Of a stretch of DNA of 64,000 nt, positions 1 to 64,000 are shown piece after piece. The translations under genes were made by a program, and so were the position numbers. The stretch lies in NCBI GenBank assembly GCA_009869945.1, contig WIXG01000202.1, positions 62,001-126,000 of the forward strand, in the 5' to 3' direction. Below the pieces are notes generated by a model. It worked only from the letters and a program-made list of their open reading frames with translations, was not told where the DNA came from and did not search any database. Each line of letters starts with the position of its first letter. The first letter of the stretch is position 1. The DNA comes from Mesaphorura yosii. Taxonomy: Eukaryota; Arthropoda; Collembola; Poduromorpha; Tullbergiidae.

Positions 1-1793
1 CTTCTTAGTTTCAGTTTCAGTCTCAAGCTTTCACATTTTCGAATTTTACTAACAAAACTTCACTTTAACTATGCAACTTTACATATTCGATTAGCTAACG
101 CCTTAACGCTGTGTTGATTCGTTGATAACGTAGCGTATAGCGTTGGATCTTATCTTATCTTGGAAAGACTCCTGGAAGTAGGATTCCCAGTAGCGTAGCA
201 GAGTAGAAGAGTAGACGATCGTTGTTTCCGTTTCCGGTAGAATTTGAAGTAAATAGTAGTTTGGGTAGATTAGCATTTAGATTAAAGTAATTGCGATTAA
301 TTTGTAACGTAGATTCTTCGTAATTCGTGATTTGACTTCTTTTGATTTCCATTTTCCTCGTGATTATTTGACAAAGTGGAGAAAAATCACGCGAATCTTC
401 GAAAGAACCCAAAACGAAAACCGAGCCGAACCGTACTCGAATTCGTTATCAGCAGCAGCATTGTGTTGCCTTTGCGTCGTAGACTCTAATCTTGACAACT
501 ATTCAGACTTACAACTGTCACTAATATTACCAATTTCTCTGAGTAGCCGTAGGATTTCCGATTCTGCATGCTTTCACTTTCACTCACTTCTCAGCTTTCA
601 CTAATAAATTGCAATTCGCAATTTCACTTTTCACGCATTTTTCACGCTGCTTTTTCCTCTTATCAGTTGCGCAGGGCAATAAATCGCTCAGAGTGGCTTT
701 TTAACTCGATTACGCGTTTTTGCTCTTTCAAATCTGATCTTTGTCTTTGTCGTTGTCGCTTTTACTTCCCCAGCGCAGTGAAATTGCAATGCAATTAACA
801 CTGCTGACAACACAAGGCACTTGCACTCCATGCAAAAATCCTGCAATCTGCAAAAAGTAAAAGCACTCTGTACTTGCAAATTAAGTTACCAGCAGCACTT
901 AGCACTCAAAATTAGCACCGCACCGCCGAATCGAACGCAAATTCGCACAAATGCAAAGCACAAAAGTTTCTCCACTTTCCAAAATTCGCATTCGCACTTG
1001 TCGTTTTGCCAATTTTTGCAGTTTACGTTTTTAAACGTCGAGTTTCAGTTTTCTTATCAGTTGAGTAGTTGAAGTTGAGCATTAATTTATTTGGTAGATG
1101 TAATGTTGAGTACACTCGTTGATCCCCATGAACCTTTGACCCCCGCCAGCGCACAGCAAGCACAAAATTCAGCCATGCACTTTTCCACAAACGCACAGTT
1201 TTTTAATTTAATTTTCTTTTTCCCACCGTAAGAAAAAAAATGATCTAAATTCAAACTGCTCTCTTTCATGACGGATTTCCGCATTTGCGCCCGGCGTCCA
1301 CGTCAAAATCGTACTCGTACGCGTAATTCCTCGTGTAATTAAAATCTCCGATCGCAATCCTCATTCGTGTACTCGCAGCCCACAGTAAGTGAACGCATAA
1401 TGCGTAGCGTAATTCAGCGGTAAACTCGTAAAATTAAGCTAGTTAAGTGCCAGAAGCGTAATTAAGCCATTTAAGCATAAACGACGCTCAGAAACTCTTG
1501 CGTAGGCTCTTTACTGCGTATTCTTGTCGATCTGTGCCGTGCAGTGCCTTCTGTCGTTCTTCTTGTCTGACTATCGGAAAATAATTAAGTAGCGATTAGT
1601 TCACTAGTTAATTGGGACTAGTTGCTTGGCATTGGCTAGTGAGTAGATCCGGACGTGTGCTTCGCATTTGCGTAGCGTAATTGTGCCCTTGCAATCGCAA
1701 TTAACTGAATTAACGTGTGCCGCGTGCTTTGCGGGCCTAGCCACTCCGAACCGAGTTAGCTAACTGCCAATTTCTTACTCACGCGTGTTTCAG
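1..1793 (+). other. Intronic DNA upstream of the first visible Lar exon
   Basis: No exon with a usable reading frame is visible before the acceptor at 1792-1793. Lar proteins elsewhere carry a signal peptide, three Ig domains and further FN3 repeats before the first FN3 seen here, so this is most simply the 3' part of a Lar intron that begins outside the window. The sequence is AT-rich and reuses short words such as gcgtaatt, aattcgca and ttcactttc. The small open frames are AT-biased and show no recognisable protein similarity. I see no tRNA, no TE terminus and no clear promoter. Confidence 0.6.
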
Positions 1794-4700
1794 TCCCCGG
1801 AGAGCCGCAGAACGTGAATGCTCAGCCGGTCAACTCGACGACGATCTGCATCCGCTGGGAAACGCCGAACCAGAACGAGAAGCACGGCGTGATTCGAGGG
1901 TACCAACTCCACGTGCAGGAAGTGTCCGAGCTGACGGAGAATCTCCTCAACAACTTACCCATGCGCCATGATATTCTCGATGGGAATGCCCGCGAGTTCA
2001 ACGTCACCGACCTGCAGCCCGACACGGAGTACACCGTTCAGGTGGCAGCACTCACTCGCAAGGGCGATGGACTCCGTTCCAAGAAGGTCTCCGTCAAGAC
2101 GCCTGGCGGAGTTCCGAGTCGACCGGATCTGAAACTGAAAATTCACTCTTCCGAGGCCGGAATCACGATGGAGCTGGAGTGGACGCGCCCGCTGCAAACG
2201 TTTGGCGAGGTTCGAGGCTATCGGCTGAAGTACGGACCGAAAAATACGCCGCTGGAGGAAATTCTCATCGAAGGCTCGCAGATCAGCTCGCAAAAGATCC
2301 AGAAACTTGGTAAGGACGTTTTGCTTAGTTACGGAACTTCTACGCTAGAAATTTAAGCCCGGCCATTTCTTCTTTCAGATCGTGGCGTTGAGTATGAATT
2401 CAGAGTATCCGCGCGGAACCACATTGGCTACGGACAGGAAATTGTGCAATTCTATACAACCCCGGAAGGAGCGCCGACAGCTCCGCCAATGAACGTAAAC
2501 TATCGCTTCCAGACAACGGATGTCGTCGGCATCACATGGGACCCGCCACCACCTGAGAGCCGCAACGGGCAGATTCTAAAGTATCACGTGAGCTTCCAGC
2601 GACGGATGGGCGACGCCGTCGAGCGAAACGTGACCGTGCCGAAGGCCGTGTTTTGGAACCTGGAGGAGAACCAGGAGTATTTGGTCCAAGTCAGCGCGTC
2701 CACGAGCCAAGGGCGCGGCCCGGCGAGTGAAAAGTACATGATCAAGACCGAGAAGGAAATGACTCGCGCGCCGACGCACGTGCAGGCAATGGCCACGTCC
2801 GAGGCGACGGTCGAAGTCTGGTGGGAGGGCGTGCCTGGTCGAGGGCGGCTGAGCGGCTACCAAATCTTCTACACGACAACCGCTATCGAGGACCTGGACA
2901 CGTGGCAGAATACATCGGTGGGGATCACGACGTCGGCGGACCTGATCAATCTGGAGAAGCATTCCCAGTACACCGTCATCGTGGCGGCGCGGACCAAGAC
3001 GGGGTTGGGGAAGGTGTCCGAGAAGGTGATTGTCAAGCTGAAGCCTGAGGAGGTGCCCCTCCAGCTGACGGCGGAGGATCTGAGCACCCACAGCATGACG
3101 CTCAAGTGGGCGCGCCCGGTGCGGCTCAACCCGATCGAGTACCGCGTCTCCTACGACGCCGTGAAGGAGTTTAGCGACTCGGACGGAATGACACAAACGC
3201 AGTATTTCAAGCCTGTCGAGCGGAAAGTGAACCCAGACACGGAATTCCTGACCGTCGACGAACTCTCGCCCTTCACGACGTACAACGTCAACGTCACGAG
3301 CGTGCCCTCCGACCGTTCGTACCGCCCGCCAGCGAAAATCACCGTCACGACACACATGGCGGCTCCGCAACCGATGGTCAGGCCCGACGTGTGCTTCCAG
3401 TCGGGAAAAATGAACCTGTATCTGCCCAGGGCGTCGGAGGAGTACGGACCCATCTCGCATTATTATCTGGTCGTCGTTCCAGAGTCGAAGAAACTCGTCG
3501 GACGATTTCCAGATTACTTTATCATCGAGAACGTAAGATCACAACTTATAACCTACAATTGCATAACATCATCTTCTTGCCTGTTTGTATTTAATTACCA
3601 ATTCGTAATATTTTAGATGGCGGGCATTCCCGGCACGCCGACTCGCGTCGTGGCTTCGGGTGGGATGCAGTTCACTATCGACGAAGAAGAGGAAGACCTG
3701 CAGGACGGGCAATCGCCGCATCCGCACCCAGTCTTGCTGCCGTACATCGCTGCCCGGTTCCTGCCCCGCGCCATCCCACGGCAGTTCGCGCTCGGCGACG
3801 GGCTGAACCACAACGGATTTGACAATAAACCCTTGGAAAAGAACGTGCAGTACAGAATTTTTCTGCGGGCCGTCGTCGACACGCCACAGAAGCACCTGTA
3901 CACGTCGAGCCCCTTCTCGGACCCCATCTCGCTCAGCATGCCCGAGTCGAACTCCTGCGAGCCGCCGAGCCGACCTCCGAACGACCTCACCCACGGAATG
4001 CCGCCCGATGTCTCCTTCAGGCCCAATGACCCCGAGCCGGGCGTGCTCCTCGTCGTGGCGCCGGTCATCGCCCTTGTCTGCATGGCGTGTCTCTTCCTCC
4101 TCTGCTTCCTTTTCGTCCGACGTCGCCAGGTGATGCACAAGCACGTGGACCAGTCTGGTGTCCTCAAGCCACTGATGGCCGCGTCGGAAGGCCACGAGGG
4201 CATCATGCCGACGGGGTTCGTTACTTCCAGCTTCGGCATGCACGGAATGGGCCCCGACGGCATTTCCGGACTGCAAGACGGGCCGAGTGACCCCGTCGAG
4301 ATGCGGCGCCTCAACTACAAGTCCCCCGCCATGATGCTCCACCCGCCCATCCTTATCCCCGACCTCGCTGCCCACATCGAGCGCCTGAAAGCGAACGACA
4401 ACCACCTCTTTTCGCAGGAGTACGAAAGCATCGACCCCGGCCAGCAGTTTACGTGGGAAAGTTCAAATACGGAGATTAACAAACCAAAGAACAGATACGC
4501 CAATGTCGTCGGTAAGATACGAATTCACGGGTCAAAGTCAAAGCAACTGTCTAATACTCGCTTATTGCTTTTATGTACGATTTCAGCGTACGACCACTCA
4601 CGGGTCGTTCTGCAGCTGATTGACAACATCCCGGGCACGGATTACATCAACGCCAATTACTGTGATGGATATCGACGACAAAATGCGTACATCGCCACAC

Positions 4701-6532
4701 AGGTAATTAGCAAGTTTAAAGATTCCAGCCGGTTCGGCCAGGAAAACGAGACTCTTATGTCGTTAATGTATTTTGCTTCAGGGACCACTACCCGACACGT
4801 TCGTCGACTTTTGGCGGATGTGCTGGGAAGTCAACACGGCGACGATAGTGATGATGACTCGGCTGGAGGAGCGCACGCGCGTAAAGTGCGACCAGTACTG
4901 GCCGAGTCGCGGCTCGGAGAGCTATGGCGACATCACCGTCACGCTCCGGGAGGTGCAGGAGCTGTCGACGTACTGCATTCGGAGCTTCCTCGTCCGAAAG
5001 TCGGTGCCTGGAATGCAGCAGACACGGGAGATCAAACAGCTCCAGTTCACGGCGTGGCCCGACCACGGCACGCCAACGGTAGGTCTAAATTCACGATAAT
5101 TTGTCCCCCAAAATTATTGAATTCTTAATTCATTCTAATTCGATTTAATTGGCAGGTTCCTGCGCCTTTCCTGATGTTCCTACGGCGCGTGAAGGTCCTG
5201 AACCCGCCCGACTGTGGCCCGATGATTGTCCACTGCAGCGCTGGCGTGGGGCGAACGGGCTGCTTCATCGTCATCGACTCGATGCTGGAGCGCATGAAGT
5301 ACGACAACACCGTCGACATTTACGGGCACGTGACGTGTCTCCGGGCGCAGCGGAACTACATGGTCCAGACGGAGGACCAGTACATCTTCATCTACGACGC
5401 CATTCTGGAGGCCGTCATCTGCGGAAACACTGAAGTCCCCTCCGACAAGCTGCAGCCGCACATCGACATGCTCACGACGCTCCACCCCGGTGAGACGTAC
5501 AGTGGCCTCGACATCGAATTCAAGAAACTGTCCAACATGAAGATCGACCCGAACCGCTTCCTCTCCGCCAACCTGCCCTGCAACCAGCGGAAGAACCGCC
5601 TCGTGAACATTTTGCCCTTCGAGGCGACGCGTGTGTGTCTGGCGCCAATTCGTGGGGTCGACGGCTCGGACTACATCAACGCGTCGTTCATTGATGGCTA
5701 CAAGGACCGATGCACGTATATCGCCACGCAGGGACCGCTCCCGGAAACCGTCGACGATTTCTGGCGCATGCTGTGGGAACACAACTCGACGATCGTTGTG
5801 ATGCTCACAAAATTGCGGGAAATGGGAAAGGTAAGCTGGCATGGCGGAGTTGTCTCGATGCGACCGAGCTTTTGACCTTTGACCTTGACCTTGCAGGAAA
5901 AATGCTGCCTGTACTGGCCGAACGATCGCTCCCAACGCTATCAGTGCTTTGTCGTGGACCCCATCGCCGAGTACAACCTTCCTCAGTACACGCTCCGAGA
6001 ATTCAAGGTAAGAACTTCTCCAGCCGCCTCTGCCGCCAAAATGTAGTCAAATTTGCTAATTTTTTGCGCGCTATTTTGTCTTTGCACAGATCACCGACGC
6101 CCGCGACGGTCAATCGCGCACTATTCGCCAGTTTCAGTTTTCCGAGTGGCCCGAGCAGGGCGTGCCGAAGACGGCGGAGGGCTTCATCGACTTTATTGGT
6201 CAGGTGCACAAGACGAAGGAGCAGTTTGGGCAGGAAGGGCCCATCACGGTGCACTGCAGTGCCGGCGTGGGGCGGACGGGCGTGTTTATCGCGCTGAGCG
6301 TCGTGCTCGCGCGGATTCAGAGCGAGGATATTATAGACTTATTTCAGACAGTGAGAATTCTACGTACTCAACGACCTGCCATGGTGCAAACAGAGGTAAG
6401 AAATTACTCAGTGCCTTATTAGCTGTTCTTATGAGTCAATTAATGACTGGGCCGATTTCGTGATTCCAGGACCAGTACGAATTCTGCTATCGAGCAGCTC
6501 TCGAATATTTGGCCTACGACCAGTACACTTAA
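1794..6532 (+). CDS. Lar: Receptor-type tyrosine phosphatase Lar, 3' part (5' exons outside window)
   Basis: Transmembrane receptor phosphatase of the LAR/PTPRD/F/S group, which acts in axon guidance, synapse assembly and cell-matrix signalling. Exons: 1794-2309, 2379-3532, 3617-4511, 4587-4702, 4782-5078, 5156-5830, 5897-6007, 6090-6395, 6470-6532 (TAA), all GT-AG and phase-consistent, giving about 1376 residues. Order: roughly five FN3 repeats (1794-3370), a membrane-proximal FN3-like region with an acidic EEEED cluster near 3680, a membrane span (about 4045-4110), a juxtamembrane region, phosphatase D1 (4440-5400) and D2 (5500-6500). D1 has KNRY, WPDHGTP and [11 protein letters not shown] (Cys codon 5234-5236). 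D2 keeps [11 protein letters not shown] (Cys codon 6255-6257) but has WPEQGVP, so Glu replaces the general-acid Asp, as expected for a weak or inactive second domain. Similarity to insect Lar is near continuous across all exons. The protein is partial only because the window starts inside the gene. Confidence 0.96.
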
Positions 6533-7497
6533 ACGACCGCTGGTTTTAGCCCCAAATTATTCTACTTAATTAATTATGACGTTAATTAATTTGCAATTAA
6601 GATTTGTTGTGTCATGTGTGTCGTAACTCAAAACTTTCAGTGAGGGTGTTATCAGCTGCTGCTATCAAGGAAATGTACTTACGAGGTGTGAAAATATTTT
6701 CTATACAAAAGACTGAATTATATTTATCAATTCCGTAGATAATCGCGTAATTTAATTGTAATTAAGACGTGAATGACGACGATCGACGATCTCCGTGCAG
6801 CAGCTCCTTTGCAGTGCAGTTTGCAGCTTTTTTTTATTCAGGCAGGCAGCCAGTCCAGTCCATGAATTTTTTTACATTCATTGATTAATACATTAATAGA
6901 CAATAACTCTAATTCTATTCGCTAGTTTTCATTAGCTTATAATTTAAGTAATACTTTAAGTACATAACTCGTAATTCCCGCCATCGCCATAATACAAATC
7001 CAACTCAGGTACTTCGCATTTCTTCGTACGCGTACGTTTGGTTACCATTTTGCATTTGCATTCAGTTTTTTGTGATTTTTTACGCGCCAAGCCAGTTTCA
7101 CGGCAGGCAGTCATTATCTTAATCTTAGCTAATTAAGTCGAGAATTAGGATTTAGTCACGACAGGAGCTTACGTTACGATGTACGGTCGAGACATTGAAA
7201 CAAGGAAATATCAAGGAATGGAAGCAAAGCAAGAAAAGCACCCCAACATAATCAATCGTCAATCAGGCATCTCATCTCAGGCAGGCGGAAACACACGAAT
7301 TTGAATTTCTAATTTTGCAGTTTTGCTTCGCACAATTTAGCTTTTGAATTTAGCGGTAGTCCAGCGTAGCATACCATAGTAGAATAGCTAAATCTAGCGA
7401 ACAAGCGAACGTCGTTGTACAAAAACTCGAAACGTAGACCAGATTTGAAACGTCAAAAAATAAAAACTGAATCTTGACTAATTTCCTGGTTTACTGT
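6533..7497. other. Convergent 3' interval between Lar and the GPCR gene
   Basis: This AT-rich interval separates the stop codons of two tail-to-tail genes, and both 3' UTRs must lie here. A + strand AATAAA at 7459-7464 could end a roughly 930-nt Lar 3' UTR, which would bring it within about 35 bp of the GPCR stop codon. I see no coding frame, no RNA gene and no repeat terminus. Confidence 0.5.
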
Positions 7498-10440
7498 TCA
7501 CTGCTTGAGAGAAAGTGTCGTCGAAATTTTGCGCCGTCGGTCGTCTTCCGAGGCGCTCGCACTCGTCGTCGAAAGCAAATTCGACGATCGCGTGCCCTGT
7601 CGGGCCCCGCTCGCGCTCGTGTCGCCGATACCCATGCTCGACGTGGAGCCGTCCAGTCCAAACATTCGGCCCAGTCGGCCGCCTGCTCCTGCACGCAGGC
7701 GGTCGCGAAGCAGCCGCCAAATCTTGCGCTTAAAGTCGAAGGCGAAGAAGATAAAGGTGCCCTGAAGCCCGTTGATAATGACGAAGGGGTAGCGGAGCCA
7801 GTCGGTCTCGAGGAACTGCGAGGCAAAGCCGAGGATCCAGCCAAGGCCCATAATCAGCGCCATGTTGACATACAGCATCAGGCGCACCTTGTCGCGGTTT
7901 GTGGCGTGCGTCGGCGCAGACGCCTTCGACTTCCGGTCGACGCCGTTCGTGCCCATGGTCGTTGTTGTGACCGATGATCCGTCGACCGAGACCGAAACGG
8001 GCGTCTTTTTCGGCGCCTTGTTCTTGAAGACGCGGCTCGACTCCTTCTGCTGGGAGAAAATGGCGTTGGCGGTGCAGGAAAAGAGGACGATGTTGACGGC
8101 GACGACGAATGCGACGGGGACCGCGAAGAAGACGAAGAGCGAGACCCGTTGGGTGATCCAGCAGAGCCCGTTCTCGCCATAGGAGGGCCTGATGCTGGAC
8201 AGCAGGTCGTCTTCGTGGTCGCCCGCGCCTGCCCGTTCGGGCACGGCAAATTCCAATAGCACGGCCGTGAGGACAATGAGCCCCGGGGCGGTCCAGGCGT
8301 AGATGCTATATTTAATAAATTTCTGGCTGTCCGTGGAGTGGCTGCGACGGAGGAGCGAATTGCAGCTGAAGGTGCGCCACATGTCGAAACTCATGACGTT
8401 CATCCAGAAGAAGGCGGCGAGGCTGAAGTAGTGCATCGTCACGGCAGAGGTGGTGCAGAGCCCGGCCCATTTGCGGTGGGTGAAGAGGACGAGGAAGAGG
8501 AGCTGGAAGATGAACAGGCTCGCCGTGAGGCAGAGCAGGTTTCGCCCGGGAGGGTTGCGCAGTTTCGGGAGAAGGACGTACAACGCGATGTGGAACGCCG
8601 AGAAAATGACCGAGAGCCCGACGGAGATCAGGGAGACGTAATTCAGGGCGGGCGAGAACGTTAACTTGAAGGCGCGGTGGAGGTGTTTGGCGCAAACGGA
8701 AATGGTCGTCTCGTTCACGTACTCGTATTCGGACTCGAGCAGAATCTGCGTCCGTGTGGTGTTGTTCGCGTTGGCGTAGGCGCCGTCATTCGAATTTGAA
8801 TTTGAATCTGAGTCGTGGGGAAGAATCACGGAGATGGCGCCTGGTGGATCGTCCAGCAATCTGAACTCGTTTTCATGAAACAGAATTCTGTATTTTGTGC
8901 ATTCCGGGTCCTCGTCTTCCTTGTGTCCACCGCCACGCCCCTCGTCGTCTTCCGTCCGGTTTCGGGCCGCGCCCTCGTCACCATCTCCACCGCCTACGGA
9001 GCCGCCCGCAGTCATGTTGGGCCGCGGGCCGATGATTTCGATGAGCGGCGGCTTGCCCGAGCCCGCCCGCACACATTCGCCCCGCTGGAGGACGTAGCCC
9101 GACTTGCAGATCATTGGCCCACACTTCTGGCGGATGTAGTCCCAAATCTCGTCTTCGCCGCACAGCATCTCGTACCCCACGTATTTATTGCCGCCCAGCC
9201 CGAAATCGAAGAGGAAGTTGAGGCCGGCTCCCGGGAGGATGGCACCCGCTTCGCCTGGTCGCACTTTAAAGAAGGTCGTCGCGATGGTCGGCCGTCGGCA
9301 GGACAGCGGTAGGGGCGGCGGCGAAGACGTGGGCATGCCACTGGCGGGGTCTTCGGCGACCACGCCCATACCCTCTTTATCCTTGATTTTCTCATCCGCT
9401 GCCTCTTGACAGAGGGCACAATGTGGGTTTTTGTAGATTGTGCCTTTTACCCCATGCATGACGTACTGAGCGTACCTCGAACACATTTTCGCCAGCTTGC
9501 GGGCCTCCGCCGCCGCCAAGGGCTCGCTCGGTGTGGTCTCGGGGCAGGTCGCGATCGCCTTTTCTGAGCAGAACCGCACATTAGGAATCGTGTTTTGTAT
9601 TTCGAACTCGCGGAGTTCGGCGATTTTCAGGACGCACTTTGTTTCTTCGTCTTCGTCATCCGTCCGCCAAAGGCGCTCGCCTGGGATGTACCGCGCGGCC
9701 GCCATGAATTCGGCGCGCTCGGGCGGCGTGAATTCGACGTTGCAGGCAAGTTGTAGCGTCCACGGCACGATGTGTGAGTTTTTCTCATTGTGGCAGCGAG
9801 CGCAGTAAATGTTTTTGTACAGCGTGCCGCCACCGCCAATCTCGGAGCCTTCGGTGGCCGTCTTGTTGCTGTAGACCGGCAGATCGACGAGGTACGTGTG
9901 ATTCTGCGGGGGCACATTTCGTCCTTCGCACAGTCGCCTCGTGATTTCGTCGCGATTCGTCTCCGGACAGCCGCTGATCATCAGCGCGTAGGTCGTCTGC
10001 AAAGTGCATAAAACCGCGCCGAACCGTGCCATTAATTAAATTCGATTAAAGCAATAAATTTAATAGATTCATTGGAGTTTTCGGACAAGTCAGCTTACCG
10101 ACGTGTTTTGCGCCTCCAGCGCATGGCACCCCCACAGATTCTTGCCTTCGGGCAGCGTCCGGTTTTCGATGAGTGACCAGCAGCAGTCGCCGTAGCGGAG
10201 ACACTGTGGTAAGTCGCAGCGGCAGATTTCGGGCGACATCACGATGCTCTGGATCGTCGTCGCGTTCTCGGGGCAAACGTCGCGGAGCCCGCAGTCGTGG
10301 CGCTTGTCGGCGGCGGTCACTTCATTATTCCAAGGCGGAGGCGAAGGTCCGTTCTCACTAAAGGCCGCCTGATCTTGACATTCGACAATGACATTGACTG
10401 ATAAAAACAGCAATACTCCAAAAACTGCGTGAAGATTCAT
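7498..10440 (-). CDS. Methuselah-like class B GPCR with cysteine-rich somatomedin-B-like N-terminus
   Basis: Seven-transmembrane receptor of the secretin/adhesion superfamily, Methuselah-type branch; the ligand cannot be predicted. Two exons: 10440-10099 (ATG at 10440, signal peptide MNLHAVFGVLLFLSV) and 9996-7498, joined in phase 0 (GTAAGC donor, TTTGCAG acceptor), giving 946 residues. An open frame also runs upstream of 10440 but begins with TTG, and the signal peptide favours the ATG at 10440. The first exon has a somatomedin-B-like cluster (CRCDLPQC, GDCCW). The ectodomain then has two similar modules, LYKNIYCARC and IYKNPHCALC, followed by more cysteines and a long acidic Ser/Gly/Asn linker. 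Seven hydrophobic helices lie at about 8670-7720. Helix 3 precedes MNVMSFDMWRTF, a motif typical of Mth-like and adhesion receptors, and helix 6/7 includes LGWILGFASQF. There is no GAIN/GPS autocleavage site. The cytoplasmic tail is short and Ser-rich. Confidence 0.88.
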
Positions 10441-13400
10441 CTTGTAAGGGCACACGGATTCCCGCCTCTTTCTGAGAAAATTGTCACGGCGCGTCGAGGC
10501 TTTCAATTCAGCATCTCAAAATAGAATTTGCGGTAATTCAGCGTATCAGTGTTTATCAATAAACTTGTAGGGGTAGGAGTGATAATGATTGACTGATGAA
10601 AGACGGCCGCACGACTGGCTCGACGATTTGCTGATTGACGTTGACGAGGTAGCTGGCACGAGAGATGAGCATCACTTCTTTACAGGAAATCTCATCTGCA
10701 TTTTGGGTGCGTGCGGGCATCGTCAATATCACAAATCACGAAATCACAGGCAACATTCCGAGATTACGAAGGAACTGGAGATCGATTTGACCTTGAAACT
10801 GTAAGCAGCGCAGCTGAAAAGTGGATCACGTACACAAAGAAGGTGAAGATGAAATGAAGATGCTGGTTGCATTGCATCACAAACCAAAAACCGACCCAAA
10901 AAAGTCCACTTAAAATAGAAATCCTGTAAATATTTATGATATTTTTCTTCTTCACGGTTCACCCACTTAGCAAATTAGCGCTGTCCATTCTGAAGGAGAT
11001 CTTAACGTGCAGAGACTCAAACCGCGTCTGAAGGAACCAGAGAGAGCAATCTTCACACCGTCCGCAGCATCTCTTCTCTGCTCTGCGGGGTAGAGGTGAT
11101 ATAATAATATAAGTAATAATAAAAGTGTCATAATGTGCAATTATTGATAGCAGGAGTCAAATGTCAAAGCCCGAGATGAGCCAGCCAGCTTATCTTAATG
11201 GAAGCTCGTGGAGAGAATCTTCCTCAACTGCACGAGTTCAATTAAGCAGCAGGCACTTTACGACTTTACGATGACGATACCCGCATCGGAGTGAACTTGA
11301 GATGATAACAACAACGAGAATGGTACAGCACTGTAAGGGCAGAACGCAGCGGGGATCCCTAATAACGTAAACAACACCATTCATCTGTCTAATGGCAGAT
11401 AATTGATCCAGGAACGAAGTTTCCAGAAGTCACCACACTAAACACTGAATGAACAAACCGAATCGAATCTTCGACGTCACGTAATTCGAGAAGACTGAAA
11501 CGACTGAAACCCGAATCCTAGAATTGTACTTGACTTGCGATTTGCGACTTTCTAGCTGTGGCCGTCGACTCGACTGAGGCAGAGTTCTTGGAATTCTCGC
11601 ACTTTTATGATAATTTTTGTTAGAGTTTCGGTGATGCGATGCGATGGCAACTTGTGTGAGTCGTCCTGTCGTCCTTCGTGTTTAAGTTTACTTTATGCAA
11701 GATAATTTAAATACACAGATCACATTCACTTTGGGCTGCACACGCAATTCTTCGTTAAAGAGTTGCTGCTGTAGTTGAATGAATGAGATAACACAAATAA
11801 AGCGAAGCGTGCAGCCTTTAAGAGAGATGACGACGATGAGAAGAGCTCATTTCCTCTGATATTTCTGCCTGCGCCTGCCCCGCTACTGTTATGTTTAATT
11901 AAGTACGTCATCAGTCATTTAGCCTTTAGTGTGACGGGAATTTAGTGTTTTGCGTTTAGCACGCCAACCAAGCCGAAGCCACCAAAGGAGAATTTGCGTT
12001 GTGCCTGGCACGCCATGGGACACTATAATTAAATTAAGCACGACTGGGCAATCGAGCGGTAGGTAATTAATTATGTGGTTAGATCCGATTCATGGAAAGG
12101 AAGTCATGTCACTGCGCAAGCAAGCTGTCCAGCCTACATGCACACATGCATGAAACCAAATCTCTTAGCATGTCGGATCAAATTCAGACAAAGAGCAACG
12201 AGGACAAACACAATCCGAGTCCCCGAATTTATGATTTATGATCTGCCAACAATTCAATGCGCAAACTGAGGCTGACCTTTGTCCTTTGTCTGAAATTAAT
12301 CGTCGCTCACGTGCACACTCACACTGGAATCACGATGCGGCGGGTGTATTCGCATTCATTCGCGAAATTATTTTGGCATTACCCATTATAATGCAAGGAA
12401 ATGTGACACTCAAGTGACAAATGATCTCTCGGTTTTTCGCACATTCCAAACGTAAACGTGTACTCTGCCCCGCAGTCGCAGTGCACCCACGCATACGCAA
12501 GTGGGCATGACGACCGGCATCAGTAAAAATTAAAAAAGTACGGGTGCAGTGAGAATCGGTCATGAGTTCGAAATTTCGAATACACAAAGAGCGATAAGCC
12601 AATTACTTCGTATGCCCTTAAGTTCGAGCCAGCATGCAGCAGGTTTGAAGACAAAGTCATTTTATTTATAACATAACAATTAAATATATAGTCTGAGGTA
12701 ATGCGAGCCTACTTCGGCAATCGCAACAGAAATAATTACTGGCTGGGACTGGAAACAATTCTCTTGAAACAATTCTCTAGCAACAACTCGCAAACAACCC
12801 GAGATAACCGACGACCAGCGTTGTGGTCTGGATATCTGGGAGTCCAAAAGTCAACCCGAGCGATTTTGACCATTATTGAGAGTAGGTATAGTTTTGGCGC
12901 GAAGTAGCTTGGAGGAGTGGAGATTAAAGCGTTCGACGATGCTCTCGGACCTGTAAATAACTGGCTTGCGTATTTGGACGGAAGTTCTCAACTCGAATCG
13001 GCGGCGACCCGTCCGTCCAAAGCAAGACTTGGCTTGTGGTTGGCTGGCCTGGCCTGAACGAGACAAAGGAAGGTGAGCTCAAGGACGACGCGAGGACGTT
13101 TTGAATGAACTCGTTATCAGTTCGTGGATCCATTCCTTTCTTTTCTTGGCTAACTCGACTTGGCCGTGTGTGTTTCATTTCTCTCCCATCTCAAAGTTCT
13201 AACTTGAATAATAATTTTAGCATCCATTCATTTGTCGTCCGTTCTTTGTAGCGTGTAGTTGTCTCATAGTCAAGTAAACTAATTCTACTAATTTTATTGA
13301 CTTTGACCGTTACGGATTTTCGAACTTTGCTTCAGTCGATTAAAGTACTCCTGCATATTGTTGAGCTGATCAGTAGCTTCTTTTCGTAGTTTTTAAGATT

Positions 13401-14425
13401 TGACATTAAAAAATAATTAGTGAACCGTAGAATTTAGCTCTCATCGTCGTCTACTCCTTCCTTCCTCTATACAGACAAAGGTAAGACTTTAGCGTTCATT
13501 AAGTCGGATTCGGATTGGACTTGTTCAGAAATGTGAGTTGAGAGAATTTGGAACAATTAACCTTTAGTTGCCGTATTTATCATCGTCGTCCATCAACCAA
13601 GAAGTGTGCGATTAATATCATTGTGCCCGTCGGGACCATCGACCCAGCCAAGAATTCGTGCTGCCATTCTTCAAAGTTGGGGTCTACTACACTCCAGAAC
13701 AACCGGTAATCATAAATAAGTTAGCCTGAAAAGTCCTGGTTCATGTTCATGAGCAGTTATTTAGTAGTTAGTTGGCTTTGGTTTATTGCTTTTTGGCTTC
13801 AAACGTTTTGGGTCGCCAAATTAACGCACCACTGTACTAACGCCACACCGGTCCCAATTTGCATTAGACAGCATGGAACCAAAGACTAGAACGGCAAGAA
13901 TTCCAAGAAGCATGCATTTAAAGACTCCATGCCTCTGAACACATTTTCTTTGTTACAAATTACGAATGCAATGCTGACTTTGCGTTTTGCATTTTCTTCT
14001 CTTCCTTGGAGGAACTTTTCAGTTGGGGAATGTTGAACTCAAATTTATATTAAAGTCTTCATCGCTCGCTCGCATATTTGTGAGCATTGAATCCTGAAAG
14101 AACAGAATCATTGATTACGACTTAGGGCATGACTGGTGATAAGGCTAAGGCTGCACATTCAAGTTATTCATGGGCCCCGTCATGTCTTAATTTTAGCTGC
14201 AGCCCAGGCATTTCTTGTGAAGCCTAAGGCAAAGTCAATTCCAGAAGCTAATTCATTGATTTCATTATTTCCTTGTGTCTAACATGCACATGGCCATGGC
14301 TGTGATAAAGCATAAATGAAAATTCTTAACGATCTTTACGCTACGCCAATTGTGCAGTGCTGACCAGTACCTGAAAGACTCATTCGCATAGCATATCGCA
14401 TCGCAAGATTAGATTAGATTAGAAT
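10441..14425. other. Intergenic interval between divergent GPCR and Tudor genes
   Basis: Four kilobases separate two genes transcribed away from each other, so it holds both promoters. Open frames here are short, AT-biased and without recognisable domains. No perfect TATA-plus-initiator pair stands out upstream of either start. I found no tRNA, CRISPR-like array or TE ends. The DNA has the same reiterated short words as other non-coding parts of the window. Confidence 0.5.
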
Positions 14426-17400
14426 ATGGATACGAACACGAATACCAATAGAGGCTTTAATCATAGTCGTGGTCGGAGCAGCAGCAGCAGCCGGCAGAAC
14501 AATTACAATGTCAGGGGTGGCAGGGCACGCGGAGGCAATGCCAAAGGACGAGGGCGATGGCAGCCGCAGTACAGAAACAATAACAATGCCAATGTCAAAT
14601 CGCCTCCACAATACACGACTCCTTTGGAGGGCAGTGGTTCCAGAGTGACATACAGTAGCAGGAATGAATACGGCTACCGCAACCGCTACGAGAATTATCG
14701 ACCCGGCATTCTTGGTGCTTACCTCCACGGCCACTCCCACTCGCAGCCAGGTCGAAGTCGGGCAATTAGAAACAGTCATGGTGAAAGGGTCTGGGCATCA
14801 CGAGAAGAAGGGCCCTCTCCATTGTTCTCATCTTCCTCGTCCTCCACTGATGAAGCAACGACCCTTTGGTAATATATTCATGCCTTTCATGCAACAGGCA
14901 GCATAGCATTCAGATTACTATTTGCATTGGCTTAAGAAAGGATAAGCTTGGATTGGTTTCTTGAGTAAAGAGACGCTTTAGTCGAGTCTTGAGTTCATTC
15001 TGCTCTGCTGCTTTCGGTAGTTCTTTCGTTAACCTTTTCAAGAGTTCTGTGTGCCATGTCAGTGAATCTCCTGGATCCTCCGACCCCGAATTGGACTCTC
15101 CAACACTCATAGGCGCCGGTGGAAGTGGAACAATGTCCGTGATAATGGCAGATGTAAGAATTAAATCAAACTCCTTCTTAATTATTTATTATGCTAGCAT
15201 TAATGATTATTTCTGATTTCCAGACTCTCCTAAAGAACTTCCGTAGTCTCGAATGCGATCATTGCCAGCGTCATTTTGGCTTTCAAGCCCGCACTGCAAG
15301 ATCGCGTGCGGAAGGCGTCTTTTGTAGTTCCACGTGCGCGGAGAACCAACTAACGTAAGTTTCCAATTATGCTTCTCTCTTCTCTGCCTTTTGTTTTTAA
15401 AATACCGAAACCGATATCAATTTCTAGTGCTTGCGGCGGGAGCGGCAAAGAAAATGGTCCGTTCGAATTGGAGGCGAGGCGGCAGGTCATAACACCGACA
15501 CCAAAAACCACGCCTTCGTTTGGCATTGGCAGGGTTCCAACACTCCCGCTCATTTCACGCGGTCAAGCTCAAAGCAATGGCAATGCCAATGCCAATGCGC
15601 TCCTACTCGCCCCTGCGCCTCTCCGTAGACAAAAGGCGATGCCTGTAAATGATAAGACTGCTGACGTCAACGTCAACTTTAATAATGATTTAGTCAGTGG
15701 AAGCGACAACAACTCCAACAGAAATATGCTCCTCCCCTTCCACACGCCGTCGCTTGACACCGTGGCTCCAAACTCTCGGGAAAGTGCACGGGAAAATGGT
15801 AAGACACAATTAGTCAATTAGTATTTAATTTGAAGGCACGAGTGAACTGACAAACTAGTTCACCACTGGGCATTGGCTAGAAACAACATCGGAACTCTTC
15901 CTCAAAACGGAAAGCAGAAATGCTAAGCCTAGGTCATCGGAGCGCTCCGCCATTCAGAATCGCCAACCATTTCCAAATCGGGTATCTCGAGAATCTCGAC
16001 CAAGTGTCTTTGCTGCGACTGGATTACCATTGGTAAGTCTAAACCGCTAAACTTTTAGGAGGCTCGACTAGTCAGACTTATCTTAAAAATTAAAAGACTG
16101 TAGATCTGTATTATTGCAGGAGCGTGCTGACAATTACACTTCTGACATTGCTAATATGCGTGACTTTGATGACGAAACAGTTCCGTCGGTCACACACACG
16201 CCACCGATAGAAAATGAAGCAAAAGCATCGCCGCCAAACGCCGCGCCTTTGCCTCTGAGACCACCAATTGACGAGCCCAGTTTCACAGCTCCACGGCGCA
16301 TACTTTTGCCAACGCCGCCTTCGACTTCGGCGGGGCCTGCACCTGCGCCTGCAGCAGCGAAGAATTCTAATACCAATGCCAACGTCAAAGTCAATCCGGT
16401 TCCAGTGACTCCTGCTGCAGTTTCAGTTTTGGCCACAACTCCAACCACTTCGGCTCCAGTTTCTGTCGATTGTGTGGACAGAGTTTCCAGAAACTACGTG
16501 ACTCCAACGACAACGCCACCACCATTGGCTCAGGTCGAGGAGAAGAAAAAGAACGCTGCCGCTGTGACTTCGGCTCCTCACGCTCAGGTAGCAACAGCCA
16601 AAGATCCTGCAGCTTCAGCTGCAAAGAGTCCTGTAACCAATGCAATGAACGAAGGTGGTGCTTCTGCTTCTGCAATCGACCGAGAAGAAGTCACCATATA
16701 CCCAGCCAGGCGCGTGAGCAAAATCTCAAAGAACCTGAAGTGGGGAAGACCCTTGCTTCTCGGGATGCAGTTGGTGGTAAGGAGCCTTCAGCCTATGAGC
16801 TATTTTAACGTCTGGCTGGAGTTAATTTTCGGCTTGCAACTGAACTCCACCGCTTCTTTTTTCTCCTCGCAGGTTCAGCGTGCTCACGCCAACAGCCCGC
16901 TGGACATTTACGTGCAGACGCCCGACCAGTCGGCGCAGGCTGGGGCGATGACAACTGACTTCCAAAATATGCTACAGGAGGGCCAACTGAATCGCCAGGG
17001 CCTCTCGTACGAGGTTGGATCCCTGTGCGTGGCGCCTTACATGGGGGATCATTATCGGGCCGAGATTGTTCAGAACGACCCCAGCAGCGAGTTCGTCCGT
17101 GTCTTCTTCTCTGACTTTGGGAACGACGAGGTGGTCGGCAAAGAACAGCTGTACTCCCTGCCCGCCAAATACAAAGACACCCCGCGCCTTATTTATCACT
17201 GCCAGTGGGATTTGGGGGCCACCAAGGAAATGAGTGAACACGAGAAGGCGGAGATTTACGCGAAGGAAGTCCTGGAAATTATCCCAATTAATGAGGTGAG
17301 GCTGGCGAAATGCTTCTAGCATTTTAAATGGCGACGGCGGCAATTTTAAATTCTTTTTGTGTATTTTCTGTGTTCTTTACAGCTTCGCCCTGGGCAGTAC

Positions 17401-18301
17401 GTCATTCGCATTGGAGCCTACCGCCCTCGGACGAAGATCAGAATTTCACGCGAGGAAAGGCCTCTCGCCATCGCCTCGGCGTCGGTGACATCTGCCAATG
17501 TGCCCGAGTCCCTTGCCAGCAAGAAGCGGCCAATGATTACGTCTCTCCCGGTCTCCGGAAACATTGATACCAATATGGAGCTGGGAGTCGTCTTCACCTG
17601 GAGCCTGACTCGCTACTTGATTGGATCTCCGAAGGACGACATTAAGCGTGAGGAAATGCACAACAAATTGAACAAAGCTCCAGGCAAGTTGCTAAAAAAA
17701 TTTGCACACCACAGCACACTTTTAGATGACAAGTTTCTTCCGGTTATAGAGACCCTGACTCCATACCAGGGCGTGCCTATCGTCGGCGAGATTCTGATTG
17801 GCGGATACCAAAGTGAACTCTATCGTGGCTTGGTTAAAGCTGTCAACGGAGATGAGGTGACACTGGACTACATCGATTATGGAGACACCAGCGTGCTTAA
17901 GATCAACGATTGCTTTTCCCCACCTGAAGAAATTCTTACCGTAAGCAAGTCGATAGCAAATTTGAAATTTGGCGGCTGATTACTTGAATTTTGTCTTTTC
18001 AGTATCCGAGATATGGAGTGAACGTCAACTTGGACACTACAAGAATTAAGAAGCTCGTGAGAATGGTGACCAAGCCTATTGAGGATCAGATGTACAAACT
18101 CATGACTGTCGAATTCGTAAGTGGCAGTGACAAATCCTGGATGCTCCAGACAAATTATGTCTAAGAATTCTTCTTCATTCTGCTTTTGCTTCCCAGACAA
18201 CTATGAACAAAGATCGTCCAGACGAGTTTAACGCGATTTTCTGGATCAACCCACAACAGACATTCAACTCCTTTTTTGAGGAGCGAATCATCGAGGACTG
18301 A
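14426..18301 (+). CDS. Tudor-domain protein with RG-rich N-terminus and cysteine cluster (probable germline/piRNA factor)
   Basis: Exons: 14426-14868, 15021-15153, 15224-15354, 15428-15798, 15881-16032, 16120-16776, 16873-17295, 17383-17940, 18003-18116, 18197-18301 (TGA), giving about 1028 residues; every phase closes. A second in-frame acceptor for exon 2 exists at 15061-15062. The first 60 residues are rich in RG/RGG and Asn, a typical target for symmetric arginine methylation or RNA binding. Exon 3 (about residues 193-236) has CDHC followed by FCSSTC and a further Cys, consistent with a small zinc finger of MYND or FCS type. A low-complexity Pro/Ala/Asn region follows. Exon 7 encodes an extended Tudor domain (VGSLCVAPYMGDHYRAEIV and FFSDFGNDE); exon 8 encodes a second (GEILIGGYQSELYRGLV and LDYIDYGDT). 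The aromatic residues that cradle dimethylarginine appear present in both (FxDFGN and YIDYGD). Multi-Tudor proteins of this form scaffold Piwi proteins in nuage, so a piRNA role is an inference. The exact orthologue (Tdrd1, Tudor or another) is not resolved. Confidence 0.85.
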
Positions 18302-18450
18302 CTTGAGCAGCTGATTAACCACCCATTTCTGGTTTCGTTGACTTCAAATTCTCAATTAAATCTTAATTTGAACTTAGTTAAGACCATATGTCCACAAAAC
18401 ACCAGGAACTCGTTGAAACCGCAATTTAATTAATTAGGCATTGTTGGATT

Positions 18451-18456
18451 AATAAA
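18451..18456 (+). terminator. Poly(A) signal of the Tudor gene
   Basis: AATAAA lies 150 bp after the Tudor stop codon, in a short AT-rich 3' UTR. The facing V-ATPase gene has its own signal on the other strand about 330 bp further on, so the two transcripts need not overlap. Confidence 0.6.
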
Positions 18457-18779
18457 CTGTGGCGGTGCGTTCATTAATAATTTGACTTGGCCTTTATTTC
18501 TGCGGCGGTATTTTGCTTTAAATATAATGAGAATCTGAGATTTCTGCTGCAATCTACAACAATGCACTACGCAACTACGCTAATTGTCTAGCTAAATAAC
18601 CCACTTGACTACAAAAATCGACGAAATGATACGTTCGGCGATTACATTAACAGATTAAATTGCATATCTCTAATGACTCGACAAGATAAGAAAAGGAATG
18701 TGAATGGTGAATCTCACAGAAGATGACCGACGATTCGACGATGATCGATTGTGGAATCCAGGAATCTTGGTGATAGCGA

Positions 18780-18785
18780 TTTATT
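18780..18785 (-). terminator. Poly(A) signal of the V-ATPase subunit e gene
   Basis: AATAAA on the minus strand begins 4 nt after the TAG stop codon at 18791-18789. The predicted 3' UTR would therefore be only a few tens of bases long, unusually compact. Confidence 0.6.
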
Positions 18786-18788
18786 TGA

Positions 18789-19325
18789 CTACTGATTGAG
18801 TGAGGCAGAATCTGGCGCCGGCTGGAAAAATTAAAAGAAAGGCATAAACATAGGCCTAATTAAACAGTTATGCTTGGTCCAGGGTTTATTTGGGGTTTTG
18901 CCTCGGGCACTTACCCATTGCTGCTGGATCAAGATCGCAGTTTTCATGTTGACGATGGGGCCGATTAATGGGTTCATCTGAGCCATGTAGCAGCATAGCC
19001 AACTGAAAAGAAGCCAGACGCACAAATTAATCAGTGCACCAACCAGGCAGGTTTGCTGGTCAAGTAAACTGATAAGATCCGCCCCGCCCGCATTTACTTA
19101 CAATAGCCAACAAGTTGCACCAGTTAACATTAGAACCACTTGCAGGACTCTGAAAAAGGAAAATGTGTCGCAATCAGTCGGGAGCGTCAAATTAACTTTA
19201 ATTCTGGTGTGCTAATCAGTCACGTACCCCCGATTGGGTCCTTTTGGCACGAGGAATGGCAACACGATGCCAACGGCGCCCCAGAGGATGGTGAAAAACA
19301 GGACGGGAAGTGCGCTGGCTCCCAT
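18789..19325 (-). CDS. ATP6V0E1: V-type H+-ATPase subunit e (V0 sector, VhaM9.7/ATP6V0E family)
   Basis: Small hydrophobic subunit of the membrane V0 sector of the vacuolar proton pump. Four short exons, 19325-19228, 19149-19102, 19002-18915 and 18821-18789, join in phase to give 88 residues against the usual 80-90. The first exon encodes helix 1 and the signature [11 protein letters not shown] (the family has PKGPNRG). Exon 2 and the start of exon 3 encode helix 2, ending with AQMNPLIGP, matching the family motif AQLNPLFGP. The last exon supplies a short polar tail. It is tail to tail with the Tudor gene, and its last three exons are below 100 nt, so an ORF-only search would miss it. Because three splice junctions are phase-consistent and both signature motifs are present, I consider it a real, intact gene. 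Confidence 0.93.
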
Positions 19326-20305
19326 TTTGGGTGGTATTTAATTAGGTGGCCTTCGGAAACTGGTACCAACTCCTACGAAACCAAACTTTACAAGCACGGC
19401 TGCCAAAAATTAATTATTTTGCGAATTTACAATAGACGTCGACGAGCCCAGCCTTTTATTTTGTGATGCACTGCCTTTCTGCTTGCTAAAGGATAAATGT
19501 TATCGGAATACAAGCAGAAGCAGATGTAAAGCTTTAGCTTTGACTGTTGCAAGCACAGATGGACTCCTACAACCGTTTCTGCGTTGCGTTCTACCAGACC
19601 AGACAGAAGTTTTTCACTTCTTCGCCGTGCCGTGCTAATTTTGCCACGCTAATGAGGTAAGATGAAATTTTGAGAATCGGCGGCTTGGGACTCGACCGAC
19701 TCCTGACTTGACTTGACACTTAGGAGGAGGAAGGCTCCGTCTTATTTGTCGCGCGCGTGTTTTTTTTATTTATTTTTTGGCAGGGTGCTCGGAAACCATC
19801 ATCGAAATTAATGAGCTTGTAGACACACCTTTTAAATGCTGTTTGCTACTTGATCCGGATAATAGAGCGACGAGAATCTCGGCTCCGACACGTTTTATTA
19901 CAACTATTTTGTCATATCGCAGTCGCAGCATAGCAGGAATTTGGCACTGGTAATCATAACAGACGTCTAGAACACTTGCGACTGGAATTCTTCTGAGAAA
20001 TTAAACATTAACCATTAACCCTGCGATGCGTTAGTCAAATACATGCAAATACAATATAAAAGAAAGAGAGTCTCAAGTCTTAATAATATCAGGCGTGCTT
20101 AAAGCATTTCGCATTTTGCTATTCACAGAGTTAAAATTAAAAGAGGCTACACAAACGTAATTCAGAGTGAAGGCACATAAATCAAGATTTCTATCTAAAA
20201 TACGTCTAGTCAAGAAGGCAGGCAGCCCAGACAGGACCAAAAGACACTTGAATCATACTCAAATCAATTTAGGCTTATCAGCTAAACGCTTAAGGCAGGC
20301 TAACA
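19326..20305. other. Intergenic interval upstream of V-ATPase e and downstream of the sphingomyelin synthase gene
   Basis: Roughly 1 kb between two minus-strand genes. It should contain the V-ATPase e promoter close to 19325 and the 3' UTR of the lipid enzyme. A minus-strand AATAAA at 19899-19894 is a candidate end for the latter, about 400 nt after its stop codon. No coding frame, RNA gene or repeat terminus was seen. Confidence 0.5.
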
Positions 20306-22128
20306 CTAAATGTTGAGGAGTTTGTTGCTCCACGGCAGTGAAAATTGTTTCGGGAGGTGGCCGCCGACATTGCCCTCAAAGTACATGAACCAGCGGTACC
20401 AGAGCGTGTTGGAATAGTAATTCGTGGGGGAAGGCTTCTGTAAGGCACCAGAAAAAAAGAACAGGAATTTAAATTTCACGCGCCAACACCCTACATTCAA
20501 ATTTTGAAGGTCGCGCGCGCCGTGCCGTGGGTCACCTTGAATTCTGGGTTGTTGGCGAGCATGTGGTACGTCCAAAACATTCTCGTGGCCGCGTAGTAGC
20601 CGATGAGAACGTCGATGGTGTAGTGCCCCCGCGCGATGAGGAGGATAGCCATGCCCGACCAGCTCAGAAGCCATGAGATCCATTCGATAAAGTACAAACG
20701 CCTCGGCATATCTGAAAACGAGGCAAAGGAAAAGGGTTTAAGAATTTTTATTCATCTTGCGGATGCGGATGTGGAAAATGCGAATCTTACATTCTTTGAT
20801 GAACAAATAGCCGACCATCAGCATGCAAGTGTGCCCGCTATAAATGTAATCACCACAGCTCTTCTTTTGTCCGCTGATCTGGAGACCGCCTCCACCGAGT
20901 AGCTCGCCGGCTCGTTTGAGGACGACGAAGAAGGAGGTCGAGTTCGATTTGGGCGAGCAGTACACCGTGTCGTTGGCGATCGGGAGCACTGTGACTGAAA
21001 AGTGCAGAAAGAGAAATGAGAAAACTCAGAAAACGGAAATGGCAAAATGCAAAATGCAAATGAAAAATCGGCATCGGCATTCTTTGACATCAACTATCGG
21101 CATTTTACTGATCTGCTTGTTCGATCTATCGGGCGGATGGGAGATTCTTTTGTTTCGCTTCACTCTACTGAAACTGAAAAGTAGGGCTCACTTACCGTAC
21201 ATCGTGACGCTTCGCATGCAGTAAAGAACTGACAGGATGAAGAACGCTCTTCTGGCGAGTATCCATCTGGAGCAACGACGACGACGAGCCACGCATGAAT
21301 GCAATAAAGAAAGAAAGGCATAAAAAATTAATGTCTTTTTAAATGGTGCGGGGCAAAAATGTTGCAAAAATGTTGAAAAATGCCACGCGAAATCGAATAC
21401 GACGGAAATGTAGGTAAGGCGTCTTACCGGTGGCGGTGGAGGCCGATCATCGTGCCCCACGTGATCATCGTGAGCATGACAAACACGTCGGGGACGCGCA
21501 TCAGCTGTGGAATGATGTAAATGTTGTCCAGGACGGCGTCGGGGAGTGGCGGGTGCGTTGCGCGGTCGGGGACCCGGTCGTGGACGAGAGCGATCGAGAC
21601 CGAGTTGAGGACGAAGCCGAAGGCGAGGAGGAGGAAGGCGACGAACGTCTTGAACTTCTCCTTCGGGTACTTTGTGATGTGTGTCGTCTTCTCGGGCATC
21701 TGCACTTGCCGGGACCAATAAAGATTCTTGTTCATGTCCTAAACACACAAGATAAATCGACAAATGGAAATTAAGGAGGAATTCCACGCATGCACGCGCC
21801 GACCCTATCAAATTACTTTTTGGCGCTCCGGGCTTACATAATCTTTCATTTCCTTCTCCTTATGGTAGTAGTAATCATCCTCCAGATTGTCGCCGACGAA
21901 GCAGTCGTCCGAGTAGTCGATGTTTAACACGCGGGCTCCTGCAGCAATGGGGACTCCGTTCGACGCACCACTGCCGCCGCTGCTGCTCAGGCCGCCGACG
22001 CCCGTGCTGCTGCCGGCTGGTGAACAGGAATTCGAGTCGTGATTACAGTCTTCGAGCAGTGGGCTTCGCTGCGTGATCCGCTGCGACTCGGTCTCACTGA
22101 TTATGATCATCGAGCGGGGGCTCTCCAT
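20306..22128 (-). CDS. Sphingomyelin synthase family enzyme (SGMS1/2-like ceramide phosphotransferase)
   Basis: Multi-pass membrane enzyme that moves a phospho-head-group (phosphocholine or phosphoethanolamine) from a phospholipid to ceramide. Exons: 22128-21838, 21738-21428, 21266-21196, 20994-20791, 20711-20536, 20437-20306 (TAG), 394 residues. The start is taken as ATG at 22128, because the frame further upstream opens only with GTG and follows a stop. The N-terminus is a Ser/Gly-rich cytosolic segment without the SAM domain of SMSr/SAMD8. Six hydrophobic segments follow. The catalytic triad of the PAP2-like superfamily is present: His in YSGHT (exon 4), and His and Asp in GHYTIDV (exon 5). 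The downstream motif FWTYHMLAN matches the family motif FWWYHTMAN. Exon 6 carries WYRWFMYFEGNV, close to the family end. Head-group preference cannot be read from the sequence. Confidence 0.92.
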
Positions 22129-22168
22129 CGTCAGGACCGCTGAGGACGCGCCGGGCGTTCGTGATCTC

Positions 22169-22192
22169 GTCACTGTCACTGTCACTGTCACT
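22169..22192 (+). repeat. Hexanucleotide microsatellite (GTCACT)4
   Basis: Four tandem GTCACT units lie just upstream of the sphingomyelin synthase ATG, in its predicted 5' UTR. Read on the minus strand they form a short open Thr-Val run that begins only with GTG, so translation of it is unlikely. Related loose copies (GTCAAGTCAATAGTCAAAGTC) continue to about 22218. Confidence 0.7.
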
Positions 22193-25100
22193 ATCAGTCA
22201 AGTCAATAGTCAAAGTCAGCTCAGTGCCGATCAGCCGATCACATTAACAACTATCAAAATCTCTGTGTCTTGATACTTTGAGCGAAAGACGAAAGTGTCA
22301 TCCTTCAGCAGCGCCTGCCTTTGCCTTCAATGCGGTTAGCTTAGCGGTTCGGTGCACGTTGCCAATTCCGTAACTAAAATTAGGATGACACATTTCAGAT
22401 TCTGATTTCAGATTTCTTCGTCTGCGATGCGACTCTGCCTTGCCATTTAAAATGAGTGCTTATCATTTTCCGCCTGCTGCTGCTAGGCGAATCGCGAATC
22501 GAAGCTTTCTGATTTGGCTTTTGCCCACTACACAGTTAACAATTTAGTTTATGGTCTCTGCTGATAAGAACCAGCTACAGTCACAGTCACGTTGCAATCA
22601 ATGGCGTGGCTGGTCTGGTGAATGGCTCGCTTAATCACCATCACAGTCACAAATGAAATGTAAATGTAATAATAAAGGTTACTGATAAGGTTGACTTTGT
22701 TCCAGTGCTTTGTCTGATTCGAAGTGTACGCGAATCGAAAAGCTAAATTGGCCTGGCGTGCCGTGGCCGTCAGGCTTATCTTTTTTTCACCGTGGCCGAT
22801 TTTGCCAAGTTCGCTGGGCAGAAGCGCCGTATTTTGGAGCTCCGAGCACGTGGGGAAGCGTAATTACGTTACGAATCATGAAAGTCAGGTAAATTGGCTC
22901 GTTAACAAGTACTCATTCACTAAATTACTTGGAATTGACCTCTAAACTGATCAGCAAGAGAAAATCTGTGAGCACGAGTCGCTGTTCGCAGTCGCAAGTC
23001 GAAATCTCACTTCACTGCTGGTCTGCCGTCAACAAAATTGTCTTTACGCGAAGATACGCTTTCAAGTCTTTACTTACTTTTCGCACTGCACAGCACCACG
23101 CGTTCAAGTTTTTGGCACGCGTACGTTTCGTTCAGAAAATCATAACTTGCACTGGGCTTTAGTGTGGAGTCTTATTGTACTGGCACTGGGACTTGTTTTG
23201 GTTGTCGTTGTCGTGATCATTAGAAGCAAGTAGCAAAATAAAAGTGATAAGAGGTTATGATGGCAAAATACAAAATTATCGCCCACGCACACGCTTCGGA
23301 AATCGTACGAATTTTGTCTTCGTCACAACACAAAACGCCTTGCTTTGCGTTGCTTTACTTTGCTTTTTTGCGAATTTGGAACTGAGGCCGAGTCCACTCT
23401 TGCAAAAATCGCAATCGTCTTGTGTGTCCTTCAGAATCATGAATCGCGAATGGCCAGCAGAGCAGTGCCAGCAACAAGTTTCGTCTTTCGTGGTTTCTGA
23501 TTTCGCATTATTACGCAAGCTTAGCTAAATTGAGTCTTTGAATCTCTTTGCCAACTGCCACGGCGACAAGATCACTTGAATTTGAATAAGTTTCGCAATT
23601 CACCATAAATTCGCAATTACAGGTTGGCTGTTGAATACGTCGAGTTCTCTTGAAGGATTCGCAGCTGAATGCAGCAAAGAAGGAGAGCGGAATTTGAACA
23701 AGTCTCGAGTGTTCGTCCGCGTTGGATTTAATTGAGGGTAATTCAATTTGAATGGAAATGGCCTGACTTTCGCCTTTCGTTTTTCCTTTCCCTCGTCTTC
23801 TGCTCGCCGAGCTCGAGCGATTGTTATTCAATTCACACAATTATGGGTCATTTAAGCGGCCAGCCCAGCCGGTCTTGAGTCCTCGGTCTCAGTGTTCTTC
23901 AGCCGTCGAGGCGTGCTGGGTGAGAATTTTCTATTCAAATGACTCAAGGCAGGCCAAAGCTAAAGTAAAGAAAAGGAGTCCAGTCCAAAAGTCCAGCCAG
24001 CCAGCCTCGAGTGTTCTTCTCCAGTTCCAGTTTTATGTCCCACACAAGCCGAGCATACAAGCATAACTTTGAGTATCAAGTCAATAAATCAGTCACCGTC
24101 ACGGCCGTCACAAGCCTGCAATTCAATTTGCGATTCGCGAATTGAGTTCTGAATTCCAAAGTCATTCAATCTGTCCATCCATCAAGCCTGAGCCTGAAGC
24201 CTTCAAGTGGCGTGGCGTGGCGTACATAAAATAATCACGAGGCGATCGATGATCGATTTAATCACGAGCCGATGTCGATTATTATGCACATAATCACAAT
24301 CACTGCAATGCACCGCAACGCACTATTTATGATTCATCAATGTGAAGTCTTCTCTTCTCTTCGCGCCGTGTCGCATTAACGCCGAAATTATGACTGCATT
24401 AATTCTTTATGTGTTTATGTTAACGTCACGCACGGCACGGCCTTTGACGCCTGATGTCTGTGTAAACAAACCCAGCAGCCAGCAGCGAAGGAGTCGAACC
24501 GAGCACGTGTTGGGAGCCCATAAATCATTCTCTCTAATATTCACTTCCACTTTCTCGTCGTCGCCCGCGCCGTTGTCGTGCCATGAATTACGATAATGAT
24601 GGCTGGCGAATTGGTGATGGTGAATATTGAATTGAATCTCCAATAATTGATTTTCTCGGTCCGCTTGCTGCACGCCACTTTCTTCTCAAGTCTTCAAGCG
24701 GCTTTTATTATGCATAAAATTTCTGCTTGGTCGCTGGTCGTCGGTTTTTGTGTCAAGCACTCTGAAAAATGACAAAACATAAATTACATTCAAATTGGAG
24801 GTATGCGATTGGCGATGGCCTTTGAGATATTGGCCAAGTTTGCAAACTTTGCAAACATGCAAATTGGGAGAAGAAACGAGTGCTGCGGTTTGGTTTTATG
24901 GTTTTGGTTTGGATTGCGATTTGGGAACTTTGGTTTTTGTCTTTCATATTTACATGGCTGGATTGGCACAGTATGCAAAAGAACGGACGTTAAAATCACA
25001 AATCGAGATTCGGAAAACGGCAATGGACAAATGCAAATATGAGTGTATAAGTAAACAAAGGCCTGAAAGCCTGCTGAATTGGCCTGGCAATTCCCATTAT

Positions 25101-26871
25101 ATTTCGTTCGTCATTGTCATGTGCGACCGCGACTGCGGTGTGACTTTGCTTTGATGATGGGCCGATGATTATTAATTTTATATGTTAGTGAATTGTAAAT
25201 GCAAATGACGAATCTGCAAATAAAATAGACAAACCAAGTCAAAAGCTAAGCCACAGCCACGTCACACTCAAAGCAAAGAGAGTCCAGAGCGACTGACGGC
25301 TCCTAAGCTGCTCGGCTCGTTTTGTTTACGATTCGCAAATACACTCGATTTGCAAAGTATTCGCATCGCATCTTCGTTCTTATAAGCATTTTGCGCTGTT
25401 TACCTTTAATCCTCGTGTCACATGAAGCACTCGTTCCACACTCGCAAAGTCTTCAGTGCAAATTGCAAATTAAACTACGAATTCCAGTTCGCAAATTGCA
25501 AATTATCTGTTAGTCGTCAGTCTATTTATAAAGGTGACAATGCGTGGCGCAGGATGACAAAAAAAGACGGAACACGAGGTAATTATGCTAAATCACAGGA
25601 CAAATCTTCACTCTTCACTAATTCCAATGCCAAAGATGATCTGTGATCTCTGATTTGTGATCTGCGAGTGCAGGTGTACAAAAATGCCTGCAAACTGCAA
25701 TCTGCAGTAGGAATTTGTGAACGTAGTCAGCCGTGAGCCGTAGTCGTTCAAGGTTTCTCCGATGACTGTGACTTGACTTGACTGGGTTACGTCGTGGGCA
25801 CTGAAGAACTGAACAAGACACGCGAGTTTCTCTTCACTCTTCACGTTCCCACAAAAGACCAGTAATAAAAAGTGAAGATGATGATTCAGTGCAAACACAA
25901 AGGCTCACGCTTTGTTATGATTTTTTCCATTCCCCATCGCAATCGCATTACGCACCTGCTCTCTGCCTGCTCGTTTGCTTCTCGCCGTCCCCGTGATGCG
26001 ATAATGAGCCTGTTTTCCTTTGAAGGTTGTATGTACAACAATGAAAAACCATTAAAAAAATCTGTGCCACGCCACGCCACGCCAAAGCAAAGCCACAGAG
26101 AGCGAGAGTGAATTTGTAGTTCTCGAGCAAACGAGCAAACGAGCGATTGACTCTTTTGCAAAACATGAAAATCGGACTTCCTCTCCTCTGCTTTTGTCTG
26201 CCTGCCTTTAATGCCTTTAATGGCTTTGTTTGCTTTGCGTTCACCGACGCGATTGCAAAATGAAGGTCGCCGCTAACGCGAATTTTGGTGTTTGTCTGGA
26301 AAACCACGTCGCGAATGGTGAAATTGATTTTTGTGGATTACAGAGCCCAGATGCAAGTGCAGGGCAGAAGGAGATGAAAAGATAGCGTGCAACTCGCCAA
26401 CCGCCAACTTGCCACTGCTACTACAAGAAAGGCGAAGGTAATTACACGTGTAAATAAAATTAATGTCATTCATTCATGAAATGGCTGGCTAAATGCATGC
26501 TAATTTGATGATAATTTGCAAACGCAAATAAATGCAATCCACCGGTGACGGGAAAATGAGTGCTAATTGAGTAATAAAACGTAAACTGCTGCTGCTAATT
26601 CACCCAACAAAAATCGCAGATCACACACACGCGAAGCCGAAGAAAGACGCACGAATCGACGAATGAAATCCTGGAAATTCACAACGTAACGACTCGAATT
26701 CGCAATTTGCAAAGGCTAGGCTGGAGAGTTTCTTTATTTTGCAAATACGATCGAGTATCACACTTCATGTGGAACAGCAACAAAGAACAAATTGGGCAAA
26801 TCTCGTCGAAAAACTTGGAATTGGGAGAAGAAAAATTAGTCTTGGCTTTCATTTTATAAGAAAAGTAGTGA
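22193..26871. other. Intergenic interval between sphingomyelin synthase and MMS19
   Basis: About 4.7 kb of AT-rich DNA. It should contain the sphingomyelin synthase promoter (left end) and MMS19 3' UTR (right end; a minus-strand AATAAA at 26738-26733 lies about 135 nt after the MMS19 stop). There are short local duplications, for example CCACGCCACGCCACGCC near 26065 and GAGCAAACGAGCAAACGAGC near 26125. Open frames are short and low in complexity. No RNA gene or complete TE is visible. Confidence 0.5.
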
Positions 26872-29800
26872 TTAGAGCCCGCCCGGGGCCCCGGATAGGA
26901 TCCACACGTTTCTCGTCGTCACCGCTTCCTTCCGCACAAGGCGCTTGGGGTCGTCCAGACTCTTGGCCAACTCGGTCACAATCTGCAAGGGCAAAACGAG
27001 TATAGAATTTAAAAAGCGATGTAATTATTTTTACGTGAAACAAGGTTCTCTCCCAGTGAAAACTGCCACCCTTAAAAATATTTATTTTTCCGGTGAATTT
27101 CTCCTTTCGTAATAGAAACTTTCCATGAAATAATATCTGCCTGGGATAAAATAATTATAATTGCAGTAACGACAGGTTTCGTGAAAGTATTTTTGGAAGC
27201 ATTGAAAAAAATTTACACATTCCCGGTGTTCTTTGCATGCTTGTCATTTTTGCTGGAATTTTCAAAGTTTTTGGACCATTTTCCTGAGATGAACTGTTGT
27301 GCTTTCTGCGAAGTGTCAAATGATTCTTTCAAAACCCAATTATCAAATATTCGCATACGTTTTGTAAGAACTGCATTTTCTTCAATCTCGGTGTCCTCGT
27401 CAGATGAATCAGAAAGATTCACATGTGAAAATGAGAGCGGTATAGCGACTCGGCAATGTCTCAATTTAAACTGGTTGTATATACTAGTAGTAACTGGCAT
27501 TTCAAATTATCTCAGTGCTATTTATAGATATGCCTGTGGGAAATTGTCTCAAGTGCAACTCTTGCCACCGGAAAAAAGACTTATATTACTGGTGCAAGCT
27601 AATTATTATTTTCACCGAAAAGGAGCGTTGTTATACAAAACTAAATAATTAAACCCATTAAAAGACTATCCGCATTCGCATTTTGAAATTCGCAAATAGC
27701 GAAATGCGATACGAAATGCGTCCGAAAAGAGTGCTTACTTTGTTCTTGAAAGGTAGGATGACGTGCGGCGGGAATTTTGCAGCGCGCTGAAGGCATTTGA
27801 GCGCGACGATTCGAATTTCCTGAAAATACAAAGAAAAATACACGCAGATTTAGTTCGAATTTCACTAATTAATGTCACTTTTCAGCGAACGAAAGCAAAT
27901 TCCGAAAAAGCGGCTATAAATAGAGTAAATTGAAATTCAAAAGGCTTACTACCATGTTCGCTTTGAAGGAGACCAGCCTAAGGAGCCGTGGCGCCAAATC
28001 ACAAAAGTATTGAACAAGTGAAGCTGAATTTGCGGCCGATTCCTCTCCAGATCGAGTTCCAGATACTCCAGGACTGGAATCCTGAGCGGTAAACAACTCG
28101 AAAATGGCCGTCAGGCTCGTGATCACCACTTGCGAGTCCTTTTCAGGCGCGCCCGGCGCGGGCTCGAGCCCTTCTCCGTCATCGCCTTCCGCCTCGCCGA
28201 GTCCTACGCTCAAACCCGCAATTAGCAAAGGAATCACCTGCGAAACGAAAAGATCAAAGCCATCACAGAAAGTTACTTGCATCTTCGTTAATTTACGCTA
28301 TGCGCTTCGCTGAATCACACCAAAAGATCAAAACTACAGCAAAGGAGCCTTACATTTTCAAGCTGCAGGTGGAGAACAGACTTTGGCACATGCTTCAGTT
28401 GACAGCTCAGCGCCTTGATGTAGTTCGTCTTCGCACTCGAGTCCCTGCCTGAAACCCCGTCGGAGCCCACGCTGACGCTGCACTGGCGGTAGGCAGCAAT
28501 CAGTTTAGGGACAGAGAGCATGAAGAAACGCTGCTTGTACAGGAATTTGAAGGCACAATTGTTTTCTGGGGTCAGTGACGACGAAGACGCGCCGTCGCCG
28601 TCGGAGTCGGAGATGATTTTTGCGAAGCCTTCAGCCGCTGCTGCTCCGCCAACGCCCATGCCGCCGCTGAGCAGGTTGATCAGCTTATCGATCCAGGCAG
28701 GGAGGTGGGGCGAGCCCTTCATGGCGAGGGATTTGACGGTCCAGATCAGGAGGCCCAAAAGCGCCGGCGCTGGCTTGGATTCAGTCTCCATTTTCTCTTC
28801 TCCAGCTGGTTGGTCGAAAAGAGAATTCTGAAGATGGCTCTCGACTCTTGCCAGCAGCTTCTCAAATTCGGAGTCTGCAAAAACCAAAAGTACGTTCGTT
28901 AATTAGGTAGGTGTATTGAGTTAAGTTCGTAGTTCGCTGTGTTTTACGACACGACTTCGGCTTCGACTTACGCATACGAGAAGAGAATTCTCTAGTCTAT
29001 AATCCGATCGAGCCGGCCCATTTATTAATTTTTAGTTCAAATATAGTAGAGCTGCCAGCTTAAAAGTAAAGGACTTAAAACATTACATAAAAGTGTTTCT
29101 GCTTTTCATGAGATGAGATTAACAGCTGAACTCCGCGTACACGTAAGCGAATTTCCTTTTCTGAACGATAATTTGAAAACTTTCTCCATCAAAGTTTGAG
29201 TGGAGTCGATGACGAGTTTTAAGCTCTCCAACACTTTCCCTTGCTCGCCTGTTTCAAGGCCATTCGATGCCTTCAAGCATTCTCCGAACTCATTTTCATT
29301 TTCACTTTCAAGTGATCAAGTATAATCATCAAATTCACTGTCTAACAAATCTGGCGTGAGCTTACCTTCCAATTTGTTGTGTAGCACAACAAAAAGTCTG
29401 ACGTGGGCTTCAAAATCTTCCAAATCGCAGCCCGGAATGCCTGGAGCCTTAATTTTATCCAGGAATTCGTCCATTAGCTCCTTTTTGCGATCGATCCTGA
29501 CGCAAGGGTGAAGTGGAGACAGGAGCGCCTTGAGCAGGGATATCTGGAAAACGAAAATGACACCAACACGACACTATTAAAATTCCATTCGGGCCAGAAA
29601 ATTCGACACCGACAAGACAAGGCAAGCATTAACTGGAATCGCCTGTAGAAGTTTGTCCAGACGTTCGTGCGCACGCGAATTCCATATCTTGTCCACAATT
29701 CTCTGCTGAGCGGGGGGGTCAACGGCGCGTAGGAGTTTGATCACAATTTGCGCCAGCATCGCACACAATTCACGGGCAGAGACTCCGTCGGCGCTTTCGG

Positions 29801-32545
29801 TGCGTTGAGCAGCAAAATGCGCCCCAGCGCTCATGAATCGCTCCACGCCTGCTCCGTCTTCGCCATCGCAGACGAAGCCGATCAGCTCCTTCGAATGCGG
29901 CTGCTCTGGCGCTTGCTGGCAGATTTTGTCGATGGCATCGTTCAGGCACCTCACTACCCAAATTTGCTGTTGCAGCTGCAAGCAGTCGAAGTTCGGGTCG
30001 GTTGACGTGGAAAGTTGGACCAGCCTTGGAAGAATTAAGCGCCCAACTGCGGACGCGGGCGGAGGCACGCCGGCGCATTCGGAAATGGCTTTCAGGACGA
30101 GCGGATTGAGATTCCACTGCATTTGGTGTACATTTTCCAAGGCGTGGAGCAGCTTTGGGCCAAGGAGCCCGACGAATTCGTCGGGGAAAGTGGCCGCGAA
30201 GCGTTCCATGACTCGAACGGCAATGGCGCCCTCGCCAGACACAGCCACGGTTTCTTTGCTGATCAGCTTGAAAAGATGTTCTTGAAGCGTGTTTCTGTAA
30301 CTCGCGTCCAATGGAAAGGGAAAGTCAGAAGCTTGAGCACGGGAATGGGCGATTGCGTTGTCAACGAGCTGCTGGAAGAGTCCCAAAGCTAGGCTCACGT
30401 ATTCCGGGTCCGAGTGAGTCAAAAGAGTGAACCACGCGGCCACCATCGCGTCCCAGGCGCTGCCGCTGCTTGGAAGCAAGCTCGAGATTGACACTGGATT
30501 AAGCAATCAAAAGTTAAGAAGATTTCAACACGAAAATTCAGTTCGCAGAATTTTGATTACCCGCACTGCAGGTGCAGATAATGCGGATTAATGCGCTTAC
30601 GTGATGGAAAAGCACTGAGGGTAGCCACAAATCGCGTCAGAATGCGAAGTATCGCCTTCCGGTCCGAGCTGAGCCCGTTTACCAGGAATTGCTGATGAAG
30701 GAGTGGGACGACGAGGCCAAAGACTTCGACGCAGCACGGCGCGTTGGCTTCCGCGATGGCGAGCAGGACCTTTGACGCGGGCTGACTAAGGCGGAGCGCC
30801 GGCTCGGATAAATGATGTTTACATTCTGCCAAATGCGAAATGCCAATTAAAAGACAAACTTTGTTTAATACTTTTAAAGTTTAAAAGTTTTAATTGGCAA
30901 GCGAGTTATGAGTTATTGAACTCATGACTCACGACTCACCGGAAAAGAATGTTGCGACGCTTTCCTTTAAAATCCCCGACTCCGAATCCGAGCCCGACTC
31001 CTTTGACCTTGAGAGGGCTTTGAACGCGGAGCGAATAAACTCCAGGCTCGCCGCTTCGACCTGCTCGTTGGGTTCGAGGAAGACTTCCCGCCGAAGCGCG
31101 TGCCAAATCTGGGCGAGGAAAGGGCGCAGGTCGTCGGGGCTGTAGCACTCCTCGCAGCAGGCAGCGAGGAGGCGGAGCGAGTCCAGCTTGGCGCTGTGCA
31201 GGTCCGAGGCGAGTTTTTCTAGCGCCAGCGGAATCAGGAACTTCGAGAACAGATTTGTTCGCGACAGGCAAAAGTGAAGGCCGGAAGCCAAGTCTTCCCG
31301 AGTGATCGTGTCGGCGGAATTTGGTCGGGCCACCTACAAGGGTGAAAGCAAAATTGATGTCAAAGGTCAAATCAAGCCGTTGAGGGAATTTTTTCCTCAC
31401 AGGATTGAAGTCGATTGGAAAATAGCACGCCAGTGCTTCGAAGAATTCCTCCTCCAGTGGCTGGATCGGAAAATTCCCCAGGACAGTCGGGACGACGTTG
31501 AATAATATAACAAGATTTCGGGGGTCTTTCTCCCCTGCGAAGGCGTCGATGAAATGTTCGACGAAATTCGGCGTGTTGTCTTGCAGGTCCTTCAGGTACG
31601 CCTTTGTCCTGAGCATGTGCTGCAGTGTCGCGAAGAAGGAGCGCCGAATTCGGTGCACGTTCGTCTGCATGTTGACTTCCATGAAGAGCCTGTTCAGAAT
31701 CTTGCTGCAAGAGCCTGGCGGGAGGTTGGCGCCGCCGCCGCACTTTTGCACGATCGGCGCCAGGCAGAGTATGACTTTCGGGATGACGAGGTGCTGATCA
31801 CGGAGCCGGTCGACAAGGAATTCGACCAAGTAAGTCAGGTCGTTGGGTGTCAGCGTGGCCGCCTGCAGTTCGGCGAGGGTGTAGTGGAGCACGTCGACGG
31901 CCTTCGCCCGGTCCTGCACGTCCGAGCTCGTCAGCTTGTCGCCGAGCTGGTCGACCACGTCGACGAGCTGCAATGATCCGGCGTTAAGATAACTCGCGAT
32001 TTTCTCGCCACATCTTTCAATGGCTCCGTCGGGGTCGTCTTCCGCAGCCGCCACAGCGAATGCTTCGACGAGGTGGGCTCGGACGAGGTCAGCGCTACAA
32101 AAATGGGGTGTTATCATAAATTGGGGTCGAGTTTGATGTTCATCGCAACATGCACTTTGGACGTTGAACTCTCATGTGTTAGGTTTTTGTATCATCGGCA
32201 CGTTCACCATAGCTCTCACTCCACCGCTGCCAACCAACTTTATTCTAAATGCATGTGTTGTGATGCTTTTTGGCTGCTGTTACGTAACGTAACGTACGGG
32301 TTTTAGTGTGATCGAATTCTCCGTATGTATGTACAAAGCAAGAGGTTAATACTTGGTCGCTTGATTAATTTAAGTGACTGTTAGTCGGTTATCGGTGTGA
32401 AGTCTATTCAGTTCAACCAGCATTGATCTTAATTGTCCATCAGTAGCTGACTTGGAGGAATCGGTATAGCTACTCGTTTACTAAAGGCCTGATAGGTAAG
32501 TTTTCAAAATACTTACTGGCGCTTGCGCTCTTCGGTTGACTCCAT
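26872..32545 (-). CDS. MMS19: MMS19, cytosolic Fe-S assembly (CIA) targeting factor
   Basis: HEAT-repeat adaptor of the CIA targeting complex that delivers Fe-S clusters to DNA replication and repair enzymes such as XPD, polymerases and primase. Exons: 32545-32517, 32094-31401, 31333-30940, 30825-30601, 30493-29610, 29543-29366, 28874-28354, 28237-27953, 27819-27739, 26982-26872 (TAA), about 1133 residues against 1030 in vertebrates. Family landmarks occur in order: DQHLVIP and GEKDPRNL with CYFPIDF in exon 2 (N-terminal MMS19 domain), AKLDSLRLLAACC and RREVF in exon 3, KQRFFMLSVPKLI and NYIKALS in exon 7, and the C-terminal LAKSLDDPKRLVRKEAV in exon 10, almost identical to vertebrate MMS19. 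The exon 5 donor (GTGTCG) is weak, and exon 8 has tandem donors three bases apart (GTAGTAAGC), so one Val may be optional. It is head to head with DECR. Confidence 0.93.
27052..27660 (-). mobile_element. Possible decayed transposon fragment in MMS19 intron 9
   Basis: Intron 9 of MMS19 (26983-27738) is larger than its neighbours and contains AT-rich DNA unlike the host exons, with a minus-strand open frame at 27500-27213. Its peptide includes an acidic SSDEDTEIEE run and then KRMRIFDNWVLKESF, which reminds me of the start of zinc-finger/MULE-type transposon proteins; this is a resemblance, not an alignment. The frame stops after about 95 residues and no terminal repeats are visible, so if it is a TE it is a dead remnant. 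It could equally be ordinary intronic DNA. Confidence 0.3.
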
Positions 32546-33088
32546 CGCTGTGTCTGGATTTTTCGCCGGAATTCGACACCAATAATATCGTTAATCTAAC
32601 TTCCTAACTCTTAATTCACATTTTAAGTACGGATTTCTGCAGCCGGAGACTTAAAATCCGGATGAATCAGCTCATTTCACGTGCTGGAACGTGCGATTTA
32701 ACGATTTAGCAACTAAACTGGGACCTTCCTTAACTTAAGACACTTCACTACTTTCACCATTACTGCCTACTATTAAAACAGGCCTAACAAGGTACAACTT
32801 GAGCAATAGAATGTGGAAGGAAGATTATGATTATGAAATCACGAATTGAGGATGCGAATCGCAAAGATGAACTCAGCAGCCAGCAAGCTCCGAGAGCACG
32901 AGCATGAGTTTTTGCAGAAATTCGCGGACTCGAGATGCGTGACGTGCGCATCTCCGGCGGCTCTTTGTTCTTCAGTTAACTGTTGACTTGACTGTTAACG
33001 CCTGCCCTTTCCAGCTTGCAAGGACTCAAACTCGCAGACGTCGACTAATTAATACTTTAACAACGCAAAGCCTATCAAACTTATCAAC
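32546..33088. promoter_or_regulatory. Shared divergent promoter interval, MMS19 / DECR
   Basis: The ATG codons of MMS19 (minus) and DECR (plus) are only 543 bp apart and the genes point away from each other, so both promoters and 5' UTRs must fit here. No TATA box with a well-spaced initiator is evident for either direction, as expected for housekeeping genes. This is inferred from geometry only. Confidence 0.6.
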
Positions 33089-35268
<2,180 letters not shown>

Positions 35269-35427
35269 TTAACTGAGGCACATGGAATATTTCATCTCAA
35301 AGACGATCTGCAGCCGCTTGAAATCGGATTCCAGTAATTGGAAGTCCCTTTCTTTGTACTTAATGTCAGATTCCAGGAAATTAAACTTCTTTTTGCTTCT
35401 ACATGTCAGATTTGAGTTTTCTTCTTT

Positions 35428-35433
35428 AATAAA
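35428..35433 (+). terminator. Poly(A) signal of DECR
   Basis: AATAAA, followed at once by an overlapping AATAAA-like repeat, lies 160 nt downstream of the DECR stop codon. Confidence 0.6.
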
Positions 35434-37572
35434 ATAAATGATGGCAAAACCTTGAATTGCAAATTGCATTTTCCTTCTACAACGCGTCCACGCTTTGTGA
35501 ATTCGGAATGCTCCAAGAAATTAAACAGAGCGGGAAATCAGAATGAAGCAACAAAAAACGCATCAAACTTCAAAGGTAAAAGAGAATACAAAAGACTTAT
35601 GATGCAGCAGTTCGGGTCATAGGTCAATCAGTTCAATGCCACGCAGCCTCCGCTTGACGTCTTGGCTAACAAGCTCGACGGCGCCACGACTTTCGACCTC
35701 GGCAACGAGAACGGAAACAAGCCATTCAATTTCAGCAATCACATCTTCAAATCATTCGGCCAACGGCACCGAAGCCCCAAATTGCAATGGGGAATTGGCA
35801 AATGGATATCGCAAGTGAACAGACTCATCTCGATTCTATTCTTCTGTTGCATCATTCGTTTGGCATTCTGGAATTTAATAACTTACATATGTAAGCGATG
35901 CCTTTTTATTTATTCTTTTATGAAAAGCACGAGCCTCGCCTCGCAATCGGCAAGCGGAATTCAGCCTCACTTCAAAGTATTCGACCTCCAAAACCTTCCA
36001 GCCATAAAAAGTTCAAGTTGCCCCATGCCGCCACATATTTGCGACCGTCACACGACAATTGAAAAATAGAAGCAGACATCTTCTTGGAATCGGAAATTTA
36101 ATATCGCACAAACACATTGCATTAAGGCTATTAAAAAAATGAGTTTAAAAGAAAAGTTATGATTGTGCTGTGGTGGGAAGTTTGTTTTGTTTGGCAAAGC
36201 GAAAGAAAGTGCCGTGTACTTTGAACTGTCTCCAAACGAGCCTGAGCCCACGCGCCAGACGACTGACAATCACAAAAATGAGAGTATACTCAAGTCATTA
36301 CGTCTTATTCAATAAAAACCTGGTACAACTCCAGCTCGCTTCTTACTTGCGTTACGAGCCTTCGTGTCAGAACTACATAAAGAAACATGTATATGCAGTG
36401 CGTGGAAGTTATCGGAAAGTTTCCAGCTTTTCATTTTTTTTTTAAAATCCGGCTGACTAACGCTGCTAGCGATGGGAAGTTCAAACAAAGGTAAAGGCCA
36501 CAAGACATTGTTCAAGCTCGTTTGTGCTCAAGTTTCAAAGCAAAGCCGTACTCGAGTTACTCGTTCCGGTTTTAGTATTCCAGTTCATTAACGGAGGAGC
36601 ACAATGCTGCAGTGGATTGTGAAAGTAGATCGGGTTACAGGTGCGATTGATTTCGGAGGAAACTTTCTTTGGCGTACCACAAAGTTGCGAATTACGATGC
36701 AAATTAATGTTGGCGCAGTCGAGACGAGAATTTGGCTGAATCGAAATCTTGAATTCGCAGTTCTCAGAATTGTACTCGTGCCCTGTCGCTGCGGCTGGCC
36801 TGCAAGAAGAAAAAGTAAGTTGTAGTTCTAACGATCGATTGGATTACATTTACATTTACATCTAGAAGAGCTCACGCAAATGGACATGAATGAATGTCAA
36901 ACAGATTTTCGAGTAGTCAAGCTTATTATCCTTCCACGTGTCTTCTGAAGCGAAGAAGTTCCACTTCTGTGCCCCGTGGAGGACGTATCCAAGCGACGCG
37001 ACACAAGTGGAAATTGAATTGTGACGATCAGGAGCTCAGAAACTTGGAAGGAAGATGATCTAGTTACTTTCTTCATGCGTGACTTCATGACATACGTACG
37101 TACTCCAGTCTGCTGGAGCGAATGCAATAAGTAATTCGACCGTGCTCTTTGTATAAAACTGAAGAATCTACACGTCAAGATCAAGATCGCATCCTCCGAA
37201 CTTGTTTTTCATTTACAGGTATCACATATCATCTTCAGTGGGAGCATGCCTGCTTCCCCTCTTTGGTTGGAGAGGCGAGGGGGTCCCAAGTTGCGTTGGT
37301 TCACCTGCACCCGATGGGATCAAATTTCCAGCAGCAGCGGAGAGGATTGGTTTAACTGGAGAAGGATGCTTATTATTCCAATTCCCATTGGAAACTGTTT
37401 TCCCAACTCCCGAATCCCGAATTCAGATTTTGGACGAAAGAAATTTAGAAATACAGCACTCAAAAACAGCAAAAACAAGCGAAAGAAATGAACTTAGAAA
37501 GGGGCTGTCCAGTGGTCGAGTCCAACCACCGTTTGTGGAGCCGGTGCTGTGTTCCCTGGGAAAATGGAAAAC

Positions 37573-37610
37573 TATATAAAGCGTAGCGCGTTACAGTTCC
37601 AGTTTCAGTC
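37573..37610 (+). promoter_or_regulatory. Candidate TATA-initiator core promoter
   Basis: TATATAAA at 37573-37580 is followed by the arthropod initiator TCAGTC at 37605-37610, placing the initiator A about 34 bp after the first T of the TATA box, near the usual spacing. Downstream, a good donor (AACAG|GTAATC, GT at 38418) and the acceptor at 41880-41881 would make a non-coding leader exon for the Torso-like gene. The assignment to that gene is inference. Confidence 0.4.
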
Positions 37611-40600
37611 ACGTTGAAGTTGAAGTTTAATTAGACAATAAGCAAGAGCCGAGACGAGCAGCAGTCCAGACAAGGCAGGCAGTGTATTTCAGCATTCAGC
37701 TGCTTGTCTACTTTTTATCGCGTCTTCCGCGGTTCCAGTGCTCAGTTGTTCAGATTCGGCCGGAGCCACAACACAGCCGATTTGACCGTCTCAACGCGAG
37801 GCAAATAAGCATCAAGCTTGAGTAACAGGTGTCAGGCGGTTAAGTTTTATTAAAGGGCAAGGAAAGGAGTTTCACTGCCCCATCACTGATAAGCAAGTTA
37901 CTGAAAAATTGATTTGATTTGAAACTGCAACCACCGCCTTTAAGGTTCAAGGTTCTTCATTAATCATCTGAGCAGTGAAACTCGACTCGCGACGTGCACG
38001 TCTTTCTTCACTTCCAATCAGTGTCAAATGGCGAAGTAACTGCTGAATTATTCAAGAACAGATCTGCAGTGTCAAAGTCGGTCCAATTCAGTACCTGTAA
38101 CAGTAATCGGAAATTAGGCATGGTGAGTGGGTCATCAATCTAAATCCAATTACAAACTGACGTGCTGCAACTGCAGCTAGCGTAATTGTAATTAGGTTAA
38201 TAATAGCAACAGCAAGGCGGCTGGCGGAACAAATTCAAGCCAAGTCAGCCGAGCCAGCGAAGCAAGCATCAAAACAGCTGGGCAGAGGGGCTCCCTGCCC
38301 TTTCTTTGCTTTGTCGTGTCGTTAAATGTCGGTTAGAGTGAGTATGTGAGTCGTTAGCAAGTTAGCAGCGACACGATCGTCAATCGTCTCTCCACCGCAA
38401 CTTCGAAACAGAAACAGGTAATCAACACTTTAATGATTAATGCATGTTGGCAATGGGTAATAGCAATTGGAGCTGCAAAGCTCGTGCTCTAACTCCGCTT
38501 GGCTCGAGTCGAGGCTTAGCTGGCCGAAGTGCAGTTGATAATTTAAAGCAACTGCGACAACGATAGGGCTTTGCGAGTAAAACCGCAAATTGCAAACCCA
38601 CAAATCCGCATAGCAGATGTCCAGACGTCTTAAACCTAGCCTAGCCAAGCTACGAGGGACGACCTCGACGAGGATTATCAGCTCGTCATACCAGTTAGAA
38701 TCAAGACTTGAGCGTGGGAAATTCCATGCACGTTAATGTCTATTGTTGTCAGAGGCTTGGAACTTTTGGTTCTTGTTCGTGGCCTTCAGAAAAATTCGCA
38801 TTTCACAAGATCGCAATTTCCAATTTATGCGCTCAATTTCTCGTCGTCGTCATCGATTGCAAATTCAAATTCCTCAGGACATCAATCACTCAGGCACAAA
38901 AGTTGATCGATCGATTGTTCTCAGCATTTCTTAATTTATGCCGGCAAATTTCTAGCGTGCTCTGCGATGTGATTTCCAATTTCGGCATTGCGAAATTCTA
39001 GTCTTGGCTTGATTACAGGTGCATACATAATTGAATCCCAGTCCACTTCACTCGGCAGCCCATCTTCATCAAAAGTTAATGTCACGTTATCCGTTTGTAT
39101 TGATTGCCTTGCTTTCTGCTTTCTGGCCTGGCCACGGCCATCGCAATTGCTGCTGCTATGAATATTTAATTCGGATTAAATCAATACACTACGTTTGCTA
39201 AAGGTTAAAAGCATTAAAAGCTTGGCATGCAAGTATGGCAAGGCCGAATTTTTCGAAACATGGCCAGCGAAGAGTTTCGAAATGTCGCGAAGGCCACGGC
39301 TAAAAGCCCAAGAGCTTATTGTTGAGCGCTGTCGTTCTTTCCTCTTCCTCCACTGCGCTGCATTGCACTTGTACGTGGTGAAGCAATTGATCGAGCGATC
39401 TTCGACCTGATTTCTGTGATCAGACGCGGCGGCCGCAGTTTACAGAATTCAGGCCACTGGGGCTAGACAAACAATTTTGTAAGCACGAAAGCTGAGGTGG
39501 TTGGCGTTGGCATTGACGACTCGCGAATGAGGGAGTCGAGTTGAAAGACCCAATTAGTTTACAGGATACTTAAGCTGTCATTACGCAAGAGATGCCACAG
39601 CTTAGAAGAGGCGAGGTTGAATGAAGTTTTACAAGTGCCAATGCCCTCTGGCCAGCTAACATAACACACGTCGACACGCCGAATGGAGAATGCGGATGAA
39701 GATTCCAGGCGGTAATTCCTATTCTCATTCTCATTCTTGCAGTTGCGTCGTCTTCGCGCACCGCTAATTAATGGTTTGGCTCGGACTTTGGCCGCGTGAC
39801 AGCGTGACACCTATAATTTTAAGCTATTTCAAAAATTTTCATTTAAAATAAAGCCTAAAGAATTGAAGCTTTCTTTTTTAAAAGTCCTGCGATTTTTATG
39901 TATGGATTCGTCGTGGTGTGGCATTGAAGATTGGCTTGACGACATATTTAGTGAAAGCAACAGCTTATTTGCGAATTCTAGATTCGACATTCGCGATTCG
40001 TGAATCATGAAATTTTGAAGTGGAAATATAAAAACAAGAAAAACGAAGATGTCAAGACGAATGCGATTATTTCGTGTTCGCGCGAGGTCGAGTCGTAATT
40101 TCGAATTCACACGTGCAGAAAGAAGAAATTTAATCTCGAATAGCGTGTACGCTATTCGCACATTCGAGAGAATTCACTCAACACGTTCGATGCGAATTAA
40201 TTTGCGACAGTTACGAATTTCTTAGACAATTTTTCAAACTTTATCAATTCCGTAATTGGTATTTTGTTTCTAATTTGTTCGTAATTTCCCAAGAAAAGTT
40301 GTCCCCAAATTGATTTAAAACGTAAAAAGGGTGACAAATCGCTCAAGGTTAGGTATCATGCAAACTCATTTTACACGAGTGCGAATCGATTCTCGATTTG
40401 TGGCGAAAAGTTGGGTCTGAAATTTGGTCTCCTTTGCATGTGTATTGCGGTAACGGTTTTTGTTTAGGTTTTATGGAAACTTTTTTACTTTCATAATTTT
40501 GATGAGCTTCTCTACTACCCAACTTTTTTAATCATCCGCTTTTCATATTTCACATTTGCTATCACCGTTGCACGTTGCGAATTCTTGCAGCTGGCGGCTT

Positions 40601-41518
40601 GGTGCTTCGGAGCTTAATGGAAGCCGGAAATTTGCACTTTGCATTGTTCCTCGTGCATTTTATAATCCATAAACCTTCTTCGAGCGAATTGAGCACTCAA
40701 GAAGCGAGCACTTTCGTGTACAAACAACTTAAATTTAATTTACCTGTTGCGAGTACGTCTTTTAAAGTAATTGCGAATTACGGGTGCCGAAATTAGAATT
40801 GCAGGTAGCGTCACCGCGTAGGTCGTAAATCTCCGCTTTCTCTTGTCGCAAAGTGGCGAGGTCGTGAAAGAAGTTGAGAAACTCGAAAAGGGCAGGTCGG
40901 GCTGACACGCTGAGCTAAAAATAGACATAGAATGCCTATTTGCCAATTTACGACTCGAATTCGAACGCGCATTTGCAGTTTCAGGTTCCTGACCGTCTCA
41001 CGCGACGAGCCATTGAGCACTAGCGTTTTTGCAAATGTTTTCCGTGCTTCATGTTGGCATTTTAAGGTCAGTGGACCACAAAATCGCGATCAACGGCGAT
41101 TGTTTTCCTATGGAAATCTTCCACTTGTGCGTCTCATTTCTTAGCCATTTCGGCTCCACTGCCTGACGCTTAATTAAATGCCCTGTCAATGCCAATCACC
41201 TGTCCAGATGAATAGAGCCTGAAACCCACGACCGGGTGCGTGAATTTTCAAAGAATTGCATTCTAGGCTGGTGGCCTGGAAAATTTCCTGCTCCTCACAA
41301 GTTTGACACGAGACTTCTCGCCGCCGAGCGGTCTACAAAGATTCTAGTTTGCCTTCATCATCTGCGATCAGTTGTTTATTTGTGTGCATGCGTTCGTCGG
41401 TGATCGATCTAATCGAATTAAAATTGGAATGCAAGTTCATTACGTACTATTTCGAGGTCAAAGTCCAGCCCAGCAGCCCAGAGGAGATGAGGTCTGGAAT
41501 GGCAATGGCAATACAATG

Positions 41519-41526
41519 TATAAATA
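41519..41526 (+). promoter_or_regulatory. Candidate TATA box close to the Torso-like start
   Basis: TATAAATA at 41519-41526 is a strong TATA match 408 bp upstream of the ATG at 41934. The nearest initiator-like sequence (TCAGA at about 41560) is a little too far downstream, so this is weaker than the 37573 candidate. Confidence 0.3.
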
Positions 41527-41933
41527 GCAGAGCAGCCCGTAGCATAAAACTAAAGCGGATCAGAACAGAGACGACGTACGAGTGGTATTTAATTAAATAG
41601 TGGCAAAGAAGAGCAAAAGAGAAGCAGATGTTTTGTTTACATGTTCATTCTTTCTCGCATTATGACTGCTGGCACGACGCTGGTAGATTAAATTAAAATG
41701 TGAAAATCTTGCTTTTGCCCTTGGCCTCGGCTTTCTTCGCTTTTGCGAGCGCGAACGCCCACTTTTGAAATTAATTGCAGCCACCGTCACTAAATAAACA
41801 ATCATTCATTTACTCATTAGTCTCTCGTCCTAATTGCTTTTGTGCTGTAACTTTTGTTCTCGCTCTTTCGGTTTACTGCAGGTTTCCACGCCAGCGCTCC
41901 GAATGTGAAGCCTGTGCCGTTGCCACCGAGAAA

Positions 41934-44900
41934 ATGCTGGAGCTGTTGCTCCAGCCGTATTTGCAACGGCCCTTTCACCACCACCCCCGAAAAAGCCAAC
42001 GGAGACGGCGAAAATCTGCCGCAGCAGTCGTCGTTCTTTTCCTCGTCGTCATCTGCAGCATCTTCGCAGTGCACACGCAAGCGAAGAGTCTACACAAAAG
42101 ACACCCAGCCCCAACCACAAAAGACAGAGTCCGACTCCGACGCGAGTCTCCGCCACGGCCAAATCCGTCTCGGCTGCGCCTGGACCCCCGAAATGAGACG
42201 CTGAGCTACCAAGTCGCAGTCTTCCTCGCGCAGGAAGAAGCAAAGTGCCTTGCCGAATTCGTAAGTTCGTTTCCCGCCACGGCTCGATAGGCGATATGCG
42301 CTAATTTTGACTTTCGTTTAACGATGCGTGATTTTTTTGTACTGCACTGCAGGGCGACCGTGAGAATAAATCGGCGTTGGCAGAGCCGTACGACGTGCCA
42401 AATCCTTTCACATGCAGCAGCAACAGCCCGCAGTCGGTTTCTGGAGCGCCTACGCCTGGAGTGCTGAAGTGCGAAATGGTACGTCTTACGTCAGTTCAAC
42501 CAAGCAAGCATCTCTGAGACTGTCATTGTCATCTTGCAAAGTGGAAGGTGATCACGGCACGTCAAGCCACGCTACGTCAAGCGGAGTCGATAGTCGGGTG
42601 AAGGACGAGAATATTTCCATTCAAACTTGTACGACTTCCCTACACGTACGATGAAAAGAAGAAAAACTGTCGCATTTACCTTTCACTTTACGGATATCTC
42701 GGAAATGGAAATATTCTTTCTTTATTTCGACAGCTTGAGAACAAAGTCTCGTATCTCGCTGACGGCTCCGTCAGCATCAATTTTACATTTCACGTCACGC
42801 TATTTCTATTATTGTCAATATTAATTACGCATTACGCTCAGCGCCCGCGCCTTCGCGTGCCGTGTCGTAATTTGACTTGGACGTGATGATGGAAAATTCA
42901 GTCATTATACGTTCTCGTATTTCGTATTTCTGCTTTGATAATTACTAAGCCTGTGCTTTGATGCCTGCATGGATTTGAGGATCACAAAGAAAGTAGAAAA
43001 TTCAATTTCCATTTTATGGAAAGAATCTGATTAATGTACGCGCATCTTTTGCGAAATTCCTTCCACGCCTGGTCGATCAAGGGGGCTTTCACATTTCGCG
43101 GACTATTTGAGTGTTTTTAATAATCATTCCGTCATAATCAATTCGCAGTGCCGGAGTCTGACACAGAGCCTGAGACGAAGTCGGGAGGAATGCAGCTCAT
43201 TTTGCGTAAGTTCCAATTTTTCCTGACTTTCTCCTCCGGAGTGGAGCTGCAAACTGAGCGAGCAGAAAGCAAAGTTGTGCAGAAAACGTTTATGAGACAC
43301 AGTGCAGCGAAATCAAAGCAAAGCATTGACTTGATTTCCTTTCGTCATTTTGCAGGGCCGAAATTCATTTTGTTTCAAACGCTGCGAGGCGATTCGCGAA
43401 AGGAGTTCCAACATGAGCGTGAGTTGGCTGCAAGGCGGCGGCGGGGCTGGAGAGCAACTCGAAATCGCAGACGCGGAGCCTGAAATCTTCGTTCTGGAGG
43501 AACCCCGAGTATTTTGCGAGGACGTCGTGGCGCTGGGGAACGGCGACGCTTCATTTCATGGGCCCGCGTCGTACGCGCTCCTCAACGACAACGCCCGCAA
43601 GCGTACACGAAACGACCATGAAGACGAAGAAGCTGACGCGTACTCGCCTTTTCCTTCATCGGGCAATGGCAGTGGAGCTGCTGAGGCAGGCGGCTCCGGA
43701 ATCGGCGCAGCAGGGGCCGGATCTCATTCGCTCTGTCTGATATGGAGACTGAAAACGAGAAAAGAAAAACAGGCTTCTGTTTCTTCATCAGTCGGCACTC
43801 CGCAGCAGGCACTCATTTCCGCATCTGGCAGTGGTTCTTATGAGATTCCATTTCCGGTTGTCTTTCTCGTCGAGTACCAAACGCCGGACGCTGGTGCGGA
43901 CTGGATTCTTCTGGGCAAGGTAAGCTTTAAATTTTGAAATGTTGTGTTACGTAAATATTTGCTATTGCTAACCTCACTCGGTAGTCACCAGACCGCACAG
44001 AAATAGAAATCGATCCGTTTCGTGATGCAATTCGAGATTTGTGGTTTCTACTGCCATTAATATTGATGGCAGTGCATAACTTTTGATGAGCCTTCGCGCT
44101 TACTTCTTGTCCTTACGGTTTCTTGTGGCTTCTTTTTCATCTTCTTGGCCATAAATTATCTCGGTATCTCATTTCTGGACAGTTCCAGTTCTCAAACATT
44201 TGCATATTTTATGGCTAGGAAGCATCAAGCATTTCGTGCGTGATCGCGAAAGGCAGCAAGGCAAAGAGTGATTCCTCCGAAATGGAAATGGAATATTTGA
44301 TTGAAGGGTTCATAATTAATGCGAAAATGCGAAAGCGAACGAAAGCGAAACGAAGTCTTACTCCTAACCCTTACACTTTGAAATTGATGTCGCATTTCGC
44401 AATCGTTTGAAGTCGCACTTCAAAATCGGGAGGACAAAACGGTGAAACACCAATTGATATTGACCACCACCGTTGAAAGCTGGGTCGCACATGGAATCTC
44501 GGCCGCAGTGTTTCTGCAGTGTTTCTCGTTGACATTTGACGTTTGCCTTTGCCGTATGCCAAAATACACACAATTTAAGCCAGGTTATTAAAATCCCTAG
44601 CTAAAAGGGCATGCTGTGCTGTGGTTTTTGAGAGCATTTCAAGTGCTTCTTCAATTTTCCTCTGCCAGCGTTTGAAACGTCAGCAGACTCTGAAATATTG
44701 AATAGAAAGGCTCACATCGACTCACATGTACGCATATTACTTATTTACATGGCCTTTCTTGGTGTGAACTGGCTGGAGTGGTGAATTTAAATTAATGAGC
44801 TTTAAATTAAGAAAGCTGTATTGATGTCGGACGAGGGACCTTGAGAACTGACTTTTTTTGGTTTGTCTTGCCTGCCATTTGCAGAAGCTGTCGTCCGTCC

Positions 44901-47900
44901 AGCGCCTCGGCGTGCCGTACAACTCCCGAAAGTACCGCTGGCGGGTTACGGCCGTCGGAGCGGCCGGTATGCTGTCCCGCACCCACTCACCCCTCTTCTA
45001 CATGACCCTAGACGGTTTCAAAGAGCCCGGCCCACCCTCAAGCATCTTTGTGGCGCGGGAAATTGTAAACGACGCGTCAGTCGACGTGCTCATCGGATGG
45101 GAACCTCCGCCAGGTCCGTTCACGGCGTGTGTTGCAGCGTGCTGTGTTCCTCGAAACACGAGCGTGGTCTTTATAAATTTGATCTTGAACACTGATTTTG
45201 GTCTCGTCACTTCTTCAGAGCGTCCGTGCGCCTACAAAATCAACCTTTACCCGATGGACACGATGGAGCACTACCGAACACATCGGCTTACAGTAAGTAA
45301 AAGTAAAGTTGTCCATTGTTCTGAGTCCTTGTCAAGTCGAAGTGGAGTTCCTGGAAACTTAGGTTTCGGCTTCGGCTTTGAGCCGAGGCAGATGTCCGAG
45401 TTTCCAGAATCAAAGGCGCAAGGGAAGCTCTTTGGGTCTTTGATAGTTAATAGGCTTGTAGGAGGATTAAATTTTCTGTCTGTGGGCTGTAGCTTCTTTC
45501 ATCTCGTCCACTGCATTCTCGTTTTCGTAATTCCAGGAGCCACTGGGCGTGAACTTCCACATGTTTCGCGGTCTCAAGTTTGGAAGCAAGTATGATGTGA
45601 CGATGACCTCGCGGGGAGATAATTGGCGCTACGAAAGCACGCTCAAGTCGCAAAACTTCACAACGATCAGTTGCCTGGAAGCCCATGAACACCGCTTTGA
45701 CAAATGTGGTGAGTATTTCGGCTCGGGTAACTCGGGCTCGGGTTACTTTGATCTGTTTTGCGACCTTGCGCTAATTAGCGTGTGTAATTCGATCCTTTGA
45801 TCACATTTTCCTTGTTGTCGTTCTCTTTGTCATTGACACGCCACGCCGCTGCAGACCCGCCGCCACCGAGAAACATCTCGCACCAGCTGCAGCTGGAGGA
45901 GAGGCAGCGCCTGGAATCGGACGAGCAGCAGCCGTCGAAGAGCAGCAGCAGCAACAGCAAGCTGGACGTGAAGCTGAGCTGGCTCCCTCCGCCGTACACA
46001 TCGCCCTCGAATCCGATCCTTGCCTACACTGTCAGCCTTGGCCCGCCACTCAATGAAACGGCGACCGCTTCCAACCCTAAAAACATCCTCTCCGCTGCTT
46101 TCTTCCGCATGAACCGCAACCACAACGTTCCCGGGGTAAGCAAAGCATCAAAGCACTAAGCAGAAAGAAGATTAATTTGTTCATTTGGGGCTTAATTCCT
46201 GTTTTTACCCGGAGAGACAGGCGGCTTAAGGCTCATATGAGCTGGATAGAATGTTAGAATTTAACCGCTCCGAAGAGAAAACAGACTCTTTGTACTATTT
46301 ACATACGTGGGCGAGCAAAATTTGTACAACTTGTTCTTTGATTTTGCCAACTCCATTTTCCATTTGCTATTTGCAGAACACAACGCACACTTACCTGAGC
46401 GAACTCCTGCCCAACACGCAGTACGTAGTCAAACTGACGGCGACCTCCGCCAAGGGAAAGTCGGCGCCTGTGCAGTATCACATGAGCACAAAATTGGGTA
46501 AGTAAACAGTAAATGGGCCCAAGCCTTGCTCAAGTCTGTGTAATCATCAATCACAATCTAACCGCACGAACACCTGAGAACAATGCAGACAATGGCAATG
46601 GCGCTACCGGACGTTTTCTTTTCAGCTGTCGAGAAGGAGGAGGTCGTCATGCCACAGACGAGCAACTGGCTGTACTTGTCCGTCTCAATCTCGTGCGTAA
46701 TCCTCATCCTCTTTGGCTGTCACTTTCTCCGAGTGTTTGCGCGAAAGAGGAAAGTCAAGAAAGCACGAAACCAGTATTTCCAGGTGAGCGACGCGGCACG
46801 CACCAGCACTTCTTTTGTTGTCCGTCCGTCCTCAGCTCCATCCGAGCTTTGAGTTTTGAATCCTGCTTTTGTCCCCGCAGACAATCGAGGATCGGGACGC
46901 TATTTCTGCAGACTGGTCGATCGTTCCCCTGCACGACGAATGCTACTCCCTCAGCGAGTTTTCAAAGGAGAAATGGGAGATTTCGTACGACAAGATCGTC
47001 ATGGGTGATGTTATTGGCCAGGGCGCCTTTGGCGTCGTGAGGCGGGCAGCGATGGCGCGCAAGAACTTTCTCGCGCTCGCCAAAAAGCTGCCGGGCGTCG
47101 GTTGTGGCGGGGACGTCGTGGGCGGGGCGTACGAGGCGACGGCGATGGAGACGGTCGCCGTCAAGATGCTCAAAGTCTCCGCCACGCGTGACGACCGGGA
47201 CCAGCTCATCAAGGAGATTCTGACGATGCAGAACCTCGGCTCGCACGCGCAGATTGTCAGCCTCCTTGGCGCCTGTACGAAAGGTCGGAGTCTCTGCCTC
47301 GTCATGGAATTCTGTCCAGGAGGCGATCTCCTCACTTTCCTGCGAAAGGTAGGCAGGCTTCATTTCTTCCTGACTTTCATTTGAAATCGACCTCCGAGAC
47401 TTCCAACTCTGCCTTTTCATGCCTTCTTGCCATTTCTTGCAGGTTCGTGCCAAATACTGGCCCACGCTGGGCATGGTCGACTCCGCCAGGTCACGCACAC
47501 ACCCGCCACTGCCGCAAACGAGCAACAGCGCGAGGACGTCCGTGAGCAGCACGCGAACGGCACAGAAGAGCATCGACAGCTCGCCGATTAATTACGCCGA
47601 TCTCGAAGTGCTCTCAGACGAGTATTCGTCCTCGCCCATGGGCGATAAGCACGAATGTAAGCCAGATTTTTCATTTCACGTGCGCCTGGAAAAGAAAACT
47701 GCCCGCATTTGTGGAGGTTCACTTCATTTGAAATTTGCGAGGCAGAAGCGAAAAATCACAAATTGTGAATTTATTCAAATCGAGCCAAGCCGAGCTGAGC
47801 TGAGCGGTGATTGACATTTGACAATAAAACAGATACTACTGGAAATCTGGAAATGACGTGCAGACAAAAGATTGGGGCGTATTTTCACTCGTAAATAAGC

Positions 47901-50900
47901 ACGGAATTAGAATTCTAGAAACCAAACACCGGATCAAAATTCAAAACTTGTTATTGTTTTTGGTTTTATGCCGTATCCCTTTTGCTTTTACCTTCGCAGA
48001 TGGAAACGCGCCTCGACCTGCCACAACCACGACGATGACGATGACGATGACATCGGCCTCCGCCGCGCCCGGCGTCGATTTCGAGGATGAAGACTGCCGG
48101 CCGATCGACGAGAAAGACGTGCTCTGCTACGCGCGGCAGATTGCGATGGGGATGGAGTACCTCGAGAAGAACCACATCGTCCACCGCGATCTGGCGTGCC
48201 GGAACGTCCTCCTCCTCGGCGACTACAAGCAGGTGAAGCTGTCCGACTTTGGGCTGAGTCGAGACGTGTACACGTTCCACGTGTATCACCAAAAGTCCAA
48301 CGGGAAACTGCCCATCAAGTGGATGTCCATTGAATCAATCTTCACACACGTCTTCACAAGCAAGTCGGACGTGTAAGTCAAAATTCCCACACATGCCACG
48401 CGCACACACTTTTCCAATTCTCGGTTCGCGAATGAATGGGCAGGCTCGCTCGAGTTGGCAAAATAATTCCGGGAATGAAAAGTTAAAAAAGCATAAAACG
48501 ATAACAGAACAGAGAAAACAAAGGCTGGGAAGTTGAGATCTTGATCTTGGGAAAAAACTTTTGGGACTGTACAATTGCCATTGCCATTGAATTAATTTGG
48601 AGACCTCCCACGTCAGAGTCAAAGTCAACGTCAAAAGTTATGCTGGCGGGTGGGTGACGGAAATTGCGTCGCGGCACGGAATTTGAGTAATTCCGAGTAA
48701 CAAGAAGTACTTTTGTCCAATTTAGAAGGATGAAAGTCGATGTCAAACTCTTGAGTTTCAATAATTTAATGTGACAATGGCTTGCGCACTTTTAACTTCT
48801 GTCGCGTGGAGTAGAAATTCCTTGCCTGTAGAGGTGATGTGTGCTTTTGTTAATGGAGTCTGAATGAGCTGGCATCTCCACTCTCGCAGCCGCAGCATTT
48901 TGCATTCATCTCGTCTTCTTTATAAGTGTTTCACTCCAATCTCGATTTTCGACTTTACTGCATTGTCTATTGCCTATTGTGTGTCACCGTTCTTAACTCA
49001 AGTGTCCTCGGGTCTCAATTTGTCAGATGCAAAGATGCGGATGCTGCCACGAGTAGCATGAAATTCGTATTTGAAATGCGAACGCCATACGCGAAATTCC
49101 ACTCTGGAAAATGGGGAACTTTCGATTACAGCTGAAAAGCCGAAAACTCGCTACTCACATTTTATGACAATGGCTGGCAGCAGCGGAGTGGATCGATAAA
49201 ATGAACGCAGTGATTGATTATTTCAATTATTTTAATTATTGCATTCTTCTGCCTCTCTTCTTACTGTTCTGAGTCTTGCTCATAATTAATATGATGGCAC
49301 CGCCACCGCATGCGCGTGGCACGTGCAGCGTGTAGCTTAGAGTTACTTTCATTAATTAATCCTTACCTGAGCCTATTGCCTTTGCTTCTCCTGCAGCTGG
49401 AGCTATGGAATTCTGCTCTGGGAGCTGGTCACACTCGGAGGAACGCCGTACCCCGGCCTCGGTAACACGGAGCTCTTTCAAGTGCTCAAATCTGGCTACC
49501 GCATGGAACGACCTGACAACTGCTCCGAGGAGCTGTAAGTGAATGCAAATATTTTCGTACGCTGTTACTTTCGGAAAGATTTCGACCAGGCAAAAATAAA
49601 CCAAACAGAATGAAAAAGAAAGAAAAGATTACAAGTTCATTTGCTGCTGCTGTGGCTGCGGTTTTTTTTACGATTTCTGTTTCCCAACCGGATTTAATTA
49701 AAGTGCTTTCCCAGCATACTTTCACTCTGCAGCTGTGACGTACGAATTGTTTACATTTGTTTCGATGCCCCACACGAAATGAGATATTTTGCGAATGTTC
49801 CGGACAAAGAATGAAGTATGAGAAATATCTTTCCAAATTCCAGCTTTACAGATTGTGTAATAGTTTTTTGTACGCTAATCGCCAATCATTCATGTACAGG
49901 GTGGCAAATAATTAGTGACCCCCACCCCGCAGCCAATTCTGGTAAATTTAGGCACAAGTGCCATATATTAATCGAAAGCTTATGTCCAAGCGGATTTAGA
50001 TCCAAAGTTTCAGATCAGTTGGACCACAGGTGCCGAAGTTATAAGCATTTTAGTGCAAGAAACATTAACGCGATTTGTTTATTTTTAGGAAAAAATCGTT
50101 TTGCTTCTTAACAAAAAGAAAAAATTATTAACAAAGCATTGGCAAAAATTGATTTCTTTAAGTGATCATAAAATCGACAAGGATAGTCCAGTCAATCTGA
50201 AAATTTGCACACGTATGCTGCTTGACACGGGCTATCCAACGATATGATTCACATGTACCTACCTACTCCAGATTTGGCTGTGGGGTGGGGGTCACTAATT
50301 ATTTGTCACCCTGTAGCTAATTATATTAACTACGTAATTTTACATGCAAAAATGGCCAGCCTGTTTTGTAGCGACTCTCAATGGAATGGAAAATTCCGTG
50401 ACAGGTTCTAAAAATAGCGGATGTGCACTTTATTAGGCTTCCAGCATGATCCCCGTCATCATCATAAAATCGACTAAACGACACAAAGCGTCATGGCTTA
50501 TTATGATGAGCAAACGTGACAAAAGACTGGAACATGAAACTTGGAATGGAGAGGAAATTCCGACATCAATCTTCATGTTTTAGCATTTCCATCCATGCAT
50601 GCCAGGATGCGGGTGACAGACGCATGCAGTTTAGTTTCCAGCGACAAACCGCAGAAACAGAAAGCCTTCGTGACGTATAACGCAGTTCTGCGGCTGAATC
50701 TGAAATTCCAGCTTCAAGCACGTGCGAGCCAAACACGAAGTAGAAGTACAAGCACGAACTTTCTCTATTACGTTAAGCTATGGTGATCTTTCTTTTATTA
50801 CGCTCCATCGCGTCGGCTCCGTATGCGTCTTTCTCCTTTTATTACTCTGCTCCAGTGACACTGATCAATGGAGCGTGCAAATTGGTCGGCCTTCCACCGT

Positions 50901-51842
50901 ATTCAGACAGAGTATTTTAATGGCGTTGTTATCGTGTGATCTGCTTTCTACCGTTTCAGATACGCTCTGATGAAAAAGTGCTGGCGGACTGCTCCCGCGT
51001 CCCGACCAAATTTCACGGAGCTGCGTCGCTACGTCGAGACGATGATGGATGCCGCCGAGCCGAGTCTCTACCTTTCACTCATGGCTGACTTGCCTACGGA
51101 TTACTTTCACATCAACAGGTAGCGTAGCTCGTAACAATTCCGTGAAAATTTGAACTTTACTTTTATATTATGTTTGTAACATTTATTGTGCAGAGAGGAT
51201 CTTCTTCACAGCCATGCGCGATTGGATGATGAGGGCGTTTCCGGTTCGAAGGACAGCGTGAGCGCCAGCAATTCGACCTCGAACCTGAAGCGGTCCCTCC
51301 AGCAACAGCAGCAGTTTAGCGAAAGCCAAGGTGAAAGTCGTAAGCACGCTAAAACAGCCGCTGGGTTTGGCGCGGACGTTGCTGAGAAAAGAGGTGGAAA
51401 AACAAAAACAAGCTCCACCGCAGGAAGAGAAAGTCAAAGCCAACCGAAACCGGATCCTGAAGCGACGTCGTATTTGCATGTTGACGGTGAAAGCATTGCA
51501 AATATAAGTGAAATCAGTGAAAGCATGAGCAGCAGTTGTTTACCGTCTCTGAAGAAAGGAGAAGAAAAAGGAAAGACGACTGCAGTGGGGAGCCCGCGGG
51601 CACGAGAAAAGAAAGCGGTGAACGAAGAAGACGAAGACGATGCTCAGCAGAGTTTGATAAAATCGAGAGATGCGGCAAGGCCAAAACCGCCGCCGCCGAG
51701 CCTGCAGCTGGAAAACAACATCGACAAAAATTGCAGCAACGGCAATGGCTTTCGGAGGCCAGGCTCCGGCGCTTGCAGGTCTCTGAAGGAGGCGGCCAAC
51801 TCCGTGATCATCATCGAGAACAAAACTTACGACTTGATTTAA
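41934..51842 (+). CDS. Receptor tyrosine kinase with FN3-like ectodomain and split kinase, Torso-like
   Basis: Single-pass receptor kinase, 1369 residues. Sixteen exons: 41934-42260, 42353-42478, 43149-43205, 43356-43919, 44885-45113, 45219-45292, 45537-45708, 45855-46135, 46377-46497, 46626-46783, 46881-47348, 47443-47656, 48000-48372, 49397-49534, 50960-51118, 51194-51842; phases all close. A basic start precedes a signal peptide ([18 protein letters not shown]). Exons 3-4 hold a cysteine cluster, and exons 4-9 hold FN3-like repeats. The membrane span is in exon 10 (about residues 664-686). The kinase has GQGAFG (about 749-754), AVKML (Lys about 798), a roughly 100-residue low-complexity insert from exons 12-13, HRDLACRN (Asp about 994), [22 protein letters not shown] and LGGTPYP, so all catalytic residues are present. 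An extra Gly-rich stretch separates the glycine loop from the Lys. The 216-residue tail ends in a Tyr motif (NKTYDLI). The activation segment and FN3 ectodomain fit Torso, the PTTH receptor, best. A PDGFR/VEGFR-related kinase remains possible. Confidence 0.88.
49895..50315. mobile_element. Tc1/mariner-type MITE with TA target duplication in intron 14
   Basis: A 417-bp element (49897-50313) is bounded by near-perfect inverted repeats. The left end begins CAGGGTGGCAAATAATTAGT and continues GACCCCCACCCC; the right end reads the same on the other strand with one change (GGTGACAAAT). The similarity extends over about 45 bp through CAGCCAA and TCTGG. It is flanked by TA on both sides (49895-49896, 50314-50315), the target duplication of Tc1/mariner elements. 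There is no transposase frame, so it is non-autonomous. It sits in the 1.4-kb intron 14 of the Torso-like gene and does not touch the splice sites. Confidence 0.85.
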
Positions 51843-52117
51843 TATTGCTCGCAAAGACTTTGAAGATCTCGTTCGCCAAATATTTTTTATCGATTTCATT
51901 AACGACGGTCGCCATTCCAGATAAGACGGGCTTCGAAGCGTTGACTACCTCTTGAGTTTTTTTAAGTGTTTATATTAATTGTAAGACAGAAACTTGCAAT
52001 TTGTCGAATTGTACCTGTCTCACTTTGTGTACCTTTAATGAAGCTAATTTGGTGCGTGCTACGATGAAAGGCATTACAAAAACGAACTCTTGTGACCTGT
52101 ACAAAAGAACCTGGTGA

Positions 52118-52123
52118 AATAAA
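52118..52123 (+). terminator. Poly(A) signal of the Torso-like gene
   Basis: AATAAA lies 276 nt after the TAA stop codon and is the first in the 3' region. The convergent neighbour has its own signal at 52351-52346 on the minus strand, about 225 bp away. Confidence 0.55.
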
Positions 52124-52345
52124 TACGAGAAAGGCGCAAAATGCGAAATGCTTGGCCATGATTTCTGGCACCAAAATTACGAGGAGGCAGATGAGAAAGA
52201 TGAGCGGTGAATTTGTAGGGAAAGTTTGTTGAAAGAACAAAAGACAAAGTTTTGCATACAAATTAACAAACGCACGTCAAGACTTGCGCGAGTGAATTTT
52301 AATTGCTTGGCATTATTATTTTGTTTCGGAAGAACTCAAGTACTG

Positions 52346-52351
52346 TTTATT
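52346..52351 (-). terminator. Poly(A) signal of the astacin-like/DM9 gene
   Basis: Minus-strand AATAAA, 26 nt after the TGA stop codon of the gene at 52377-53880, predicts a very short 3' UTR. Confidence 0.55.
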
Positions 52352-52376
52352 CTTATTTAACTAGCCTTTCAACGTT

Positions 52377-53880
52377 TCAGCAAGTCAGCAGTTGGAAATT
52401 TGAGCACTTGACCGCCTTCCCGCCAAAAGGCACGTACAGCGCGCCGACACGTGCCTGAAAGGAGCCTGACGTGATCGAGTCCGCGCCGGCCACTTTGCAC
52501 TTGCCGATGTACACCGGCTCCCGGTCGCCGGTCCGGCCACCGAGGATGGCGAAGGGGAGAATCGCGTTTATGGCACCCCACGTAAAATTGTGGCCGCCTG
52601 GGCTGGTGAGGACCTCGAAGTTCCGCCCGTAAATGTACTCCTTGCCCCCGTCCGCGACCCAGCAATTCGTATGGCTCTCCGTCGTCTTCATTTTTCCGAC
52701 AAGGAGCGCCCCAGCGGGCCCGTGGTACACCCGACACACGTACAGCGGGCGCTGATCGATGTCGTGGCCCGACTCGACTGGGTTGAAGTGGCTGGACTCG
52801 AAGGAGTGCGGCGAAGCGAGGAGGCGGTGGATGTCCATGAAGCGGTACGAGTGGCAGGCGGGACAGTCGTACAGGGCGTTCAGCTTTTCGAGGTCCAGCA
52901 CGCTCAACGCCCCGGAACCGCCGGCGGTGGCGTCGTCGTCGCTGGAGCCGAGCCTGGCCGACGGGTGCTTGTGGGGAGTGAAACATTCGCGTGTGACAAA
53001 CATGTGACTCGCGTAGTCGAAAACGATGCCTAGCGCGGCGGCGGAGTGCTCGTGGGAGATGGCGACGGCCTTGCTCCTGCTCGCCAAGGTCGCGTTGGAG
53101 TCCATGCCTGCGCCGTCGCCGGCATCCCTGAACTCATCTTCGTATTTGTCCAGTGCGGCAATGCATTCTGTCCTCAGCGGATTGTAGCGGACGTACTTTT
53201 CGCGGTCGACCCGTGTCTCTTCGTAGGCGAGGCCGAGGACGAGCCCCAGCGCCCGCTGAATGTATCCGTTCGTCAGGCAGTCGAGCCCCAGCTGAATTTC
53301 TTGCCCCTGCCCGCGACCGAAGCGGGCGCGCCCTGGTCGAAGGCCGATTTGGGAGGTGACACATATTTCGTCGTTGCGAGTAAATCGTACCCAAAACCGG
53401 TCACTGTCGCCAGGCGCCTTTTCCCTGAACCGGATGCAGGTTTTCTCGTGAATCAGCCTGAACGCCTGCTTGATGAGCAGCTCGGCGTTGGCGAAGAGCG
53501 GGTCAATCACGAACGGCACAGTGCGGTTCGGCCAGAGTTGCGGGCCGTCGTCTAGAAGACGAAAAGCCAAGTTTAGAATGGAAAAATTAAATTAAATTAG
53601 CAGAACTGAAGAACTCCAATTTCAAAAATTCAATTTCCTCGTTTCCCGGGAATTGAAACTAACCGTCCGGTAAATAAAGTTCACAAAGTTCATTCAAACG
53701 GCGAATTCGAAACTTACCTTCATAGCTGCCGTCGCCCAGGGCGCTCCTTCCTGCACGGGCACTGCTGCTGCCGGATTGCCCGGAGCCATGAATGATGAGG
53801 ACGATTCCGAGAATCAGGAGTGGGACGATGAGGACAGCGAAAATCCTCCAGCCGAGTCGTGCCGCTGAATTCCAGTCCAT
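52377..53880 (-). CDS. Type II membrane protein: inactive astacin-like domain fused to DM9 repeats
   Basis: Exons 53880-53718 and 53551-52377 (TGA) join in phase 1 to give 445 residues. The frame is open upstream of 53880 but only to a TTG, so the ATG before DWNSAARLGWRIF is chosen. Residues about 10-33 form a membrane span (IFAVLIVPLLILGIVLII) with a short basic inside, so the rest should face outward. Residues about 57-300 align with M12A astacin: LWPNRTVPFVID, EKTCIRF, the stretch LGLAYEETRVDREKYV, FDYASHMF and LSVLDLEKLNALYDCP. Where active astacins have HExxHxxGxxHE this protein has RALGLVLGLAYE: all three zinc-binding His and the catalytic Glu are gone, and the Met-turn Tyr is also replaced. 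Residues about 325-445 are a DM9/DUF3421 module (GGKEYIYGRNFEVL, LGGRTGDREPVYIGK, ALYVPFGGKAVKCSNF), a fold known from arthropod and mollusc lectin-like proteins. Function unknown; a cell-surface binding protein is the simplest inference. Confidence 0.88.
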
Positions 53881-55619
53881 TCCACGTGCTGTGGTTTGAT
53901 TGATTTGAAGGGCAAGATTAGTTTTACAGACTGGAGACTGCTGGAACGTGCTTGAACTCGGCTCGCTCAAAGTCGGAATATTTCTGCGGAAGTTGTCAAC
54001 CGAGCTCCAGCTTAGCTCAGCTCAGTTCGGCTAGAGTCGAGCTTCGAAAAGTTTTAATTAATGGAATTGCACTTTCAGCTTGGAGCTTGAGCTTGAGCTG
54101 GACTTGTCGTCCAGCTGTCACATAAATCACCTCGTGGCGAATGTAAACAGGGCGATTAAAATAATTTATGTCAGCAACTGTCAAGTAAAGTGTCAAATGT
54201 CACAGGCTGACGTAATGACCACGGTGCGCTGTATGCCGTGCTTTCAGTCACTTCCAGTCGACTGACCGCATGCTCCAAATTTTGATAGTGTGTGTTATTC
54301 ATAATTCACAATTCACGCCACACCACCGCCACGGCCACAAACATCAAAGGAAAGGGCAATCCAGGCTGGAGGCTGCTGCTGGAAGTTTTTCCGGCACAAA
54401 ATTCCTGGAATTCGAAATGCGACGACGACGGAAAGTGAAATGAGCCGTGGCTAACTGGAATTTCCACGGAAATGGGTGAGTGGGAAGCCCAATTACTTAC
54501 TTCTCCATTAAGTTCACTAGTTGTACAGGTTAGTTGCGGCGTTGCAGATATGAACCAGACGTCATTAACCAGTCTCAGTCGCCAAAGTTCAAACAAACTT
54601 TCAGTATTCAGCATCTTTCCAGCTGGAAAACTGGCATGTTAGTTTTGGTTACGAAAAATTGATTGACTGACAGTTTGGGTCTAATTAAATAATTACTGCT
54701 TAATTGCTACTATTAATATTGTTCTTCGGTGCTTCATTGGTTTGCGGACGTAATGATTCTTCCATTCTATTCTTCGTGTACTTGCACAGATTGAAGCCCC
54801 TTAGATCAGGATCAGAGCAGCGTAGGAGTTACTGAAAGATTTCAGCTTCGGTCGTCCTCCATGCAGAACCTGTAATCTTCCAGTTTTATTGTCTTGCTGT
54901 CTTGGCTTTCCATTTGACTGCTGCTCGTGCTCGTCTTCCCAAGAAATACGTTAGTTGACCTCACTTACAGTAATTTGCTCGCTTGCTCGATGCTCGTGCC
55001 CTACTTGAGAGCCCAATTAAGCGTTAACAACTCAGAACGACAACCACGCCCACACAACCTTTTAATCAAGTCGCGAACGCGAATTCGAACACCTTAGATC
55101 CAGCCCCTGAATTCCAGAAACGTCGGAGTTGTCGGAAAACTGGAACGCGGAATCTGCCATGAATTTATGGCTTTCATTTGAATCTTGAATTTACCGCCAA
55201 GACAAGGCCAATGACAGGTAGAGAAAATTTCGAGGTCACTCTCATTTCTGTTTTTTTTCATAAACCAAGTGAGCAGCCAAATGAAGTTAATTATGCATTT
55301 AATTAGCTTATGCTGATCTCGCATCTTTTAAGTAAACAAGCTTTATTTCATAAAGTAAAATTCTGCGCGCACGGATTCATTAATTTGCACAAAATAGAGA
55401 CAAAAATAGATTTTATTAAATTCAATACGCGAACGAGAAGTGAACAGTGAAGGATGGATGAACAGCGAACGGAGTGCAGTAGAGCAACTTAATTAAATGA
55501 AGCCCTACACGACACGGCGCAGCACAGACGGGCTCCAGACGGGCTCCAGACGAGTAAACAGGTTCCTGTCAAATGCCAATGCGAAGTCAATTAAAGCTTG
55601 CGATGCGAGTTTAATTAGT
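53881..55619. other. Intergenic interval between the astacin-like/DM9 gene and SGSM3
   Basis: 1.7 kb containing the promoter of the astacin-like/DM9 gene (left) and the SGSM3 3' UTR (right; a minus-strand AATAAA at 55417-55412 lies about 200 nt after its stop). No coding frame with a recognisable product, RNA gene or TE terminus was seen. Confidence 0.5.
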
Positions 55620-58600
55620 TTAGAGGTTCCACGAGAAGAGGTGATGTTTGACGAGCATGTCTTTCACGTCCGTTTTCAACTCCGACTTTTCCTTCTTCAC
55701 CGTTGGCTTGAGCTCCCACTCCAGACTCAGGCTGAAGGAAAACTGGGCCAGGACGCGAAGTTCGCACTTTAGTCCAATAAAGCCCGGGCTATTGAGGAAA
55801 CTCCATGGATGGTACCTGGAAATGGAAACAAAAACGACAAACTGACAATTACAGCACCGTTGGAATTTTCCAAATGGCGAGAGTTTTTGATTTGCACTTG
55901 CCATTTGTTGAGTACTTCCGCGGAGGAGCAGAAGATTTCGATCCACAGGTGGAGAACCTGCTCGTTGAGCCCGAGGCAGAGCAGCGAGCGGAATTTGACA
56001 TCCATCTGCACTTTCTCGTGGGAGCGGTTGACTACTTCTACGCAGCGGTACAGCAGCTGCGGAAATTCAGATCAGATTTTCAATAAATCACGGCTCAGTT
56101 AATTTGCACCGTATTTCGCTCCTAACCTCTTCTGGACTGAGGACTTTCCCGTCTTCGTCCAGCCGGTACGTTTTGCAGAGGACCAGACGAGAGTACACCG
56201 ACCGGAAGTCGCGCTCGATTTCCTTCCGCGCCACTTCCTCGATAAACAGCCACGGATGGACGGGAATCAGGCTCGACGTGCGCTTCATGCCGTGCTCAAA
56301 GATCCGCTTGAGGGCGGGGCAGAGGACGCCACGGGCGAGGTCGGCGATGCCCTCCGTCACAGAGTCGTCCCCGGCAGGGGAGTACTGCTTCGAGCGCTCG
56401 TCGAGGACGGCCACCAGCCGCGAGGGAAACCAACCTCTGAAAAAAGGAAATATACCACGCACGCACGAATGAAAAATTCACGTTCCAGGAATAAAAACCT
56501 CACATTCAAAGTAAAAAATGCGAATATCTCGCCTTCCTTTTCTGCTTTGCATTTTACGTCACGACAAGTACAAATACAGAAATCACAAATCTGAGGATCT
56601 CCTGATCGAATTAACTCGCATGAATGAATACGAGTGAATGCATCGAACCAAAACACCAGACGCTTTCACTAAAAGACTGAAAGCCAAGGTACTTTCACCT
56701 TTCACAAAAATAGAAAGCATTCACTTTCTCCCAGAATACAAAATTCCCACTCAGCATTTGGCATTAACGGGGTACAACTAAAGATCCGGAATTTATGAAG
56801 GCGTGTATAACTGACAAGGTAACGCATTTGGCTTGGTACCGGTTTTCGATAACCGACCAGCACATCATGATCAGCATCCCAAAAGATGTCTATGTGCAAA
56901 TTTTTAGGTTGTCAATTTCACTACAGACCGCCCAGTACGGATTTGAAGTTGCAAATGTAACAAATGGAGCCAAACGTTACAAAATTTTTTTTTAAATTAT
57001 TTCAATCGTCTTCTCTCTAAGTACGGTAAAATTCACAAAATTGTGTCTTCAATTACTTTGCAAATTTCTGCGTTTTGTTTTTGTCAAAATATTCGAGAAG
57101 TTTCATCATAATATCCAATGCGAACGTTTTATTGCCAATTGTGTGCTCCTCTCATTATTGTGACTGACTTCGACTGTCTTGTGTCTCGTCCAGAGTACAT
57201 CACAATAATTGAACTCACAGAACTCGTATGAATCAAAGTCTAGGCACTCCTCTTCGATTGCTCTCTCGTCGAAATACGCTTCTTTCAGCTCCTGCAGTCT
57301 CTGCACAGATTCCCGATGACTATCAGTTGGGTATATTGGTTCGACTTTATACTTTACCCTTAACGTGTCAAGCATCAGCTGCAGCACGGTTAGATAGTCA
57401 GCCATTGTTGAGCACAGACTTCGTTAAACTTAACATTTGACTTAAGCATTTGATAACTTCCACACAAACTCGAATTTGCGGTTCACGGTAGTAGACAGCG
57501 AGTTGAAATTGAAATGATTTAGTGTAGAGTTCGTTTCTGTTACCGTTTCGTTCAACACAAAGAATGAGAATAAACGAGTGCAAGCAAGCCACAGACGCTC
57601 TGTTCAGATACAGTAATGCGCTTGAGTGCGAGAAGCTACACAACAGTTTCAAGTGTGCACTACGCGGTGAAATTGATAACCTAAAAATTTGCACATCTTT
57701 TGGGGTGCTGATCATGATGTGATGGTCAGTTTTCGAAAACCCGATACTAAGCCAAATGCGTTACCTTGTCAGTTTGGGTGAATAATTTGAATGCAACCAA
57801 ATATGCCATCTAAAAGTGCTTGAAGAGAGCTTCAAAGTGAGGTATCGCTTTGTGGTGTTCGGGTCTAACTACGGCAGTAATGACCCGTTGAAGCTGGGTC
57901 CCTTAAAATGGCACAGAACGACATTTTTAAGGAGGAGCCGCGTCCGACTGAATGAAGCAGCCTTTTCTCTTTGCTGCCTCCCCGGTTCTCTACGATGTCC
58001 AAGCAATCGAAAAATTACCCGGTTGGATTTATTTCGTGCCTACCGTGTCGTAAACAGTAAACTTCCCAATTCCCTCTCCGTCCAGCTAGAGGAGCTAATT
58101 TTGTCGGGTCAGTATCTTTGGGGTAACTGCAGGATACGTGGATGGAATAGGGCCGTGTATGGGCTCAAATGCTCCTGGCATTCATATGAATCTAAAGACA
58201 CCCAATTTGACCCAATTCTTTGTCTCTTGTACAAGACATGGAGCACAATGAGGCTGCCGCCCCATCAGGGGTACTTCAGACTCCTCTGGCCGTACAAATT
58301 TCTTAGTGCGCCCAGTGGGGTCGTGCATACACTTAAAATGCTCCCTAGCTTCAACAGATTCGAAATCTGGTACAAAATTTGGTGTAGCACTACGTCCTAG
58401 GGCTTTCGAGCTATGAAGGAAGGTCAGGTAAAATGAGTGTGTCCGAAACAATTCTTAGGTGGGGCTTCTTTCGACGTGCCTATAGAAGTCCTGAAATTGA
58501 CTAAAATTGTACCGAGTCCATTTGATGGGACTAAACTATGTGAGGATTAAGAAAAAAATGTCGATGTTGCCCAAAAGTGACATCACATGCGAAAATTTTG

Positions 58601-61600
58601 AAGGAGATAAAATTCCGGATCTTTAGGTGTCACTTGTTACACAGAATTTTTGCGTGCTAAATTTGTCACTGACCTTAGCCCGTTGAGTTCTCCAATCCAG
58701 CAGTGCTCGTCCTTCGAGTTGAGAATGATGAGGATGTCACTTTTGCGAAATCCAAGCTCGTCGTCGTCTCGTCGCTCAAAATCTGCAAGTTTGCAATTTG
58801 CAATCTGACTGTAAATTTAAAAGCAAAATGAGTCAAGAGCTCACCGAAAAGCGCTTTGGCCCGTCGAATTCCGTTTGAGATTCCCTGCGCGAACTTTTCA
58901 TGATCCCGCTCGTGACTTTCGATGGAAAAGTCTGGCTCCAGACTGGCTTTCATGAATTTCGCATCGTTTGCGATGAAATGTCGGCCGATTTGCAGAATTG
59001 CTTCGTGTAAGTCGACCATCAGCTCTAAAATTGTGCAAAAATTAGAAATCACTGCAAATTTTGCAAAAATGTGTGGCCCACGCATGAAAATTGCTTGCCT
59101 GTCTGTCGAACGTTTTTATTCTTCACATCATTTGCGTCCTGCCCAAAAATCGTTTTCAAAATCCCCGGGTTTGTCTTCTCAGCTTTTTTATTGGTCCGTT
59201 TCTTGACACGTCGAGACGCCGCGGACGAGAGCGTCGAGGAGCCGTCAGTGACGACCTGCGGCGCGAGGCGTTTTCGTTCCTGTTCGATAGAATTCGCGTT
59301 CAGGTCCCCAAAGTGGTCGAGGTCGAGTGCGTCGAAGGAGACGAGGGTGGAGGGCAGGTCAGACAGGAAATTGAAGATCTCCGCTGAGTTTGCGAGCTGC
59401 AGCAGCTCTGTGTCCTTGTATTTGATGAGTGCCAGTGTGACTTTGAAGAGGACGACGTCGCCCTCCGCGAAGAAGAGGTCCCAGATGCGGAGGAGGAGCT
59501 TGACGTGGATGACAGAGGCGAAGATGGAGAGGAACCAGTTCAGGGCCACGAGGGCGAGGTCGATGTCATGTTCCTTCAGGAGGTCGGCGAGTTGAGGAAA
59601 GTAGACGGAGACGAGGTACGAGAGCACGGCGGCGTCGAGGCGGATGCCGACAAAGTCAGAGAGGTACCACGTCGGAGGGAGGAGGTCCTCGATGATGGAA
59701 CAAATCAGCCAGAAGGTGTCTTCTTCCTCCAGAAAGAGGAGCAGGTGCGCCACGATCGTGCCCATCCCCTGGCAGTAGCCAATGTCGGGGTACAGCCAAG
59801 CCAGGGCGCGGAGGACTCGGCGCAGCCGCGGAATTCCGGGGGCGTCGAATCCGCTGAAGCAGACGTTCCCCGGAAGGATCCGCGTCAGGTCCTTCTCGAT
59901 GAGCTTCGCGAAGGAGAAATACTCGTTGGCCGCCGACTCCTTCACGACCTTCCAGTACGGCACGTTCAGCGCGTGCGTGTTCGCCTTCTTCTCCAGCGCG
60001 CTGCTCAGTCGCAGCCAGATTTGTGGGCGAAGTGAGTGCGGAATCCCACCGCCGCCGGCGCGGGTCATCATTTCCCACAGTTTCTGGGTCACGGGGATCC
60101 GGTTTGGAATCGAGTCCCATGAAAGCTCCTGCACTTCTTCGCGGCTGTGCGAAAATTCCAGGTATGCCAGCCACTGCAGCCTGATATATAAAAAGGTACG
60201 GGAATCATAATTAAAATGTGACGGCGGCATAATCGAAATTTAATTTCTACTGCAAGAAAACACGAAAACGCGCAAAATATTCGCAGCTCGCCCACAGATT
60301 TGCTTGAATGCCATTAGGCTGGATTTATTCTTCGCAAAATTGGCCGCGACACAAATACGAAGGTACGAATGACGAAGGATGTCGGGGAAATCGACGGAAG
60401 CGAATGAGATCTTAATTTTTCTTAATACAATTACAGTTAATTCGAAATCGAAGCATATCAAAAGATAGCAAAGCTGCCTGAACCCTGAACAGCTGGAAAA
60501 GAACAATATCAAAAGTTGCTGGAATCCGGCAGCATTCTTAATGTAGAATCGATCAGTCTATCGTTGGAGTTGTGGGATACGTCGGGTATTCCGGGTATCT
60601 TGCATTCATGTCTCGCAGGTAGACTTTTCTGACTGGCGAGGCGGAGCCGGAGCCCGTCGGCGAGCTGACAAGGTCCTGATTGTATGAGCAGGCAACGGCC
60701 AGAAGTAAACCTGCAAAAGGTAAAATCGGAAATTAAATCAGTGAGAAATTGAAGGAGGAGACACTAAAATTCGAAAAGCATTAAGCAACCGTCTTCTGAA
60801 AAGTCCAGCGCCGAGATTCCAGCCGGATAAGCCGAGTACGAGTTTAGACAGGCCTTTTTGGGCCAATTCCAGAGACGGAGCATTCTGTCGGAGCCTCCAG
60901 TCACAAAATTGGCGGTACGAGGTTGAAATCTGGCGTGTCAGATACAAAAATCGCGATTAACAATTAATTAAACTATTTCGGCGTCCACCTGCCTGAAAAG
61001 CAATCGCAGTCGCTTACCGAATTGCGTTGACCGGAAAGTCGAGTTCGTGCGAGCGATGAGCTCGAAATATGAACGTTTCTGTTTGCGCCTGTTGAACGCT
61101 TTCGATAGAAACTCGACCTTCACAGCTGCCCAAAACGTAATGCTACAAGAGCACGAAAGCAGGTAAACTGATAAGTTGACTAAAAAGGACAGACTTTCCT
61201 ACTGTTTGTGGTACGCCCGCCTTACCTGCTTATCGGGACTAATGGCCAAGCAGCGTGGGTGGTAAGTCGTGAAATTTGACGTGCGTTCGCTCAGGGGGTT
61301 GAGCATATTCCTTAGGTCCCAAATCGCGATGTGATTCTCAGCGAGCGAGGCGACGACCAATTCGTCGACGACTTCCGTCTGGAAAACTTGCTCCAGCTGC
61401 GGATACTTTCCCACGACGGTCAGTGTTCGGGGGTCAAAAGTTTTTATGTACGTGTCCCAGCTTCCACTGACGACCTGGCTTGTGGATCGACTGAAGCCCA
61501 TGCAGCTCGTGGCGAGGACGTGGCGCTCGTCACCGAAGGAACTCACTGAAATCGGCAAAATGCAATTTATCAATCAATGTGATAACCGATAATGCGAATT

Positions 61601-63450
61601 TTGATTTGATTCGGCTTCTGTCTTTGGCTTACCCGCCTCGGTTTCTACATCAACGGCCTTCACCCAGCCTTCCGCGTCTCCGAAGAAAACTGTGCTCTTA
61701 TCGCGCATTGCAATGGACAGGATCGGGACTGAAGGGAATTCGGGCTTCTCCCCGGCATTCTTGAAGTGCATCACAGCTGTGCCAGGGGTAGTGGTGGGAG
61801 TGGTGGCATACAACATGGACAGAGTTCCATCCCAGCAAGACATGACCAAGTATTCGGCTACTTCACCGTTGTCAGGAACCTGCGACAGGCAAATCGTGGT
61901 TCGTGAACCTGGAGCTCCATATCACAATAAAAGTCCAATCTACTTACGAATTTTAACCCGGAAATGTCGTCTGTTGGTTTAATATTCAAGTCGAACTGAG
62001 AAAGTGGGCCGCTGTGAGGACGACTCCTTTGCCCCGACGCAGGAGTAGACAAGGACAACGTCGAAGGTTTGGGTGATTGTGATCGTGGCGGTGACCGCTG
62101 ACTGTGCTGACTTTGCTGCTGTTGCTGTTCCAACTCCTGAAGTCGATGCAATTTAAGTTGCGCTTTTATACGCTGGTGGAATGAAGTCATCTTGCTTCTT
62201 GTTGGATTTCACTTCACTTTCTATCACAAACTTAACTAATGCAATGCTGCAACTGCAACCGGCTTGATACTGTTAATACTGAAAGTCTCAAAACTATCTT
62301 GATCTTAAGTTTCCAAAGTCGAACTCGAATCTCGAATTTAATCCAGGCTTAATTATTAAGATTTACGACACGAGTGAGATTACGAGTGAGATGTGCTCCT
62401 TGAACAAACGAGATTGAAAGCTACGCCGCGCCGTAAAGATTTAAAAGTTTTGACAGAGAAAGATGAAACGTGTGAAACAGTTTAGGCTCTTTCTGTTATA
62501 TTGCAGGCTTTGCAGGTAAATTATTCGTAGTTAGTATAATTAACTTATAACTAATCAAATAAAAGTAAAGCAAAGTTTTTTGCCCCATTTCCGAGCTGGA
62601 AATGGGTGACTGCTTACCTCACGCTGTCGTCTTCCTCGAACGGTATGCTATTATTGGAGCGTAAAGCCCGGACAGGCGCCGGCACGCACGCTCGCGCACG
62701 ATTAACCGGACTGGATCGGGGGCTGGAGGAGCCTTCTTGCGGCGCACCCTCTTCTGTATCGTCCGGGTCTCCAACTTCGTCTTCAACTTCCCCATCGTCA
62801 GCGATGACTGGTTTCTCCAGCCGAAATCCGAGCTCGTCATAAGGAATCGGGTCGTCTTCATCTCCGCCTTCGTCCGTCTCGGAGTCCCGGCCTTTCCGTT
62901 TGTCCATCGACGTTGGCGGTGGTGGAGGCCACATGGAGGGCGTGATCCCGCTGAAGGGGACGCCGGGCTTCAGCTTAATTGCCTGACACAACCCGTTTCT
63001 GCTGTCTCCATCGGAGTCGCTGTGGCGATGGCGGCCCATGGTGGAGCTGCTGCTGCCGGTTCGTTCTGGCTCCAGCTCCAGATCGGGGTCGTCACAGGCG
63101 GACTCGACGAGTGCGAGTTTCTGAAACGAGCATATGAAAGTCAGTGTGGATTAATTAAATATTTATTCATCTGCGCTACTGCTGGGTCACATTCGCATCT
63201 GTTTTAGGTTGGTAAGCCAAATATCTGCTGTCGGCACATGTGCGTGGACTGAATTTTATCTTTTTATCCTCATCTCTCTTGTATTAATACGCAAATGATG
63301 TGTATGAGAAGATGCGAAGCGAATGCACGAGGATTAAAGCAACAGCAACTTGACTGGTTTTGGATTTCGACTTACGTGAGCAGTGTTGACTGTCACGTAA
63401 CCTTTTCTGTCGTTGACGGTCGACTGAAACAGGGATTTGGCGAAATCCAT
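55620..63450 (-). CDS. SGSM3: SGSM3 (RUTBC3): TBC-SH3-RUN small G-protein signalling modulator
   Basis: Rab/Rap-interacting regulator with GTPase-activating potential. Exons: 63450-63376, 63120-62618, 60180-59099, 59024-58845, 58782-58674, 56436-56127, 56056-55902, 55815-55620 (TAA), 869 residues, versus about 750 in vertebrates. Exon 2 carries the conserved N-terminal signature [10 protein letters not shown] and [11 protein letters not shown]; its last codon is completed by exon 3 ([10 protein letters not shown]), which proves the join across a 2.4-kb intron. Exon 3 is the TBC domain with both catalytic fingers, the arginine finger in IEKDLTR and the glutamine finger in GYCQGMG, so GAP activity should be intact. 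Exons 4-5 give the linker and SH3 ([31 protein letters not shown]). Exons 6-8 give the RUN domain ([39 protein letters not shown]) and the invariant end [11 protein letters not shown]. Introns 3 and 7 use GC-AG borders. Intron 2 holds a whole Bub3-like gene and intron 5 an inverted-repeat insertion. Confidence 0.94.
56778..58626. mobile_element. Inverted-repeat insertion of unknown class in SGSM3 intron 5
   Basis: The outer ends carry the same 17-bp word in opposite orientation: CTAAAGATCCGGAATTT at 56778-56794 and its complement at 58610-58626. Inside, a longer inverted pair (56809-56920 and 57668-57774) matches over about 110 bp with scattered differences, starting AACTGACAAGGTAACGCATT and including CACATCATGATCAGCA. 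The 1.85-kb interval also contains two open frames (57405-57106 minus; 57816-58400 plus) of unknown nature. The composition differs from the short neighbouring introns, and this intron is the second longest in the gene. The structure suggests a foldback-like or non-autonomous DNA transposon. The exact ends and target duplication could not be fixed. Confidence 0.55.
57106..57405 (-). CDS. Hypothetical 99-aa open frame inside the inverted-repeat insertion
   Basis: An ATG-initiated frame between the two inverted arms predicts an acidic, soluble peptide beginning [20 protein letters not shown] with no signal peptide, membrane span or zinc ligands in a recognisable spacing. I do not recognise it. 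It may be a relic of the element's own coding capacity, a captured host exon, or chance. Codon use is AT-rich and unlike the GC-rich host exons. Confidence 0.25.
   Translation of the reverse strand: MADYLTVLQLMLDTLRVKYKVEPIYPTDSHRESVQRLQELKEAYFDERAIEEECLDFDSYEFCEFNYCDVLWTRHKTVEVSHNNERSTQLAIKRSHWIL
60324..60329 (-). terminator. Poly(A) signal of the nested Bub3-like gene
   Basis: Minus-strand AATAAA lies about 225 nt after the Bub3-like stop codon and only about 145 bp before the SGSM3 exon 3 acceptor, so cleavage here must be avoided when the longer SGSM3 transcript is made. Confidence 0.5.
60553..62190 (-). CDS. BUB3: Bub3-like WD40 protein, nested within an SGSM3 intron
   Basis: WD40 beta-propeller of the Bub3/Rae1 group; Bub3 binds GLEBS motifs of Bub1/BubR1 at kinetochores in the spindle checkpoint. 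Exons: 62190-61948, 61879-61633, 61545-61226, 61142-61018, 60929-60790, 60710-60553 (TGA), 410 residues against about 330. It begins with a Gln/Ser/Pro-rich extension of about 65 residues not found in typical Bub3. Matching Bub3 landmarks follow: [71 protein letters not shown] with [18 protein letters not shown] and [15 protein letters not shown]. The C-terminal tail is diverged. The sequence is clearly more diverged than usual for Bub3, so it may be a paralogue. The exon 5 donor (GTTGCT) is poor, but only that junction continues the family alignment. It lies wholly in SGSM3 intron 2, same strand. Confidence 0.85.
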
Positions 63451-64000
63451 GTCGAAATTAGGCGAATCTTGTAATATACATCAAAAATATAAATCTCGTC
63501 CCTGCCGGACAGTGTCCACTAATTTAATGCGAGATCATCACTAAACTGCTAAATTACTGAATACACTGATGATATTAGGCTATCAGGTGATAGATCGGGC
63601 GATATCCTGCAATTTCGCACCATATGGAATGAATCTTGGACATTCCAGCGTGCACGGCACGGCACTTGAAGAGCACGGTAATTTATTGACATGCAGAGTA
63701 GAACGCAGTAAAGTAGGAATTGCCAGTCTTCATTTCTTCATTTCCAGTTCCAGCAGATTCGACTCGGAGTTTGCGTTTGTGTCGGGTATCGATTTTTGCG
63801 TAGGCTCGTGTCTCGTGTCTTCTGCGTTGTGAAACTCCGGGCTTCTTTGTTTTGACTGCACTGCACTGCCAACTTGACCGGACGTCTGTCAACAAACTTA
63901 ATGTGTTTCTGTTTCAGTTCAGTCGTGGACTCGTGACGGACTCAACGTTTAACACTGGCATTGAGCTTACTAGAAGACGAAGAGCAGAGGACATTTAAAT
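63451..64000. other. Upstream region of SGSM3
   Basis: The last 550 bp lie 5' of the SGSM3 ATG and should contain its leader and promoter. No TATA-initiator pair, coding frame with a recognisable product, RNA gene or repeat was seen. Confidence 0.45.

Follow-up and report, generated by a model that had tools for sequence, protein, structure and literature searches.

How does a gene come to encode an astacin-like domain devoid of its catalytic residues, joined to a DM9 region and most likely anchored in the membrane, and what could such a protein do? The question is raised by a locus of the collembolan Mesaphorura yosii that lies within a stretch of 64,000 nucleotides of contig WIXG01000202.1 (positions 62,001 to 126,000), which we refer to as the window. 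A preliminary description had delimited the locus to 52377..53880, and these limits turned out to be exact, with the ATG at 53880 and the stop codon ending at 52377.

A two-exon gene with an astacin-like domain and a DM9 region

The gene structure is a sequence-based prediction, a two-exon model with the following elements (positions are those of the window).

53880-52377, minus strand: window gene, from the ATG to the end of the stop codon, two exons, 445 aa
53718..53880, minus strand: exon 1, with start codon, N-terminal hydrophobic segment and a short Ser/Gly-rich linker, spliced in frame
53552..53717, minus strand: intron of 166 bp, phase 1, with a GTAAGT donor at 53717 and a TTCTAG acceptor
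52377..53551, minus strand: exon 2, holding the entire astacin-like domain and the DM9 region in a single open frame
52346..52351, minus strand: AATAAA polyadenylation-type signal, 25 nt past the stop of the window gene

The intact frame of 1.3 kb described earlier is open and coding, but it is split: the coding sequence of 1,338 nt is distributed over two exons, of which the single open exon 2 contributes 1,175 nt without interruption. The GC content is 0.60 and 0.62 in the exons versus 0.343 in the intron, and reaches 0.61/0.47/0.80 at the three codon positions of exon 2. The codon-position pattern of exon 2 together with the low intron GC is a coding signature. With a first-order Markov model of exon 2, 389 stop-free codons were obtained in 13 of 20,000 random sequences, and in combination with two Pfam matches this leaves chance as no serious alternative. 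By its sequence, the predicted window gene is well supported as a real gene.

Two protein domains could be assigned within exon 2.

52863..53534, minus strand: astacin-like (M12A-like) domain, about aa 61-284, from PF01400 and phmmer matches to solved astacins
52407..52763, minus strand: DM9 region, aa 318-436 by Pfam, two repeats judged against CGL1

The Astacin profile PF01400 matches the protein in two stretches, the best of which covers aa 61-178 (E 5.2e-20; 72 bits at a cut-off of 22.5). A phmmer search with the astacin part found 17 distinct sequences of solved astacins at E <= 0.01, the best being 8a28 (6.2e-10). The DM9 profile PF11901 is matched almost over its whole length (positions 1-114 of 115; E 7.8e-17; 61.7 bits at a cut-off of 26.2), and beyond Astacin and DM9 no further Pfam domain was found in the protein at E up to 1. 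The fusion of astacin and DM9 that had been proposed is thus borne out by matches to both families inside one exon. We considered whether the two domains might belong to separate transcripts and rejected this, because both share the uninterrupted exon 2 and separate transcripts would be impossible unless an unseen intron cuts it; only the N-terminal segment of the protein relies on a splice. An AlphaFold prediction of exon 2 alone, made from the single sequence without an alignment, was too low in confidence for use (pLDDT 31.5, pTM 0.22).

A prokaryotic contaminant was rejected as the source of the locus, given the intron and a genome of 93 Mb (1,127 contigs) that contains cuticle genes. The chitin_bind_4 cuticle family, typical of arthropods, has 66 matches in this genome; an own-genome search for insect odorant receptors gave no match, a search that is unable to prove absence.

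Several other genes lie in the window. On the minus strand, 7498-10035 encodes a secretin-family receptor of 845 aa in a single frame (PF00002, E 5e-20), with a long N-terminal part that is Cys-rich by eye. A tyrosine-kinase exon is located on the plus strand at 46860-47384 (PF07714, E 1e-20 for 46863-47384), and by eye 47828-48376 on the plus strand appears to belong with it. For the frame 51180-51842 (plus strand), which has no Pfam match, inspection by eye suggests that it could form the last part of the tyrosine-kinase gene; it ends roughly 0.5 kb away from the window gene's 3' end, which lies on the opposite strand. Further on, a RabGAP-TBC frame occupies 59049-60239 on the minus strand (E 4e-51), and downstream of it 56088-56477 (minus strand) matches RUN weakly (16 bits against a cut-off of 22); the two perhaps form one TBC-RUN gene.

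The lost zinc site and the maintained frame

Two short segments of the astacin-like domain bear on its catalytic state.

53220..53255, minus strand: degenerate zinc-site motif, RALGLVLGLAYE where HExxHxxGxxHE is expected
52995..53021, minus strand: Met-turn region FDYASHMFV, from the alignment with own-genome astacins

In RALGLVLGLAYE the first His is replaced by Arg, the catalytic Glu by Ala, the second His by Leu and the third His by Tyr. The Met-turn reads SHMFV in place of SxMHY, so that the Met is kept, the His is gone and the Tyr, a further zinc ligand in astacins, is replaced by Val, although the C-terminal alignment taken alone is weak (0.1 bits). The absence of an active site claimed in the preliminary description is thereby confirmed for all three His and the catalytic Glu, and extends to the Met-turn Tyr. 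A site relocated to another part of the gene was considered and rejected: all six frames of 52377-53880 are free of HExxH. The astacin domain of the window protein is near certain, from its residues, to be catalytically dead.

The loss does not extend to the structural residues. The domain keeps the motif Gly, the Glu following the third ligand position and the Met-turn Met, and Cys 93, 118, 146 and 284 align with the four disulfide Cys of astacins, which we take to pair into two disulfides. Compared with the M12A family (astacin, BMP1/tolloid, meprin), the window protein shares the start and end of the domain, the four Cys at disulfide positions, the Met-turn Met, the Glu that follows ligand position 3 and the DRxxYV segment. 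Unlike these enzymes, it lacks the zinc ligands, the catalytic Glu and the Tyr ligand; its domain is preceded at short distance by a hydrophobic N-terminal segment, and a pro-segment is not recognisable.

Catalytic residues are not immune to change elsewhere in this genome. We found at least 37 Astacin matches, grouped into at least 25 loci, and 22 of these 25 have a motif readable in one exon; left out of the motif survey were two C196 loci, in which an intron lies inside the motif, and one C37 fragment. His, Glu, His and His are retained at 19 of the 22 loci; two of these differ at other motif positions, with Cys in place of Gly at C456 and Thr in place of the last Glu at C205b. Catalytic residues are missing at the remaining three: the window gene has lost all four, C527 4223-4738 carries Asn instead of Glu, and C84 has Gln at the positions of both the Glu and the second His. 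Partial loss, affecting one or two of these residues, thus recurs in the genome, while total loss occurs once among the 22 loci. The Asn-bearing sequence, HNFIHVIGFAHE, is the middle one of three tandem astacin matches at C527:3077-5740, and C84:158432-159027 is a further astacin with a lost site, HQLIQILGMNHE.

An open frame with an emptied active site could also be an early stage of decay. We therefore let the present exon 2 evolve without constraint in a substitution-only simulation, with 3,000 runs at each of seven divergences (0.05-1.2 substitutions per site). Not one of 21,000 neutral runs (0 of 3,000 per divergence) changed all four catalytic-site codons without introducing a stop; as the simulation started from the present sequence and not from an ancestor with His and Glu, this result is a proxy. 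At 0.3 substitutions per site the mean number of stops was 7.2, and a single run of 3,000 stayed stop-free. These numbers speak against long neutral decay, and to that extent the earlier statement that the gene is maintained and not decaying holds. At 0.05, 636 of 3,000 runs were stop-free, so a recent loss of constraint is compatible with the data. That the gene is in early decay, or is an assembly artefact, nevertheless appears very improbable: this reading can draw on the single genome available and on those stop-free runs at low divergence, but it has to accommodate 445 codons without a stop, clean splice sites, the GC of 0.80 at third positions and the polyadenylation-type signal, besides the failure of every neutral run to alter the four catalytic-site codons while remaining stop-free. 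With the astacin fold kept, the catalytic set lost and the gene maintained, the window protein is, as judged from its sequence, an inactive astacin homologue.

Dead-site metzincins have been described before. The inactive ADAMs (M12B pseudopeptidases: ADAM2, 18, 32 and others) resemble the window protein in being dead-site metzincins and membrane-anchored, the ADAM membrane anchor being C-terminal. They differ in belonging to another subfamily and in carrying disintegrin and Cys-rich domains instead of DM9. The available part of a review on inactive metallopeptidases gives their motifs as QLLSLSMGITYD for ADAM2, QLLGLNVGLTYD for ADAM18 and QMLALSLGISYD for ADAM32 (PMC11266112); as in the window protein, ligand 2 is replaced by Leu and ligand 3 by Tyr in all three. 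The review further states that inactive ADAMs typically retain the Met-turn (PMC11266112). This Leu/Tyr combination is found in three of the nine inactive M12 sequences tabulated there (PMC11266112). By analogy, Leu and Tyr may be a preferred replacement at ligands 2 and 3 of an emptied metzincin zinc site, although the cases are few. In the same available part, the main groups of inactive metallopeptidases are M12 (ADAMs) and M14, and astacins appear only among the metzincins, with none listed as inactive (PMC11266112).

The sister gene and the origin of the fusion

DM9 is represented in the genome by at least 14 matches, grouped into at least 12 loci. An in-frame astacin match is present at two of the 12, the window gene and one other.

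C456:31230-29895 (stop not counted): sister astacin-DM9 gene, three-exon model, 391 aa

The C456 protein has an apparent signal peptide, an intact His, Glu, His and His in HELGHTLCMGHE, and both Pfam domains. Its domain order and its CHxYRF junction are those of the window protein; it differs in having an apparent signal peptide, intact catalytic residues and the charged residues at each of the two DM9 sites. Within C456:30905-29895, the Cys found for the motif Gly in HELGHTLCMGHE is accompanied by a Glu for the Met-turn Met (YDYVSIEHY).

Self-matches aside, the two genes are reciprocal best matches: with the 391-aa protein as query, identity is 37% across its residues 177-391 (E 1.7e-25), and the search in the other direction gives E 1.5e-26. 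The alignment crosses the astacin-DM9 junction LYxCxxCHxYRF, of which CHxYRF is common to both, and identity is about 35% over the aligned codons (113 of 327). Given the intact His, Glu, His and His of C456, the reciprocal match and the shared junction, the fusion is probably older than the loss of catalysis. A lectin-tailed protease would then probably have been duplicated, and one copy would have gained an anchor and lost catalysis. The preliminary description had presented the combination of anchor, dead astacin and DM9 as undescribed. The astacin-DM9 part of it is not unique to the window protein, as C456 also has it.

The case for a common origin of the two genes is made by their like architecture, the common junction and the best-match relation in both directions, since the astacin tree gives no support. 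In this tree, built from 21 of the 25 own-genome loci with the motif columns excluded, the fork that holds the window gene and C456 stays open (48/83, 7 rows), and both are long branches, so that a false join is possible; moreover, each of the two astacin domains has its highest pairwise identity with a different row of the tree (C734, C196a). Two independent astacin-DM9 fusions thus keep a small residual probability. Among prokaryotic contigs, 56 stretches fitted the pattern of relatives of the window gene and C456 and none was confirmed; among viral contigs the figures were eight and none, and tblastn of exon 2 against phages gave no match at E 1e-5. These prokaryotic and viral searches carry no information on other arthropods.

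DM9 lectins such as oyster CGL1/CgDM9CP-1, Anopheles PRS1 and the natterins have two DM9 repeats like the window protein, and unlike it they are without a protease domain. Fusion partners of DM9 described in the available part of one study are ETX/MTX2 and farnesoic acid O-methyltransferase (PMC5712788), and an association of DM9 with RING is described for Drosophila in the accessible part of another (PMC2902509). In the genome analysed here, a 317-aa frame on C656, ending near 4500, combines a RING finger with DM9; between the two lies a zinc-finger match that stays below cut-off. In the open-access literature, an astacin-DM9 fusion with a dead site and an anchor was not met, a search on inactive astacins gave nothing, and the sole DM9 passage found together with astacin, in the accessible part of its source, concerns a peritrophic matrix protein and no fusion. 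As this covers the open-access literature only, other arthropods may well have the architecture without its having been published. Both pseudo-metzincins and fusions with DM9 are known kinds, and the window protein consists of ordinary parts in an unusual combination.

Probable topology, possible sugar binding and function

The place where the protein acts depends on its N-terminus.

53788..53844, minus strand: predicted signal-anchor segment IFAVLIVPLLILGIVLIIH, aa 13-31, from hydropathy

The mean Kyte-Doolittle hydropathy of aa 13-31 is 3.05 over 19 residues, whereas the N-terminus of C456 reaches 2.24 in its best 19-residue stretch. Two Arg precede the segment, and three N-glycosylation sequons (aa 63, 207 and 376) follow it, which suit an extracellular protein; a pro-segment between the hydrophobic stretch and the astacin domain could not be recognised in the sequence. 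Hydropathy, the two Arg and the three sequons together make a type II signal anchor the most likely reading, in line with the membrane anchor postulated earlier. If the segment were instead a cleaved signal peptide, the product would be a secreted pseudoprotease-lectin. The sister protein looks secreted by its sequence and a Ser/Gly-rich stretch follows the hydrophobic core, but this core of about 18 residues is very hydrophobic and longer than that of usual signal peptides, and we regard secretion as unlikely.

What the protein could bind is suggested by its DM9 region. Oyster DM9 proteins are reported to bind mannose in the accessible part of the CGL1 study (PMC4932603), and are described as microbial recognition receptors in the available passages of another (PMC5712788). 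According to the same part of the CGL1 study, site A contacts mannose through the side chains of Asp22, Glu59 and Lys43 plus a main-chain contact, site B through Lys114 and Glu130 plus a main-chain contact, and site A is the stronger binder (PMC4932603). When aligned to CGL1 (5id8, phmmer), the window DM9 has kept Asp22, Lys43 and Glu59 as Asp, Lys and Glu, a comparison of side chains only, while at site B Lys114 is replaced by Ser and Glu130 by Ala. The site-A Asp/Lys/Glu set of CGL1 is hence also present in the window DM9, and C456, aligned via the window protein, has Asp, Lys and Glu at site A and Lys and Glu at site B. Searched directly with phmmer, the window DM9 matches CGL1 weakly (E 0.057); a profile of four own-genome DM9 regions matches CGL1 at E 1.9e-24.

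Domain order, catalytic loss with structural residues kept, the sister gene, the site-A side chains and the open frame can be read from the sequence itself. From these we infer, with moderate confidence, a membrane-bound recognition or decoy protein in which a dead astacin fold and DM9, derived from a duplicated astacin-DM9 protease, are combined. The ancestor would have been a secreted astacin-DM9 protease like C456, in which DM9 probably directed the protease to glycans, and the window copy would have arisen by duplication. In this copy a hydrophobic anchor would have replaced the signal peptide and pro-region, and the metal site would have been lost with the fold retained, so that the protein most likely works by binding. 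Its DM9 would hold mannose-type glycans via site A, the sole site with the full set of side chains, and the pseudo-astacin domain might offer a second, protein-binding surface. A binding role as such is likely.

It is also conceivable, though unlikely, that the window protein regulates its presumably active sister, competing at the cell surface with C456 for the same glycans, substrates or inhibitors. The two are reciprocal best matches of the same architecture, C456 retains His, Glu, His and His as well as the charged residues of both DM9 sites, and the available part of the review on inactive metallopeptidases describes, as a theme, pseudoenzymes acting as regulators of their active relatives (PMC11266112). 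However, at only about 35% identity shared ligands are not assured, the window copy has lost DM9 site B, and C456, whose activity is itself only putative, is without the Met-turn Met. Slightly less probable still is that DM9 alone is functional and the pseudo-astacin serves as a passive spacer, keeping the lectin at a distance from the membrane. The retained site-A side chains would fit, as would the freedom of useless catalytic residues to drift; the four Cys, the motif Gly, the Glu and the Met-turn Met would then be kept without obvious need, though fold stability could explain them. The recognition or decoy protein is therefore the reading that we prefer.

A more specific proposal, which we put forward tentatively and consider improbable as it stands, is that the two genes form an enzyme/decoy pair, in which the secreted, lectin-guided C456 acts on mannose-bearing targets and the anchored dead sister holds the same targets. 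With a presumably active and a dead copy in one genome, the change from a protease to a recognition protein can be asked about directly. If the proposal is true, the dead sister would limit or localise the C456 protease at the cell surface, and the pair would be the astacin counterpart of the inactive ADAMs, with the DM9 lectin as the common address tag.
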